Shown: in pieces, positions 1 to 64,000 of the stretch
Layout of the letters: the number at the start of each line of letters is the position of its first letter
How positions within the stretch are numbered: position 1 is the stretch's first letter
DNA from: Phycisphaeraceae bacterium
GTDB taxonomy: Bacteria > Planctomycetota > Phycisphaerae > Phycisphaerales > SM1A02
Assembly (NCBI GenBank): GCA_019636755.1
Contig: JAHBWZ010000004.1
Location: 62,001-126,000 of the forward strand
Direction of reading: 5' to 3'
Length of the DNA stretch: 64,000 nucleotides
The notes under the pieces: generated by a model
Databases searched by the model: none
What the model saw: the letters and a program-made list of their open reading frames with translations, nothing else
What the model was told of the DNA's origin: nothing
Program-made: the position numbers and the translations under genes

Positions 1-509
1 TCACCGAACTCGCGATCCTCCAGGGAGGCGCCGTCATCCTGCTGAGCGTGGAGGATCCGGGACTGGGCGGCCGGATCCTGACGCTGGTACCGGATCACGC
101 CGAGGGCGCATGGCACATCGCGTCGTCGCTGCCCGGGCGGCTGCCCGCGGGCGGCGGAAGGATCGATGACGGCCGCGCCTTCATCCGCGAAGACGCGCGC
201 CGGGCCGGCCCGTACCGCATGCTCGCGGTCGACCGCGCCGGGCATGCCTCCGCCGCGGGACCGCCCGGATTCGACAGCCGGCTGGAGCGTCCCGTCTCGG
301 TTTCGCCGTGCAGCCGATTCGCCGTCACGGTCCGCTACCGGGCCGAGGGCGGACGCACGCACACGGTTCGCGCGATCGACCGGGGCGTGCATGGCCCACT
401 TCCTCCCATGCCCCCCGGGGCCGATGACCTTCGCCCGCTCTGGCTCGAGACCGGGGGCGGGGCCTCGGGCGGCATGATCACCGGCACCGCGCAGCGCGCG
501 GCACCGTGA
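1..509 (+). CDS. Unrecognised protein, C-terminal part (cut by window edge)
   Basis: An open frame enters from the left edge (reading from base 3) and ends with TGA at 507-509. A GTG at 48 could serve as a start, but coding-like sequence continues upstream of it, so this is more likely the end of a longer gene. The visible ~168 residues are rich in Gly, Arg and Pro, with no membrane segment, cysteine pair or motif I recognise. The next gene follows in the same direction and same frame after 75 bases, so the two may be cotranscribed. Function unknown. Confidence 0.5.
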   Translation, partial: TELAILQGGAVILLSVEDPGLGGRILTLVPDHAEGAWHIASSLPGRLPAGGGRIDDGRAFIREDARRAGPYRMLAVDRAGHASAAGPPGFDSRLERPVSVSPCSRFAVTVRYRAEGGRTHTVRAIDRGVHGPLPPMPPGADDLRPLWLETGGGASGGMITGTAQRAAP

Positions 510-584
510 CGGCGCCCGCGGGCATCGGCGCGCGCGGGATTCCGCGGGCCGGGCGGCGGCGCCGGTTGCCGATGCTCACGCCGG

Positions 585-1943
585 ATGCGACAGTCGGGCC
601 CGATGCAGCGCCCGATCCAGAGCCGGACCCGGAGTCAGGACCACGTCCCGTCGCGCGCCGATCGATGGCACGACATCGCGGTGCTCGCGACCGCGACGAT
701 CATCGTGCTGTCGATCTCGCTGGCGCTCATCCACCTGGTCCGCGCCCCCCTTCCGCTGCTGGCGCGGGGCTTCGTCCCGATCGTCATCTTCCCGGCGGCG
801 ATGCTCGTCGGCTTCAGGATCTACCGCCGGGTCCTCTTCCCGCGGCTCCGCGTGCCGATGCCGGACCAGGCCCTGCTCTCATGCGTCACGATCGGCGGCT
901 CGGTCCTGGTCGGGCTGCTCGCGCCGCCGTTCCTCGGATTCCCGGTGGGATTCTCGTTCGGCTTCAGCATCATGGCGCTGATCGGGATCATGTTCATCTT
1001 CACCGCGCTGGCGGTGCGCCGTGGATCATCACGGCACTGCGCCTTCTGCGGACATGAGTTCGCCCCGACGGAGATCTCCCCGGCGCGCTGCCTCGAGTGC
1101 GGGAGGTCCACGATCCTCAAGCCGCTCGAGGGGCGGCCCTCGCCATCGCGCGGCGTGCTGTGGGCGGGCATCGTGCTGACCCTGGTCGGCCTGTCGAGCT
1201 ACCTGGTCGTGATCCCGGGTATCGGAAGTGCCATGGCCGGCGCCACGCCGACCTGGTTCCTGCTGATGCATGCCAGGCACGGCACCACGCAGAACGAGAC
1301 CCACACGCTCTGGAATGAACTCGGCACGCGCACGCTCACCGCTGAACAGCGCGAGGACCTTGTCCGCAGACTGCTGGACCGCCGGCGGCGCGAAGGCCGC
1401 CTCGGCTTCAGCAGCGCGCCCTGGCTGGATGCCCAGGTCACCCTGCTTCCGCCGGACTCCCCGCTGCTCGAGCGCGCCTGGGCGGAGACGATCGAGCCGC
1501 GCCTCGAACTCCCCGCCCGCGCGGCCGCGGGGCAGGAGATTCCATGGCGCCTCGCCGGCACCTACCGGCTCGGCCCGGTCGGCACGACCTGGGGGCACGT
1601 GCGGGTGGTGTCCATCGAACTGGACGGCGTGCCGATCGACGGCGCGCCATCGCCCGACGACGACTGGCTCTTCGGCCTGTACCTGGGTTCTCCGGGCGAC
1701 CAGCCGAGGACGCGTCCTCCATCCGGCACGATTCCGCCGCAGCCGCCGGGGACGTACCGGGTCACCGCCCGGATTGTCCATGCGATCACGCTCTCCGGGA
1801 CCATGCCACCGAGCGGGACCGCACCGCCGCCGCCGCTGTCCGACGTGGCTGCCGCACCGCCGCCACCACCGCCCCCGGTGCTCTGGTGGCGGGAGTCCGT
1901 GGTGGAGCGGGAGATCCGCGTCGAGCCGCGCGAGGATCGATGA
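585..1943 (+). CDS. Multi-pass membrane protein with cytoplasmic zinc ribbon
   Basis: Unrecognised 452-aa protein. Hydrophobic segments lie at about residues 31-51, 59-79, 97-117, 120-143 and 190-211. Between the fourth and fifth is a zinc-ribbon-like loop with C152, C155, C169 and C172 (CAFCGHEF ... CLECGRS). Residues 220-400 form a soluble domain with no motif I know, and the tail has several proline runs (PPPPLSD, PPPPPPPVLWW). The start is uncertain: ATG 585 and ATG 603 are both in frame and neither has a clear Shine-Dalgarno. A second zinc-ribbon membrane protein lies at 28345-29397, but the two share only the architecture. Membrane zinc-ribbon proteins of this style are typical of Phycisphaerae; none has an established role that I know. 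Confidence 0.65.
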   Translation: MRQSGPMQRPIQSRTRSQDHVPSRADRWHDIAVLATATIIVLSISLALIHLVRAPLPLLARGFVPIVIFPAAMLVGFRIYRRVLFPRLRVPMPDQALLSCVTIGGSVLVGLLAPPFLGFPVGFSFGFSIMALIGIMFIFTALAVRRGSSRHCAFCGHEFAPTEISPARCLECGRSTILKPLEGRPSPSRGVLWAGIVLTLVGLSSYLVVIPGIGSAMAGATPTWFLLMHARHGTTQNETHTLWNELGTRTLTAEQREDLVRRLLDRRRREGRLGFSSAPWLDAQVTLLPPDSPLLERAWAETIEPRLELPARAAAGQEIPWRLAGTYRLGPVGTTWGHVRVVSIELDGVPIDGAPSPDDDWLFGLYLGSPGDQPRTRPPSGTIPPQPPGTYRVTARIVHAITLSGTMPPSGTAPPPPLSDVAAAPPPPPPPVLWWRESVVEREIRVEPREDR

Positions 1944-2045
1944 CGGACCGCGCGTGCACGCCGCGACGCGACGCCCTGCGCCGTACCCCCTGCCGCTCAC
2001 GTGCCACCGCCCGAGGCCACCACGCCGGCGGCCCGTGACCCGGAC

Positions 2046-4028
<1,983 letters not shown>

Positions 4029-4035
4029 GCGGCGG

Positions 4036-4041
4036 ATTATG
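4036..4041 (-). promoter_or_regulatory. Candidate -10 box of acs (leaderless type)
   Basis: On the minus strand CATAAT sits 7 bases before the acs ATG at 4028. The intervening CCGCCGC carries no ribosome-binding site. If this is the -10 element, transcription would begin at or within a base or two of the start codon. No convincing -35 is visible. Part of a recurring pattern in this window. Confidence 0.4.
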
Positions 4042-4082
4042 CACGATGCGATCCGGCCGCGCCCACCCGGAGCACCTGGTCC

Positions 4083-5000
4083 ATGTCCAGTCCCGACCGA
4101 CCGATCATCGCCGACCTCCGGCCCGCACCGGACCCACCGGTGGTCCGAGCGCGCCCGCGCCGGCTCCGGCGCCTGCTGCGGGTCGCGCTCGTCGTCTTCG
4201 TCGCCTGGTGCGTGATGACCATCACGCTGCAGGAGTTCGTGATCTACCCCGGCACCTGGACACGGCGCGTACCGGTCTCCGCGCCGGCCGGTGCGCAGGT
4301 CCTGGCGACAGACGTCGCCGGGCCTGATCGACCCGTCGTCGCGTGGCTCTTCCATCCGCCCGCGCGCGGCGCGGACGGCCCGTCGGCACCGGTGCCGCTC
4401 GTCGTCTACTTCCATGGCAATGCCGAACTCATCGGCGATCACCTGGACCTGGCGCAGTCGCTCACGGCACGCGGGTTCGCCGTGCTGCTTCCCGAGTACC
4501 GCGGCTACGGCGGCTGCGGCGGCTCACCGGGCCAGCGCGAACTCCGCGAGGACGCGCAGGCCTTCATCGACCTGGCCGTCGCCGGCGGCGGGGTCGATCC
4601 GGATCGCATCGTCTACATCGGCCGATCGCTCGGCGGCGGCATCGCCGCAGACCTGGCCGCCGCCCGTCCGCCGGCCGCGCTCGTCCTGGAGCAGACCTTC
4701 GCCAGCGTGCGCGCCATGGCGCTGCGCGCACTCGCCCCGCCCTTCCTGATCCGCCACCCCTACGAGACCGATCGAACGCTTCCGGCGTACGAAGGACCCG
4801 TGCTGCTGGTCTGCGGCAGTGAGGATCACATCGTACCGCCGGGTCACATGCATCGACTGCGCGAACTCCGCCCCGACGCGCTGTGGCTCGAGGTCCCGAT
4901 CACGCACTTCGACCTTCCCAGGCGCACGCATCCGGAGGCATACTGGAAGATGTTCGACGCGCTGACGGAAGGGATCGTGGCGCCGAAGCATCAGGGATGA
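4083..5000 (+). CDS. Membrane-anchored alpha/beta hydrolase
   Basis: 305 aa. A basic N-terminus is followed by one hydrophobic segment (about residues 37-57, [17 protein letters not shown]), predicting an N-in membrane anchor with the hydrolase domain outside the cytoplasm. The fold is recognisable from the oxyanion-type VVYFHGNAE, the nucleophile elbow GRSLGGG (Ser near residue 181), a late acid in [10 protein letters not shown] and the catalytic His in ITHFDLP. This is the BEM46/YfhR-like group; the substrate is unknown. ATG 4083 was chosen because residues before it in the same frame read through the acs promoter region and are not conserved-looking. GGAG lies about 10 bases upstream. Ends 10 bases before the convergent rnr stop. 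Confidence 0.8.
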
Positions 5001-5010
5001 CCGCCGGGAT

Positions 5011-7395
5011 CTACCGTCGCTTCTTCTTCCGCGGCGCGGCGGACCTGCCGCCCTTCGTCTGTGCCGATTTCGACTTCCGGGGGGCCGTCGCGTCGCCGCG
5101 CCGCCGCGGTGCGCCGCCTTCCGACTCACCCCGATCGGCGCGCTGGGCAACGCCGGTGAGTTCCAGGGTCAGATGGCGCGCCGCGGTGTCGACTTCGACG
5201 ATCCGGACGCGGACCATGTCACCGACACCGACGGACATACCGCTGCGCCCGGCGGTCAGGCGGGCCGTCGTGCGATCGACGCTCCACCGATCCTCGCGCC
5301 CCTGCGACTGCGGCAGGTGTGCCGGCGGCACCAGTCCATCCACGAGGTACCGCTCGATGGACACGAAGACGCCGCCACCGCCGACGCCCGTGACGAGACC
5401 GGGAAACTCCTCGCCCAGGTGCTTCTCGGCCAGGTGCTGCAGTACGAGGAATGTCCGGAGCGACTGCTCGGCATCCTCGGCATTCCGCTCCATGTCCGAG
5501 CAGTGGTGCCCCAGCGCCACCAGGGCCTCCTCCGTCGGGATCCGCGCGTCCTTCCGGAGACCGCGCCCCAGGCGCGACCGTCCCTCGCCGCGCGGCATCT
5601 CGCGACCGTTGCGCGTCCGCTCCAGGTACGCCTCCACCGCGCGGTGAAGCGTGAGGTCCGGGTACCGCCGGATCGGACTGGTGAAATGCGCGTAGTGCTC
5701 GGACGCCAGCGCGAAGTGCCCGATGAGCGCGGGACTGTATGACGCGCGCGTCAGCGTGCGCAGCACCGCGAAGTGGATCGCCCGGGCGGCCGGCGTGTGC
5801 CGGGTGTGATCGAGCAGCCGCTGGATGTCGCGCCGCGTGGGTTCTTCCGGCAGGCGGTACTTCGCCAGCAGCGCGAACTGACGCAGTTCCTCGATGTCGC
5901 CGAACGTCGGCTCCGGATGAATGCGGCGGAGAACCGGTACGTGCAGGCTGCTGAAGGTCCGGGCCAGTGCCTCGTTCGCCTCCACCATGAACATCTCGAT
6001 GATCGTGTGCGTGAACGCATCGTCCTCCGGCCGCGCGTCGATGACGTGGCCGCGGTCATCGAAGATCAGCTCCACGGCCGGCAGCGCGAGGGCGATCATG
6101 CCCTGCCCCTGGCGCCGGGCCCGGATGATCTTCGCCAGCCGATCGGCCAGCCGGAGCGTCTCCACCAGTTCCGGCGTGTGCTCCGTGTCAGTCCTCGCGT
6201 GTTTCCGCGCGGCGTCCAGGTCGCCGTCGATCACGGCCTGGGCTTCCAGGTAGGTCAGCCGCTTGGCGGAGCGGATGAGCGTGGACGAAAGCCGCTGGCC
6301 GAGCACCTCGCCTTCCGGGCCCAGCCGGATGCAGACCGACTTCGCGAATCGCGGGACGCCCTCCTGCAGCGAACAGACGCCGTTGGAAAGCACCTCGGGC
6401 AGCATCGGCAGGACCAGCCGGGGCAGGTAGACGGAGTTGCCGCGCGCCTGTGCCTCTCGATCCATCGCGGAGCCCGGCCGGACGAAGTGTGCGACGTCGG
6501 CGATGTGCACGCCGAGTTCGAACGTCCCGTCCTTCGCGTTGTGGCGGAGCGAGATCGCATCGTCGAAGTCTTTCGAGTCCGACGGATCGATCGTGAAGAT
6601 GAATCGCGCGGTCAGATCCTCGCGGTCGGCGGGGACGCCCTCCTCGCACTCCTCATCGAAGCGGCGCGCTGCGGACATCGCCTCGTCCGCCACCTCGTCC
6701 GGGAACTCCGTCCGAAGTCCGTGCGCCTCGATGACTGCCTGCGTCTCCACGTCCGGCCGACCGGCTTCACCGAGGACCTTCGTGATCACCGCCTCGCCGA
6801 GCATGCCGCCCTCCGGGAAGCGGATCATGTCGACGACCACCTTGTCGCCTTTCTTCGCGTCCTTCGCGTGCGGATCACGCACGACCACCGGTTCGCGCAG
6901 CAGCCGGCCGTCCGGCTCGACCAGCCAGGTGCCCCCGCGCTGCACCAGCGTGCCGGCGAACGTGGACCGCTTCCGCTCGATGACCTCCACGACGCGCCCG
7001 ACGCAGTCGCTCTGGCCGGGACGGCTCCGCTCGCGCGATGACTGCCGCCGGACGATCGCGCGCACCGTGTCCCCGGAGACCGCGTCAAGCGTTCCGCCGG
7101 CGGGCACGAACAGGTCGCCCTCCCGGTACGGCGCGTCCGGTATGACGAATGCGAACCCGCGCGCCGTGATGCGGATGCGCCCCGTCACCTCCGACGGCAT
7201 GACCGGAAGCCTGAGGATCCCCTTCGCATCGCGGACCACGCGACCGTCGTCGAGCAGCCGGCGCATGGCTTCGCTGAACGCCTCCGCATCCTCCGCTTCC
7301 ACCTTCAGGTGCCGGGACAGCGTCTCCGCATCGGGCGGCTGATACTGCTCGTGGGAAAGCGTGTCGAGAATGCGCTGCGTGTACCGGAGGGGCAT
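5011..7395 (-). CDS. rnr: Ribonuclease R (RNase II/R family exoribonuclease)
   Basis: 794 aa, the usual length for RNase R. It degrades RNA 3' to 5' processively, including structured RNA. In order: an N-terminal winged-helix segment (residues 1-65), cold-shock/OB segments, the RNB catalytic domain beginning near 265 with the metal-binding motif DPSDSKDFDDAIS, a C-terminal S1-type domain (about 680-760, ending MVRVRIVEVDTAARHLTLEL), and a Lys/Arg-rich tail, which in RNase R assists duplex unwinding. ATG 7395 gives the expected start MPLRYTQRIL. There is no Shine-Dalgarno; TACAGT lies 9 bases upstream. Divergent from the marC-family gene, with 160 bases between the starts. Confidence 0.93.
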   Translation of the reverse strand: MPLRYTQRILDTLSHEQYQPPDAETLSRHLKVEAEDAEAFSEAMRRLLDDGRVVRDAKGILRLPVMPSEVTGRIRITARGFAFVIPDAPYREGDLFVPAGGTLDAVSGDTVRAIVRRQSSRERSRPGQSDCVGRVVEVIERKRSTFAGTLVQRGGTWLVEPDGRLLREPVVVRDPHAKDAKKGDKVVVDMIRFPEGGMLGEAVITKVLGEAGRPDVETQAVIEAHGLRTEFPDEVADEAMSAARRFDEECEEGVPADREDLTARFIFTIDPSDSKDFDDAISLRHNAKDGTFELGVHIADVAHFVRPGSAMDREAQARGNSVYLPRLVLPMLPEVLSNGVCSLQEGVPRFAKSVCIRLGPEGEVLGQRLSSTLIRSAKRLTYLEAQAVIDGDLDAARKHARTDTEHTPELVETLRLADRLAKIIRARRQGQGMIALALPAVELIFDDRGHVIDARPEDDAFTHTIIEMFMVEANEALARTFSSLHVPVLRRIHPEPTFGDIEELRQFALLAKYRLPEEPTRRDIQRLLDHTRHTPAARAIHFAVLRTLTRASYSPALIGHFALASEHYAHFTSPIRRYPDLTLHRAVEAYLERTRNGREMPRGEGRSRLGRGLRKDARIPTEEALVALGHHCSDMERNAEDAEQSLRTFLVLQHLAEKHLGEEFPGLVTGVGGGGVFVSIERYLVDGLVPPAHLPQSQGREDRWSVDRTTARLTAGRSGMSVGVGDMVRVRIVEVDTAARHLTLELTGVAQRADRGESEGGAPRRRGDATAPRKSKSAQTKGGRSAAPRKKKRR

Positions 7396-7404
7396 TGCGG
7401 CCGC

Positions 7405-7410
7405 ACTGTA
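7405..7410 (-). promoter_or_regulatory. Candidate -10 box of rnr (leaderless type)
   Basis: Minus-strand TACAGT (fits TANNNT) ends 9 bases before the rnr ATG at 7395. The spacer GCGGCCGCA has no ribosome-binding site, so transcription would begin at about the start codon. Confidence 0.42.
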
Positions 7411-7541
7411 CCACCCACCGGGACCGTGCGATTCCTCCGCCAGACCGGTGGCGCGTACCGCGTGCCGGCCTGCACACGAGCGGCGGTCCGCCCGCGCGGC
7501 GAGGCGGTTCCCGCCCGCTCAGGCCCTTCACCGGTCGCTCG

Positions 7542-7547
7542 TATACT
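7542..7547 (+). promoter_or_regulatory. Candidate -10 box of the marC-family gene (leaderless type)
   Basis: TATACT, a 5/6 match to the sigma-70 -10 consensus, ends 8 bases before the ATG at 7556. The intervening CCCCGCCC cannot act as a Shine-Dalgarno. The start site would fall next to the start codon. Confidence 0.48.
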
Positions 7548-7555
7548 CCCCGCCC

Positions 7556-8194
7556 ATGTTCGAGAACATCGCCCGCGACTTCGCGATGCTGGTCACGGTG
7601 ATCGATCCGGTCGGGTCCGTCCCGGTCTTCATCGCCGTCACGCGCGGCCTCTCCGGCCGGGACCAGCGCCGTGTGGCGGTGCGCGCCGTGGCGATCGCGG
7701 CCCTCGTCCTCATCTTCTTCGCGTGGGCTGGACAGGTCCTTCTGGAGACGCTGGAGGTGCCGCTGCCGGCGTTCCGCATCGCGGGCGGGATCATCCTGTT
7801 CCTGGTGGCGCTGGACATGCTCTTCGGCGAGAGCAAGCCGGAGTCCGAGGTCCGGCAGGTCACCGGCCTCTCGGCGCGCGATGCCGGGGCGCTCGCGCTC
7901 TTCCCGCTGGCGATCCCGTCGATCGCCGGCCCGGGCGCGATGATGGCCGCGGTCCTGCTGACCGACTCGCACCGTGCCAGTCATGCCCAGCAGGTCATGA
8001 CGACGGTCGTTCTCCTGGCCGTCCTGACCGGGACGCTCCTCCTGCTGCTGAGCGCGACCCGGATCCAGCGCATGATCGGCGACATGGGCGCCGGGATCAT
8101 CAGCCGGGTCATGGGCATGATCATCGCCGCCATCGCCGTGACCGGCATCCTGGAAGGCATCCGCGCGTACTTCCCGGCACTCGCCACGGACTGA
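7556..8194 (+). CDS. MarC-family integral membrane protein
   Basis: 212 aa, typical of the MarC family (about 200-220 aa). The protein is almost entirely hydrophobic with six likely membrane segments. It opens with the family-like N-terminus [19 protein letters not shown]; conserved-looking [13 protein letters not shown] sits near residue 120. MarC proteins were once linked to multiple antibiotic resistance in E. coli, but that role was not upheld and the function remains unknown. The start at ATG 7556 fits the family; upstream in-frame sequence is not membrane-like. It stands alone between rnr (divergent) and the POT transporter. Confidence 0.88.
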
Positions 8195-8308
8195 TCCCCG
8201 GGAGAGACCGGACCGCCGCGACCTCCGATCCGAAGCCGGCGGCGTCGGTCCTCCGGCGTGCCGACGCCGGATCGGGCCACCGGCGCACCGGCCCCGCCGG
8301 GCTGGCGG

Positions 8309-8314
8309 TACATT
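8309..8314 (+). promoter_or_regulatory. Candidate -10 box of the POT transporter (leaderless type)
   Basis: TACATT (fits TANNNT) ends 7 bases before ATG 8322. The spacer CCGCGCC has no ribosome-binding site. Confidence 0.4.
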
Positions 8315-8321
8315 CCGCGCC

Positions 8322-9767
8322 ATGACGACGCATCGCACCGTCCCGGTCGAGACCGAGCGCATGCCCTCGGGCATTCCGTTCATCATCGGCAACGAACTGG
8401 CCGAGCGGTTCTCGTACTACGGCATGAAGACGATCCTGGTCGTCTACATGACGAAACACATGCTCGATTCCACCGGTGGTCCGGCGCCGATGAGCGACGA
8501 GGACGCCAAGGCGATCTACCACGCCTTCAATGCCGCCAACTACTTCTTCCCCCTGCTCGGCGCCCTGCTGGCGGACATCTTCCTGGGCAAGTACCGGACG
8601 ATCATCCTGCTCTCCATCGGGTACTGCGTCGGCCATGGACTGATCGCGCTGGGCGACAGCGGGCCCGGCATGGCGATCATGTCACCGAGGGCATGGCTGC
8701 TGTTCGGGCTGCTCTTCATCGCGATCGGCGCGGGCGGGATCAAGCCGTGCGTCTCCGCCCACGTCGGCGACCAGTTCGGACGGCGCAACCAGTCGCTGAT
8801 CGAGAAGGTCTTCTCGTGGTTCTACTTCTCCATCAACGTCGGCGCCGCAACCAGCAGCCTGCTGACGCCCATCCTGCTGGACAGGGTGGGCCCGTGGCTT
8901 GCCTTCGGCCTGCCCGGCGCGCTCATGGTGCTCGCCACGCTGGTCTTCTGGATGGGCAGGAACCGCTTCGTGCACATTCCACCTGCGGGCCAGTCGTTCT
9001 GGCGCGAGACGTTCAGCCCCGACGGGCTGCGTGCCCTGCGGAACCTCGCGCCGCTCTTTCTCATCTTCGTGCCGGCGTTCTGGGCGCTCTTCGACCAGAC
9101 GGGGTCCGCGTGGGTCATCCAGGCCATGTCGATGGACCGCGACTTCCTGGGCGTGCACTGGCTGGAAGCGCAGGTCCAGGCGGTCAACCCACTGCTGATC
9201 CTGATCCTGATCCCGTTCTTCGCCTACGTCGTCTACCCGTTCTGCGGCCGGTTCTTCGAGGTCACGCCGCTCCGCAGGATCGGCGTCGGGCTCTTCCTGA
9301 CCGCGGCGGCGTTCGCCCTCTCGGGCCTGATCCAGGTGTGGATCGACGCGGGCCGGACCCCGAACATCGGATGGCAGTTCCTGGCGTACGTGGTCATCAC
9401 GGCAGCCGAGGTGCTGGTGTCGATCACCACGCTGGAGTTCGCCTACACGCAGGCGCCCAGGCGCATGAAGTCGTTCATCATGGGCGTCTACTTCCTGGGT
9501 GTCTCCGTGGGCAACCTCTTCACGTCCGCCGTCAACTGGGCGATCAGCATTCCCGCCGTCACGAAGACGGTCGACGGTCAGGAGGTCGTGATCACCGAGG
9601 CTGCCTCTCGTCTCGCGGGCGCCGACTACTACTGGTTCTTCACCGCCCTCGTGCTGGTCTTCGCCGTCGCATTCGTGATCTTCGCGCAGTTCTACCGCGG
9701 CCGCCGGTTCGTGCAGGGCGAGGAGGACGGCACCATCCCGCCCGCCGAGGGATCACCGCCGGCGTGA
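8322..9767 (+). CDS. POT/PTR-family proton-dependent oligopeptide transporter
   Basis: 481 aa, a major-facilitator protein of the inner membrane, expected to import di- or tripeptides with protons. The N-terminal [13 protein letters not shown] holds the ExxERFxYYG motif that defines the family and takes part in proton coupling. About 12-14 hydrophobic segments follow, and [17 protein letters not shown] matches the conserved loop after helix 2. No Shine-Dalgarno; a TACATT box lies 7 bases upstream of the ATG. It is monocistronic as far as I can see: 127 bases after the marC-family gene and convergent with the DUF1573 cassette. Substrate specificity cannot be read from the sequence. Confidence 0.9.
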
Positions 9768-9926
9768 CGACCTGCGTGGTTCCATGAATCGGCGCTGCGC
9801 GGAGTGCGCCGTGCGCGCCGATCAGCGCCGATCAGGGACACGCAGGTGCGCCCGACCACTCGAACGTCACGGCGACGGGGAAGGCGCCGCGCCATCAGTC
9901 GACCGGCGCCGGCGGTGCCCCCGGGA

Positions 9927-11043
9927 TCAGAGCGACCGCAGCCAGAGCACCGGGATCCTGAGGATCTCACGATCCTCGGCATCAAGGACATCGATCCAGG
10001 CCCGGCCCGCTCGACCCTGGAGGCGCTCCGGCAGGATCTCGATCTCGACCGTCCAGATCGACTCACCAGCGGAAGCGCCCTCGACCATCGGTCGCAGCCC
10101 GGTCACCGACACGGCGCTGTTCACGAGTGGATCGATGTGCAGCCGCGCGGGCGATCGACCGGCCATGCGCGGTTCGACCCGCTGCCGGATCACCTCCGTC
10201 GCTGATGGCGGCACAATGCACGCCGCGGGTATGGCCCGATGATCCGCGACGGTCTGCACGCGTATGGGAATGGACCATGCATCCACCGGCGTACCGTCGA
10301 GCCGAAGCGTCACCCAGCCAGCCTGGGTTCCGGGCCGGTCCGGGCCATGTCCTCGCACGATGACGGGCTGGAAGATGCCGCTGCCGTCCACCGCCTGGGG
10401 CTCAACAGAAAGTCCAGTGAGATCCGTCTCGCCTGCGGCAACAGTCGTCGACGAGGGGCGCGTCCTTCGCATGTAGAACGTCCGCTCGAAGGGCTCGCCC
10501 GGCAGGAGCGTCACGTCGATGAACTCCTCGGGCATGAACTCGTACTCGATCTGCGTCGTGAAGTACACACCGGCGCTTGCAAGGACAGACCATGCCCCCT
10601 GTGCCTGCCCGTCCGCTTCCTGCTCAATCCCCCCTCCGGCCGGCCGACCCGCCGATGGTGACGACTCCGCCGCCGTGGGCATCCGTGTTCGTGCGCACCG
10701 CAAGGCTGACGACGGCGATCGCTCCCGGCTCGACGAGCGGGGGGACGATCTCGTGTTCAACGCACGCGCATGACGAGGCAAGGATCCGCAGTTCGGTCGC
10801 CTGATCGCCGTCAGTGCGCAGCCGGACTTCCCGCACGATCCGCGTATATGGCGCAGTGCCGTCACGTCGCTCGATCGGCGGATCGAGGAGGACGATCCGC
10901 ATGGCCTGCTCAGCGCGCGACTGCTCCGCGACCGGCGGACTGACTGGCGGCGGAGTCGACCTGGGGTCGCATCCTGCGAGGATCCCGATCGCAACGGCGC
11001 TGCTCAGTATGGCGCGCGCGCACTGGTCCAGTCTGCCGGTCAT
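9927..11043 (-). pseudogene. DUF1573-type lipoprotein, interrupted by a frameshift in a G6 run
   Basis: The first part (11043 to 10624) starts MTGRLDQ and has a lipoprotein signal with lipobox LAGC (Cys near residue 25). It then has a DUF1573-like stretch with the typical SSCACVEHEI cysteine motif followed by PLVEPGAIAVVSLAV. This frame stops at 10624-10626. Coding resumes one base out of register (from about 10633) and runs to 9927, with plausible protein ending ILRIPVLWLRSL. The two parts join if one G of the G6 run (plus-strand C6, 10629-10634) is skipped, giving about 371 aa. The downstream part has no good start of its own. It may be a real inactivation, a sequencing error in a homopolymer, or slippage. 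Start ATG 11043 follows the previous gene's stop by 2 bases. DUF1573 proteins are exported and abundant in planctomycetes and Bacteroidetes; their function is unknown. Confidence 0.7.
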
Positions 11044-11045
11044 GA

Positions 11046-12317
11046 TCAGTTCTCTCCTGCCGACCTCGCCGCGGATGACACCTGCCCGCCTGCTCCCGAC
11101 GAGATGAGGGACCAGGGAACAGACCACCTTTCGCGGATCCGTGCGCCGCCTGGAACCCGCCAGGCATCGATGCGATCTTCGATGAGCAAGGAACCGTTCA
11201 TCGAGATGACCTCCGTCACTTCGATCCAATGAAGCAGGCTGACGACGCAGGGCGGCCCATCAGGCCCATGCACGATGCGAAGTGCGTCGGCCCATGCACG
11301 CCGGACCCCGGGATCCTCCAGGTCGAACGGGGTCGGGCCTGTGTGAATCTGGAGGTGTGCACGGACAAGTGCATCGACGCGCTCCCCCGCCGTTTCCGCA
11401 CTCCCGTGGTCCGCGTCCTCGTCAGCAGGATCGCTCGCAAGTGAATACATCCCGGACATGGCCCGCACCGGCAGCCAGATTCCGCCGACCTGACGGACGT
11501 CCTGCACAACGATGCGCCAGATGAGCGATCCAACGAACGGATGGCGAACCTCGATGAGCCGTGGACAACCGCCGCGGGCCAGGTCCACGATGACCGAGAA
11601 CTCCCCCCATGGCCCGCCGAAATTCGCTGTACCGCTCAATGTGACAAGACACTCGCCATCGGGATCGTGCACCGAGGCGACCCTGAGGTCATGTGCGGTG
11701 CGCAGGACCTCTCCAAGCGGCCGCCCTGTCAGGTCGAGGTGCCTGCCCAGTGCTCGCAACGGTGTCGGGATGGCATGGAGCCCGCACACATGCACGCCTG
11801 CGCCGCGCACCGCGAGCACCGGTCCGTCAGGCGCCGAAGTGCGGAGGACCGTACGGATGACACCATCATCGACACCCTCGTAGGACTCCGTCGGCGCGAA
11901 CTCCGGCGATGCGCTCCCGTCGTCCAGCCACTGGCATGATCGGATATGGCGGACCTCCCATCGCACAAGCGCTCGCTTGCGGCGATCCACGCACACCTCC
12001 GACCACTCAACAGTGGCGCGCGAACGCAGCACCTCGGCCGGCTCAGGACTGGTTGGTCCGAATGTGTGCCTCCATCCGCCCGGCGGCGCGATCGAGACAT
12101 CGAGCGACTGCCGCCACCACAGCGACTCGATCGACCGGTCATGGGCCAGCAGCATGTCCACCACGACCTGCGCGTCCGCGACGGACCCGTCCCCAAAGTC
12201 AGCGTCCGCCAGGGAACAGGGGCCGCTTCCGAGGGCGACCAGGATCGCGACCGGACTCCAGATCCGATTCCACTTCGAACGTTCTCTCACGGTCACACCT
12301 GCAGGTCGGGACTCCAT
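11046..12317 (-). CDS. Exported protein of a three-gene cassette, unrecognised
   Basis: 423 aa. The N-terminus MESRPAGVTVRERSKWN is followed by a hydrophobic stretch (WSPVAILVALGSGPCSLADA) that resembles a signal sequence, so export is likely. The mature part alternates short strand-like segments, for example VEWSEVCVDRRKRALVRWEV, YEGVDDGVIRTVL and VTLSGTANFGG. That pattern recalls planctomycete proteins of LolA-like beta fold, but I cannot assign it. The start is supported by TGATG: the stop of the small upstream gene (12317-12319) overlaps the ATG at 12317, suggesting translational coupling. An in-frame ATG at 12344 is possible. The stop lies 2 bases before the DUF1573 lipoprotein start. 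Confidence 0.68.
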   Translation of the reverse strand: MESRPAGVTVRERSKWNRIWSPVAILVALGSGPCSLADADFGDGSVADAQVVVDMLLAHDRSIESLWWRQSLDVSIAPPGGWRHTFGPTSPEPAEVLRSRATVEWSEVCVDRRKRALVRWEVRHIRSCQWLDDGSASPEFAPTESYEGVDDGVIRTVLRTSAPDGPVLAVRGAGVHVCGLHAIPTPLRALGRHLDLTGRPLGEVLRTAHDLRVASVHDPDGECLVTLSGTANFGGPWGEFSVIVDLARGGCPRLIEVRHPFVGSLIWRIVVQDVRQVGGIWLPVRAMSGMYSLASDPADEDADHGSAETAGERVDALVRAHLQIHTGPTPFDLEDPGVRRAWADALRIVHGPDGPPCVVSLLHWIEVTEVISMNGSLLIEDRIDAWRVPGGARIRERWSVPWSLISSGAGGQVSSAARSAGEN

Positions 12318-12640
12318 CACGACGCGCACGACGAGACGTAGCATAGAACGTTTGAATTCCGGCCACCGGTCTGGCGGCAGTAACACCCGTTCGACGTTGC
12401 CGGATGCCCGCCGATCACCCATGTGGTCAGCAAGTCATTCTCAATGATGGCCGACCGCTCGATCGAATCCGGCGCGATCGTCACATAGTGGTCGATCCAG
12501 ATCTCTTCGTCATTGACCAGGCATGCTGCGAATGCTCCCCCGGCGATCTGAGTCGGAGCGTACATGATCAAGCCGCTGAGCAATCCGACTGTGGACACGA
12601 TCGCCAGGACGGCAGAGAGTCGGCGCTTCGGGTACGACAT
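12317..12640 (-). CDS. Small cysteine-containing exported protein, unrecognised
   Basis: 107 aa. It begins MSYPKRRLS followed by a long hydrophobic stretch (AVLAIVSTVGLLSGLIMYAP), either a signal peptide or an N-terminal anchor. The body holds one Cys just after it (FAACLVND), and the C-terminus has a cluster: GCYCRQTGG then LCYVSSCAS. Five cysteines in about 75 exported residues suggest disulfide bonding. The start is certain: AGGAGG lies 7 bases before ATG 12640. Longer in-frame starts run into non-coding-looking sequence. It is the first gene of the leftward cassette and overlaps the next by one base. No family recognised. Confidence 0.7.
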   Translation of the reverse strand: MSYPKRRLSAVLAIVSTVGLLSGLIMYAPTQIAGGAFAACLVNDEEIWIDHYVTIAPDSIERSAIIENDLLTTWVIGGHPATSNGCYCRQTGGRNSNVLCYVSSCAS

Positions 12641-12889
12641 GTGAGAACCTCCTGAGACCGAGTCACGATCGGGCCTGCGGAGTCGCCCCGGGCCGACCCG
12701 GCTCCCCTGCTCAGCCGTGACCTGGAGCCGGATCGTACCCCCCCCTCCCGTGTCAATGGCCTGATCATGACCCATATCTCATCGCCTCTCGGCGAGGCGG
12801 ATGCCTCCGGCGATGGCCTCGAGTCGAGACCAGCCGGGCATGCGGGGCCTCCAGCCCGGCTCTCCGTCCGCGCGGTGATCCAGAGAGCC

Positions 12890-13373
12890 CCCGAGCTTTG
12901 CGACCTCGTGCATCTCTTGAAGGTGCATCTATCGTACCACGAGTCGGACCACGTTCTGAACCTGGCGTACAACATCCTCCGCGGCCGCAGCACGATCGAG
13001 GATCCGGAGCTGCTGCGGAACGACGAGGTCCATCTGGACGCGCTGGGCGCCCAGCGGATATCCGACCCGACCACGGCCGGAGACTTCTGCCGTCGGTTCG
13101 AGACGTCCGACGTCGTCGCTCTGATGAACGTGGTGAACGAAGCATGGCTGAAGACGGTGTGGCCGCGTCAGCCGTCGGAGTTCGTCGAGCGCGCGATCAC
13201 CGACAAAGATGGCGTGATCGCGAGCACGACGGGTGAATGCAGGGAAGGGATGGACATCTCCTGCAAGGGTGAGCGGGGCTTTCACCCACCGCTGGTCCCG
13301 CTGGCCAATACGCGTGAGCCGCTGCTCCTGGTGAACCGTTCCGGCAACCGCCCCTCGCATGCAGCCGGTGGTC
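12890..13373 (+). pseudogene. IS1380-family transposase fragment
   Basis: An open frame (from 12767 through 13516) contains an internal stretch, about residues 42-200, that reads like the N-terminal third of an IS1380-family DDE transposase: LLKVHLSYHESDHVLNLAYN, RNDEVHLDALGAQRISDPTT, GECREGMDISCKGERGFHP, and LVNRSGNRPSHAAGG. IS1380 transposases are about 430-500 aa. Here the beginning and everything after the GNRPSH motif are missing, including most of the catalytic domain. The sequence after 13373 overlaps the 3' end of the kinase gene on the other strand and is not transposase-like. No terminal inverted repeats or target duplication were seen. This is a decayed insertion-sequence remnant without function. 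Confidence 0.75.
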
Positions 13374-13478
13374 GTCTGCGCCGTCTCGCGTGGCGGAATG
13401 TGGATCCGGCGCCGAACTGGGGCGTCGCCTGTTCCGGGGCGAGGTTCGGGGGGCCATCCGCCGCCGGGCCCAGGCACC

Positions 13479-15995
13479 TCACCGCGCCGCGGTATCGGCC
13501 GCGGCGTCCCGCTTGAGCGACTCAGAGAGCATCGCTTCGTAGACCGCCGCCTGCTCCGGTCGATTCCACGCCGTATAGAGGTCGATCAACTCCCGCATCG
13601 CCCGTCGCGTTCGATGGTGACGGTCGCCGAACGCTGTCTGGAGATAAGCCAGCGCCTCGCACTCCAGCCGTTCGGCCTCCTCGAAACGCCCCAGCCGGAC
13701 CAGGCACTGTCCTCGCAGGTACTGGAGCACGGCCACGTACCAGTGACCGGAGGGATGAATCCGCTGCGCCATCGACAGGGCCTGATCGGTCAGCGGCTCG
13801 GCATCAGGCGCGCGCCCGGCGGACAGGTGCAGCGACGCGAGGTTGCTCAGGCTGTTGGCGATCTCGGAGTGCGACTCACCGTACACGCGCCGCCGCATCT
13901 CAAGCGAGGCCTCGAACAGTGCAAGGCCTTCCTCGAATCTCTGCTGGCGCGTTCGAATAATGCCAAGGTTGTTCATCGCCGTCGCGAAGTAGGGATGATC
14001 GATTCCATGCCTCTGATGAAGCTCGATCGCGCGCAGGAAACTCGCGCCCGCTTCATCCTGCCTGCCGAGCAGCTCCTGCGCCCGACCGAGGTTGTTGAGG
14101 CTCAGCGGGATCAGAACGTCCGTCTCCGGCAGCAGAGCCAGGCGGATGTCCAGGACCTCCTTGGCAATCATCTCGCTCTCCGCAAGTCTTCCCAGATCCT
14201 GCACGATCACCCCGAGGTTGTTCAGCGCGGTCGCAACGTCGAGACTCATGTCACCGAACAGCGCGCGGCGGATGCGGAGCGACTCCCGCACCGCGTGCTC
14301 CGCCTCGGCGACGCGACCGTTCTGCCGGTAGAGCGTGCCGAGCCCGCCGTAGACGTCGGCCATGCCTGCGGCGTGGGCGTCACCGAGCTGTTCGTAGATG
14401 CGCAGCGCGTGCCGGTACTGGGCTTCCGCGTCGTCGAACAGTTCAAGGGACCGGAAGGATGTGCCGAGCGTCAGGCGCAGCACCGCCTCGATGTCGGGCC
14501 GCGCGGCCAGTGCGCCTTCGTCCAGGTCGGCAGCCGCCACGCTCAGCACGCGCGCGACGGTGACGCCCGGGCCGTATCTGCCGGTCGGGTCGGGAGCGGC
14601 CAGCATGTCGACGAGGAAGGTGCGGACCGCCTCGGCACGCTCGGCTTCGGCCTGCGCACGCTGTGACTGGGCCAGCGCGGCCTCGGCGCTGCGCTCAGCC
14701 GCCTGGCGCTGGATCCGCTCGGCGGACTGCGCTGCGACGGCATCGGCGCGCAGCGCCGTGGCCTGACGATACAGCAGCGAGAGCCACACGCTGACTCCGA
14801 GCAGGCACAGCGCCGCTGCTGCCGTGAGGGATGCCGCCACCGGATGGCGGTTGACCAGCTTGCGCAATTGATACGCGGTCGTGGCCGGCCGCGCGGCGAT
14901 GGTCTGCCTGGCGAGGAAGCGGGCGACGTCGTCTGCCAGCGCGGCCACGCTGGCGTAGCGCCGCGCCGGGTCCTTCTCGATGGCCTTGAGCACGATGGTG
15001 TCCAGATCGCCGCGATACTGCCGATCGAATCGCGACGGCCGATGCGGGGGCTGCTCGCAGATCGCCCGCGCGCTGCTCGCAAGGCTCGTCCAGTCGGCGT
15101 CGTACGGCAGCCGCCCGGTCAGCATCTCGAAGAGAATCACACCCAGCGAGTACACGTCACTGCGGACATCAGCATCCAGCGCGCTGCCGCGAAACTGCTC
15201 GGGACTCATGTACGGGAATGTGCCCTGGATGCGGCCGGCCTCAGTGACGTCCGTCGGACGGCCTTCGTCCTCGTCCTCCTGCCTCATGAGCTTCGCCAGC
15301 CCGAAGTCCAGCACCTTCGGCCGCATGTCCCGGTCAATGATGATGTTTGATGGCTTGAGGTCGCGATGAATCACGCCTCGCTGATGGGCGTACGCGATGG
15401 CATGGCAGATCGCCATGAAAAGCTCGAGTCTCCGGCGCACGGGCGTCACGCACTCGCGCAGCCAGTGACTGAGCTTGCGACCCTCGGCAAGCTCCAGCAC
15501 GAGGCAGGGTCGGCCGTCGGCTTCCGACGCACCGGCGGCATGGATCGCAGCGATGCCCGGATGCTTCAGGCGCGCCAGCGCCTCGACTTCCCGGCGGAAC
15601 AGGCGACCGAAGCGCTCATGGTGGTATGGCGCGTGGAGCACCTTGATCGCGACGCGCCGTGCCGGGCTCTGCTGCTGCGCCTCATACACAACGCCCATGC
15701 CACCGCGGCCGATCTCGCGCAGGATCCGACAGCCACCGACGATCTCCGGGGGTGACGCGTCGATCCGGGGCGGTGCGTCCGCCCCGTCGAGCTCTCCGGA
15801 GGACGCCGTCCCGCTCGGCCACGCGTTCTGCAGCGCCAGGGCCAGGCGGAGATTCTCGGTGATTTCACTGACGGTGCTCTGGCAGGATGGGCAATCGGAA
15901 AGGTGGCTCTCGATGCGCTGCCTCACCACGTCGATCACCTCGCCTCGGACAAATGGCTCCAGTTCACTGAGGTCCGGGCAGATCGTGGGTGCCAT
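13479..15995 (-). CDS. Ser/Thr protein kinase with zinc-finger-like head and TPR tail
   Basis: 838 aa. Residues 31-38 (HLSDCPSC) form an anti-sigma-like HxxxCxxC zinc motif. The kinase domain spans about 86-355, with the glycine loop IGRGGMG (95-101), VAIKVL lysine (118), catalytic HRDLKPSN (210-217) and DFG (230-232). These key residues are intact, so it should be active. A membrane helix follows near 375-397 (ASLTAAAALCLLGVSVWLSL), then a charged Ala/Glu/Arg coiled coil and a long run of tetratricopeptide repeats (about 480-810). It abuts the ECF sigma gene: sigma stop and kinase start are adjacent. In planctomycetes such pairs are thought to let the kinase control the sigma factor, probably by phosphorylation. 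The target is inferred from position. Confidence 0.92.
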   Translation of the reverse strand: MAPTICPDLSELEPFVRGEVIDVVRQRIESHLSDCPSCQSTVSEITENLRLALALQNAWPSGTASSGELDGADAPPRIDASPPEIVGGCRILREIGRGGMGVVYEAQQQSPARRVAIKVLHAPYHHERFGRLFRREVEALARLKHPGIAAIHAAGASEADGRPCLVLELAEGRKLSHWLRECVTPVRRRLELFMAICHAIAYAHQRGVIHRDLKPSNIIIDRDMRPKVLDFGLAKLMRQEDEDEGRPTDVTEAGRIQGTFPYMSPEQFRGSALDADVRSDVYSLGVILFEMLTGRLPYDADWTSLASSARAICEQPPHRPSRFDRQYRGDLDTIVLKAIEKDPARRYASVAALADDVARFLARQTIAARPATTAYQLRKLVNRHPVAASLTAAAALCLLGVSVWLSLLYRQATALRADAVAAQSAERIQRQAAERSAEAALAQSQRAQAEAERAEAVRTFLVDMLAAPDPTGRYGPGVTVARVLSVAAADLDEGALAARPDIEAVLRLTLGTSFRSLELFDDAEAQYRHALRIYEQLGDAHAAGMADVYGGLGTLYRQNGRVAEAEHAVRESLRIRRALFGDMSLDVATALNNLGVIVQDLGRLAESEMIAKEVLDIRLALLPETDVLIPLSLNNLGRAQELLGRQDEAGASFLRAIELHQRHGIDHPYFATAMNNLGIIRTRQQRFEEGLALFEASLEMRRRVYGESHSEIANSLSNLASLHLSAGRAPDAEPLTDQALSMAQRIHPSGHWYVAVLQYLRGQCLVRLGRFEEAERLECEALAYLQTAFGDRHHRTRRAMRELIDLYTAWNRPEQAAVYEAMLSESLKRDAAADTAAR

Positions 15996-16580
15996 TCAGA
16001 TCAGCTCCTCGAGTTCCGCTCGCAACTCACGGATGCGCTTGAGCACGCGATGCTTCGCGTTGTACACCAGCTTGACCGGTCGCCCGAGGATACTGGCGGC
16101 GTCGGCTGGTGATTTCTCATCACGGATCACGAGCTCGAAGGCGCGGAACGTATCTGGGTCGACTTCGCCGCGAACCTGCTGAAGGCACTGCTCGAGAACG
16201 GACCGCTCCCAGAGCCGGTCCCAGGTGCGCGTGGCGGACTGCTCGTCGGGAAGCGAGTCGACGAGATGTGAATCCGCCGGAGCGGTCCTGGCGGCACGCC
16301 GCGCGCCGGCACGGCGCTCGTTGAGCGCCTGGCGATAGGCGATACCGAAGAGCCACCTGCTCAGCCGGCCGCGCGCGCGGTCGTACCTCCCGCGGCGCAC
16401 CTGGTCGGCAAAGGCGATGAGCGTCTCCTGCGCGACGTCCTCGGCCGCGGCCCCGGAAAGCCCAAGGCTCCGGGCGAACCGGACGATGGGCTGCCGGAAG
16501 CGGCCTGTGAAGTCACGCCAGGCGTCATTGTCGGATGCGACCAGTCCGGCGAGCACCGTTGAGGTCGTAACCCATTCCAC
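15996..16580 (-). CDS. ECF RNA polymerase sigma factor
   Basis: 194 aa from the GTG at 16580. Region 2 is visible in AAAEDVAQETLIAFADQV and RWLFGIAYRQALNERR. Region 4 contains the helix-turn-helix-like FELVIRDEKSPADAASIL. The length and the Ala-rich linker fit the extracytoplasmic-function group, more specifically those encoded beside Ser/Thr kinases in planctomycetes. The frame is open further upstream, but that part is not sigma-like; no ATG exists near the conserved start, so GTG is inferred. The stop TGA is immediately followed by the kinase ATG. No anti-sigma gene is adjacent apart from the zinc-motif head of the kinase. A -10-like TATACT lies upstream at 16626-16631. Confidence 0.88.
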   Translation of the reverse strand: MEWVTTSTVLAGLVASDNDAWRDFTGRFRQPIVRFARSLGLSGAAAEDVAQETLIAFADQVRRGRYDRARGRLSRWLFGIAYRQALNERRAGARRAARTAPADSHLVDSLPDEQSATRTWDRLWERSVLEQCLQQVRGEVDPDTFRAFELVIRDEKSPADAASILGRPVKLVYNAKHRVLKRIRELRAELEELI

Positions 16581-16944
16581 GGCACGGGACCCCCCCACGC
16601 AGATTCGGGTGCGCCAATCGGGCCCAGTATACCGACCCGGTGGCTGGAACCTGCAGGCCAGGTGCTCTCCATGCCGCCTGACGGCAGCAAGGCGCCCGGT
16701 GGGGTGGCCGTACAGGTCGGGCTGCGGGACCGGTTGAATGAGCGCTTCCCTGGTGCCCGGCCCGCCGCCCTGGGAGCCTGGCTCTGACGGAACTCTCTTC
16801 ACGTTCGCGACAGAACGGGCGGAAACAGGTCCCGGACCATGGTCATTCACGCCGCCGCGAGAGAAATCCGGGCGTCTGCCGCCAATCCCTGTGGCCACCG
16901 AGTGGGTGGCGCACGGTCAGTCTGCACTGCAGAAGGAGTTACAT
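16581..16944. other. Intergenic region between the divergent sigma and propeller genes
   Basis: 364 bases without a convincing gene. It holds a minus-strand TATACT at 16626-16631 (candidate -10 for the sigma-kinase operon, about 45 bases before its GTG, no clear -35). A Shine-Dalgarno AAGGAG sits at its right end for the gene at 16945. Open frames crossing it continue genes on either side without protein-like composition. Confidence 0.4.
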
Positions 16945-18462
16945 ATGTTGCATCGAACGGTACTCGCGTCTGGCGTTCTCATGGTCGCGTCTGTCGGCGC
17001 GGCAGGGCCGGAAGGTCCGCCCCCCGGCCAGCCCGGCGTGGATGTCGTCTCCGGCGACCCGCGGGACTGGCCGATGTACGGTCACGACCCGCAGGGAACA
17101 CGATGGAACTCCGCGGAAAACCGGTTGCGCCCGAACACGGTCGGCGCGCTGGAGGTCCTCTGGACCTACCCCACGGATGGCGCGATCGCGACCACGCCGT
17201 CCGTGGTCAACGACATCATCTATGCCGCCGACACCAACGGTGTGGTCTACGCGCTGAACCGCGACGGGACGCTGCGCTGGAGGAACGATTCGCTGGATGT
17301 CCCGTCGATCGTCAGCGTCAGGATCACCGGCAGCCTGCTGGTGACCAATCGCACGGTGATCTTCGGTGACGTGGCCGGACAGATCCACGGCCTTGATGTC
17401 GCCACCGGTGAGCGGCGATGGACGACGCGCCCGGGCGCGGGTCCCCTGTTCCCCGACGGTCATCCGCTCCAGGCGATCTTCAGCGCGGGCACCATGGTCC
17501 GGAACCACGTCGCATTCGGCGTGTCATCCTGGGAGTGGGTCGCGCCTCTCCTCATTCCAGGCTATCCCGGCTTCACCTTCCGCGGTTCGATCGTGCTGAT
17601 CGACCCGTCCGACGGCTCGATCGTCTGGCAGACCTTCCTCGTGCCGGAGACTGAAGTCCAGCCCGACGGCAGTTTCGGCCCGTCCGGCGCGACGGTCTGG
17701 GGCTCACCAGTGTACGACCGCGCTTCTGACACCATCTTCGTCGGCACGAGCAACAACTACGGTCCGCCGGCCACCCACACCAGCGACGCGCTCATCGCCA
17801 TCGACGCCGGCACCGGCGCATTCAAGTGGGTGCGACAGATGACGCCGGATGACACATGGAACATGTCGCACTTCCCGCCCGGCGACGGCACGCCGCCGGA
17901 CTCTGACTTCGGTGACTCGCCGCAGCTCTATCGCGTGAACGGCAGGCTCGCGGTCGCGGCGGGGCAGAAGAACGGCGTCTTCCACGTGGTGGATGCCGCG
18001 ACCGGGCAGTCACTCGACACGCCCACCGAGTTTCTCACGGGCGGCCTCCTCGGGGGCTTCCATATGGACAGTGCCTGTGCAGCCGGCGTGAATTTCGCCC
18101 CGGGGAACCACGGGTGGCTCAACGTGTTCGAGCCACCGCCCGGCGGCGGCGCGGTGGTCGCGATCTCGTCGATCGGAACGCAGCAGTTGTGGCGCGTCGA
18201 CACGCCCGCCCCGATTCTGGCCGGCGTGGCCGTGGCTGGCGACGTGGTGTATGCCCAGTCGATGGACGGCTTCCTGTACGCGATCAACGCCGGTTCCGGC
18301 GCGGTGCTGAGGCATCTGTACACCGGCGGCGACGCGAGCGGCCCGTCCGTGTCGCGCGGCCGCGTGTACCTGGGCACCGGCGCCGTCATCTTCCCGCTCT
18401 TCACGTTCCAGCAGCCCGGCCCGGGCGCGATCATCGCGCTCGGCATTCCCGGGGAGGATTGA
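16945..18462 (+). CDS. Exported PQQ-type beta-propeller protein
   Basis: 505 aa. Signal peptide MLHRTVLASGVLMVASVGAAG with cleavage expected near residue 20-23. The mature protein opens DWPMYGHDPQGTRWNSAEN and contains repeated propeller-blade motifs such as IYAADTNGVVYALNRDG, GQIHGLDVATGERRWTT, LIAIDAGTGAFKWVRQM and VYAQSMDGFLYAINAGSG. This resembles the PQQ-binding-like (polyvinyl-alcohol dehydrogenase / alcohol dehydrogenase propeller) group. No CxxCH cytochrome site is present, so it lacks the heme domain of quinohemoproteins. Whether it binds PQQ or is only structurally related cannot be told. The start is set by AAGGAG 6 bases before ATG 16945. No operon partner is obvious; the next gene starts 270 bases on. 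Confidence 0.8.
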   Translation: MLHRTVLASGVLMVASVGAAGPEGPPPGQPGVDVVSGDPRDWPMYGHDPQGTRWNSAENRLRPNTVGALEVLWTYPTDGAIATTPSVVNDIIYAADTNGVVYALNRDGTLRWRNDSLDVPSIVSVRITGSLLVTNRTVIFGDVAGQIHGLDVATGERRWTTRPGAGPLFPDGHPLQAIFSAGTMVRNHVAFGVSSWEWVAPLLIPGYPGFTFRGSIVLIDPSDGSIVWQTFLVPETEVQPDGSFGPSGATVWGSPVYDRASDTIFVGTSNNYGPPATHTSDALIAIDAGTGAFKWVRQMTPDDTWNMSHFPPGDGTPPDSDFGDSPQLYRVNGRLAVAAGQKNGVFHVVDAATGQSLDTPTEFLTGGLLGGFHMDSACAAGVNFAPGNHGWLNVFEPPPGGGAVVAISSIGTQQLWRVDTPAPILAGVAVAGDVVYAQSMDGFLYAINAGSGAVLRHLYTGGDASGPSVSRGRVYLGTGAVIFPLFTFQQPGPGAIIALGIPGED

Positions 18463-18732
18463 CCGTATGTTCGCGGGACGTAACACGCAGCACGGCGCCC
18501 GCAGGCACCCGGTTCCTCGCATGTTCCCGCGCATGCTGATCGTCAGGCATCCCGCACCCGCGTCGATCATGGCGGGATCGCCCGGACCGACAGGCCCGGG
18601 CGATCCCGATGACGCGTAACGATACGCCGGTCGTTCCGGATCTCCTGGAGTCCGCCATGCATGCTCTGGACGGGCCGTGAGCAGCCTGCCGCCTCGTCCT
18701 GACAGCCATCTCACGTCGCGGAGAAAGAGACC

Positions 18733-19365
18733 ATGTTCGTACCTCGTGTTCCCATGCTGGTCATGTCGGCCGGCCGGTCCGGTCGCTGGAGTGCCGGACT
18801 GCGTCGTCGCGGGTCCATGCGACCGGCGCCCATACTGATCGTGCTCGCGACGGCATCCGGCTGGGCATGCACGGCGCACGCCCGGTGGACAGCCACCAAC
18901 CTGCACCCCGACGGCGCACAGCGGTCAGGCGCGATGGCGGTGCAGGATGGACAGCAGGCCGGATACGCGACCATCGGCGGCATCCAGCGCGCCGGTGCCT
19001 GGAGTTCAACGGCCGGGTCGTGGGTGGACCTGTCCATCTCCCTGAGCGGATCGTGGAGCAACAGCTTCGCCTACGGCATCTGGAGCGACGGTCTCGTCAT
19101 TCCGGTTGTCGGCGTCGGTCGGAATCTCGAAACCGGCCGCGACGAGGCCCTGCTGTGGACGAACGTCATCGATCAGGCGCCCCTTCCCGGCGATGTCACA
19201 GGCGACGGCGTGGTGAACATGGCGGACATGCTGGCGGTGCTCGGGGCCTGGGGAGATTGCCCGGATGCGCCTGGCGATTGCCCCGCGGACATCGCACCGC
19301 CGCCGCATGGCGACGGGCAGGTGGACCTGGCGGACCTGCTGATCGTGCTCAGCAACTGGGCGTGA
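18733..19365 (+). CDS. Exported protein with a HAF-like repeat and C-terminal dockerin-like calcium repeats
   Basis: 210 aa. A basic N-terminus is followed by the hydrophobic APILIVLATASGWACTAHA (signal peptide, cleavage near residue 50 if translation starts at 18733; the in-frame ATG at 18817 would give a shorter leader). The middle reads as one and a half units of the planctomycete repeat that pairs HPDGAQRSGAMAV with GYATIGGIQRAGAWSS and a W-VDL end. The C-terminus has two dockerin-like loops: GDVTGDGVVNMADMLAVLG and HGDGQVDLADLLIVLSNWA, separated by a Cys-bearing linker. Such tails are a Phycisphaerae hallmark of secreted proteins. GGAGAAAGAG before the ATG serves as Shine-Dalgarno. It is unusually short for this class, which often has many repeats. 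Confidence 0.72.
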   Translation: MFVPRVPMLVMSAGRSGRWSAGLRRRGSMRPAPILIVLATASGWACTAHARWTATNLHPDGAQRSGAMAVQDGQQAGYATIGGIQRAGAWSSTAGSWVDLSISLSGSWSNSFAYGIWSDGLVIPVVGVGRNLETGRDEALLWTNVIDQAPLPGDVTGDGVVNMADMLAVLGAWGDCPDAPGDCPADIAPPPHGDGQVDLADLLIVLSNWA

Positions 19366-19800
19366 CACTGCGCCGCTCGCCACGCATTGCCCCCACTGCT
19401 CGACGCTGAAGTCGCTCCCGCATGGCCCCGGCGGGCGCGGCGCCGGGACATGGCACACCGGAACAGCGGCCGGCGCACACGGGTTCACCGGTCGGCCCCG
19501 TCCGGCAGAACAGCGCGTCTATACCCCGCCCGCGGGAACCCGACAGTGCGCGTTCACATGGAGACACGGTCAGTCACGACCGGCGGATGATCGCTCGATG
19601 AAGGCATCCGGCCCCTGCGACCGCTCCACGTCGTGCACCACGAGTCCTGATATCGCTCGGCTGGACGCGTATCCGAGTGGGAACCACATCGCCGGGGGCA
19701 ACGGACGCCGCCCCGCCGGCCCCGCGACCGCGGGCTGGACGCACTCCGACGATCCCACGGGTATGCTGCGTGCCACGCGCGGCATCGTCCCCGGAGTGTC
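19366..19800. other. Intergenic region upstream of nrfH
   Basis: 435 bases without a supported gene. A 7-bp inverted repeat (19427-19433 with 19441-19447, 7-base loop) could end the upstream transcript, though no T run follows. TATGCT lies near 19763, and GGAG precedes the nrfH ATG. I found no TTGAT-N4-ATCAA Fnr-type palindrome by eye. Confidence 0.35.
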
Positions 19801-20289
19801 ATGCGACGACGACGACTGACCATCCTCGGAACGGGACTCGCATCCCTGCTCGGCATCCTGCTCGGCTCCGGCGCCTTCACGTTCCACTACGGCGAAGGTC
19901 TCTCCTACTTCTCCGGTGACCCGCAGTCCTGCGTCAACTGCCACATCATGCAGCCGCAGTACGACTCCTGGCTGAAGAGCAGCCACCACGCGGTGGCGAC
20001 CTGCGCGGACTGCCACCTGCCGGCGGCGTTCCCGGCGAACCTGATCTCGAAGAGCGACAACGGCTTCTTCCACTCCTGGGCGTTCACGTTCCAGGACTTC
20101 CATGAGCCGATCGTCATGAAGGCAAGGAACCGGCGGATCCTGGAGCAGAACTGCCGCCACTGCCATGAGCCGATCGTGGACGAAATGCTGACCCATCACC
20201 GCGCGCTGCGCGGTGACGACCATATCTCCTGCCTGCACTGCCACGCGGATGTCGGCCACACCGGTCGTCCGCGGAGCATCGGGCGCTGA
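19801..20289 (+). CDS. nrfH: Cytochrome c nitrite reductase small subunit (quinol dehydrogenase)
   Basis: 162 aa. One N-terminal membrane anchor (about residues 7-27) is followed by four CxxCH heme c sites: CVNCH, CADCH, CRHCH and CLHCH, the number expected for NrfH of the NapC/NirT family. NrfH takes electrons from the menaquinol pool and passes them to NrfA on the outer face of the membrane. The HIMQPQYDSW stretch after the first heme matches the family, which uses a Met near heme 1. The start at ATG 19801 follows GGAG by 7 bases. nrfA begins 21 bases downstream, so the two form an operon. Confidence 0.93.
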   Translation: MRRRRLTILGTGLASLLGILLGSGAFTFHYGEGLSYFSGDPQSCVNCHIMQPQYDSWLKSSHHAVATCADCHLPAAFPANLISKSDNGFFHSWAFTFQDFHEPIVMKARNRRILEQNCRHCHEPIVDEMLTHHRALRGDDHISCLHCHADVGHTGRPRSIGR

Positions 20290-20310
20290 CCCGCCGGAGG
20301 ATCCTTCCGC

Positions 20311-21819
20311 ATGTCGACCAGCCAGCCTTCCCCCGCCGCGCGCCGGCCGATCGCCTTCACGATCATCGTGCTCGGGACGGCGGCCGTCACCGTCGTCGTC
20401 CTCCTCCTGCTTGTCAGCATCTTCACGCGGAAGCAGGAGGCACGCGCGCCGTTCCAGCGGCTCGTGGAGGTGACCGAGGACACCGTGGACCCGGCCGTCT
20501 GGGGCGTCAACTGGCCGAGGCAGTACGACAGTTATCGCCGCACCGTAGACAGCGAGCGCACGCGATACGGCGGCAGCGACGCCGTGCCGGTGCAGAAACT
20601 GGACGTCTACCCGTGGCTTCGCACCATGTGGGCGGGGTACGCCTTCTCGCTGGATTACCGCGAAGCGCGCGGACACGCGTACATGCTTTCTGATCAGGAC
20701 CACACGGAGCGCGTCCTTCAGCGGTCCCAGCCGGGCGCCTGCCTGCATTGCCACTCGGCGGTGATGCCCGCGTACCGGTTCGCGGGCAACGGCGACGTCA
20801 TGGCCGGATTCCGCGCCGTCTGCAACATGACGTGGAACGAGGCGAGGAACATGGTGGATGCACACGGCGAGGCGCTGGTCAACCACCCCGTGACCTGCGG
20901 AGACTGCCACGACCCGCAGTCGATGGCGCTGCGCGTGACGCGCCCGGCATTCCTGAACGGTATCAGGGCCCTCAAGGCGTCCGAGGGACTCACGGACTAC
21001 GACGTGAATCGCGACGCGACCCGTCAGGAGATGCGGTCGTACGTCTGTGCGCAGTGTCACGTCGAGTACTACTTCGCGAAGCCCGGCAACGAGGTCACGT
21101 ATCCCTGGCACAACGGGCTGCGCGCCGAACAGATCGAGTCGTACTTCGATGAGATCGGGTTCCACGACTGGACGCACGGCATCACCGGCGCCCCGATGCT
21201 GAAGGCGCAGCACCCTGAGTTCGAACTGTGGGCGCAGGGCATTCACGCCCGTGCCGGCGTCTCCTGTTCGGACTGCCACATGCCCTACCGGCGGGTCGGC
21301 GCAATGAAGGTCTCGGATCATCACGTGCGCAGCCCGCTGCTGGACGTGGCGGCGTCCTGCCAGACGTGCCACAACGTCAGGGAGCAGGAACTCCTGGAGC
21401 GCGTGCACACCATCCAGGACCGGACGCAGGGACTCGTCCGCCGGGCAGCGGCGGCGCTGACAGAGATGATCGAGAGCATCGCCGCGGCCCGCGAGGCCGG
21501 CGCCAGTGAGCAGCAGCTTGCACCGCTGCAGAGGCTGCATCGGCAGGCACAGTGGCGCCTGGACTTCGTCTTCTCGGAGAACTCACACGGCTTCCATGCG
21601 CCGCAGGAGTCGGCACGCATTCTCGCCGAGTCGATCGACTATGCACGCCAGGCGGTCGCGCTGGCGCAGGAAGTCATCGCCCGACCCGCGGGGACGCCGC
21701 GTGACATCGATCGCATCCCGCTGGAAGGCGTCACGCCGACAGAGATGGCGCCGCCCGGCCCCGCGATCGGACCGGTCGCCGCGGCGGACACCGAGGACGC
21801 GCCTCGATCCCCCGGCTGA
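20311..21819 (+). CDS. nrfA: Ammonia-forming cytochrome c nitrite reductase, CxxCH heme-1 variant
   Basis: 502 aa. It catalyses the six-electron reduction of nitrite to ammonium. An uncleaved-looking N-terminal hydrophobic segment (about 14-38) suggests membrane attachment. Five heme sites are visible: CLHCH, CGDCH, CAQCH, CSDCH and CQTCH. The active-site heme 1 normally uses CxxCK; here it is CLHCHSA, so the proximal ligand should be His. Catalytic residues are otherwise present: the Arg in LRVTRPAF, the Tyr in CAQCHVEYYF and the His in KAQHPEFELW. The Lys-x-Gln of KAQ and the Glu before the Tyr also preserve the calcium site. CxxCH-type NrfA is known from Campylobacter-like lineages. It needs no dedicated CxxCK heme lyase, and none is seen here. 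Confidence 0.92.
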   Translation: MSTSQPSPAARRPIAFTIIVLGTAAVTVVVLLLLVSIFTRKQEARAPFQRLVEVTEDTVDPAVWGVNWPRQYDSYRRTVDSERTRYGGSDAVPVQKLDVYPWLRTMWAGYAFSLDYREARGHAYMLSDQDHTERVLQRSQPGACLHCHSAVMPAYRFAGNGDVMAGFRAVCNMTWNEARNMVDAHGEALVNHPVTCGDCHDPQSMALRVTRPAFLNGIRALKASEGLTDYDVNRDATRQEMRSYVCAQCHVEYYFAKPGNEVTYPWHNGLRAEQIESYFDEIGFHDWTHGITGAPMLKAQHPEFELWAQGIHARAGVSCSDCHMPYRRVGAMKVSDHHVRSPLLDVAASCQTCHNVREQELLERVHTIQDRTQGLVRRAAAALTEMIESIAAAREAGASEQQLAPLQRLHRQAQWRLDFVFSENSHGFHAPQESARILAESIDYARQAVALAQEVIARPAGTPRDIDRIPLEGVTPTEMAPPGPAIGPVAAADTEDAPRSPG

Positions 21820-21833
21820 CGGCGCGCCGCGCG

Positions 21834-22283
21834 TCAGCGCGGGCGGCGCGGGCCCGGCTTCTTCGAGCGCGGCGGCTTTGCCGCGCCGGACGATGCCGCC
21901 GCGCGCGAGGACGATCGCGACGGGGTCTCGGACGCTGATGCGGCCGCGGGCGTCGCGGCGTCCTTCGGCGACGTCGCGCCGGCCGAGGCCGGGGCCGCCT
22001 CCGGACTCTTCGCGGCACTGTCCGCCGCCGGCGTCGTTCCCCCGGCTTCGCCGTTCCCGGCGCCCTTCGCCTCCGCTTCCGCGGCCTTGCGGTAGGAGTC
22101 GCTGCGGTAGTCCGTCTCGTAGAACCCGCCGCCCTTGAAGAGCACGCCCGCGCCGATTCCGATCAGGCGCTCCAGTGTCCGCTTGCCGCACTTCGGACAG
22201 ACGCGCTTCACCGGCGCGCTCATCTGCTGGAAGAGCTCGAACGCATGGCCGCAGCCGTTGCATCGATAGTCGTAGGTCGGCAT
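21834..22283 (-). CDS. FmdB-family zinc-ribbon protein with low-complexity tail
   Basis: 149 aa. The first 45 residues are the FmdB/CxxC_CxxC regulatory-type zinc ribbon: MPTYDYRCNGCGHAFELFQ and then RVCPKCGKRTLERLIG, giving two CxxC pairs. The GAGVLFKGGGFYETDY that follows is also conserved in the family. The remainder (about 70-149) is Ala/Ser/Pro/Lys-rich and disordered, ending in a basic PRSKKPGPRRPR. The family is common beside housekeeping genes and its role is unsettled. It is the last gene of the chaperone block, 13 bases after grpE, and it converges with nrfA. Confidence 0.85.
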   Translation of the reverse strand: MPTYDYRCNGCGHAFELFQQMSAPVKRVCPKCGKRTLERLIGIGAGVLFKGGGFYETDYRSDSYRKAAEAEAKGAGNGEAGGTTPAADSAAKSPEAAPASAGATSPKDAATPAAASASETPSRSSSRAAASSGAAKPPRSKKPGPRRPR

Positions 22284-22296
22284 CGCCCGCAGTTCC

Positions 22297-22914
22297 TCAG
22301 CCGTCGCAGCATTCGTCCTGTGAGTCGTCGGGTGGCGCCGCGACGGAGACCGCCGCCGGGCGCAGGACCGCACCACCTCGCTCATATCCCACCTGCATCA
22401 CGTCGACGACCGTGCCCGGCGGTTGCCCCGGCGCCGCCTGACGGATCAGCGCCTGGTGCGCATTCGCGTCGAACTCCGCGCCGCGCGACGGCCGGACCTC
22501 GCGCAGGCCCATCATGTCGCCGATCCGGCGCAATTCCTCGCGGATGAGCCGGACCCCCGCAGCGAGGCCGCCATCCCCGGCGGCGGGCGACGCCTGCGCC
22601 AGCGCGCGATCGAGGTCATCGAGCACCGGAAGAAGGCGCCGGAAGACCTCGTTGACCCCCTCGTCTCGTGCCCGGCCGATCGCTTCCTCGCTGCGCCGGT
22701 TCAGGTTCGCGTAGTCGGCACGCGCCCGTGCCGCCTGCTCGCGCAGCCGCTCGCACTCCTGCCGCGTCTCGTCCAGGTGCCTCAGCACTTCTTCCGGCAC
22801 TTCCAGTTCCAGGTACTCGGCGCCGCGCTCCGACTGCGATGACGGATCCATCGATTCGTCCGGCGCGTGCTCTGACCCGGAACCGGGTGAGTGTGACTGC
22901 TCCTTCGCCATCAT
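22297..22914 (-). CDS. grpE: GrpE nucleotide exchange factor
   Basis: 205 aa, normal for GrpE. It releases ADP from DnaK in the Hsp70 cycle. The acidic N-terminus is followed by a long heptad coiled coil (about 38-85, ECERLREQAARARADYANLN). Next come the conserved LLPVLDDLDRAL and the C-terminal beta domain with AHQALIRQ and PGTVVDVMQVGY. Those match the family signature, whose usual form is PGTVVEVLQKGY. Encoded directly after dnaJ (63-base gap) and before the fmdB-like gene. No dnaK is present in the window, so its Hsp70 partner is encoded elsewhere. Confidence 0.93.
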   Translation of the reverse strand: MMAKEQSHSPGSGSEHAPDESMDPSSQSERGAEYLELEVPEEVLRHLDETRQECERLREQAARARADYANLNRRSEEAIGRARDEGVNEVFRRLLPVLDDLDRALAQASPAAGDGGLAAGVRLIREELRRIGDMMGLREVRPSRGAEFDANAHQALIRQAAPGQPPGTVVDVMQVGYERGGAVLRPAAVSVAAPPDDSQDECCDG

Positions 22915-22977
22915 CAGGTCGCTCCTGGTGTCGCAGCCCGGACAGTGCTCGATGCCGCGAGTCGGACCGCCGCCGGT

Positions 22978-24132
22978 TCATCCGCCACGGAAGACGTCCC
23001 GCAGTCGATCGAGCCATGATCGGTCGGGCGGCTCGACCGGTACGTCCTCCGCCTCTGCATACTTCTCGAGGATCTCCCGCTGCGATTCGCTCAGCTTCCG
23101 CGGGACGACAAGCTGGAGTATGGCGACGAGATCGCCGCGCGATCCTCCGGATACACGCGGGAGTCCGCGCGCCGGAATGCGGAACATCGATCCGTGCTGC
23201 GTACCGGCGGGAACCTTCACCTGGGCGGGACCGTCCAGCGCCGGGACGTCGACGGTCGCCCCCAGCGCGAGCTGCGAGTAGGAGACCGGGACGGCGACGA
23301 GCAGGTGGTCGCCATCACGCTCGAATCGCTCGTGCGGCTGCACGCGCACCACGACATGAAGATCGCCGCGCACACCGCGCCCCTCGGCGCTGGCCTCCGG
23401 CGGCGGCGGCTCGCCTTCACCGGCGAGCCGCACGGCCTGCCCGGACTGGATGCCGGCGGGAATCCGGACGGAGAGGCGCCGCTTGACCGGGACGCGCCCC
23501 CGCCCGCGGCAGTCGGGACAGGGATCCGTGATGACTTCACCCTTGCCTCGGCAGTCCGGACACGCCGTCACCATGCGGAACATGCCGCCGAGGCCCTGCT
23601 GCATCACCTGGCCGCGCCCGCCGCACGTCCGACACGACACCGCCGTCGTTCCGGGCCTGGCGCCGCTGCCGGAGCACGTCCGGCAGACATCCAGGCGCTG
23701 GAAGCTGACCTCGCGCTCGGCACCAGTCAGGACTTCCTCCAGTTCGAGTTCCACCTCGGTCTCGAGGTCGTAGCCCCGGGGCACGCCCCCGCGCGTTCCC
23801 CCGCGGCCGCGCGCGCCGCGCGTCGAGCCGCCCCCGAAGATGTCGTTGAACATCGAGAAGATGTCCTCGACATGCATCGAACTGAAGTCGTGCGCCGGCG
23901 CGCCGCGCAACCCGGCGTGCCCGTGCCGATCGTAGAGCGATCGCTTCGAGTCGTCGGAGAGGACCTCGTACGCCTCCGAGCACTCCTTGAATCGCGATTC
24001 CGCATCCGCATCGCCGGGATTGCGATCCGGGTGGTACTTCATCGCCAGGCGCCGGTAGGCGCGCTTGATGTCGTCCGCTCCGGCGTCGCGGGCAACCCCG
24101 AGAATCTCGTAGTAGTCGCGTGTCGAAGGCAT
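22978..24132 (-). CDS. dnaJ: Chaperone protein DnaJ
   Basis: 384 aa, a full-length class I Hsp40. J domain at residues 4-70 with the HPD motif (YHPDRNPGD). A Gly/Arg-rich linker follows (about 95-125, [15 protein letters not shown]). The zinc-finger domain holds four CxxCxGxG-type repeats ([32 protein letters not shown]). The C-terminal client-binding domains follow. It stimulates DnaK ATPase and delivers substrates. Start ATG 24132 gives [13 protein letters not shown], the expected N-terminus, although no strong Shine-Dalgarno is seen. It follows the second groEL by 176 bases that contain a strong hairpin, so it may be partly uncoupled from the groE genes. Confidence 0.95.
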
Positions 24133-24256
24133 GGGAGATCAGCGCACTCCCGGGTCCCGCACCCGACCCCGTCTCCGTTCCGGCTCAGGGTGCGGGCATC
24201 GCGCCCCCGTGGGACCAGTGGAAAGATCCTGCGCGCAGGCTCGGGGCGCCTGAAAT

Positions 24257-24286
24257 GGCCGGGCGATGGTTTCCCATCGCCCGGCC
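24257..24286 (-). terminator. Strong stem-loop between the second groEL and dnaJ
   Basis: Arms 24257-24269 and 24274-24286 pair perfectly over 13 bp, with a four-base loop that reads GAAA (a GNRA tetraloop) on the minus strand. It lies 23 bases after the groEL stop at 24309 in the direction of transcription and is followed by ATTTC rather than a long U run. Either a weak intrinsic terminator or an mRNA-stabilising 3' structure that separates groE from dnaJ-grpE expression. Confidence 0.55.
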
Positions 24287-24308
24287 GGAAAGCACCACTG
24301 GAGTCCGG

Positions 24309-25922
24309 TCAGGAGATCGCCTCGCTGACGGGCTCCTGATCATCCTTGAGTTCAGTGACGGCAACATCGGTGGTGAGCATGAGGCCCGAGACCGACGCCG
24401 CGTGCTGGATCGCGGTCTTGACGACCAGCGCGGGATCGATGATGCCCGCCTTGACCAGGTCCTCGAACTGGCCGGTCGCGGCGTTGAGTCCGAACCCGGC
24501 CTTGCCCGCGCGGACCTTCTCGACGACGACATCGCCGTCCAGTCCGGCATTGCTCGCGATCTGCCAGGCCGGCGCCTCGAGCGCCCTCGCCAGGATGTCC
24601 CAGCCGATGCGCTCGTCGCCCTTGCCCCGGCGCCGCCCCTCGGTGACCGCATCGATGACGCGGAGGTACGCGACGCCGCCGCCGGCCACGTAGCCTTCCT
24701 TCGCCGCGGCGCGCGTGGCATGCAGCGCGTCGTCCAGCCGGTCCTTCCGCTCCTTCATGGCCGTCTCCGTGACGGCGCCGCAGGAGATGATCGCAACGCC
24801 GCCGGTCAGCTTGGCGAGCCGCTCCTGGAGCTTCTCGCGGTCATAGTCGCTGGTCGTGCGCTCGATCTGCGTCCGGATCTGACCGGCCCGCGCCTCGATC
24901 TCCGACTTCTTCCCGGCACCGTGGATGATCGTCGTGGCGTCCTTGTCCACCACGACACGCTTCGCCTTGCCGAGTTCACGCAGTTCGATGTCCTCGAGGT
25001 TGCGGCCGATGTCCTCGGAGAAGAACGTACCGCCGGTCAGGACGGCAATGTCCCCGAGCATGGCCTTGCGGCGATCGCCGAACCCGGGCGCCTTGACCGC
25101 GCACACCTTGAGGACGCCGCGGAGCCTGTTGACCACGAGCGCCGCGAGGGCTTCGTTCTCGACCTCCTCGGCGATGATCAGGAGCGGCTGACCGCCGGTG
25201 GCGATCCTGTTGAGCAGCGGCAGGAAATCCGCGAGATTGGAGATCTTCTTCTCGTGGATGAGGATCAGGCAGTCCTCGAGCACGCACTCCGCCTTCTTGG
25301 GGTCGGTCATGAAGTACGGGCTCAGCCAGCCCTTGTCGAAGGACATGCCCTCGACGTACTCCAGCGTGGTCTCGAAGGACTTGCCCTCCTCGACCTCGAC
25401 CACACCGTCCGCACCGACGCGATCGATCGCCTCCGCGATGATCCGGCCGATGGCGCTGTCGTGGTTTGCGGAGACGGTCGCGACCTTCTCCAGGTCCGCA
25501 CGCCCCTTGCACTTCTGCGCCAGTCCGTCGATCGCCTCGCACGCGGCGGCGGCGGCATCGTTGATCCCGCGCTGGATCGCGACGGCATTGCCGCCCACGG
25601 TCACGTGGCGAAGACCCTCGACATAGATGCGATGGGCGAGTACCGTCGCGGTGGTCGTACCGTCACCGGCGAGATCACCGGTCTTCTTCGCGACCTGCAC
25701 GAGCATCTTCGCGCCCATGTTCTCGAACGGCTGCGGGAGTTCGATCTCCTTCGCCACCGTCACGCCGTCCTTGGTCACTGCCGGACCACCGTAGGACTTC
25801 TGAAGCACGACGTTCCGTCCGGTCGGCCCCATCGTGCCGGCGACCGCCCGTGCCACCTTCTCGACGCCCGCGCGGAACTCGTTCCGAGCCGCGGCATCGA
25901 ACTTCATCTGCTTGCTGGCCAT
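24309..25922 (-). CDS. groEL: Chaperonin GroEL paralogue without GGM tail
   Basis: 537 aa Hsp60. ATP-site motifs are intact: [45 protein letters not shown] and [10 protein letters not shown]. Unlike the copy at 26363-28042 it ends [16 protein letters not shown] without the Gly-Gly-Met repeats that normally line the chamber floor. It differs over much of the apical domain. Second GroEL copies without the tail are usually specialised or stress-induced in bacteria with several chaperonins. AAGGAG lies 7 bases before ATG 25922. It starts 24 bases after groES, so it is the downstream gene of a groES-groEL pair. Confidence 0.94.
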
Positions 25923-25946
25923 GACGCTCCTTTCCGGGACGGTGGA

Positions 25947-26237
25947 TCAGCCCTCGATCACGCCGAGAAGTTCGGTCTCGCGCATGATCAGGTGCTTGAC
26001 GTTCTTGATCTCGATCTCGGTCCCGGCGTACTTGCCGAAGACGACGGTGTCACCCTTCCTGACGGAGGGCTTCACGCGCTCGCCGTTGTCCAGGAGCTTG
26101 CCCGGGCCGGTCGCGACGATCGTGCCGCGCATCGGCTTCTCCTTCGCGGTCTCCGGGAGGTAGATGCCCGATGCGGTCTTGCTCTCGGCCTCGATCGGCT
26201 TGACGAGGACGCGGTCTTCCAGTGGTTTGACAGCCAT
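25947..26237 (-). CDS. groES: Co-chaperonin GroES
   Basis: 96 aa, normal for GroES, the heptameric lid of the GroEL chamber. MAVKPLEDRVLVKPIEAE at the start, the mobile loop region SKTASGIYLPETAKEKP (about 19-35) and GDTVVFGKYAGTEIEI later are typical. A GGAGAAG ribosome site precedes ATG 26237. It lies between two groEL genes: 125 bases after the first and 24 bases before the second. It may therefore serve both chaperonins. Confidence 0.95.
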   Translation of the reverse strand: MAVKPLEDRVLVKPIEAESKTASGIYLPETAKEKPMRGTIVATGPGKLLDNGERVKPSVRKGDTVVFGKYAGTEIEIKNVKHLIMRETELLGVIEG

Positions 26238-26341
26238 TGTCGTGCTTCTCCGTGTGCGGGCGCCGCACCCTGTGCAGCCTGCTCCCGCGAGTTCGTGCGT
26301 GTGTTGCTGGCCGGTTCGCGATCGACCCGGCGCGTGGCGAA

Positions 26342-26359
26342 GGCGGCGTCGTCGCCGCC
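26342..26359 (-). terminator. Short GC hairpin after the first groEL
   Basis: Arms 26342-26348 and 26353-26359 form a 7-bp all-GC stem with a four-base loop, 3 bases beyond the groEL stop at 26363. No U run follows, so it could be a processing or attenuation structure between groEL and groES. Confidence 0.3.
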
Positions 26360-26362
26360 GAC

Positions 26363-28042
<1,680 letters not shown>

Positions 28043-28344
28043 GTTTCCGGTTCTCCAGGCTTCGTCGGATGCAGTTCAGGTGCAGACAGCGGTCACGGCG
28101 CCCGTTCAGTCATGGCCGGACGGGGCGAGCCCGGGGGATACCAAACCGTGCGCCACCGCAGCGGGCGGTCGTCGCCCCGCCTGACGAGGCCGGGGATCGC
28201 GATCGGCCCAGGCGGTCGGATGACAGGCCGGACATCGCATCGCGGCGGGGCTGCCAAGCTGGCAGCGTTTCGATCCGGCGTTCCCGCGCCGGTGCGCGAC
28301 CTCCGTCGCGGATTCGTTTCGACGACCACCGATTCCAGCCGCCG
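28043..28344. other. Control region upstream of the chaperone block
   Basis: 302 bases between groEL (start 28042) and the stop of the zinc-ribbon membrane protein at 28345. I found no CIRCE element (TTAGCACTC-N9-GAGTGCTAA) and no HspR-type HAIR repeat. The only clear symmetric element is the 7-3-7 inverted repeat at 28250-28266. It lies about 210 bases upstream of the groEL start, so either the 5' leader is long or the promoter is elsewhere. No gene is supported here. Confidence 0.4.
28250..28266. promoter_or_regulatory. Inverted repeat, candidate heat-shock operator
   Basis: GCTGCCA-AGC-TGGCAGC, a perfect 7-bp dyad with a 3-base centre. It sits in the sole intergenic region upstream of the chaperone operon. 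The size fits a repressor-binding site, but the sequence matches no operator I know. Confidence 0.28.
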
Positions 28345-29397
28345 TCACGTCGGGGGGTGCGTTCGTGCCGAGGGTCCATCCCCGGCAGTCGCATCCACGG
28401 GGCCGTCGCGCTCCGGCGCACGGTGGGTGCCGGCGGATGCGTCCGGCGCCGTGCCGGTCGCCCCCGGGTCGGGCTCTCCCGGGCCCGGATCCCGGAGCAG
28501 CTCGAGCAGGGTCGGATGCGGTGCGGCCAGCGCGCGACGGATCCAGATGGCGTTCACGAAGAGGAACGCCAGTCCGATCAGGAACATGGCGTAGGCCGCG
28601 GCCGCGACGACGGCCGCGAGCGCCGCAACGGTCTCCGACCGCGACTCGAGTGCCACCAGCCGCACCACCTCTGCCGCCGCAACGATGCCGGCGGCAATGC
28701 CCATCTCCCGCGCCGGCTGTCGTGCGTGCGGGCGCAGCCTGTACTCGCGGCTCCGCAGGCCGACATCACGGACGATCCGGGCGAACGCGACCAGCCAGAG
28801 AACCTGCCCCCCGAGCACGGCGCACTCGAGCAGCAGGCTGACCCACGTGAACGAGGTCCGCGCACCGTCGACGACTCGTCCCGCATAGCCGCCGGTCAGG
28901 GCGAGTGACAGGGTGCCCGCCGCCGCCACCGCCGCACCCACCTGGAGTCGGATCACGACACCGACGACCGTGGCGATCACCTCGCGGCTGCCGCGCGGCC
29001 AGAGCATCCATGCCGCGAGCACGCCGGACAGCATGAGGACTCCGGCAAGCATGCAGAGCCGCGTGGCAGCATGACCGGACATCGGTCGCATCAGGCCGAG
29101 CCGCGCCAGCGAGTCCATGGCCGGATAGAGCGTCATCAGCACGCAGGGAACGAGCAGGCCGAACGCCGCAGCCACCATCCCGTTCCCGACGGCGCCCGGG
29201 TTGTGCAGTCGCGGCAGCCGGCTGCCCACGGGATCGATCGTCGGGAGCACGGTGTGCCAGACCGGCGTTCCGCACTCGGGGCACGCGCCGCCCAGCGGCA
29301 GGCCGCGCAGGTCATAGCCGCAGTCGCGGCAGCGCAGGTGCCGCGCAAGCCGCATGAGGTCGATCGGGCGAAGGAGCATGCGGTCGGCATCGAACAC
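28345..29397 (-). CDS. Multi-pass membrane protein with CGYDLRGL zinc ribbon
   Basis: 350 aa. Near the N-terminus is the zinc ribbon CRDCGYDLRGLPLGGACPECG (about residues 23-43, two CxxC pairs). This variant is a signature of many Phycisphaerae membrane proteins. About six hydrophobic segments follow between residues 70 and 300, then a Pro/Asp/Ala-rich tail with no motif. Start GTG 29397, or ATG 29379 in frame, neither with a good ribosome site. It is a single gene, divergent from the moxR ATPase. Function unknown; the zinc ribbon should face the cytoplasm if the first helix starts N-in. Confidence 0.7.
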   Translation of the reverse strand: MFDADRMLLRPIDLMRLARHLRCRDCGYDLRGLPLGGACPECGTPVWHTVLPTIDPVGSRLPRLHNPGAVGNGMVAAAFGLLVPCVLMTLYPAMDSLARLGLMRPMSGHAATRLCMLAGVLMLSGVLAAWMLWPRGSREVIATVVGVVIRLQVGAAVAAAGTLSLALTGGYAGRVVDGARTSFTWVSLLLECAVLGGQVLWLVAFARIVRDVGLRSREYRLRPHARQPAREMGIAAGIVAAAEVVRLVALESRSETVAALAAVVAAAAYAMFLIGLAFLFVNAIWIRRALAAPHPTLLELLRDPGPGEPDPGATGTAPDASAGTHRAPERDGPVDATAGDGPSARTHPPT

Positions 29398-29468
29398 AGC
29401 GACAAGGTCCTCGGCCCCGGCCCGTGCAGACCGCGTCGGATCCCGTCCGATCGCCGCGGCGGCAGCGT

Positions 29469-29474
29469 TATACT
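29469..29474 (+). promoter_or_regulatory. Candidate -10 box for the MoxR ATPase gene
   Basis: TATACT in the spacer before the ATPase, about 125 bases ahead of the assigned ATG 29601. There is no recognisable -35 at 16-18 bases. It would give a conventional leader of about 120 bases. Confidence 0.3.
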
Positions 29475-29600
29475 CGGTCCCGCCCGATCATTCACGGCGC
29501 GACAGGTTCAGCCGATGGCGCCGGGCCGCCGTCCCGTTCGATCCGGTCCGTTTCCTTCCGTTCTCCGGAACCGTCGTCCTCCCGCCAGGAACCCGAGCGC

Positions 29601-30533
29601 ATGCCCGACCCCGCGATCCGACGACTTCGCGACAACATCACCAGCGTCTACATGGGCAACGCCTCGGCGGTGGATCGCGTCATCGCCTGTCTGCTTGCGG
29701 GCGGTCACATCCTGATCGAGGACGTCCCCGGCGTCGGCAAGACGGTGCTTGCAAGCGCCCTGGCGAAGAGCATCCAGTGCTCGTTCGTCCGGATCCAGTG
29801 CACGCCGGACCTGCTGCCTTCGGATGTGATCGGCGTCACCGTCTTCGACCGCGATGCCGCCAGCTTCGTCTTCCGCAAGGGACCGATCTTCCACTCGATC
29901 GTCGTCGCCGACGAGATCAACCGGACGACGCCCCGGACGCAATCCGCTCTTCTGGAGGCGATGGCGGAAGGGACCGTGTCCGCGGACGGTGCCACCTATG
30001 CGCTGCCGTCGCCGTTCATGGTCGTGGCGACCCAGAACCCGTATGAGTTCGAGGGTACGTACTTCCTGCCCGAGAACCAGCTCGATCGATTCCTGATGCG
30101 GATCTCGCTGGGATATCCGTCGCCTGACGACGAGGCGAGGATCATCTCGCTTCAGCCGGCGCGCACGACGCTCGCGACGCTCATGCCGGTCATGTCAGCT
30201 GATGAAGTCATCACGCTCCAGAAGCGGGTCAACGAGGTCCGACTGGACACGTCGCTGGTCGACTACATCATCGCCCTCGCGGCCGCGACCCGGAACCACG
30301 ATGACCTCCAGGTGGGTGTGAGCCCGCGCGGCGCCCTGGCGCTGGCCGGGATCGCCCGCGCCACCGCCGTGCTCAGCGGCCGTGATCACTGCATCCCGGA
30401 GGACATCGTCGCCAACGTGATCCCGGTCTGTGCGCATCGCGTGGTGCCGCGCTCTTACCTGCACGCTGGTGATACCGCGACCGCGCGGCGCATCATGCAG
30501 CAGGTGCTGGAGACGGTCCGGAGCCCCGCGTAG
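29601..30533 (+). CDS. MoxR-family AAA+ ATPase
   Basis: 310 aa, the usual MoxR length. Walker A GHILIEDVPGVGKTVLA (about 33-49), Walker B VVADEINRTTPRTQSALLEA, sensor motif VVATQNPYEFEGTYFLPE and the C-terminal lid with SPRGALALAGIARA are all present. MoxR ATPases act as chaperones for maturation of metal-containing or cell-envelope enzymes, usually with neighbouring VWA and DUF58 genes. None of those partners is adjacent: the next gene is convergent cheB, so this copy is an orphan in this window. ATG 29601 was chosen because the conserved N-terminal helix begins there. Confidence 0.88.
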   Translation: MPDPAIRRLRDNITSVYMGNASAVDRVIACLLAGGHILIEDVPGVGKTVLASALAKSIQCSFVRIQCTPDLLPSDVIGVTVFDRDAASFVFRKGPIFHSIVVADEINRTTPRTQSALLEAMAEGTVSADGATYALPSPFMVVATQNPYEFEGTYFLPENQLDRFLMRISLGYPSPDDEARIISLQPARTTLATLMPVMSADEVITLQKRVNEVRLDTSLVDYIIALAAATRNHDDLQVGVSPRGALALAGIARATAVLSGRDHCIPEDIVANVIPVCAHRVVPRSYLHAGDTATARRIMQQVLETVRSPA

Positions 30534-30766
30534 CCCGAGCCATCGCTCCCGTGGGGCGGCGCCTCCAGGGGACGCGATACGCCGCATGGACGAACCGCCG
30601 AGGCACCGCACTCCCGACGGTCTGGATCGTCGAAGCCCACCGTCCGGTGGCGGTACGGCCGGGCGCCCTCGCGCAGTCGTCCGATGGACGGGCGCCCGGT
30701 CACACGGGCGACCGACCGACCCGGCGGACGCGGGCGACACACTGCCCGCGAGGCGCAAGCGGTCAG

Positions 30767-32374
<1,608 letters not shown>

Positions 32375-32378
<4 letters not shown>

Positions 32379-32758
32379 ACTCTGACTCCCGTAATCGAAC
32401 CGACGATGCGGCAGAGATCCTCCGGCTCGAACGGCTTGCGGAGCGTCTCCCGGATGCCCATTTCCCGCATGCGCCGCAGCCGGTCGTGATTCACTTCCGT
32501 GCTGACGACGACAATCGCGACATCCCTGAGAACCGGATCAGCGCGGGCGAGCCGTGCAAACTCCTCCCCGTCCATCACCGGCATGTTCAGATCCAGCAGA
32601 ACGAGATCAATCCAGACATTGACAAGCAGATCAAGCGCTTCACGCCCGTTCCCCGCCTCGTGGATGCGCTCCGGCGGGATCCCCGCGAGCGTGACGACCT
32701 TCCGGATCGCTCGACGCAGGATGGGAGAGTCATCGACGATGAGTACATTGCAGTTCAT
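32375..32758 (-). CDS. cheY: Single-domain response regulator (CheY-like)
   Basis: 127 aa receiver. Acidic pair in VLIVDDSPIL, phosphoacceptor Asp in LVLLDLNMPVMDG, switch Ser/Thr in VVSTEV, and Lys in LRKPFEPED. All active-site residues are present. It likely receives phosphate from the CheA encoded upstream. It overlaps the HDOD gene by 4 bases at its start and cheX by 4 bases at its end, so it is translationally coupled to both. Confidence 0.9.
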
Positions 32759-33627
32759 GCGCTCCGCTCCGTCGCTCCGGTGCCATGGAGGATCTCCTCA
32801 AGGACACGCAATCGCGCCCAGACAACAGAGATCATCCTTTCCGCGCTGCGCCGGTCGAGCGACATCGCCGCGCGCACGTGCTCTGCCAGGTGGTACCGCA
32901 GACCATCGCCTCCGACTCCAAGTCCAGCCCACAGGCAGATGATGTCGGCCGCGTGGACACAGTCGATCAGTACGTCATGCTCCGCGCCATCCGCGGGTGG
33001 TTCATGGTGATACTCCACGGCCGCGGCGATCCGCTCCGGCAGCTTCCACTTCCGCGCCAGCGCCGCCCCCAGCATCGCGTGATCGAACCCGATTGCATCT
33101 CGCTCCGCCTGAAGGAAGGACACGTCACAACCGGGATGTCGCAGCGCCCGCTCGATCGCAGGCGATTCCGCGCTCCGCTCGATCACGAGCTTCCCGACAT
33201 CGCGCAGGAGCCCGCAGAGAAACGCGAGTTCCGGTTCACCGAATCCCATGCGCTCCGCGAACTCCTCGGCGGCAATGGCGCCGCCCTGAGCGCTGCGCCA
33301 CAGGGCTCCGCGCCGCATGTGGTACGCGCCGCCCATGCCCTCGAAGAGGCTCGCGATCTGCTGATCAAGCACGATGCGAAGCAGCGGCCGCATTCCCAGT
33401 CGGACGATGCTCTGCTCGATATTGAAGGTTCGCGCCGTGACGCCGTACATCGATGAATTTGCGCACCGGAGTACCGCGACACTGATCGACTCGTCCTGGC
33501 GGATGATCTGCGCGATCTCCGCCTGATTCACGTCTTCCTGGAAGAGCATCGTGGTCAGTCTGGCGACGACTGCGGGCAGCACCGGCAGCGATTCCACGTC
33601 GTCGAGAACGGACTCTATTCCGGCCAT
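32755..33627 (-). CDS. HDOD-domain protein
   Basis: 290 aa. N-terminal HDOD domain (about 10-210): LPVLPAVVARLTTML, the RCANSSMYG motif, IEQSIVRLGMRPLLRIVL, CGLLRDVGKLVI and DHAMLGAALARKWKLPERI. It keeps an HD-like pair (LLRDVGK, VEYHHEPPAD), but HDOD proteins generally lack nucleotidase activity and act as signalling scaffolds, often with response regulators. The C-terminal helices (about 230-290) are uncharacterised. ATG 33627 is chosen by the domain start; it overlaps the cheD 3' end by 13 bases. Its placement between cheD and cheY suggests a role in the chemotaxis output, which is inference. Confidence 0.82.
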   Translation of the reverse strand: MAGIESVLDDVESLPVLPAVVARLTTMLFQEDVNQAEIAQIIRQDESISVAVLRCANSSMYGVTARTFNIEQSIVRLGMRPLLRIVLDQQIASLFEGMGGAYHMRRGALWRSAQGGAIAAEEFAERMGFGEPELAFLCGLLRDVGKLVIERSAESPAIERALRHPGCDVSFLQAERDAIGFDHAMLGAALARKWKLPERIAAAVEYHHEPPADGAEHDVLIDCVHAADIICLWAGLGVGGDGLRYHLAEHVRAAMSLDRRSAERMISVVWARLRVLEEILHGTGATERSA

Positions 33628-34136
33628 ATGACGCGCTCCATGCTCGCGTTTCTGACGATGACCGATCCGTCGCTGAGATTCAGTGACATCGTCCGGCTCA
33701 TCGCGCCACCGGTGTCCTCGCCTGAGATGAGGACACTGTTCTTCCAGAAGAGTCTGCGAAGGATCGTCCGGTTTCTCGCCCCGATGCGGAACTGGCTGTC
33801 GGACAGTATCTCCGCACCTCCGGCCGCGCAGACGATCATGCGTTCCTTCCTCGCGCCGAGACCGTAGCACGCATGAAACAGCATCGGCACACCGCTGTCG
33901 GCGAACATGGCGGGCTTCGCCATCGCCTTCTCTTCATTCAATTCCGCCGTTGGAAGCATGAAGTGCAGCATGCCCCCGATCCGTGCTACCGGGTCGTAGG
34001 CAGTGACGCCGATGCACGATCCGAGCGCGTAGGTGATGAGCGTGACTGTCGGATCGTCGTCCACCGCAAGATCCGCCACGCTGACGACGCGATGCACCGT
34101 CCGGGTCTCCGGGAGAATCGTACTGAATCGGCTCAC
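33615..34136 (-). CDS. cheD: Chemoreceptor glutamine deamidase CheD
   Basis: 173 aa. Catalytic Cys in TYALGSCIGVTAYD and His in GGMLHFMLP, both as in the CheD family. CheD deamidates specific receptor glutamines and, in systems with CheC, is coupled to it. The start is GTG 34136, with GAGG upstream. It follows cheR by 27 bases and overlaps the HDOD gene. Only CheX-type, not CheC-type, phosphatases are encoded nearby. Confidence 0.92.
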   Translation of the reverse strand: MSRFSTILPETRTVHRVVSVADLAVDDDPTVTLITYALGSCIGVTAYDPVARIGGMLHFMLPTAELNEEKAMAKPAMFADSGVPMLFHACYGLGARKERMIVCAAGGAEILSDSQFRIGARNRTILRRLFWKNSVLISGEDTGGAMSRTMSLNLSDGSVIVRNASMERVIWPE

Positions 34137-34163
34137 TGATGATCCTCTGGTCCCGCACCGGGA

Positions 34164-34994
34164 CTATTTCCGATACACCGAGGCCTGGACGGCGCGAAAC
34201 GGGACGTCAAGGCCGGACAGCGTCTCCGCGCTGCCCACCGCGAAGACACCGCCGGGACTCAGGATGTCGTAGAACCGGCGAACGAGCTGCAGTCGCGTAG
34301 GCGCATCGAAGTAGATCATCACGTTGCGACAGAAAATCACGTCGAACGGACCGCGCATCGGCCAGTGCTCCATGAGATTCATCCGCGCAACGGAGATCAT
34401 CCGTCGCAGCCGATCGCCCGCGACCGATCGGCCCGGATCCGCGGGGTCCGGGGAGAAATACTTCCGGACCAGGTCCGGCGGAATGTGCTCGATGAGCCTG
34501 CGCTCGTACCGGGCGGCCCGCGCCTGCTGCACGGCGCTGCTTGACAGGTCGGTGGCCAGGATCCGTACGTCCCACTGCTGCCCGTCCGGAAGCGATTCGA
34601 GCGCATTCATCGCGAGCGTGCACGGCTCGCATCCGATCGAGCATCCAGCCGACCAGATGCGGATCCGGCGTCCGGGTGTGGTGGTGTCTCCGCGTGCCAG
34701 CGGCGTGTAGAACTGCCGCTCCAGGTACTCGAAGTGGGCAGGATCGCGGAAGAAGCTCGTCACGTTCGTCGAAAGGACGTCGAAGAACGCCAGCATGTCC
34801 TCATGACCTGCGTCCTGTTCGAGGTACTCGAGGTACGCGTCGACTCCGGAGAACCTGCTGCCGCGCAGGAGCGACCCGAGCCGGTTTCCGACCAGCGACC
34901 GCTTCCGCTCGGTCAGCGCGAGTCCCCAGCGATGCCGCGCAATGCGCGCAATGCGCTCAAACTGCCCGGGCATGAGTTCAGTCATCGGTGTCAT
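34164..34994 (-). CDS. cheR: Chemotaxis methyltransferase CheR, atypical SAM loop
   Basis: 276 aa from ATG 34994. The N-terminal helical domain has ALTERKRSLVGNRLGSLLR. The Rossmann domain has STNVTSFFRDPAHFEYLE, IWSAGCSIGCEPCTLAM, ILATDLSSSAVQQAR, and FDVIFCRNVMIYFD. It methylates receptor glutamates using S-adenosylmethionine. The SAM-binding loop normally reads AGCSTGEEPYTLAM. Here Thr, Glu and Tyr are replaced by Ile, Cys and Cys; the codons (ATC, TGC, TGC) read cleanly. Other motifs are intact. Alternative starts are 34985 and 34973. A strong hairpin lies just upstream (35002-35031), covering the likely ribosome-binding site. Confidence 0.88.
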   Translation of the reverse strand: MTPMTELMPGQFERIARIARHRWGLALTERKRSLVGNRLGSLLRGSRFSGVDAYLEYLEQDAGHEDMLAFFDVLSTNVTSFFRDPAHFEYLERQFYTPLARGDTTTPGRRIRIWSAGCSIGCEPCTLAMNALESLPDGQQWDVRILATDLSSSAVQQARAARYERRLIEHIPPDLVRKYFSPDPADPGRSVAGDRLRRMISVARMNLMEHWPMRGPFDVIFCRNVMIYFDAPTRLQLVRRFYDILSPGGVFAVGSAETLSGLDVPFRAVQASVYRK

Positions 34995-35001
34995 GCTCAA
35001 G

Positions 35002-35031
35002 GCTCCGCCGGGCCTTCCGGCCCGGCGGAGC
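35002..35031 (-). promoter_or_regulatory. Perfect 13-bp hairpin upstream of cheR
   Basis: Arms 35002-35014 and 35019-35031 pair perfectly with a GGAA (GNRA) tetraloop on the minus strand. It lies between the chemoreceptor stop (35052) and the cheR ATG (34994). The only GGAG near the cheR start is inside the downstream arm, so folding would hide it. No U run follows. Either translational control or transcript processing is possible. Confidence 0.5.
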
Positions 35032-35051
35032 AATCGGCTCATTCATCCGGC

Positions 35052-36968
35052 TCAGAAGCTCGCAAGCACTTCACCATCGTCCAGCGGGATCGGATGCGAA
35101 GCACGGCTCGTGCCTCCGCCGGACCGGGGACCCGCGCCCCCTCGCCGCCCTGGTCCCGCGGGCGTTCTGGACCTGCCGGACACGGAACCTCCGGCGCGGG
35201 CGCCTCCCGGACCCGCCGCCTGGCCCGCGCCCGGCGCGGATCCCCGTCCCCCCGCGCCCCCCGCCGCCGGTCCGACAGCCTGAACGACCGCGTTCACCTT
35301 GAACCGGCGCACGAGCTCCTGCAGGGACGCCACCTGCGCGGACGTCTGCTCTGCACTGGAGGCGAGTTCCTCGGCATTGCCCGCGTTCTGCTGCGTGACC
35401 TTGTCGAGTTCGGCAACGCCGGTATTGATCTGGTTGATGCCCGATGCCTGCTCGGTCGAGGCCGAGGCGATCTCCGCCAGCAGGGTGTTGACCTTGTTGG
35501 TACTTCCGGCGATCTCCTCGAGCGCCTGACCCACCCGTTCGGCAATCTGCACGCCGTTGTCCGACCGCCTCACGGACTCCTCGATCATGGACGAGGTGTT
35601 CCGAGCGGCCTCCGCCGAGCGCTGCGCCAGATTGCGTACCTCCTCGGCCACCACTGCGAACCCCTTGCCGGCCTCTCCCGCCCGTGCGGCCTCAACAGCC
35701 GCGTTGAGCGCCAGCAGGTTCGTCTGAAACGCGATCTCGTCGATGACCTTGATGATCTTCGAGATCTCCGCGGAAGACTGCTTGATGGCACTCATGGCCT
35801 GCGACATCTGCGTCATCTCGTGCTGTCCGCAATCGGCCGCCTTCCTGGACTCCTCAGCAAGTGCGTTCGCCTGCCTGGCGTTCTCCGCATTCTGCTGCGT
35901 CATCGCCGACATCTCTTCGATCGACGCGCTGATCTCCTCCAGGCTGGACGCCTGCTCGGAGGATCCCTCGGCAAGTGACTGGCTGGCGCCGGCGATCTGT
36001 GAAGCACCGTCGTCGATCTCACTCGTTCCCTGCGAGACCGACGCGATGATGTCATGCAGCGTCTCGACCAGACCGTTGAAGCTGCGACCGAGCAGCCCGA
36101 TCTCGTCCCTGGAACTGACCTCGACCCTGCGGGTCATGTCCGAGGTCTCCTGGATCTCGCGGATCCGCGCGATCAGCGAGGCAAGCGGGCGCCCGAACAT
36201 CACGCGCAGCATCCAGATGAAGAGGACAATCGAGCCGATGCCGATCGGTACCGTCCACGTCAGGCCATCTGCGATGAAGTGCGCCACCTCCTCATCGACC
36301 GGGTCCAGCGGCATCTGCACGTGGTACGACCCGTGCATGAACCCGACGCGCCAGCCCTCCATCGGAAAGCCGACGATATCCCGGCCGGTGGGGTTCTCCG
36401 GTCCCGGAGTACCGTGGCAGGAAAGGCAGTCGGCGGTCAGGCGGATCGCCCGCATGTAGTGAAGCATGTTGGCATCGCGGTCGACCCTGCTGATCCACTC
36501 GTTTCCCCCGGCGCTCACCTGCGACATCAGGTCGCGCAGCATCTTCTCATCGAACGAACCCGCGGCTGGCTGGTTCTCCGGGTTGCGCGCGTCGAACGAT
36601 GTGATCCGGAAGTCGACGCCCTCTCGCGCCGCCGCCTCCCTCGCCGCGGTCCAGCCGGCGACGACAGGAATGGCGGGGTAGATCGCCGCATCCCGGTACG
36701 AGCGGCCGGATGCCTGCACCTGCTTCAACTCCGCCAGCAGCGACTCGCGATCGATCGCATTCTTCTCCCACAGGAGCGTCACATGACTCTTGGCTTCGTC
36801 CGCGACGGCGGTGAAGGCGGCGGCGCGGTCGACCATCGCATTCTCCGCCGCGGCCGTGAAGTCGCGTGCGAGGACAATGTAGTTGACAATCACGATTGCG
36901 ATCAGCACCGTGACCGTCATCGCGATGATTCTGGTTCCCAGACCGAGTGTCTTGACAAAGTTCCGCAT
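35052..36968 (-). CDS. Methyl-accepting chemoreceptor with c-type heme (DUF3365-like) sensor
   Basis: 638 aa. TM1 at about 13-34; periplasmic sensor about 35-235 with an [11 protein letters not shown] heme c site (about 178-188) in a DUF3365/Tll0287-like domain ([37 protein letters not shown]); TM2 about 237-258 ([18 protein letters not shown]). A HAMP domain follows, then a long coiled-coil signalling domain with the hairpin tip [20 protein letters not shown] and [20 protein letters not shown]. The C-terminus is a Gly/Ala/Pro-rich disordered tail. AAGGAGA precedes ATG 36968. The heme suggests sensing of redox state, NO or oxygen. The receptor is embedded between cheW and cheR, so it is the cognate receptor of this cluster. 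Confidence 0.9.
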
Positions 36969-37010
36969 GGCGGGATTCTCCTTTCCGGAGCCTGGCTCCG
37001 GTGATCAGAT

Positions 37011-37583
37011 TCAGACGGAAGCGGGCTGTACATCACCCGCCGACTCGCAGGGCGCTGGCGCAGCGGCAATCCGCGCGGCATCCTCTGCGGTGATCACGTG
37101 CCTGATACTCAGAAGTATGACGACCTTGCTGCGGACCTTGCCGATGCCCAGAAGGTACTGCACCGGGACCGAGCAGCCGAAGCTCGGCGTCGGATCGATC
37201 TGGCCTCGCGCGATGTCCAGCACCTCTCTGACAGAGTCCACGATGATGCCGATCTGCGTCGCATCACCGCTTGCCGGGTCTTCCACCTCGACGACGATGA
37301 TGCATGTCTGTTCGGTGTACGGCGTCGACGTGAGACCGAATTTCGCGCGCAGCTCGATGACGGGAATGATCCTGCCGCGCAGATTGATCACGCCCTTGAC
37401 GTAGTGCGGCGTCTGGGGAAGCGGCGTGATGTCGAGAAGGCAGATGATCTCCCGGACCGCGAGGATCTCCAGCGCATATTCCTCCTCGCCGAGGCAGAAC
37501 GAAAGGAACCGGTCACAGCTGCTGCCGTTTCCGCCGTGCCCGCCAGTGCCCGCGGTCGCGGGCCGTTCAAGTGTCGTGGTCAT
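37011..37583 (-). CDS. cheW: Chemotaxis coupling protein CheW
   Basis: 190 aa. A short Gly/Thr-rich N-terminus (1-24) precedes the CheW domain: FLSFCLGEEEYALEILAVRE, LPQTPHYVKGVINLRGRIIP, VIELRAKFGL and GIIVDSVREVLDI. It bridges receptors and CheA at the membrane. AGGGGA lies about 8 bases before ATG 37583. 27 bases after cheA and 42 bases before the chemoreceptor, in one operon. The C-terminal extension after RHVITAEDAARI is short and Ala-rich. Confidence 0.93.
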   Translation of the reverse strand: MTTTLERPATAGTGGHGGNGSSCDRFLSFCLGEEEYALEILAVREIICLLDITPLPQTPHYVKGVINLRGRIIPVIELRAKFGLTSTPYTEQTCIIVVEVEDPASGDATQIGIIVDSVREVLDIARGQIDPTPSFGCSVPVQYLLGIGKVRSKVVILLSIRHVITAEDAARIAAAPAPCESAGDVQPASV

Positions 37584-37610
37584 TGGTGGTCCCCTGGCGT
37601 ACGGCGCCGG

Positions 37611-40094
37611 TCATTCCGGTCGCCGAACGGCCTGTTGAATGATTCCGCTGACATCAAGGATGAGCGCCACGCGCCCGTCGCCCAGGATCGCGCCGCCGGA
37701 GACGCCTCGCATCGCCTCCATCCCTCTTCCGAGACTCTTGATGACGACCTGCTGCTGCCCGATGATCTCGTCGACCATCAGCGCGCAGCGCCCCTCATTG
37801 GATTCGAGCACGATCAGCAGTGCATCGCGAGGATCAGTGACCCCGTCGTCGACGCCGAGGACGGAGTGCAGTCGATGCACGGGAAGCACGCTTCCGCGTA
37901 CCGAGACCATCTCGCCCCGCTGGACGATCGAACTCAGGTCCCCGGACGCCGGCCGGAAGCTGTGCTCGATCGAGAGGGTCGGGATCACATAGCGATGTGG
38001 TCCGACCCGGACGATCATGCCATCGATGATCGCCATGGTGAGAGGAAGCCGCATCAGGAACGTGGTTCCCCGGCCGTGCTCGGATCGGATATCCACCTTC
38101 CCGCGGAGTGCCTCGATGTTCCGACGCACAACGTCCATGCCGACACCGCGACCGGATATGTCCGTAACCTGCTCGGCGGTCGAGAAGCCTGGCAGGAAGA
38201 TCATGTTGAAGACATCGGACTCAGAGAGTTCCTCGGGGTTGCGTCCGACGGGGACGACGCCCCTGTCGATCGCCTTCCGCAGGATCCGCTGCCGGTCCAG
38301 ACCGCGTCCGTCATCCTCGATCTCGATCACGATCGAACCGCCCGCGTGATAGGCGCGCAGTGTGACGCTCCCCGACTCGGGCTTGCCTGCCCGGCGACGT
38401 TCATCGGCCGGCTCGATGCCGTGGTCGCAGGAGTTCCTCACCATGTGGACAAGCGGATCCGCGATCTCCTCGACCACGTTGCGGTCCAGTTCCACGTCCT
38501 CCCCCTCGCAATGGAACTGGATCCTCTTGCCGGCCTTCGCGGCCACGTCCCGGACCAGGCGTGCCATCTTCTGGAACGTCCCCCGGAGGTTCACCATCCG
38601 CAGTGACATTGATACGCCCTGAAGATCCCGGACGATCTTCCAGACATGGCTGAGATTGCGCTGAAGCCGGACATCGGTGATGCGAAGATCGTTGGCATCC
38701 TGCATGACCATCTGCTGCGCGATGACGAGTTCACCGACCATCGTCACCAGGTTGTCCATGCGCAGCGTGCTGACCTTGACGGTCTGATCCGTGCGGGGAC
38801 GGGTCGGCCGCGCTGTCGGACCGGACTCGCCGGCAGCGGCCGGCCGGCTCTCCGGCCCCGAGGGCACGGCGCCGGTCGCAGGGGCGCGGATGGTTCCGGC
38901 CTCCGCCGGCTTGCCCTTCGCAACGGCCGCGAGTTCCGCATTCAGCGCGTCGTATCCCGCGCGCGACGGACCCTCCCCGCCTCCGGGGACGCCGACGAGC
39001 TGCCGCATGACATCGCAGGCGACGAGGACGAGATCGAGTGCGGCCCGATCCAGCGTAAGCGCGGCTGATCGTGCGGCGTCGAGGAGGTACTCCGCATTGT
39101 GCGCGAGATGGGCGATCGGCTGCAGGCCGAGGAATCCGGCGACACCCTTGATCGTGTGGAACGCGCGGAAGACGGTATTGATCAGTTCGCGATCTGACGG
39201 CTCCTGCTCGAGAGACAGCAGGGATTCCTCGGCCGCATCAATGTGGTCGTGCGCCTCGGTCAGGAACTCCCGCAGGCTCTCCGCCTGCGCCGGATCGACC
39301 AGGAGCGTGATCCGGTCATCGGCCGAGTCTTCCGTCGCGGCCGGTGCCCCGTCGGGGTCGCGCGGAGTTCCTGGCGCCGCCACCCGCCGGAGCTGCGCGC
39401 GGATCCGGTCATGACCGTCCGCGCCACACGTCGGGTCCTCGCCCAGGCGGCCCAGGAACGTCCGGAACCAGTCCAGCATCAGGAGCAGTGCCTCGGCCGG
39501 GAAGCTGCAGGCACCCGCGGTATGTGCATCCACGACCGATTCCGCGTCATGGAACAGTGCCTGGGCGTCATGGAGCCCGAGGACTCCGCACTCACCCTTG
39601 ATCGTGTGAAGCGTCCGCCGCAGTGCCGCCAATTCCTCCGCAGCCTGACCGCCCGGCACCTCCGTCGCCTCGACCGCCAGCACGCACGCTTCGAGATCGC
39701 CGATGAGCCGGCTGCTGTTCTCTATCCACTCGCGCAGGAGTTCGGGGTCCTCGGCCGGGCCCGCCGCACCGCTGCCGGACACCGACAGGGCCTGCCTGTC
39801 ACGCGCCAGGCCTGCGGCGGGCCGCCGGCCTTCGACGGCTGTCTGCACCCCGGTGATCACGGCCAGGACCGCTGCGAACTGCGCATCCGCGTCCTCCGCG
39901 GTGCGCAGAACGATCGACTCGATGCCGCAGATGGCCGCCTCCAGGCCCGCCACGACATCGGTGAGCGCCTTCGCCTCCGCGTCCGCACGGCACCGCTCGC
40001 AGAGATCCTGCAGCGCGACCAGGCCCGGCAGGTCACCCGGATCCGTCGCCAGGGCCGATCGCGAAAGTGTCTCCATGTGCTCAAGGCCAGCCAC
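37611..40094 (-). CDS. cheA: Chemotaxis histidine kinase CheA with two HPt domains
   Basis: 827 aa. Two phosphotransfer domains are visible, each with an HTIKG histidine: LHTIKGECGVLG (near residue 165) and FHTIKGVAGFLG (near 315). A Pro/Ala linker (about 395-450) replaces a P2 domain. The dimerisation helices follow (MDNLVTMVGELVIAQQM), then the kinase core with N box HMVRNSCDHGIEPADE and G boxes IEDDGRGLD and DISGRGVGMDVV, and the CheW-like regulatory domain ending VALILDVSGIIQQAV. There is no receiver domain. The start is GTG 40094 with GGAGAG 6 bases upstream; ATG 40076 is an alternative. First gene of the leftward operon. Confidence 0.94.
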   Translation of the reverse strand: MAGLEHMETLSRSALATDPGDLPGLVALQDLCERCRADAEAKALTDVVAGLEAAICGIESIVLRTAEDADAQFAAVLAVITGVQTAVEGRRPAAGLARDRQALSVSGSGAAGPAEDPELLREWIENSSRLIGDLEACVLAVEATEVPGGQAAEELAALRRTLHTIKGECGVLGLHDAQALFHDAESVVDAHTAGACSFPAEALLLMLDWFRTFLGRLGEDPTCGADGHDRIRAQLRRVAAPGTPRDPDGAPAATEDSADDRITLLVDPAQAESLREFLTEAHDHIDAAEESLLSLEQEPSDRELINTVFRAFHTIKGVAGFLGLQPIAHLAHNAEYLLDAARSAALTLDRAALDLVLVACDVMRQLVGVPGGGEGPSRAGYDALNAELAAVAKGKPAEAGTIRAPATGAVPSGPESRPAAAGESGPTARPTRPRTDQTVKVSTLRMDNLVTMVGELVIAQQMVMQDANDLRITDVRLQRNLSHVWKIVRDLQGVSMSLRMVNLRGTFQKMARLVRDVAAKAGKRIQFHCEGEDVELDRNVVEEIADPLVHMVRNSCDHGIEPADERRRAGKPESGSVTLRAYHAGGSIVIEIEDDGRGLDRQRILRKAIDRGVVPVGRNPEELSESDVFNMIFLPGFSTAEQVTDISGRGVGMDVVRRNIEALRGKVDIRSEHGRGTTFLMRLPLTMAIIDGMIVRVGPHRYVIPTLSIEHSFRPASGDLSSIVQRGEMVSVRGSVLPVHRLHSVLGVDDGVTDPRDALLIVLESNEGRCALMVDEIIGQQQVVIKSLGRGMEAMRGVSGGAILGDGRVALILDVSGIIQQAVRRPE

Positions 40095-40437
40095 GTGTCT
40101 CTCCGCATGGCAGGTGGAATGGTCGCGACGACCGCTGCCGGCCGGATCGATCGGCTCCTGTCTCGGATGAGTTGTGTGCGCGCTCCGAGGAAGTCGCAGA
40201 ACCAGAGGAACTACCGGGTCCGGTCCCGGCCGACCGGGGTTTCACTCACCGTCCTCGTCCCGCGCCAGGCATGACACCCATGCCCTCAGTGGAATCTCTG
40301 GAAACCGGATCTCCGTCACACGCCGGGTCGAGTGTCATCGCGACCGGGTCGATGACCGCCCGTCATCGTTCACGTCGCGCCATCCGCTCGGCGTGCGGGC
40401 CCAACACCGCTCACGCGGCCATTCCACCCAGGTCAGG
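40095..40437. other. Divergent control region between cheA and the second cheX
   Basis: 343 bases between two outward-facing chemotaxis units. No gene is supported. A 6-5-6 inverted repeat GGCATG-N5-CATGCC lies at 40268-40284 near the centre and could bind a regulator of both units. I see no convincing sigma-70, sigma-28 or sigma-54 promoter by eye. Confidence 0.35.
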
Positions 40438-40929
40438 ATGCCCATGGACGCTGCCTACATCAATCCGTTCATCGATGCGACACAGCGCGTCTTCCGATCG
40501 ATGCTCGACCTCGATGTCGCGACGGGCACCCCTGCGATGTGCCGATCTCTTCCGCAGTTCGACGTATCCGGCATCATCGGCATGTCCGGCGATGTGATCG
40601 GCTGCGTCGTGCTGAGCCTCCCCCTCACCGTCGCCCGACCGGTGGTCGGAAGGCTCCTCGGCACGGAGGTCTCTCATACGTGCGAGGACTTCGCCGACGC
40701 AGTCGGTGAACTCGTCAACATGATCTCCGGCGCCGCCAAGGCGCAGTTCGATGGCAAGGAGGTCAGCATCAGTTGCCCGTCGATCATCATCGGCCGGGGC
40801 CATCATGTTGCCCGTCCGAGCAATACCGTCTGCGTTTCCATCCCCTGCGAGGTCTACTGCGGATCATTCAGCGTCGATCTCGCGATCCGGCCGATCGCCG
40901 GCCCGGCGGAGAAGCCGGCACCAGCATGA
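40438..40929 (+). CDS. cheX: CheX-like CheY-P phosphatase
   Basis: 163 aa from ATG 40438. It is the better match of the two CheX copies: MDAAYINPFIDATQRVF at the start, IGMSGDVIGCVVLSLP in the middle and FADAVGELVNMISGAAK with the ExxN catalytic pair. It should dephosphorylate CheY and help terminate signalling. An in-frame extension upstream reads through the control region and is not conserved. It is the first gene of the rightward unit, 46 bases before the second cheY. Confidence 0.85.
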   Translation: MPMDAAYINPFIDATQRVFRSMLDLDVATGTPAMCRSLPQFDVSGIIGMSGDVIGCVVLSLPLTVARPVVGRLLGTEVSHTCEDFADAVGELVNMISGAAKAQFDGKEVSISCPSIIIGRGHHVARPSNTVCVSIPCEVYCGSFSVDLAIRPIAGPAEKPAPA

Positions 40930-40975
40930 CCGTGACCCGGTCGATCACCACCTGAACATTCGGGAGACTGCATCC

Positions 40976-41347
40976 ATGCGTATTCTGCTCATTGACGACT
41001 CGAGGACCATGCGCAACATCGAGAAAGGCATCCTCGCCCAGATCGGCTACACGGACGTGGAGGAGGCGGTCGACGGTCAGGACGCGCTGTCGAAGGTCGA
41101 CGCCGTCAATCCCGGCCTGATTCTCGTCGACTGGAACATGCCGAACATGGACGGGCTCTCGTTCGTGAAGGCGTATCGCGGCATGGGAAACAGGACGCCG
41201 GTCATCATGGTCACGACCGAGTCGGAGAAGTCGCGGGTCGTCGAAGCGATCAAGGCCGGTGTCAACAACTACGTCGTGAAGCCATTCACGCCGGAGACTC
41301 TCTCGCAGAGACTCCTGGAAACGATCGCGAAGTCGAAGGCAGCGTGA
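40976..41347 (+). CDS. cheY: Chemotaxis response regulator CheY
   Basis: 123 aa receiver with ILLIDDSRTMRNIE, phosphoacceptor Asp in LILVDWNMPNMDG, Thr-Thr in MVTTESEKS and Lys in VVKPFTPET. The length and the WNMPNMDG stretch are typical of motor-binding CheY proteins. GGGAG lies about 9 bases before the ATG. It is probably cotranscribed with cheX on its left and the FapA-like gene 40 bases to its right. Compared with the copy at 32375-32758 it is the more canonical CheY. Confidence 0.92.
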   Translation: MRILLIDDSRTMRNIEKGILAQIGYTDVEEAVDGQDALSKVDAVNPGLILVDWNMPNMDGLSFVKAYRGMGNRTPVIMVTTESEKSRVVEAIKAGVNNYVVKPFTPETLSQRLLETIAKSKAA

Positions 41348-41387
41348 GCTCCCGGTCACCCGGGGCCGCGTCTCAAGGGGCAGGCAG

Positions 41388-42884
41388 ATGACAGAGGAAT
41401 CAACGGTTCGTATCAGCGTGGATGCCGACGGAAGCACCGCTCGGGTTCACATCCCGGCATCGTTCGATCCGGCTGCATTGACCGTTTCCCTGCTGGCCGC
41501 GTGCGCGGCGGGCGCAGGCGTTCGGATTTCCGCGCAGGTGCACGCGGGACTGGCGCAGGCAGCCGATCGGTTCCGCCGGGATCCATCCGATCTCAGTGCG
41601 GTGGTCGCGCGGGCGACGCCGCCGGTCCACGGCAACGATGGAGAACTTCTCTGGCAGCCCGGCTTCGATCCGACTCCGTCGAGCTCTGAGCCGGTGGCGG
41701 AGAACTCGGCCGTCGATCACTACGCGGGCCGGACCTACGTGCGGGTCGCACCCGGTGATCACGTGGCGACGCTGCGCCTCCCGACGCCGGGCGAGGACGG
41801 CTCGAACGTACTGGGCGAGGTGCTCAAGGCCAGGCCGGGGCGCCCCGGCACACTTCGACCGGAGGCCGGCTTCGAGATCGACGCGGAGAACCGGGTCATC
41901 GCCGTGTCCGACGGCGTTCTGGCGGTCAGCCGCGGTGCTCTCTCGATCACGAAGCTCCTCGAGGTCAAGGGATACGTCGACTTCGAGACCGGCAACATCG
42001 ACTTCGACGGTTCGGTGGACATCCGTGAAGGTGTCCGCGACCGGTTCGTCGTGAAGGCAACCGGCAACGTGACCATAGGAGGACTGATCGAATCGGCGAC
42101 GATCGAGTGCGGCGGAGACCTCTCCTGCGGTCGCGGCGCGGCCGCGCGCGATCGTGGCACCATCACCGTCGGCGGCAACGTCGACATCGGATTCCTGAAC
42201 AACACGCGCGGCATGATCGGCGGGACGCTGAGCGTCCGCCGGGAGATCATCAACTGCGACCTGGCGATCGACGGCACCCTGCTGGGCGAGTCGGCGGCGC
42301 TGATCGGCGGGCTCGTCGTGGCGGGCGCTGACGTCTCCATCGGAACGCTCGGATCCGATGGAGACCGCGCGACCGTTCTTCGGGTCGGTGCAATGCCGGT
42401 CCTTGCCGACCGCCTGCGCGAGTGTGAGCGCGCAGCTGACGGCCTCCGTGCGCGCATCGCTCGCCTGAACGAGAGTCTCATCCAGGCCGGTCGGCTCGGC
42501 AGGCAGGCGACCGCCTCGGATCGCGAGCGCATGACTGAACTCAGCTACGAGATCGATGATCTCACCCGCCTGCTCCACGCCGAAGAGGAGCAGTGCGCGG
42601 CGCTTCGGGCCATCCGTGCCGCACCGCGACGGTTGAACGTGCGCGTCGGAAAGTGCATCCATCCCGGCGTCCGCATCGAGTCGGACTCCGCCGAGATCGT
42701 GTTCGAGCAGATGGTCCGTGGACCAGTGCACCTGTCCTGCGACGGATCGGGCGAGGTCACGTTCCGGATCGGCGACGGGCCGCCGCGCCCGGTCACCGAG
42801 ATCGCCGTCGTGCGGCGGAAGAGGCCAGCAGCGACCGGGTCCGCCGGCGCCGAAGAGGCGCATCCGGTCCCGGCCGCTGCGTGA
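41388..42884 (+). CDS. FapA/DUF342 domain protein
   Basis: 498 aa. An N-terminal segment (1-80) is followed by the DUF342 core: YAGRTYVRVAPGDHVATLRL, GEDGSNVLGEVLKARPG, VKGYVDFETGNIDFDGSV then a parallel-beta-helix-like series (VTIGGLIESATIECGGDL, ITVGGNVDIGFLNNTRGM). A central coiled coil (about 345-410, LRECERAADGLRARIARL) and a C-terminal beta strand region complete it. Such proteins are called flagellar assembly protein A and occur with chemotaxis or flagellar genes; their biochemical role is unclear. It starts 40 bases after cheY. No flagellar structural genes are in this window. Confidence 0.82.
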   Translation: MTEESTVRISVDADGSTARVHIPASFDPAALTVSLLAACAAGAGVRISAQVHAGLAQAADRFRRDPSDLSAVVARATPPVHGNDGELLWQPGFDPTPSSSEPVAENSAVDHYAGRTYVRVAPGDHVATLRLPTPGEDGSNVLGEVLKARPGRPGTLRPEAGFEIDAENRVIAVSDGVLAVSRGALSITKLLEVKGYVDFETGNIDFDGSVDIREGVRDRFVVKATGNVTIGGLIESATIECGGDLSCGRGAAARDRGTITVGGNVDIGFLNNTRGMIGGTLSVRREIINCDLAIDGTLLGESAALIGGLVVAGADVSIGTLGSDGDRATVLRVGAMPVLADRLRECERAADGLRARIARLNESLIQAGRLGRQATASDRERMTELSYEIDDLTRLLHAEEEQCAALRAIRAAPRRLNVRVGKCIHPGVRIESDSAEIVFEQMVRGPVHLSCDGSGEVTFRIGDGPPRPVTEIAVVRRKRPAATGSAGAEEAHPVPAAA

Positions 42885-42939
42885 TCGCGAGGCATCCGCC
42901 GCGCGATGCGTGTCCCTGCACACGGGGAGGATCGGGCAT

Positions 42940-44853
42940 TCACGCCGGTTCCGGCCGATTGAGTCCGATGACGTGCGAGACGCGGCCGGCGTCGTCGTGG
43001 ACGGCGATGCCCTGACCCCTCAGCGTCCGCACGCTTCCATCCGGCAGCCGGACACGACCGCGTGCCTCGAAGCGCTCGCCGGTCTCGATCGACCGCTCCA
43101 GCGCCGCGCACAGCGCCGCGCGATCCTCCGGGAGGACGACCTTGTTGATGATGACGTCCACGCTGGCCGGAAAAGTCTCCCGCGGAACGCCGAGCAGCCG
43201 GCAGAGTCCTTCCGAGGCGTGAAGGGTCCGGTCGGGGACATCGACCTGCCAGGTTCCGATCTCAGCGATGAGTTCGGCATACGCGAGCATGAGCTGCTTG
43301 CGACGGAGCTCCATTCCATGATGCTTCTGACTCGTGATGTCCTCCACCGTCCCGAGGCCGCTGACCGCGGTTCCGTCCGGGCCGAACGTGACCTCGGCGC
43401 GTTCCCGCACCCACCGGACCTCGCCATCGGCCAGGATGCGATGGACAAGGTCGTACGGATGACCTCGAAGGGCGGCGGTCCAGGCTGCCATGACGGCGTC
43501 CCGATCATCGGGGTGGACCCGCGCCAGGAAGAGATCCAGGGTCACCGGCGTGCCGTGATCCATGCCGAAGATCCGGTAGGTCTCCTCGGACCAGGTCAGT
43601 GCGCCGCTCGCGATGTCGATCATCCAGCTGCCGACCTTCGCGACCGCCTGCGCCCGCCGGAGTTCCCTTTCGCGCCGCCGCAGGTCTTCCTCGGCCATCT
43701 TGCGATCGTGAACATCGCGCGAACTGCTGATGATCCAGTCGACCTCGCCCGTCACCTCGTCGTGGTGGGCATACACGTTCGACTGAAACCATCGGTAGCT
43801 TCCGTCGAAGCGGAGACGACGCAGATCGACCGAGGCCCGGTCGCACCCGTGCATGAGCGATAGGCAGGTCTTTGAAATGACCGGCCCGTCATCGGGATGA
43901 AAGAAGTCGAAGACGGACCGCCCCAGCATCTCCTGCGGGCGGAATCCCAGGAGCGCCCGACACGAGGGGGAGACATAGATGTACTTCAGTTCCGGACTGA
44001 TCAGGGACACGATGTCGCTCGTGTTCTCGGCGAGCAGGCGGTACCGTGCCTCGCTCGCCCGGAGTTCCTCCTCGCGGCGCAGCCGCTCCAGCTCGGCCGC
44101 GGCACGGGCGCCGAAGATCCGCAGAATGAGTTCCGGGCAGCGCGACTCATCCGGCGGATCCCCGCCATGCAGCACCGCGAGCGTACCGATCCGGCCTCCG
44201 CTTGAATCGCAGAGCGGTGTGATCATGAGTCCCTCGGCACCCAGGTCCCTGTACGCGACGATCGACGGGAACAGCGCCTGGAGCGACGATGGAATTCTCC
44301 TGATGGTCGCCCGTTCCATGAACTCGCACGGTGAACCGGCGAAGGCATAGGAAAGGTCCCGAGGCCATCCCTCCGGTGCCCAGCCGGCGATCACGCGCAG
44401 AACGCCGTCGGCGTCCAGTCGCGCCACATAGGCGCCGACAGCGTCGAAGGCGCGGCCGACATGCTCGACCAGCGCCTGCAGGAAGGCCTCGCCGGTCACG
44501 GCCGCGGTCGCCGCATCGATTCTCCGCAACACCTGCTCACCCGACACGTCGACCGCGCTGATCGCCCGCCGCAGTACCTCACCTTCCACCATCTGCCCGC
44601 CCGGTCCCGCCCGATCGACGCCGGCCAGGCCCGCCTCGACGGCCATGAGCGCGAGCTCCACGCGATTCCTGGCGCCGAGCCTCTTGCCGAGCACCATCCG
44701 GTGCGACTCGACCGTCTTCGCTGTCCGATGGAGCCGCTCGGCGATCTCCGCGGTCGTCAGGCCGGCACCGATCATCGAGAGGATCTCGCGTTGTCGCTCC
44801 GTCAGTCCCGCGATGCGCTCCGCCAGCGGGACCGGCATGACCCGATCATCCAT
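42940..44853 (-). CDS. Sensor-regulator with N-terminal LuxR HTH, GAF and three PAS domains
   Basis: 637 aa. Residues 12-72 are a LuxR/GerE helix-turn-helix (LTERQREILSMIGAGLTTAE, RTAKTVESHRMVLGKRLG). A GAF-like domain follows (about 110-265, GRAFDAVGAYVARLDADGVL), then three PAS/PAC units (about 275-390, 395-510, 515-635; each ending in a motif such as DWIISSSRDVHDRK or GLGTVEDITSQK). There is no kinase, cyclase or receiver. In most LuxR-type proteins the HTH is C-terminal; here it is first, with sensors behind it. It could be a one-component regulator that binds a small molecule or cofactor. ATG 44853 has no strong ribosome site. Confidence 0.8.
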   Translation of the reverse strand: MDDRVMPVPLAERIAGLTERQREILSMIGAGLTTAEIAERLHRTAKTVESHRMVLGKRLGARNRVELALMAVEAGLAGVDRAGPGGQMVEGEVLRRAISAVDVSGEQVLRRIDAATAAVTGEAFLQALVEHVGRAFDAVGAYVARLDADGVLRVIAGWAPEGWPRDLSYAFAGSPCEFMERATIRRIPSSLQALFPSIVAYRDLGAEGLMITPLCDSSGGRIGTLAVLHGGDPPDESRCPELILRIFGARAAAELERLRREEELRASEARYRLLAENTSDIVSLISPELKYIYVSPSCRALLGFRPQEMLGRSVFDFFHPDDGPVISKTCLSLMHGCDRASVDLRRLRFDGSYRWFQSNVYAHHDEVTGEVDWIISSSRDVHDRKMAEEDLRRRERELRRAQAVAKVGSWMIDIASGALTWSEETYRIFGMDHGTPVTLDLFLARVHPDDRDAVMAAWTAALRGHPYDLVHRILADGEVRWVRERAEVTFGPDGTAVSGLGTVEDITSQKHHGMELRRKQLMLAYAELIAEIGTWQVDVPDRTLHASEGLCRLLGVPRETFPASVDVIINKVVLPEDRAALCAALERSIETGERFEARGRVRLPDGSVRTLRGQGIAVHDDAGRVSHVIGLNRPEPA

Positions 44854-45373
44854 CCATTGGCTCCGACGCCCGGTCCATGAAAGTCAGTACGCTCAGATGT
44901 CCCGGTTCCCGGCGTCGTCCGATCACAGGCTTCAACGACCTCCCCTGCCGCACTCGCAGCTGGGACCGGTCGGGTGACGCGGGGACCAGGTTCACGCGGC
45001 ATCGGGCACGCGGGACCAGGGCACGAATCCACCGGACACAGGAGCAGTCGCGCCGCGATGGCTGCCGGCGCACGACCGCCACTGCCCTCCGCCGCGCCGA
45101 CGGCAGGTCATTCCACCCGCGATGTCCGCAAGGCCATCCAGTCCACTCCGCCACGCGGTGCCTTGTACCCGCCACTGCTGGTGCAAGTCAATCATGCCGA
45201 TCGGTGGACGTACCGCGCTCGACGCCTGGACGCGATGCGACAACATGCCGCCTCGGTGTTTCTCCCGGCGCCGCCCGGTGCCTGTCGGGGTTTCTCCTGA
45301 GTCGCAGCAGGATCCACGATCGCCACGTCGAGCCGCCGGCACCGGCGGCTTTGACTGACCACCGGCCGCGGCT
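44854..45373. other. Divergent region between the HTH-PAS and GGDEF-EAL genes
   Basis: 520 bases without a supported gene; short open frames on both strands lack protein-like composition. The one clear structure is an 8-bp perfect hairpin at 45331-45350, just before the GGDEF-EAL start. Regulatory sites for both genes must lie here, but I could not pick a promoter. Confidence 0.35.
45331..45350 (+). promoter_or_regulatory. Hairpin in the leader of the GGDEF-EAL gene
   Basis: Arms 45331-45338 and 45343-45350 pair over 8 GC-rich bp with loop GCAC, followed by TTGAC. It lies about 30 bases before the start codon, close enough to influence translation initiation. It does not resemble a c-di-GMP riboswitch core that I recognise. 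Confidence 0.3.
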
Positions 45374-45379
45374 TTGCCG

Positions 45380-48007
45380 ATGCACGCGGACATGACCAGT
45401 GACCGCCTCCTCGCTCAGGCAGACGATCGCGCCGCCCCCCGCCGCGCCGTACGCGCCGAAGCGCCGCCGCCATCCGCACCGGCTGCGGTCAGCGCCTCTC
45501 CTTCCGATCCGGCGGAGCTGGAGGCGTCCGTCGCCGGGATCACCGATCTGCTCGCGATGCTCGATGCCTGCGCGATCGTCGGCGTGACCGACCGGCGCGG
45601 GCGGATCATTCATGTCAACGAGCAGTTCGAGCGGATTTCAGGCTACTCGCGATCGGAACTGATCGGACAGGACCATCGGGTCGTCAACTCCGGCTATCAC
45701 CCGAAGTCGTTCTGGACCGATCTGTACCGGACCGTCTACTCCGGCCGAGTCTGGCGCGGCGAGATCCGGAATCGCGCGAAGGACGGGCGCATCTACTGGG
45801 TGGACGCCACGGTCAAGCCGGTCCTCGACTCCCATGGCAGGGTCGACCGGATCGTCGCCGTACGTTTCGACATCACGCAGCGCAAACTCGCCGAGGAGGC
45901 AAGGCAGGCCGAGGAGGAGCGGTTCCGAAGCATCATCGAGGGACTTCGCGATGTCTGCTTCGTGTACTCGTGCGACGTGCGAGGAATCGTCACGTACGTC
46001 AGTCCCTCGGTGCAGACGCTCCTGGGACATTCGCCCGCGGAGTTCTCGCGACACTGCACCGCATTCCGCACGGATCATCCGCTCAACCAGAAGGCGAATG
46101 AACACACCGACGGAAGCCTCCGCGGGGAGCAGCAGCCGCCATACCAGGTCGAACTGCGACATCGCACCGGAACATCGCGCATCTTCGAGATCGTCGAGTT
46201 TCCGTCGCTCGATGAGCAGGGCGGCGTGACCGCGATTCACGGAATCGCCCGCGACATCACCGAGGCACGGCAGGCGGCGGCCCGGATCCGTCAGCTCTCG
46301 AGCGCCATCGAGCAGAGCCCGTCCTCAGTGATCATCACGGACGTCGCCGGGAACATCGAATACGTCAATCCCGCATTCACGCAGGTGACCGGCTATCGGC
46401 CGGAGGACGCGATCGGGCGCAACCCGCGGCTCCTCAAGTCCGGACATCAGACCGCGGATCACTACGCGCACATGTGGGACACGCTGCTCGCCGGACGTAC
46501 ATGGCGAGGCGAACTCCTGAACCGTCGCAGCAATGGCGAACTCTTCTGGGAACTCGCCGTGATCTCGCCGCTCCTCGACAACCTGCGCGAGGTCACTCAC
46601 TACGTCGCCGTCAAGGAGGACATCACTGCCCGCAAGCGGATGGAGGAGGAACTCCTGGTCGCCGCCAGAACGGACAGACTGACGGGGCTTCCGAATCGCT
46701 CCCTCTTCCTGGACCGGCTCCAGCACTCGATCGGCGAGTCCCGCCGGCATCCAGGGTCGCAGTTCGCTCTTCTGTTCCTCGACTTCGACCGCTTCAAGGT
46801 CATCAACGACAGTCTCGGGCACGAGATGGGCGACCTTCTGCTCCGGCAGATCGCAGCGCGTCTGAGGGAGGTCATCGAGACGCCTGACTCGCTGGCGACC
46901 GGGATCGATGGGAACACTGTCGCTCGTCTCGGCGGCGACGAGTTCGTGATCATTCTCAGCACCGCGGCACAGCAGGATGGCGCGGAGGCCGTTGCTGAGA
47001 AGCTCCTCCGCGCCCTCGACGCACCGTATCGGCTCGGCTCCCATGTCGTGCACTCGACCGCGAGCATCGGCATCGTGTGCAGCAATCCGGACTGCGGGAC
47101 CGCTCATGACATGCTTCGCGACGCGGACATCGCGATGTACGAGGCCAAGGCCCGGGGACGCGGCTGCTTCGCGCTGTACGACGCGCAGATGCGGACGATG
47201 GTCAGGAACCGCCATCAGATCGAGAGCGATCTGCGCTCCGCACTCGCCGGTGATGAGTTCCATCTCGTCTATCAGCCGATCGTCTCCCTTCAGGACGGAT
47301 CGCTCCAGGGCGCCGAGGCGCTCGTCCGATGGTCACATCCGCAGCGCGGACTCATCGCTCCATCCGAGTTCATCCCGGTCGCAGAAGAGACGCACGCGAT
47401 CCTTCCCCTCGGCGCGTGGATACTCGGCGAGGCATGCTCCAGGTTCATGTCGTGGAGTGCACGGATGGGGTCGGACGCGCCCGGATACGTCAGCGTGAAT
47501 CTCTCGCGCGTCCAACTCGTGCAGCCGGCACTCGTCCATGACGTGATGCAGATTCTGCGTACCGCCGGGATGCAGCCCGACCGACTCCAGCTCGAAGTGA
47601 CGGAGTCCGAGATCATGCGCGACCCCGACGTCGCCAGGGCGCAGCTCGCCGCTCTGAAGGCCGTCGGTATCCGGATCGCCATGGATGACTTCGGCACGGG
47701 ACACTCCTCGCTCTCCTGCCTTCACGAGTTCTCATTCGACGTGCTCAAGATCGACCGCGCGTTCATCGCCAACCTCTCGAGCGGCCGGGAGTTCGTCGCC
47801 CTCGCGAACGCCGTCATCACGCTCGCCGAGCATCTGGGCATGACCTGCGTCGCTGAAGGCGTCGAGGAAGCCGAGCAGGTCGCGGTGCTGCAGTCCATGG
47901 GCTGCATCTACGGACAGGGCTACCTGTTCGGCAGGCCGATGCCGTCCGCGGAACTCAGCGGGGGTCGATGGCGCGGAGCGGGCGCGCATTCCCGTGCGGT
48001 CGCATGA
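45380..48007 (+). CDS. PAS-PAS-PAS-GGDEF-EAL cyclic-di-GMP protein
   Basis: About 875 aa. Three PAS/PAC units (about 48-175, 180-300, 305-430; first with HVNEQFERISGYSRSELIGQ) feed a GGDEF domain (about 440-605, RTDRLTGLPNRSLFLDRL and RLGGDEFVI) and an EAL domain (about 612-865, GAEALVRWSHP, LEVTESEIM, AMDDFGTGHSSLS, VAEGVEEAEQ). Both catalytic signatures are intact, so it could make or degrade c-di-GMP. The product-inhibition site RxxD that normally stands five residues before GGDEF is missing: the position reads DGNT. No membrane segment, so cytoplasmic. Starts at ATG 45380 or 45392 are equally possible. It lies immediately next to the chemotaxis region, consistent with motility or biofilm control. 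Confidence 0.9.
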   Translation: MHADMTSDRLLAQADDRAAPRRAVRAEAPPPSAPAAVSASPSDPAELEASVAGITDLLAMLDACAIVGVTDRRGRIIHVNEQFERISGYSRSELIGQDHRVVNSGYHPKSFWTDLYRTVYSGRVWRGEIRNRAKDGRIYWVDATVKPVLDSHGRVDRIVAVRFDITQRKLAEEARQAEEERFRSIIEGLRDVCFVYSCDVRGIVTYVSPSVQTLLGHSPAEFSRHCTAFRTDHPLNQKANEHTDGSLRGEQQPPYQVELRHRTGTSRIFEIVEFPSLDEQGGVTAIHGIARDITEARQAAARIRQLSSAIEQSPSSVIITDVAGNIEYVNPAFTQVTGYRPEDAIGRNPRLLKSGHQTADHYAHMWDTLLAGRTWRGELLNRRSNGELFWELAVISPLLDNLREVTHYVAVKEDITARKRMEEELLVAARTDRLTGLPNRSLFLDRLQHSIGESRRHPGSQFALLFLDFDRFKVINDSLGHEMGDLLLRQIAARLREVIETPDSLATGIDGNTVARLGGDEFVIILSTAAQQDGAEAVAEKLLRALDAPYRLGSHVVHSTASIGIVCSNPDCGTAHDMLRDADIAMYEAKARGRGCFALYDAQMRTMVRNRHQIESDLRSALAGDEFHLVYQPIVSLQDGSLQGAEALVRWSHPQRGLIAPSEFIPVAEETHAILPLGAWILGEACSRFMSWSARMGSDAPGYVSVNLSRVQLVQPALVHDVMQILRTAGMQPDRLQLEVTESEIMRDPDVARAQLAALKAVGIRIAMDDFGTGHSSLSCLHEFSFDVLKIDRAFIANLSSGREFVALANAVITLAEHLGMTCVAEGVEEAEQVAVLQSMGCIYGQGYLFGRPMPSAELSGGRWRGAGAHSRAVA

Positions 48008-48084
48008 CGACCGTGGGGTCGGTTGCATTCATCACGGGGCCGGACCTCTCCGCGGCAGCTCACCCGCGCGGGGTGTGCATGCGA

Positions 48085-49644
48085 TCACCAGCGAGAGGCA
48101 CGTCCCGAGCCGGACCGGGACGGGCGCCCGGCCCCGCGTGATCCCCCACCACCGCCGGTGCGCACGCGCGTCGCCGTCAGCCGGTTCGCGGAGACGGGAC
48201 GCGGCGCGGATCGCTCCGGCGCGCTGACGGTGTCCCGCGGTCCGTCGGTCCGGCGCGCCGGCGCCTTTCCGGCGCGCCCGCGAGACGCATTCGGCGCGGG
48301 TGTGCGGCCCTTGCCGTTCGATGCACCGCGATGACCACCTTCGCGTGCGGATCGCCCGCCCCGGGCGGGGCGGTCCGATCGCCGTTCCGGACGCTCACCC
48401 GGATCGTCCGACCCCACCGGCGCATCGGGCAGTTCCGGAAGGTCCTGCTGCACGTCGATCCGCCGATCGATCAGTCGTTCGATCTGGCGGAGGTAGGACC
48501 GTTCGTCGTGGTCGCAGAACGAGATCGCGATGCCTGAGGCCCCCGCCCGCGCTGTCCGTCCGATCCGGTGGACGTAGGTCTCCGGCTCGTTCGGAATGTC
48601 GAAGTTGACGACGTGCGAGACATCGTCCACGTCGATGCCGCGCGACGCGATGTCGGTGGCGACAAGAACCGGCGGCTTCCGGGATCGGAACGCGTCGAGC
48701 GCCCGGACCCGTGCGTTCTGACTCTTGTTGCCGTGGATCGCCTCCGCCCGGAGCCCCACCCTCGTGAGGTGCCTGACCACGCGGTCGGCGCCGTGCTTCG
48801 TCCGCGTGAAGACGATCGTGCGCCCCATCTCCCCCGTCCGGAGCATGTGCTCCAGGAGCATGGGCTTGGACTTCTTCGTGACGAAGCAGACGCTCTGCGT
48901 CACGTCACGGGCCGGCGTTCCGGCGCGGTCGCCCTCCGCGGAAAGCGGATCGCGCAGCAGCGTATCCGCGAGTTCCCGGATGGGCCCGGGCATCGTCGCG
49001 GAGAACATGAGCGTCTGTCGCGTTGCCGGCACGTGCTTCACGATGCGCCGGATGTCGGCGATGAAGCCCATGTCCAGCATGCGATCGGCCTCGTCGAGCA
49101 CCAGGATCTCGATGCCACCCAGGTCCAGCAGCCGCTGGTTGAGCAGGTCCTGCAGCCGTCCCGGTGTCGCGATGAGGATGTCGACGCCGCGACGGAGCGC
49201 ATCGACCTGGCGCTGCTGACCCACGCCGCCGAAGATCGCCGTCGTGGCAAGCCGGAGATGGCGGCCGTAGACGGTGAAGCTCTCGGCGATCTGCGCCGCC
49301 AGTTCACGGGTGGGGCAGAGAATCAGGGCGCGCGGTGCCCGCCGCGGACGACCCGCGCTGGAACCGGTCCCGGCATCACGGCTCGAGCCTGCCGCGCGCC
49401 TCGGCTGGCCTCGATGGCCCTGCACGGCGGCCGGGGCGGACTCGGCGGAGGCGCTCAGTCGCTGGAGGATCGGGATGGCGAACGCGGCGGTCTTGCCGGT
49501 CCCGGTTCGCGCACTGCCGAGCACGTCACCACCGGTGAGCGCGTGCGGAATGGCCTTGGATTGGATGGGGGTGGGCGCGGTGTAGCCTTCGGCAACGATC
49601 GCGCGTCGGATGGGCTCGATGAGCCCGAGAGTTTCGAATGTCAT
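48085..49644 (-). CDS. DEAD-box ATP-dependent RNA helicase
   Basis: 519 aa. Q motif [17 protein letters not shown], motif I ARTGTGKT, Ia [29 protein letters not shown] to VI with [20 protein letters not shown] and [10 protein letters not shown]. This is the RhlE-like group involved in ribosome assembly and RNA turnover in the cold. Odd: about 45 residues of Ala/Gly/Ser/Arg-rich sequence ([16 protein letters not shown] onward) are inserted between motifs I and Ia. A basic Gly/Arg-rich tail (about 425-519) resembles RNA-binding tails. ATG 49644 fits the family start. A sigma-70-like promoter lies about 200 bases upstream, giving a long leader. Confidence 0.93.
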
Positions 49645-50094
49645 GTGCGAAGTACGAGAAGTGCTCCCGGCAGGTCGGCCGGAGTTTTCGGGCGTCCGGA
49701 GGCCCACCCTGAAGTACCCCGGAAACAGCCTCGGCAGCAGCCTGGACGCGGTCCTGCGTCCTTGAGAAAGGGCCATCATCGGCGAGGCGTCATCCCCCGA
49801 AGGATCATCGGATCGATGACCTGCGGGATGAACAGGAAGCGAAGAGAATAGCGACCGCGGCGCGTTCTGTCCATCCGTGCCTTCGCACGCCCGGGATTCC
49901 GACCGGGGTGCCGCCGCCGCGACTCACGGTGGGATCGACGTGGAACGCTCACCCCCGTTCACAGTGGACCTGCCACGATGGAACTGCCGGGCAGCGACCT
50001 CCGAACCGGGTGGCGAGACGCTGGGCAACGCGACGACTCTGGCCGATACTTTCCGCACCGCCGGCGATTGGAGGCGGGAGTTCCTTCCATCACG
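49645..50094. other. Divergent region upstream of the DEAD-box helicase
   Basis: 450 bases without a supported gene. The left half would be the 5' leader of the helicase if the promoter at 49845-49873 is used. The right half belongs to the membrane-protein gene at 50095. An in-frame upstream extension of that membrane protein from 49978 is not membrane-like. Confidence 0.4.
49845..49873 (-). promoter_or_regulatory. Sigma-70-like promoter of the DEAD-box helicase
   Basis: On the minus strand TGGACA (5/6 match to the -35 box) at 49868-49873 and TATTCT (4/6 match to the -10 box) at 49845-49850 are separated by exactly 17 bases. Transcription would start near 49838, giving a leader of about 195 bases. 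Long structured leaders are known for cold-induced helicase and cold-shock genes; the regulation here is inferred. Confidence 0.5.
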
Positions 50095-51066
50095 ATGGGC
50101 GCGATCACCCGTTCACCCTCGATCCCTCCCCACAGTGGCGGTGCCGCCGGCTCGCGCCTGGTGATCGTCCGGCCCGGCGCGCGATCCGTCCGTCCACAGG
50201 ATCTCGCCGCCCCCCGCGCGCCGCGGCTCCATCTCGTGGCACTCATCACGCTCGCCTCGACGGCCGGCGCCTGGCTGGCCGGACTGCTCGGGTACCGGCT
50301 GGGGTTCGCGTCGGCCATGCGCGTGCCCGATCTCTCGGTCGATGCACTCGGCGGCGCGAGCCACGGCGCCATGATGCTCGTCGCGGTGCCGTCCTGCGTC
50401 CTGACGGCCGGACTGGAGTCCCCGTGGCTCCTGATGGCGCTCTTCGCGGCGGTCGCGATGCCCGCGGGAGCGCTCGTCCTGGCCCGCCCGCGTACGCCCG
50501 GCGGCCCGCGCCCGCGCCCCCTCGCCTCCGGCTTCGCCGCAACCGGGGCCATCCTGGCGATGGTGTCCGGAGTGCTCGCCATCGCGTGGATCGGTTCGCC
50601 CGCCCGGCTGGAACTGCTTGCGCCGCTTCCGTTCAGCGCGGCCGCCGTGGCGGCGTGGGCGCGCTCGATCGCCAGCGCCGCCGGCCTGGACGTGCTGGTC
50701 GTCGCGGCGCTCGTCCTGTGGACGATCCTGGTCGCCCGCCTCCCCATACCGATCTGGCTCCGCGCCCTCAGCGGGGCCGCGGTCGGCTTTGCGCTGCTGG
50801 TCTGCGCCGTCTCCCTGGCGGCCAGCCTGGGAACGTCGGCACACCTCAACGCCGCGCGTCCGCTGGTGCAGAGCGAGACCTCGCGAGTCGGCCTGCTCCT
50901 CGGTTCGACGGCCCATCACATCGTGGTCCTGGAGCCGGACGATGATGGCGACCGCATCGTGACCCGGCTGCTCGGCGCAGGGTCGCCCGAAGCGCAGACG
51001 CTCTGGATCGGGGCGCGCGACACGGTGCCGGGCTTCTTCCGCCGATTGCGCGCCGGCACCCGGTAG
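50095..51066 (+). CDS. Multi-pass membrane protein, unrecognised
   Basis: 323 aa from ATG 50095. After a 40-residue hydrophilic N-terminus come about six hydrophobic segments: LHLVALITLASTAGAWLAGL, the MMLVAVPSCVLTAG and LMALFAAVAMPAGALVL pair, FAATGAILAMVSGVLAIAWI, LDVLVVAALVLWTILVARL and GAAVGFALLVCAVSLAASLG. The C-terminal ~90 residues are soluble (LLLGSTAHHIVVLEPDDDGD). The composition is Ala/Leu/Val-rich and no domain is recognised. It converges with the PH-domain gene, 46 bases between the stops. Function unknown. Confidence 0.65.
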   Translation: MGAITRSPSIPPHSGGAAGSRLVIVRPGARSVRPQDLAAPRAPRLHLVALITLASTAGAWLAGLLGYRLGFASAMRVPDLSVDALGGASHGAMMLVAVPSCVLTAGLESPWLLMALFAAVAMPAGALVLARPRTPGGPRPRPLASGFAATGAILAMVSGVLAIAWIGSPARLELLAPLPFSAAAVAAWARSIASAAGLDVLVVAALVLWTILVARLPIPIWLRALSGAAVGFALLVCAVSLAASLGTSAHLNAARPLVQSETSRVGLLLGSTAHHIVVLEPDDDGDRIVTRLLGAGSPEAQTLWIGARDTVPGFFRRLRAGTR

Positions 51067-51112
51067 CGTCCTCTCGACCACACACGGGGGTGAACAGGGC
51101 CGCGCGCCGCCC

Positions 51113-51724
51113 TCAGCCCGACCCGTGCCGATAGCGCCGCAGCAGCTCCATCACCATGCGATGGGTCTGGTGCGGCTCCCGGATCATCACCCAGAACGCG
51201 TCGAAGTCCCCGGTCCCGGCGGTGGCGAATCCGATCGTGCCCAGTCCGAAGAGCCGCTCGCGCAGCCGGATGAACAGCCGTGTCTGCTCGATCTCGCGGA
51301 GCGGTGCCTGGTACACGCTGACGCGGAGCACCCCGGACCGGACGACGATGCGCCGGTCGGTCATGACGTGGATACGGCAGTACCACTCCAGCGTCTGCCA
51401 TGCCAGGCGCAGGAGGATCAGCGTCGCGCCCAGCCCCCATGCCTGCCCGGGCAGCCACGGCGCCCACGGCGCGGTCAGCGCCAGGACCGCCAGGATCACG
51501 GAGAGCAGCGCGAACGTGGCCAGGGTTCCGGCGACGCTCAGCGGGATGAAGAGCAGGCTCGGGCGCGACCAGTAGAGGATCGCCTCGCCCTCGGGGACCA
51601 GCGACACCGGCCACGCGTTCCGTGCCTGCGCGAGCGCGGGATCGACGGCACCCGCCGGACCCGCCTCGGAACAGAGCCTGGCGGCAGGGCGCGCCGGGCG
51701 GGGCCGTTCCGTGACGCCGGTCAC
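51113..51724 (-). CDS. Bacterial PH-domain membrane protein (YdbS-like)
   Basis: 203 aa. Two adjacent membrane helices (about 53-90, LLFIPLSVAGTLATFALLSV and following; and near 95-110) are followed by a bacterial pleckstrin-homology domain (bPH2): HVMTDRRIVVRSGVLRVSVY, QAPLREIEQTRLFIRLRERL and GLGTIGFATAG. Such proteins sit in the cytoplasmic membrane; their partner is unknown. The start overlaps the hypoxanthine phosphoribosyltransferase stop by 4 bases (ATGA), so the two are translationally coupled, although no functional link is evident. Confidence 0.78.
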   Translation of the reverse strand: MTGVTERPRPARPAARLCSEAGPAGAVDPALAQARNAWPVSLVPEGEAILYWSRPSLLFIPLSVAGTLATFALLSVILAVLALTAPWAPWLPGQAWGLGATLILLRLAWQTLEWYCRIHVMTDRRIVVRSGVLRVSVYQAPLREIEQTRLFIRLRERLFGLGTIGFATAGTGDFDAFWVMIREPHQTHRMVMELLRRYRHGSG

Positions 51725-52287
51725 GGGCGCGCTCCCGGCGTCGTGATACCGGCGCGAAGGACCGCCACCTCCGGCAGGTTGCGGTAGTACCCGTCGAAGT
51801 CCAGGCCGTAGCCGACGACGAACGCATCCGGGATCTCGAATCCCACGTACTCGCAGGGCACAGGCGCGGCGCCCGGCGCCGGCGGCTTGCGCAGCAGCAC
51901 GCAGGAGCGGACCGAGGCGGCCCCGGCGCCGGCGATCGCAGCGCGGAGCGCCGTGAGGGTGCGCCCGGAGTCCAGGATGTCGTCCACGATGAGCGCATGG
52001 CGCCCGCCGAAGCTCTGCGGGAGGTTCCCGAGGATCGGCTCATGCGCGGCACGCAGCGACCGGCCGGGATAACTGCTGGCGGTCACCACGTGAAGTCGGA
52101 GCCGGTTGGGCATCGCGCGGATGAGATCCGCCGTGAAGACCACGGCCCCGGTCATCACGGGAACCAGCACGATCTCTGCATCGTCACCCAGGGCGAAGAG
52201 GTCGTGGGAGATCTCGGCGCCGAGCGCCTCGATCCGGCGGGCAATGGCCTCGCGCGAGAACAGGACATGGTCGATGTCGCGCCGCAT
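51721..52287 (-). CDS. hpt: Hypoxanthine phosphoribosyltransferase
   Basis: 188 aa, normal length. It converts hypoxanthine or guanine with PRPP to IMP or GMP in purine salvage. The PRPP-binding loop LIVDDILDSGRTL is intact, and PVMTGAVVFTADLIRAM near residue 43 and VVGYGLDFDGYYRNLPEVAV at the C-terminus match bacterial HPRTs. Start ATG 52287 lacks a Shine-Dalgarno but has TAGGAT 9 bases upstream. Divergent from galactokinase with only 62 bases between the two start codons. Confidence 0.93.
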   Translation of the reverse strand: MRRDIDHVLFSREAIARRIEALGAEISHDLFALGDDAEIVLVPVMTGAVVFTADLIRAMPNRLRLHVVTASSYPGRSLRAAHEPILGNLPQSFGGRHALIVDDILDSGRTLTALRAAIAGAGAASVRSCVLLRKPPAPGAAPVPCEYVGFEIPDAFVVGYGLDFDGYYRNLPEVAVLRAGITTPGARP

Positions 52288-52296
52288 CCGACGGGC

Positions 52297-52302
52297 ATCC
52301 TA
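52297..52302 (-). promoter_or_regulatory. Candidate -10 box of hpt (leaderless type)
   Basis: Minus-strand TAGGAT (fits TANNNT) ends 9 bases before the hpt ATG at 52287. The spacer GCCCGTCGG has no ribosome-binding site. Confidence 0.4.
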
Positions 52303-52336
52303 CCAGCGGCGGATTCTGTCACGGGACTCCCCCGGA

Positions 52337-52342
52337 TACGCT
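52337..52342 (+). promoter_or_regulatory. Candidate -10 box of galK (leaderless type)
   Basis: TACGCT (fits TANNNT) ends 7 bases before ATG 52350. The spacer TCCGGCG has no ribosome-binding site. Together with the box at 52297 it makes a compact divergent promoter pair. Confidence 0.38.
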
Positions 52343-52349
52343 TCCGGCG

Positions 52350-53594
52350 ATGGCCGCCGACACCGACGCGCCGAGCAGCGCCGCCGACACCGTCGATCGG
52401 GCGCACCGTGCCTTCGCGGCACGGTTCGGACGTCGCGCGGACGCGATCGCATGGGCTCCCGGACGCGCGAACCTGATCGGCGATCACGTCGACTACCAGG
52501 ACGGGCTGGTCCTGCCGATCGCCATCGGGGCGGGCGTGGCCGTCGCTGCGGCGCGGCGACCCGGCGCCGTGCTTCGCGCCGTCGCGATGGACGTGTCCCG
52601 GGCGCGCCACGCCGACGGAGCGGGCCCCGAGGCGGCGGATCCGGATCACCTGGAATGGCCCATCGGAACCTCGCCACCGCCGGACGGGGCCGGCTGGACG
52701 CGTCACGTGATCGGCACGGCATCGATGCTCCGGCAGGAGGTGGGCCCCGTCCCGGCGGGCGCCGACCTCCTGATCACCGGCGACGTGCCCCAGGGCGGCG
52801 GGCTGGGGAGCAGCGCCGCGCTGGGCGTCGCGCTCACGCTCGCGATGAGCGCCCTGTCCGGACACGCGATGGATGCGCACGCGGTGGCCCGCTGCGCACG
52901 GATGGCGGAGCACCGGTTCGTCGGAACGCCCTGCGGACCGATGGACCAGCTTGCCAGTCTCTTCGGACGGCGCGGACACGCGCTGGAGATCGACTGCCGG
53001 ACATGCCGCGTGACGCCGGTCCACATGCCGTCGTCTGATCGCATGCGCATCCTGCTCATCGACACCGGGACCCGGCACGCGCTCGCCACCGGCGCCTACG
53101 CCGGGCGACGGCGCGAGACCGAGGACGCGGCGAAGCGGCTGGGCGTTGCTTCGCTCCGCGGACTGGCATCCGGTGATGGCCGTCTCATGGACTTGTCGCG
53201 CGTGCTCCCGGACCGCCTTGCCGCGCGGGCGCGTCACGTCATCAGCGAGATCGATCGGGTGGCGCTCGCGGCGGAAGCGCTCCGGGCCGCCGACGCCGAG
53301 GAATTCGGCGCGCTGCTCCGCGAGAGCCACCAGAGTCTCTCGACCGATTTCGAGGTCTCCTGCCCCGAACTCGATGTCGCGGTGGATGCCGCGTGCCGGG
53401 CCGGTGCCTTCGGCGCCAGGATGACGGGCGCCGGCTTCGGAGGATGCGCCATCGCCGCCGTCCCGCCGGCGCGCGTGGGTTCGGTCGTCCGCGACGTGGC
53501 GTCCGCGTTCCGCGCGGCCGGCTTCGCGCCGCCGGTGATCCGCGCGATCGCGGCCGGCGACGGCGCGCGCGTCATTCCGGCGCCGACCGCATGA
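52350..53594 (+). CDS. galK: Galactokinase (GHMP kinase family)
   Basis: 414 aa, near the family length. It phosphorylates galactose at C1 in the Leloir pathway. The galactokinase signature reads GRANLIGDHVDYQDGLVLP (Asp where Glu is usual in GEHxDY). The ATP loop is PQGGGLGSSAALGVAL and the third GHMP motif is ARMTGAGFGGCAIAAV. CGPMDQLASLFGRRGHAL also fits the family. No galT or galE lies nearby, so the pathway context is absent, and a related GHMP sugar kinase is possible. ATG 52350 has no Shine-Dalgarno. Convergent with the LOG-family gene. Confidence 0.88.
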   Translation: MAADTDAPSSAADTVDRAHRAFAARFGRRADAIAWAPGRANLIGDHVDYQDGLVLPIAIGAGVAVAAARRPGAVLRAVAMDVSRARHADGAGPEAADPDHLEWPIGTSPPPDGAGWTRHVIGTASMLRQEVGPVPAGADLLITGDVPQGGGLGSSAALGVALTLAMSALSGHAMDAHAVARCARMAEHRFVGTPCGPMDQLASLFGRRGHALEIDCRTCRVTPVHMPSSDRMRILLIDTGTRHALATGAYAGRRRETEDAAKRLGVASLRGLASGDGRLMDLSRVLPDRLAARARHVISEIDRVALAAEALRAADAEEFGALLRESHQSLSTDFEVSCPELDVAVDAACRAGAFGARMTGAGFGGCAIAAVPPARVGSVVRDVASAFRAAGFAPPVIRAIAAGDGARVIPAPTA

Positions 53595-53684
53595 CGCACC
53601 GTCACGCATCCGGCGGCTTCAGCCCCGTGCGGGAATCCCGGCGCGCTGCGATCCCGCGGGACGGCCGCGCCGTGGACCCGGCGT

Positions 53685-54464
53685 TCAGGGCAGGTCGCGC
53701 GCCGGGTGGCGCGGATGTCCGGGCCGCCGGGGGTCGACGCCCGCACGGGTGCCCTCGCCTTCCATGACCTGTTCATCGCCGGAGAAGCGCGGAAGGCGCG
53801 ACGCCCAGACGCGCCGGCCGTCGGCGACCTCGCGCATGATCGCAACCGCTTCGTCCACGTCATCGGTCAGGTGGAAGAGATCGAAATCATCAGGACCGAT
53901 CGTTCGATGCTCCTCCAGCAGCGTCGTCCGCATCCAGTCGAGCAGGCCCCGCCAGAAGTCGGTGCCGATGAGGACCACCGGGAACGGCACGATCTTCAGG
54001 GTCTGGATGAGCGTCAGCGCCTCGAAGACCTCGTCCATCGTGCCGAAGCCGCCGGGAAAGATGATGAACCCGCGCGCGAACTTGACGAACATCACCTTCC
54101 GCACGAAGAAGTAGCGGAAGTTGAGTTCGACGTTCTGGTACGGGTTCGGGACCTGCTCCATCGGCAGGCTGATGTTCAGTCCGATGGAGGTCCCCCCGGC
54201 CTCGATGGCACCCCGGTTCGCGGCCTCCATGATGCCGGGACCGCCGCCGGTGATCACGGCGAATCCCTGCGCGACCAGCTTCCGGCCGCACTCCACCGCC
54301 ATCGCATAGGACGGATCCTCCGGCTTCGTCCGTGCGGACCCGAAGACGCTGATCGCCGGTTCCGCCGCGGAGAGCGCGTCGATTCCGTCCACCAGTTCGC
54401 TCATGATCCGGAAGACGCGCCACGCCTCGTGGCCGAGCCTCTGCTTGCGTTCGCGGGGATCCAT
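53685..54464 (-). CDS. LOG-family (lysine decarboxylase-like) Rossmann protein
   Basis: 259 aa from ATG 54464 (GGAG 5 bases upstream); ATG 54485 is a possible alternative. Signature motifs GGGPGIMEAANRGA and PGGFGTMDEVFEAL are those of the TIGR00730/LOG family, whose studied members are nucleoside 5'-monophosphate phosphoribohydrolases that release cytokinin-type bases. Bacterial members are also often of unknown role. AEPAISVFGSARTKPEDPSY at the start of the fold is characteristic. The C-terminus (after SRLPRFSGDEQV) is a short Arg/Pro-rich tail. Divergent from folC, with 138 bases between. Confidence 0.87.
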   Translation of the reverse strand: MDPRERKQRLGHEAWRVFRIMSELVDGIDALSAAEPAISVFGSARTKPEDPSYAMAVECGRKLVAQGFAVITGGGPGIMEAANRGAIEAGGTSIGLNISLPMEQVPNPYQNVELNFRYFFVRKVMFVKFARGFIIFPGGFGTMDEVFEALTLIQTLKIVPFPVVLIGTDFWRGLLDWMRTTLLEEHRTIGPDDFDLFHLTDDVDEAVAIMREVADGRRVWASRLPRFSGDEQVMEGEGTRAGVDPRRPGHPRHPARDLP

Positions 54465-54587
54465 ACCGGCTCCGACTCCTTCCATCCTTGGCCGCGCCGC
54501 GGCGGGCACCGCCCCGCGCCGACTTGCGCAAAGCCTTGTTTTATGGGTACTTCGATACTGATTCTGGACGGTTCTCGGGCGTGCTGA

Positions 54588-54593
54588 TAAACT
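54588..54593 (+). promoter_or_regulatory. Candidate -10 box of folC (leaderless type)
   Basis: TAAACT (fits TANNNT) ends 9 bases before ATG 54603. The spacer GGCGGATCT has no ribosome-binding site. A weak -35-like CTGGAC lies 18-20 bases upstream. Confidence 0.4.
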
Positions 54594-54602
54594 GGCGGAT
54601 CT

Positions 54603-56024
54603 ATGACCCGCCCCGCGCCGAAGCGCCGAACCGCCAAGACCCAGCCCGCGCCGGCCATCCCGGAGATCACGACCTACCCCGCCGCGCTTCGCCATCTTCT
54701 CGATCGGACGAACGTGGAACGGATGCGGATCGTCCGCTACGACGGCGAGATGTTCAAGCTGGACCGGATGCGGGCCCTGATGGCGGAGCTGGGGGATCCC
54801 CAGAACCAGGTCCGCATGGTGCATGTCGCCGGCACGGTCGGGAAGGGCTCCACGGTGGCGATGATCGCCTCCATGCTGGAGGCGTGCGGGTACGCAGTCG
54901 GCCGGTACACCAGCCCCCACCTCATCGATCTGCGGGAGCGGATCATGATCAACGGTCAGCCGATCTCCCGCGCCGATCTCACCGAGCACACGGCGCAGGT
55001 GTCGGCGGCCGCGGCCCGGCTCGGTGTCGAGCCGACCTTCTTCGAGATGATGACCGCCATCGCGTTCCGTCATTACGCGGAGCAGGCCGTGGACATCGCG
55101 GTCATCGAAGTCGGACTCGGCGGACGGCTCGATTCGACGAACATCATCCGGCCGGAAGCGAGCGTCGTCACGCAGATCGACCTCGATCACACGCAGATCC
55201 TCGGCAGGACCGTCACTGAAATCGCGCGCGAGAAGGCGGGCATCTTCAAGAGCGGTGTCCCGGCGTTCTCATACGAGCAGGATCCCGCCGTCGAGAAGGT
55301 CCTCCGCGAAGAGGCCGAGAAGGCCGGCACGACGCTGCGGATCGTGGGGCGGGACATCGACTTCAGCCGTCGGTTCGGGTCCGATGCCGAGCGCGGGCCG
55401 CACAGCCGCATCTGCCTCATCACCGAGCGCAACCAGTACATGCATCTCCCGGTTCCCATGCCGGGCGAACACCAGGCACTGAACTGCGGCGTTGCACTCG
55501 CCGTCATCGATCACCTCCAGACCGTCGGATTCACGCTCGATGAGCACCGCGTGATGATCGGACTCGATCGGACGCGCGTCCCGGGCCGGATGGAGATCCT
55601 CTCTCACCGACCGCGGATCATCATCGACGGCGCGCACAATCCGATCGCGCTGTCCACGCTGATGCGCTCGATCGGAACGTACCTTCCCGCGGACTCCATG
55701 GTCTGCGTCTTCGGGTGCTGCGAGGACAAGGACGTTGCAACCATGCTGGAGACCGCCGCGCGGGGCGGTGACAAGTTCGTCTTCACACGCGCCCGGGGGA
55801 ATCCCCGCGCCAAGGATCCAGAGGAACTCCAGCGGATCTTCAACGAGCGCTGCGGCAAGATGAGCCAGGTTGCGGACACGCTGCCGGAGGCGATCGATCT
55901 CGCGCTCCGGGCCGCCGGCCGCGACGACCTCATCCTGGTCACGGGCAGCTTCTACCTGATCGGCGAAGCACGGAAACACTTCATGGATATCGAGAAGCGT
56001 CGCGTCTCCAGCCAGCGATCGTGA
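54603..56024 (+). CDS. folC: Bifunctional folylpolyglutamate/dihydrofolate synthase
   Basis: 473 aa. It adds glutamate to folates and, in bacteria, often also makes dihydrofolate from dihydropteroate. Nucleotide-binding loop HVAGTVGKGSTVAMIASML, then TSPHLIDLRERIMINGQPI, the Mur-ligase-type VIEVGLGGRLDSTNII, QIDLDHTQILGRTVTEIA, EKAGIFKSGVPAF (catalytic Lys in this motif), and PGRMEILSHRPRIIIDGAHN. The ~25 residues before TTYPAALRHLLDR are a basic extension, so a later start is possible. leuS follows 86 bases downstream. Confidence 0.93.
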   Translation: MTRPAPKRRTAKTQPAPAIPEITTYPAALRHLLDRTNVERMRIVRYDGEMFKLDRMRALMAELGDPQNQVRMVHVAGTVGKGSTVAMIASMLEACGYAVGRYTSPHLIDLRERIMINGQPISRADLTEHTAQVSAAAARLGVEPTFFEMMTAIAFRHYAEQAVDIAVIEVGLGGRLDSTNIIRPEASVVTQIDLDHTQILGRTVTEIAREKAGIFKSGVPAFSYEQDPAVEKVLREEAEKAGTTLRIVGRDIDFSRRFGSDAERGPHSRICLITERNQYMHLPVPMPGEHQALNCGVALAVIDHLQTVGFTLDEHRVMIGLDRTRVPGRMEILSHRPRIIIDGAHNPIALSTLMRSIGTYLPADSMVCVFGCCEDKDVATMLETAARGGDKFVFTRARGNPRAKDPEELQRIFNERCGKMSQVADTLPEAIDLALRAAGRDDLILVTGSFYLIGEARKHFMDIEKRRVSSQRS

Positions 56025-56062
56025 CACCGCCTCGACCGAACGGCGGATCGTCGGCGGGCATG

Positions 56063-56090
56063 TCGACGCCGGGCGCGGATCGTGGATAAT
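56063..56090 (+). promoter_or_regulatory. Candidate sigma-70-like promoter of leuS
   Basis: TCGACG (4/6 to the -35 box) at 56063-56068 and GATAAT (5/6 to the -10 box) at 56085-56090 with a 16-base spacer. The leuS ATG lies 20 bases further on and is preceded by GGAG, a conventional leader with ribosome-binding site. Confidence 0.42.
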
Positions 56091-56110
56091 CCCGGGCGAC
56101 TGGAGACGCC

Positions 56111-59100
56111 ATGACGAACCCGCCCTCCGCACGACAGGACGCCGGCCCCGACGCCCGGACGCATGACCGCCACGACGACGCCGCGCCGGCGGTATCGACG
56201 ATGGCGGACGACGCCGCGACCCTGCCGCAGCGATACACCGCGCAGCTCGCCGACCGGATCGAGACGACGTGGCAGTCCGCGTGGGCGCGAGAGCAGACGT
56301 TCCGGGCCCGCAATCCCGGCGATGCCGACTTCGACCCGCGACAGCCGAAGTTCTACTGCCTCGACATGTTTCCCTATCCATCGGGCGCCGGTCTGCACGT
56401 CGGCCATCCGGTCGGCTACACCGCCACGGACATCATCTGCCGGTATCGGCGGCACCAGGGATACAACGTGCTCCACCCGATGGGGTGGGATGCCTTCGGC
56501 CTCCCCGCGGAGCAGTATGCGATCCAGACCGGCGTGCATCCCGCGGTGACGACGCGGCGCGCCATTGACACGTTCCGGCGCCAGCTCCAGCGCTTCGGGT
56601 TCTCCTACGACTGGCAGCGGGAGTTCGGAACGATCGACCCCGGGTACTACCGCTGGACCCAGTGGATCTGGCTGGAGGCGTATCACGCGTGGTACGACCG
56701 CGCCCGTGACCGGGCCCGCCCCATCGCGGATCTGGAGGCGGAATTCCGCGCCGGCACGCGCGAGATCCGGGTGAATCCCGACGCCGCGGAGCACGCACCG
56801 GCCGTGAAGGCACAGCGCTTCGACCGGTGGGACGACCTCGATGCCGGAACCCGGCGCCTGGTCATCGACTCCTGGCGCCTGGTCTACCTGGCGGAGCAGA
56901 CCGTGAACTGGTGTCCGAAGCTCGGCACCGCGCTGGCGAACGAGGAAGTCATCGACGGTCGGAGCGAGCGCGGCGGTCATCCCGTCCTGCGCAAGCCGCT
57001 GCGACAGTGGATGTATCGCATCACCGCGTACGCGGACCGGCTCCTCCGCGATCTTGAAGGGCTCGACTGGCCGGAATCCACGCGGACGATGCAGCGGGAG
57101 TGGATCGGCCGCAGTGAAGGCGCCGAGATCGACTTCGCCATCGACACGTCACGCGGGACACTCCCCGCCGGCGCCCCGGATCGACTGCGCGTGTTCACGA
57201 CGCGACCCGACACGATCTTCGGCGCCACGTACATGGTCGTCGCACCGGAGCATCCGCTGGTCGATGCCCTGCTTTCCCACGCGGACTCCGCCGGCGCCCC
57301 GCCGGCGTTCGAGCGGCTGCGCGCCTACGTGACACGGTCGCGCAATCGCGCGGATGTCGATCGGATCGCCGAGACAAAGGAGAAGACCGGCGAGCCCACC
57401 GGGCTCTTCGCGCTGAACCCGGCAACGGGTGAGCGCATCCCGATCCAGGTCGCCGACTACGTCCTCATGGGGTACGGCCATGGCGCCATCATGGCGGTTC
57501 CGGCCCATGATCAGCGGGACTTCGACTTCGCCATGGCGTCCGGACTTCCTGTCCGCGCGGTGGTCCTGCCGCCCGACGACTGGCTGGCAGCGCATGCGCC
57601 CGCCGGCGTTGCCGCCGATGCTGCGTCGCGCCGCGACCGGTTCGCCGCGGATCCCGGTGCCTTCGGCGGCGGGATCTTCGCGGGCGACGGGACCGTGATC
57701 AACTCGGCCGGTGCGGACGTCTCGCTGAACGGCCTTGCCACCGCGGATGCGAAGGCGCAGGTCATCGCATGGCTGGAGCGCACCGGCCTGGGGACCCGTC
57801 GAGTCAACTACCGGCTTCGGGACTGGCTCTTCTCGCGCCAGCGATACTGGGGCGAACCGTTCCCCGTCGTCTTCGACGAAGCGGGCGATCATCACCCGGT
57901 TTCGCCGGGCGCTCTGCCGGTGACGCTGCCCGAGATGACGGACTATCAGCCGGTCGAGTCCGACGAGCCGCTTCCGCTGCTGGGCAAGGCGACCGAGTGG
58001 GTTCATACGACCGCCCGTCACGCGGGCGTGGATCCGTCCGTCCTTCCGCCCGATGCGAAAGTCCGGCGCGAGACGAACACCATGCCCGGCTGGGCGGGCT
58101 CGTGCTGGTACTACCTGCGGTACCTGGATCCCGCCAACGGCGATCGCTTCGTCGGTCGGGATGCCGAACGCTACTGGATGGTGAGCCGCCGGCGCAGCGC
58201 AGCGGCACCGGGCGAGGCGCCGGCCGTCGGGGAGCCGTGGTCGCCTGACCGCCACCATGCGGGCGGTGTCGATCTCTACGTCGGCGGAAGCGAGCACGCG
58301 GTCCTGCACCTCCTCTATGCGCGCTTCTGGCACAAGATCCTGTTCGACCTTGGCCACGTGTCCACGCCGGAGCCCTTCGGCCGGCTCTTCCACCAGGGCC
58401 TGCTGACGTCGTTCGCGTATCAGCGCTCCGATCGGTCGCTGGTCGCGATCGACGCCGTCACCGAGCACGAGCCCGGCGTCTTCGTCGAGACGGCGACCGG
58501 CGAGCGCGTGACGCAGACGACGGCGAAGATGAGCAAGAGCCTCCGGAACATCGTCAACCCGGACGACATCATCCGCGGCTACGGCGCAGATACGTTCCGG
58601 CTCTACGAGATGTACCTCGGTCCGCTGGAAGCGAGCAAGCCGTGGAACACGCAGGACATCGTCGGTCCATTCCGCTTCCTGCAGCGTTTCTGGCGGCTTG
58701 CCGTCGATGAACGCACCGGCGCCCTCTCGTTCCGGGATGAGCCGTCGGCCGATCTGGAGCGACTCCTGCACCGCACCGTCGCGCGGGTGGGTGCCGACAT
58801 CGACCGCCTGTCGCTGCATACCGCCATCGCCGCGCTGATCGAGTTCGTGAACGAGGCCGTCCGCTCGGGCGGTATCACCCGCGACCAGTATCAGCGACTC
58901 GTGATCGTGCTCTCGCCGTTCGCGCCGCACATGGCGGAAGAACTCTGGGCGCGGCTGGGGCATTCGACGTCGATCGCGCGGGCGCCGTGGCCCACGGTCG
59001 ATCCGGCGATGCTGGAGGATGCCGTCATCGAGCTGCCGATCCAGGTGCTCGGCAGGGTCCGGGGACGCATCGAGGTCCCGAAGGGTGCGGACGCGGCGGA

Positions 59101-59212
59101 GATCGAGCGCCTCGTCCTGGCGCATCCGCGCGTCGCGGAGATCCTGGACGGAAAGCCCCCGCGCAAGGTCATCGTGGTGCCGGGACGGATCGTGAACCTG
59201 ATCCCGGGCTGA
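56111..59212 (+). CDS. leuS: Leucyl-tRNA synthetase (long form)
   Basis: 1033 aa, longer than the usual 810-880 aa of bacterial LeuRS. The HIGH-class motif appears as PSGAGLHVGHPVGYTATDI (HVGH near residue 97) and the KMSKS motif as KMSKSLRNIVNPDD (near 806). The CP1 editing domain is present (FTTRPDTIFGATYMVVAPEH and GYGHGAIMAVPAHDQRDFDF, which carries the editing Asp). The C-terminal anticodon-binding and LeuRS-specific domains end in GRVRGRIEVPKGADAAEIER. Extra length lies in insertions around the editing domain (about 470-560) and in an Arg/Ala-rich block before the specific domain near residue 695. GGAG precedes ATG 56111. Essential, cytoplasmic. Confidence 0.96.
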   Translation: MTNPPSARQDAGPDARTHDRHDDAAPAVSTMADDAATLPQRYTAQLADRIETTWQSAWAREQTFRARNPGDADFDPRQPKFYCLDMFPYPSGAGLHVGHPVGYTATDIICRYRRHQGYNVLHPMGWDAFGLPAEQYAIQTGVHPAVTTRRAIDTFRRQLQRFGFSYDWQREFGTIDPGYYRWTQWIWLEAYHAWYDRARDRARPIADLEAEFRAGTREIRVNPDAAEHAPAVKAQRFDRWDDLDAGTRRLVIDSWRLVYLAEQTVNWCPKLGTALANEEVIDGRSERGGHPVLRKPLRQWMYRITAYADRLLRDLEGLDWPESTRTMQREWIGRSEGAEIDFAIDTSRGTLPAGAPDRLRVFTTRPDTIFGATYMVVAPEHPLVDALLSHADSAGAPPAFERLRAYVTRSRNRADVDRIAETKEKTGEPTGLFALNPATGERIPIQVADYVLMGYGHGAIMAVPAHDQRDFDFAMASGLPVRAVVLPPDDWLAAHAPAGVAADAASRRDRFAADPGAFGGGIFAGDGTVINSAGADVSLNGLATADAKAQVIAWLERTGLGTRRVNYRLRDWLFSRQRYWGEPFPVVFDEAGDHHPVSPGALPVTLPEMTDYQPVESDEPLPLLGKATEWVHTTARHAGVDPSVLPPDAKVRRETNTMPGWAGSCWYYLRYLDPANGDRFVGRDAERYWMVSRRRSAAAPGEAPAVGEPWSPDRHHAGGVDLYVGGSEHAVLHLLYARFWHKILFDLGHVSTPEPFGRLFHQGLLTSFAYQRSDRSLVAIDAVTEHEPGVFVETATGERVTQTTAKMSKSLRNIVNPDDIIRGYGADTFRLYEMYLGPLEASKPWNTQDIVGPFRFLQRFWRLAVDERTGALSFRDEPSADLERLLHRTVARVGADIDRLSLHTAIAALIEFVNEAVRSGGITRDQYQRLVIVLSPFAPHMAEELWARLGHSTSIARAPWPTVDPAMLEDAVIELPIQVLGRVRGRIEVPKGADAAEIERLVLAHPRVAEILDGKPPRKVIVVPGRIVNLIPG

Positions 59213-59522
59213 CGGGACCGGGTCCGCGCAGCGGCGCCCGGTCGCCTGCGTCGCGGCCAGCGTGGACACCGCCCGTGCAGCCTCTGCATTCCAGAGGCCA
59301 TTCCCCGGCCCACCGGGCCGGCGCCCGTGCAGGGTCGCGGCCACTCAGCACCGGGCATGTTCCAGCCGATGACCTCTTTACAGGGTGTCCGGCACGGACG
59401 ACCATGACGGCATCGGTTGATCCGACTTCGAGGACATGGGCGTGGGGCAACCTCCGAGATCGTGCGACTCCTTCCCGCGCCCGCGGTGGCCGCGCCGTTC
59501 CGGTCGTCGTGGCGCCATCCAC
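59213..59522. other. leuS 3' region with two hairpins
   Basis: 310 bases between leuS and the TPR gene. Two separate stem-loops lie at 59280-59298 (7 bp, 5-base loop) and 59305-59321 (7 bp, 3-base loop), a likely transcription end for leuS, though neither is followed by a T run. No gene is supported if the TPR protein starts at the GTG 59523. An ATG at 59436 in the same frame would extend it into this region. Confidence 0.4.
59280..59321 (+). terminator. Tandem hairpins downstream of leuS
   Basis: First stem: arms 59280-59286 and 59292-59298. Second stem: arms 59305-59311 and 59315-59321. They stand 68 and 93 bases beyond the leuS stop. No U tract is seen, so Rho-independent function is uncertain. 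Confidence 0.4.
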
Positions 59523-61031
59523 GTGCGGCGCATCGTGTCCGTCCTGCTCCTGGTCGCCGCGGGCGTGCTGATCGCGCGCCCCTGGATCAGGTCATGGACC
59601 AGGCCGGCGGTCGATCGCCAGGTGGCCGCCCTGCCATCGTTTGCGTCCCCACCGCTCCCGCCCGGTCTCGGCGCCATGGAGTCCCGGTTCGCGGAAGCGA
59701 TCCGCAGGCACACCGAGCAGATCGCCCGGCACCCCGACGATGCCGCGCCCTGGCTCGATCTCGCCGTCGCCTATCACGGGGGGGACCTCTTCGGCATGGC
59801 CGTCACGTGCTACGAGCAGGCGCTGCGCCGCGGCGCAGCGGCGGGCACCACGTGGTACCTGCTGGCCCATGCGCGCGAGCGCTCGGGTGACCTGCCCGGC
59901 GCGACGGAGGCCATGCGGCGCGCATCCGAGGAGATCGACGCGCCGCCGAAGGAGCGTGCCATTCCGCACTGGCGCCTCGGGTACTGGCTCCTGGACCAGG
60001 GTGATGCCGGCGCCGCGCGATCCGCGTTCGAGCACGCCGTCGCCCTCGACGAGGACTCGTCGGCGGCGTGGTTCGGACTCGCGGAGGCGGCGCTGCGCCT
60101 GGACGATCCGGCCGGTGCCATCGACATTCTTGAACGACGGTCGCTGCTGCGCGGCGCCGAGCGCGGCGCCGGCCATGCGCTGCTGGCGGCGGCGCTGCGC
60201 GCGCTCGGTCGATTCGACGCGGCGGACGAGGCCCTGCGCAACGCCGCGCCCGGCCGACCGGCCTGGCGCGACACGCTGCTGGCCGGCGTCAGCCGGGCGC
60301 GAAGCGAGGTCGGTTCGATCGAACTCAGCGCCGGACGCCTGATCCGGGAAGGCCGGTACGCCGAGGCGCTCCCGCTGCTCCAGCGGATGCTCGCCACTGC
60401 ACCCGATGACCGCCGCGCCCTGAATCTCCTGGGCACCTCGTACCTGCGTCTGGGCCGGCATGATGAGGCGCTGCGCCACCTGGGCGACGCGGTGCGCATC
60501 CATCCCCGCCACGCGCAGTCACGTCTCAATCACGCCGCCGCACTTTTCGAGGCGGCACGGCGCGCCGCGGCCACCGATGGCACCCCCGGGGCCGGCGCCT
60601 CCACGGCCACCGCGCTCGCGGAGGTGGAGGTGGCGCTCGAACTCAATCCGGAGTCCGCCGGCGCCCATGAACTGCGTGGCGTCATCCTGCAGTCGCTCGG
60701 ACGGCGCCACGAGGCGGCCGCCGCGCTCCACCGGGCCGCGGCCATCGACGAACGGGATCCCGCACGGCTGCTCCGGGCCGCCGCAGCGTCGTTTGAGATC
60801 GGCGACTGGGCAGAGGCCCTGGTCGCGTTCGAGCGGTACCTGGCGCGGGATCCGGCGCAGCCCCTGGCGCTGCTCGGGCGCGCCGGCGCCCTCGTCGAAC
60901 TCGACCGGTTCGAGGATGCGGAGCACGCCATCGCGCACGCCATGGAGCGGCTGGGTGGTCCGGACCATGGGATCGGCCAGCTCCGGACCCGGCTGACCGA
61001 CCGGCGCCGCGCGAAGGCAGGCATGCCGTGA
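59523..61031 (+). CDS. Tetratricopeptide-repeat membrane-anchored protein
   Basis: 502 aa from GTG 59523, where MRRIVSVLLLVAAGVLIARPW (with initiator Met) forms an N-terminal anchor or signal. ATG 59436 is a longer alternative. The rest is a series of TPR units: EQIARHPDDAAPWLDLAVAY, AFEHAVALDEDSSAAWFGLA, QRMLATAPDDRRALNLLGTS, and several more to about residue 490. TPRs mediate protein-protein contact. The next gene, an ASPIC/UnbV lipoprotein, overlaps the stop by 4 bases (GTGA). TPR / ASPIC-UnbV (CRTAC1-like) pairs are common in planctomycetes and acidobacteria, but their function is unknown. Confidence 0.78.
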   Translation: MRRIVSVLLLVAAGVLIARPWIRSWTRPAVDRQVAALPSFASPPLPPGLGAMESRFAEAIRRHTEQIARHPDDAAPWLDLAVAYHGGDLFGMAVTCYEQALRRGAAAGTTWYLLAHARERSGDLPGATEAMRRASEEIDAPPKERAIPHWRLGYWLLDQGDAGAARSAFEHAVALDEDSSAAWFGLAEAALRLDDPAGAIDILERRSLLRGAERGAGHALLAAALRALGRFDAADEALRNAAPGRPAWRDTLLAGVSRARSEVGSIELSAGRLIREGRYAEALPLLQRMLATAPDDRRALNLLGTSYLRLGRHDEALRHLGDAVRIHPRHAQSRLNHAAALFEAARRAAATDGTPGAGASTATALAEVEVALELNPESAGAHELRGVILQSLGRRHEAAAALHRAAAIDERDPARLLRAAAASFEIGDWAEALVAFERYLARDPAQPLALLGRAGALVELDRFEDAEHAIAHAMERLGGPDHGIGQLRTRLTDRRRAKAGMP

Positions 61032-62806
61032 GGTGCCGCGCGATGGAGCGTCGTGGACGGAGCCGCGCGCTGATGGGCGTGCTCGCTTCCGCCGCCCTCA
61101 CCGGCGGCTGCGACCGGGGCACGGATCGGCTTCCCGCCTCCGAGGGCGATGCGGCACCGGGCGCGATGCGCGGTTCCGAGGATCCTGTCTCACCCGAAGG
61201 CCCGTGGTTCACGGAGTCCGCGTCATCGCTCGGCGTCCACTTCTCGCACGCGTCCGGGGCGCGCGGCGCATGGCGCTTTCCGGAGATCATGGGGGGCGGC
61301 GGCGCGGCGCTGGATGCGGACGGTGACGGCTGGATGGACCTGTACCTCGTACAGGCCGGCCATGCACCGGGATCGCCTGCGGACGCGGAAACGGCGCCGA
61401 ATCGTCTCTTCCGCAACGACGGCGGCCACGCGTTCGTCGATGTCACCGCGGGCAGCGGCGCCGACGACCGCGGCTACGGCATGGGTGCCGCAACCGGCGA
61501 CATGGACGGCGACGGACGGACCGACCTGTACATCACGAACGTCGGCGCCAACGTCCTGCTGCGCAACCTCGGCGGGTTCCGATTCCAGGACATCACCGCG
61601 CACGCCGGGACCGGTGACGTCGGCTGGGGAACAGGCTGTGCCTTCGTCGACTGCGACCGCGACGGACTGCTCGACCTGTTCGTCGTGAACTACGTCCGCT
61701 GGTCACCGGACGCCGAACTCACCTGCCTGAGCCCGACCGGTCAGCGCGATTACTGCAGCCCCAACAGCTACAGCGCGCCGGCGCCGGATGTGCTGTACAG
61801 GAACACCGGAGACGGCCGCTTCGTGGATGTCTCGCACGCGGCCGGACTCCGAACCGCGTTCGGCAACGGGCTCGGCGTTGTCTGCGCGGACTTCGACGGC
61901 GACGGCTGGACGGACATCTTCGTGGCGAATGACCAGACCGACAACCAGCTCTGGCACAATGGCGGCGACGGCACATTCCGTGACATCGCGATGCGCGCCG
62001 GCGTGGCGGTAGACCGGCATGGCGAACCGAAGGCCGGCATGGGCACGCATGTCGCGGACCTCGACGGCGACGGACGGCCGGATCTCCTGGTCGTGAACCT
62101 GCGCGCGCAGTCGGATTCCTTCCATCGCAATCGCGGAGGCTGGTTCGACGACGACACCGCGGCGTTCGGACTGGGATCGATCACGCGCCCGTACACCCGG
62201 TTCGGCGTGGCATTCCATGACTTCGACAACGACGGTCACCTCGATCTCTTCGTCGCGAACGGACGGGTGGTGACGGCGCCGGATCTCCCGGCGTGGTCCT
62301 CGGATCCCTACGCCGAGCCTGATGTCCTGCTCCGCGGCGGCTCCCCGGCGCAGGGCCGCCGGTTCCGCGAAGTCCGGCCACGCGGCGGCACGGAGCCCGC
62401 GCTCATGGCCACGAGCCGCGGGGCGATCTTCGCCGACTTCGACAACGACGGCGGCATGGATGTCGTCGTCGTCAATCGGGACGCCCCGGCGCACATCCGT
62501 CTCAATCGGGCGCCGCAGCGCGGTCACTGGATCATGTTCCGCGTCCTGGATACCGCCGGCGCCGACGCGCTGCATGCGACGCTGCGCATCGAGGCAGGCG
62601 GCCGGACGATCGTCCGCGATGTCCGCACGGCATACAGCTACCTCGCTGCAAACGACCCGCGCGTGCACGTCGGCCTGGGCATGCTCAGGCACGTCGACGC
62701 CGTCGAAGTGACGTGGCCCGACGGCCATCGCCGACGGCTCGGCCCGTTCGATGCCGGGCAGGTCGTGGTGCTCGAGCGCACCGTGCCGCCCGACGGCGCG
62801 CCCTGA
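61028..62806 (+). CDS. ASPIC/UnbV (CRTAC1-like) FG-GAP lipoprotein
   Basis: 592 aa from GTG 61028, translationally coupled to the TPR gene. Signal with a lipobox-like LTGGC (Cys near residue 28). The body is a beta-propeller of VCBS/FG-GAP repeats with calcium-binding loops: LDADGDGWMDLYLVQ, GDMDGDGRTDLYITNVG, DCDRDGLLDLFVVNYV, ADFDGDGWTDIFVANDQTDN, ADLDGDGRPDLLVVNL, and two later ones. The C-terminus is the ASPIC/UnbV domain (IEAGGRTIVRDVRTAYSYLA, NDPRVHVGLG, VDAVEVTWPDGHRRRLGPF). Expected on the cell surface or in the periplasm. Homologues lie beside TPR genes throughout planctomycetes; no activity is established. Confidence 0.88.
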   Translation: MRCRAMERRGRSRALMGVLASAALTGGCDRGTDRLPASEGDAAPGAMRGSEDPVSPEGPWFTESASSLGVHFSHASGARGAWRFPEIMGGGGAALDADGDGWMDLYLVQAGHAPGSPADAETAPNRLFRNDGGHAFVDVTAGSGADDRGYGMGAATGDMDGDGRTDLYITNVGANVLLRNLGGFRFQDITAHAGTGDVGWGTGCAFVDCDRDGLLDLFVVNYVRWSPDAELTCLSPTGQRDYCSPNSYSAPAPDVLYRNTGDGRFVDVSHAAGLRTAFGNGLGVVCADFDGDGWTDIFVANDQTDNQLWHNGGDGTFRDIAMRAGVAVDRHGEPKAGMGTHVADLDGDGRPDLLVVNLRAQSDSFHRNRGGWFDDDTAAFGLGSITRPYTRFGVAFHDFDNDGHLDLFVANGRVVTAPDLPAWSSDPYAEPDVLLRGGSPAQGRRFREVRPRGGTEPALMATSRGAIFADFDNDGGMDVVVVNRDAPAHIRLNRAPQRGHWIMFRVLDTAGADALHATLRIEAGGRTIVRDVRTAYSYLAANDPRVHVGLGMLRHVDAVEVTWPDGHRRRLGPFDAGQVVVLERTVPPDGAP

Positions 62807-63346
62807 GCCACGCGCCACGGACAGGGCTTCGGCCTGTCGAGTGCATGGCGAGCAGGCGCCCGGCCACGAAGCCGGCGGCCGACATCGGCGTGCACCCGTG
62901 AACGCGGTCCTCGTGGCGCCGACATGCTCGGGACGCGCGTGCGCAGGGGACCCGGTCGCCCCCCATGCGCTCGCGCACCCGGACGGAGATCATCAGGATC
63001 CAGGCAGACCCGACGCCGACCGTTGGTCCCCGAAGAGACATCGAGCAAGCGCGCGCGCATGGACGAGTCAGAAACCTGACGACGCGTCGAGGCACTCTCC
63101 CGTACATGCCATCGCTTCCAGGACGCGCGAGCGCAGGGGGGCTGAAGCGCCCCCCTGCAACCCTTCGCTGGTCCCTGAATGGCGGACACAGGTGCGGTCG
63201 GGCAGAGCACGTTCAAAGACATCGAGGCCTGCTCCAGCCGCCGACGCCTGCGGAGTTCTCGCACCGACACCAGGACTCGACCGCTGCATGGACTCCGCAC
63301 CTGCGTCCGCCGTCCGGGGATCACCGCATCCTGATACAGCAGCGTG
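62807..63346. other. 540-base intergenic region between the ASPIC/UnbV lipoprotein and the HU-like gene
   Basis: Both flanking genes end here (convergent). Short open frames on both strands look random (Arg/Ala/Pro-rich, no family-like motif). The only strong structure is the hairpin at 63133-63158. It may be a decayed region, or hold a small RNA that I cannot recognise. Confidence 0.4.
63133..63158. terminator. Perfect 10-bp G/C hairpin
   Basis: Arms 63133-63142 and 63149-63158 with a six-base loop; the stem contains a G6/C6 run. It sits mid-way in the convergent gap, with no T run on either side. It could act as a bidirectional terminator. Confidence 0.35.
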
Positions 63347-63643
63347 TCAGCCGCGCGGCAGCGCTGCCGTCTCCGCCAGCGCGTCCTTGAGCGCCTGCGA
63401 GGGGCGGAACCCGACGGTCATCGAAGGCTCCAGCACCATCGGCGATCCGGTGGCCGGATTGCGCACGGTCCGCCCCGCGCGCGACTTCTTCTGGAACGTC
63501 CCGAACCCGGTGATCGTCACGCCGTCGCTGTCGCGTACACCGCGCTGGATGCAGCGCAGGACCGCGTCGACCGCCTTTGCGGCCTGCGTGCGGGACGTTC
63601 CCAGTTCCGACGCAACCGCCTCGATCAACTGACCCTTGTTCAT
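63347..63643 (-). CDS. HU-family DNA-binding protein
   Basis: 98 aa, normal for HU/IHF. It bends and compacts DNA as a dimer. MNKGQLIEAVASELGTSRTQ and the beta-arm region GFGTFQKKSRAGRTVRNPAT (usual form GFGTFEVRERAARTGRNPQT) are clear. The helical core and the second helix pair follow. GGAGG lies 4 bases before ATG 63643, which sets the start; the longer open frame upstream is Gly/Arg-rich and not HU-like. Monocistronic, divergent from the dehydrogenase at 63847. Confidence 0.9.
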   Translation of the reverse strand: MNKGQLIEAVASELGTSRTQAAKAVDAVLRCIQRGVRDSDGVTITGFGTFQKKSRAGRTVRNPATGSPMVLEPSMTVGFRPSQALKDALAETAALPRG

Positions 63644-63833
63644 CAGGCCTCCACCGCTGCCCCGTGACCGTGCCCCGCCGCCCAGGACGGCGCCGCCGCG
63701 CCCGGGCGGCGGAATGTATCCGGACCGCGGCATCCGGTCAACGACCGTCCGCTCCGATCACGAGCGATCCACGGTTCATCTCCCGGAACCGGCGATCGTG
63801 CCGCGCGGCGCTGCACGGTGCGGGCCCATGGCG

Positions 63834-63839
63834 GACAAT
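63834..63839 (+). promoter_or_regulatory. Candidate -10 box of the 2-hydroxyacid dehydrogenase gene
   Basis: GACAAT ends 7 bases before ATG 63847. No ribosome-binding site lies between them, so the same leaderless arrangement is possible here. Confidence 0.32.
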
Positions 63840-63846
63840 GCACACG

Positions 63847-64000
63847 ATGAAACCGGATCTCGTGGTCGTCGTGACCGAGCCGCTGGATCCCGCGGCCCTG
63901 GCATGGGCGGAAACCCGATGCCGGATCGTGCATGCACCGCCGGTGGGCGACGCCCTGTCCGCCGCGCTCTCAGAGGCGCACGGTCTCGTCGTCCGGACGG
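63847..64000 (+). CDS. D-isomer 2-hydroxyacid dehydrogenase, N-terminal fragment (cut by window edge)
   Basis: 51 residues visible before the right edge: MKPDLVVVVTEPLDPAALAW and later LSEAHGLVVRT. The pattern of a short strand, a helix and then a DAL...A.GLVVRT segment is that of the substrate-binding half of SerA-like dehydrogenases (phosphoglycerate, glyoxylate or related). Too short to decide on the substrate. ATG 63847 has no Shine-Dalgarno. Confidence 0.55.
   Translation, partial: MKPDLVVVVTEPLDPAALAWAETRCRIVHAPPVGDALSAALSEAHGLVVRT

Follow-up and report, generated by a model that had tools for sequence, protein, structure and literature searches.

Which signal is perceived by a methyl-accepting chemotaxis protein (MCP) with a heme c attachment motif, and how much of a cell's taxis depends on it, are questions raised by a gene of a Phycisphaerales planctomycete (Phycisphaeraceae bacterium, assembly GCA_019636755.1), which is situated in a window of 64,000 nucleotides, i.e., the whole stretch of DNA analysed here. 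Many well-studied bacteria mix several receptors per array, which hides the role of each input, and Geobacter, where heme-c receptors are found, possesses many other MCPs. A flagellated cell with one heme-c receptor type, together with relatives bearing other inputs, offers a natural comparison for the share of NO and redox sensing in taxis; the same comparison could reveal at which receptor joints an input can be changed, and the newly assayed sCache_heme domain becomes tied to a complete chemotaxis pathway near nitrite-ammonification genes.

The receptor, its operon and its heme site

The product of the receptor gene (Table 1) is very probably a heme-c chemoreceptor, as judged from its translation. 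Its sensor domain matches PF11845 (Tll0287-like/DUF3365) with 65.3 bits at a curated Pfam cutoff of 24.1 and contains one CxxCH, which bears out the sequence-only reading that had prompted this analysis. Composition shuffles of the protein yielded a CxxCH in 4 of 20000 cases, and Cys is found at positions 181, 184 and 380 only, the last of them within the signalling half. The sensor domain is predicted to be periplasmic because hydrophobic segments (7-41 and 235-266) bracket it, one on each side. The cytoplasmic part aligns with E. coli Tsr over equal lengths (240-560 to 199-519), which presumably puts the receptor in the 36H-type chemoreceptor class.

Table 1. Positions of the receptor, its parts and neighbouring genes in the window.
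Feature	Position	Strand	Basis
nrfH and nrfA, ammonia-forming nitrite reductase	19801..21819	+	Pfam over cutoff; NCBIfam NrfA models under cutoffs
cheB	30767..31831	-	Pfam
cheX phosphatase	31923..32378	-	Pfam
cheY, receiver domain alone	32375..32758	-	Pfam
HDOD-domain gene of the che operon	32755..33627	-	Pfam
cheD	33615..34136	-	Pfam
cheR	34164..34985	-	Pfam; start from codon usage
Heme-c chemoreceptor, 638 aa (TM1, sCache_heme, TM2, HAMP, MCP signalling domain, flexible tail)	35052..36968	-	ORF and Pfam
VLASF at the C-terminus, possibly tethering adaptation enzymes	35055..35069	-	Translated sequence
MCP signalling domain (MCPsignal), residues 370-525	35394..35861	-	Pfam
HAMP domain, residues 260-306	36051..36191	-	Pfam
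Tll0287-like/sCache_heme domain, residues 41-220, predicted periplasmic	36309..36848	-	PF11845, AF2 model, Foldseek
His212; Arg in Tll0287 and three aligned stand-alone members	36333..36335	-	Alignment; His 84/84
CLSCH, motif for attachment of heme c, including His185; residues 181-185	36414..36428	-	Translated ORF
Pro101; Cys in this column in Tll0287 and in three aligned stand-alone members	36666..36668	-	Alignment; Pro 84/84
cheW	37011..37583	-	Pfam
cheA	37611..40076	-	Pfam; start from codon usage
Divergent cheX, receiver-type gene, fapA	40444..42884	+	Receiver gene 40976-41347 named from sequence only

The Pfam matches give the minus-strand order cheA-cheW-MCP-cheR-cheD-HDOD-cheY-cheX-cheB, and the receptor lies, as had been stated, between cheW and cheR of a complete che operon. 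Elsewhere in the window, the product of 42940-44853 (-) begins with a LuxR-type HTH, followed by several PAS domains, which is the reverse of the usual order; at 24309-28042 (-), a GroES-like gene is situated between two different GroEL-like genes, all three named by sequence. Concerning the C-terminal tail of the receptor, complete receptor tails exhibit IP[LMF] and, at their end, [FL]xxF. Known CheR/CheB pentapeptides are aromatic at both position 2 and position 5 (PMC7390727); VLASF, with its Leu at position 2, lies outside this definition. At this position, the five complete tails on non-heme inputs possess Phe (L148, L149, L150, L152) or Leu (L157).

An AlphaFold2 model of residues 14-258, which was built without heme, reached a mean pLDDT of 95.5. 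In a Foldseek search of the PDB with this model, Tll0287 (5b82) took rank 1 (E 1.9e-6, rmsd 3.1), and GSU0935 (3b42) took ranks 2 and 4 as weak matches (E 0.023 and 0.055; rmsd 13.7 at rank 2, about 14 at both). The helix that carries CxxCH (179-185) is predicted to be inserted between strands 168-176 and 211-220, a layout of the Cache type. The DUF3365/Tll0287 fold has been moved from the PAS to the Cache superfamily and named sCache_heme in a 2026 preprint (PMC12889525), in which the CXXCH motif is described as conserved at 99% or more and fusions to MCPs are named. The receptor thus joins a family already described, with MCP fusions already known.

Relatives were collected by searching genome contigs once with a profile of the sensor domain, and 80 of 105 were kept; according to a hand count of titles, 46 of the 80 loci are Phycisphaer- and seven of Verrucomicrobia-type, with several from other planctomycetes or groups. 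The alignment comprises 84 rows, namely 82 ORFs from these 80 loci and the two receptors of the source genome, with a 98-aa frameshift fragment of L098, which lacks the motif, left out. Since the scan pattern covers residues 52-61, away from CxxCH, Lys60 was selected for and CxxCH was not. C181, C184, H185, P101, W206 and H212 are identical in all rows; the sequence-only reading had allowed for a CxxCH not conserved in orthologues, and it is present in 84 of 84. In two relatives (L106 and L114), the MCP half is situated outside the ORF of the sensor domain.

The Cys that stand-alone members possess in the column of Pro101 is taken to be their axial Cys, a reading drawn from the Cys/His ligation described in PMC12889525 and not from a structure. 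Its replacement by Pro throughout the alignment is as expected of an open, NO-sensor-like site, heme and ligand themselves being predicted from the sequence pattern. With the distal pocket judged by sequence alone, the invariant His212, or another residue, could also serve as a heme ligand.

The receptor set of the source genome and the putative signal

The source genome (4.11 Mb in 20 contigs, 99.43% complete) contains two MCPs according to both Pfam and a protein search, and both carry PF11845. A recheck with a 315-aa query (HAMP and signalling half) strongly matched the same two again; its two other matches were weak and partial (E 0.004 and 0.1). As read from this assembly, the heme receptor and one paralogue constitute the whole receptor set found. 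The paralogue (L132 8858-10819) stands at the head of a separate cheR-cheD-HDOD-cheY-cheX-cheB run, and this second che set is split between contig 15 (L132:4511-10819, -) and contig 17 (cheA2-cheW2, L133:7658-10603, +). Between the set of the window (own1) and the second set (own2), identity amounts to 47% in cheA, 47% in cheW, 60% in MCP, 60% in cheR, 66% in cheD, 40% in HDOD, 63% in cheY, 50% in cheX and 54% in cheB. A recent duplication of the operon was rejected because of this range of 40-66% and because six genes of own1 (cheA, cheW, cheD, HDOD, cheY, cheB) are closer to those of another operon, L064, than to own2, with the reverse found for MCP, cheR and cheX.

A third PF11845 protein of the genome is stand-alone and has kept the Cys (L134:7297-7965, +; genome C15:287569-287952), which makes it a ready Cluster 1 control in the same genome. 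A sigma-factor-like gene, likewise named by sequence, adjoins it.

Flagellin-N gave three matches over cutoff in the genome. A cluster of ccmE/F/A/B/C-like genes is present, in which PF01578 matches the F- and C-like proteins above its cutoff and CcmA exceeds that of TIGR01189, whereas for E, F, B and C the NCBIfam matches stay below cutoff. The nrfHA genes, which had been noted for the same genome, are indeed found, within the same window. Of the two COX1-family matches in the genome, one is a cbb3 oxidase (over cutoff) and the other aa3-like (656 bits, cutoff 671). Genome-wide, no NirK was found over cutoff, the sole match to a Cu-nitrite reductase being far below it, and no NorB, both COX1-family matches being oxidases; any NO may therefore originate from a side activity of NrfA or from neighbouring organisms. 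The nrfHA genes, the ccm-like genes, the oxidases and the flagellins fit with taxis in response to NO or redox conditions.

We favour, at a probability of roughly 0.58, NO as the main signal of this periplasmic sCache_heme chemoreceptor, which would be the resident input of its complete che operon. The Ccm system would attach heme to CLSCH, with His185 as the proximal ligand. The distal site would be open or water-bound, because it has neither the Cys of the stand-alone members nor, as far as spacing alone can tell, a counterpart of Met60 in the Geobacter sensors, and it would bind NO like the related signalling-fused protein assayed in PMC12889525. Binding or loss of the ligand would shift the Cache dimer, HAMP and the activity of CheA, phosphorylated CheY would set the flagellar motor, and CheR, CheB and CheD would adapt the receptor, with the C-terminal tail as a candidate tether. 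The resulting behaviour would be taxis in gradients of NO or redox potential at oxic-anoxic boundaries. Domain order, operon, conservation of the motif, loss of the Cys and receptor count can be read from the DNA directly; the choice of NO is drawn from one distant homologue assayed in PMC12889525.

In that preprint, a signalling-fused test protein without axial Cys released NO slowly and formed no stable O2 complex, whereas a stand-alone test protein bound NO weakly and gave no stable O2 complex either. The observation made by the sequence-only reading is confirmed and its interpretation partly supported: of the taxis toward nitrite or redox gradients and the NO sensing that it had proposed, NO sensing is made plausible by the assay of the signalling-fused member (PMC12889525), whereas direct sensing of nitrite by this domain finds no support. 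The O2 data also argue against a sensor of oxygen (or CO) for aerotaxis, as has been proposed for DcrA, which is described as sensing both redox potential and oxygen (PMC8396549); although the cbb3 oxidase suggests a microaerobic life, we regard this function as improbable.

Redox potential itself might be the signal, such that periplasmic carriers reduce or oxidise the heme iron and a change in spin or coordination is signalled, as proposed for GSU0582 and GSU0935; NO binding would then be incidental, and two receptors would cover two ranges of potential. The heme MCP pair of Geobacter, with potentials of -156 and -251 mV, has been interpreted by such a redox model (PMC8396549); the source genome has a pair of heme MCPs as well, with 58% identity across their first 240 residues, and the multiheme nrfHA. 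However, the ligand that switches in Geobacter is Met60 (PMC8396549), and the position that corresponds to it by spacing is Pro in 84 of 84 rows: 84 residues separate the proximal His from Met60 in GSU0935, as they do His185 from Pro101, the GSU sequences being unaligned. We regard a redox sensor as a tentative and less likely alternative to the favoured NO receptor.

A further alternative is that the che run steers a non-flagellar output, i.e., another cellular function, which the heme receptor would control. An HDOD gene within the operon and the existence of a second che gene set would agree with this; however, flagellins are present, cheX and fapA adjoin the operon, and the genome yielded no more than two MCPs and two kinases of the CheA type, so that we consider this explanation very improbable.

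The receptor slot in related operons

Among 201 genomes, the source genome included, an MCP is found in 110, a PF11845 match in 55 and a flagellin-N match in 145. The MCPs are all of the heme type in at least four of the 110 (G000 with 2/2; G060, G142 and G159 with 1/1 each), as counted by hand from tables, G060 being 76% complete and G180, with one MCP, standing outside the rows counted. The MCP counts of G029 and G010 may be incomplete because contigs break inside the receptor slot.

With the second HDOD protein as query, matches of at least 40% identity were obtained in 19 further genomes; the orthologous operons read were a chosen set from 9 of these 19, together with L064 and the two own sets, some of them broken by contig ends. 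A heme c receptor is situated in the slot in own1, own2 (beside cheR2), G060, G029 (cut by a contig end) and L064; the same che order with a heme receptor is found in L064 and, to the extent covered by their contigs, in L057/L058. In other operons, the slot contains a receptor with NIT, a domain for nitrate and nitrite sensing (G010, L158:4941-6830, +; slot across two contig ends), three receptors with CHASE3 (G012), receptors with PAS (G191 and G036, the latter cut) or one with beta-carbonic anhydrase (G070), and it is empty in G016 and G071. In L064, G012 and G010, cheW is separated from the receptor by long ORFs. Two G082 contigs without che neighbours, one with a heme receptor and one with a helical-bimodular receptor, are outside this count. 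The signalling halves in the slot are 70-78% identical to that of own1 (the cut G029 matching over 54 residues only), whereas, among the slot receptors compared, only heme receptors matched own1 within its first 240 residues. The receptor is found beside cheW and cheR in related operons, too; the heme receptor as dedicated input, however, holds for the source genome but not in general, since other inputs occupy the same slot in relatives.

In an operon tree based on eight concatenated Che proteins from 12 operons (cheA and cheW in 10 of the 12), and in a six-gene version of it, the NIT operon G010 is placed beside own1 (SH-aLRT/UFBoot 99.5/100 with eight genes, 90.6/89 with six); two operons that are neighbours in the tree therefore carry different inputs. 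Operons with a heme receptor, a NIT receptor or an empty slot group together, apart from those with PAS, CHASE3 and carbonic anhydrase (97.4/79; six genes 97.3/63). Because the order within this group is mostly unresolved, heme may have entered once and later been lost or replaced. The placement of own2 varies: it stands with the empty-slot operons in FastTree (0.967), beside L064 in the eight-gene IQ-TREE analysis (35.4/27) and beside own1 and G010 in the six-gene one (89.3/37). The receptor tree unites own1, own2, L058 and L064 in a single clade (96) without a firm inner order. By reasoning, the six states, the empty slot included, need at least five changes.

We propose that the operon is conserved and that its input domain can be exchanged like a plug, as far as the compared sequences indicate. 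On the whole, we lean towards a general picture in which chemotaxis in these Phycisphaerales often depends on one or two receptors, the input half being swapped within a conserved operon and the signalling half and C-terminal tail being kept; since both receptors of the source genome, in two long-diverged che sets, appear committed to heme c, its only taxis would be directed by NO or redox conditions.

Three further observations concern these contigs. In G070, the only MCP found (C10, L148:3768-7346, +) is a presumably membrane-anchored beta-carbonic anhydrase (Pro_CA 123.5 bits, cutoff 25.7) fused to HAMP-MCP, with a His-rich stretch and a number of hydrophobic segments in between. Its carbonic-anhydrase domain carries CSDSR and HTQC, which we take to be the zinc site, and the product is possibly a receptor for CO2, bicarbonate or pH; no fusion of beta-carbonic anhydrase with a methyl-accepting chemotaxis protein was found in the open-licence literature, which is weak evidence. 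Verrucomicrobia-type contigs (L054, L060, L066, L067, L068, L071, L075) contain a heme-c receptor before cheW-cheB-cheR, 1-2 further MCPs and, where the contig reaches, cheA upstream. The L064 operon (contig QWIH01000011.1), which is of the type described here, stems from a record titled Leptolyngbya sp. PLA1, a title that may be a misassignment; in the receptor tree, its receptor clusters with one from Phycisphaerales and with both own receptors.

Comparison with known heme-c receptors

The statement of the sequence-only reading that only a few heme-c chemoreceptors have been studied agrees with the three described in PMC8396549, namely GSU0582, GSU0935 and DcrA, but has to be modified insofar as the family has been surveyed and two of its members assayed (PMC12889525). 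In the open-licence literature on Phycisphaer- and other planctomycetes, no report of such receptors was found, which is weak evidence.

The organization of the receptor is similar to that of the Cluster 2 sCache_heme proteins (PMC12889525), i.e., the domain is fused with TM helices and with a signalling module in the order TM-domain-TM-HAMP, carries CxxCH in a Cache fold and, as in the assayed member, lacks the axial Cys. It differs from what is described for them in being the sole input type found in its genome and in its invariant Pro101 and His212; furthermore, the host is a planctomycete, a word absent from the main text of PMC12889525. Tll0287 (5B82) and the stand-alone member of the source genome share the domain family and CxxCH, whereas they are stand-alone and possess Cys where the receptors have Pro.

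Among chemoreceptors, DcrA of Desulfovibrio vulgaris is likewise a periplasmic heme-c receptor (PMC8396549), likened here by description and not by sequence, and it has a cytoplasmic PAS domain in addition. GSU0582 and GSU0935 of Geobacter sulfurreducens (3B47, 3B42) also possess a periplasmic heme c sensor domain of this kind, two TMs, HAMP and an MCP module (PMC8396549); they bind NO and CO and have nevertheless been argued to be redox sensors (PMC8396549; PMC3460858). In GSU0935, the distal ligand is Met60, whereas the planctomycete receptor has Pro at that distance from the proximal His, as determined by spacing and not by alignment.
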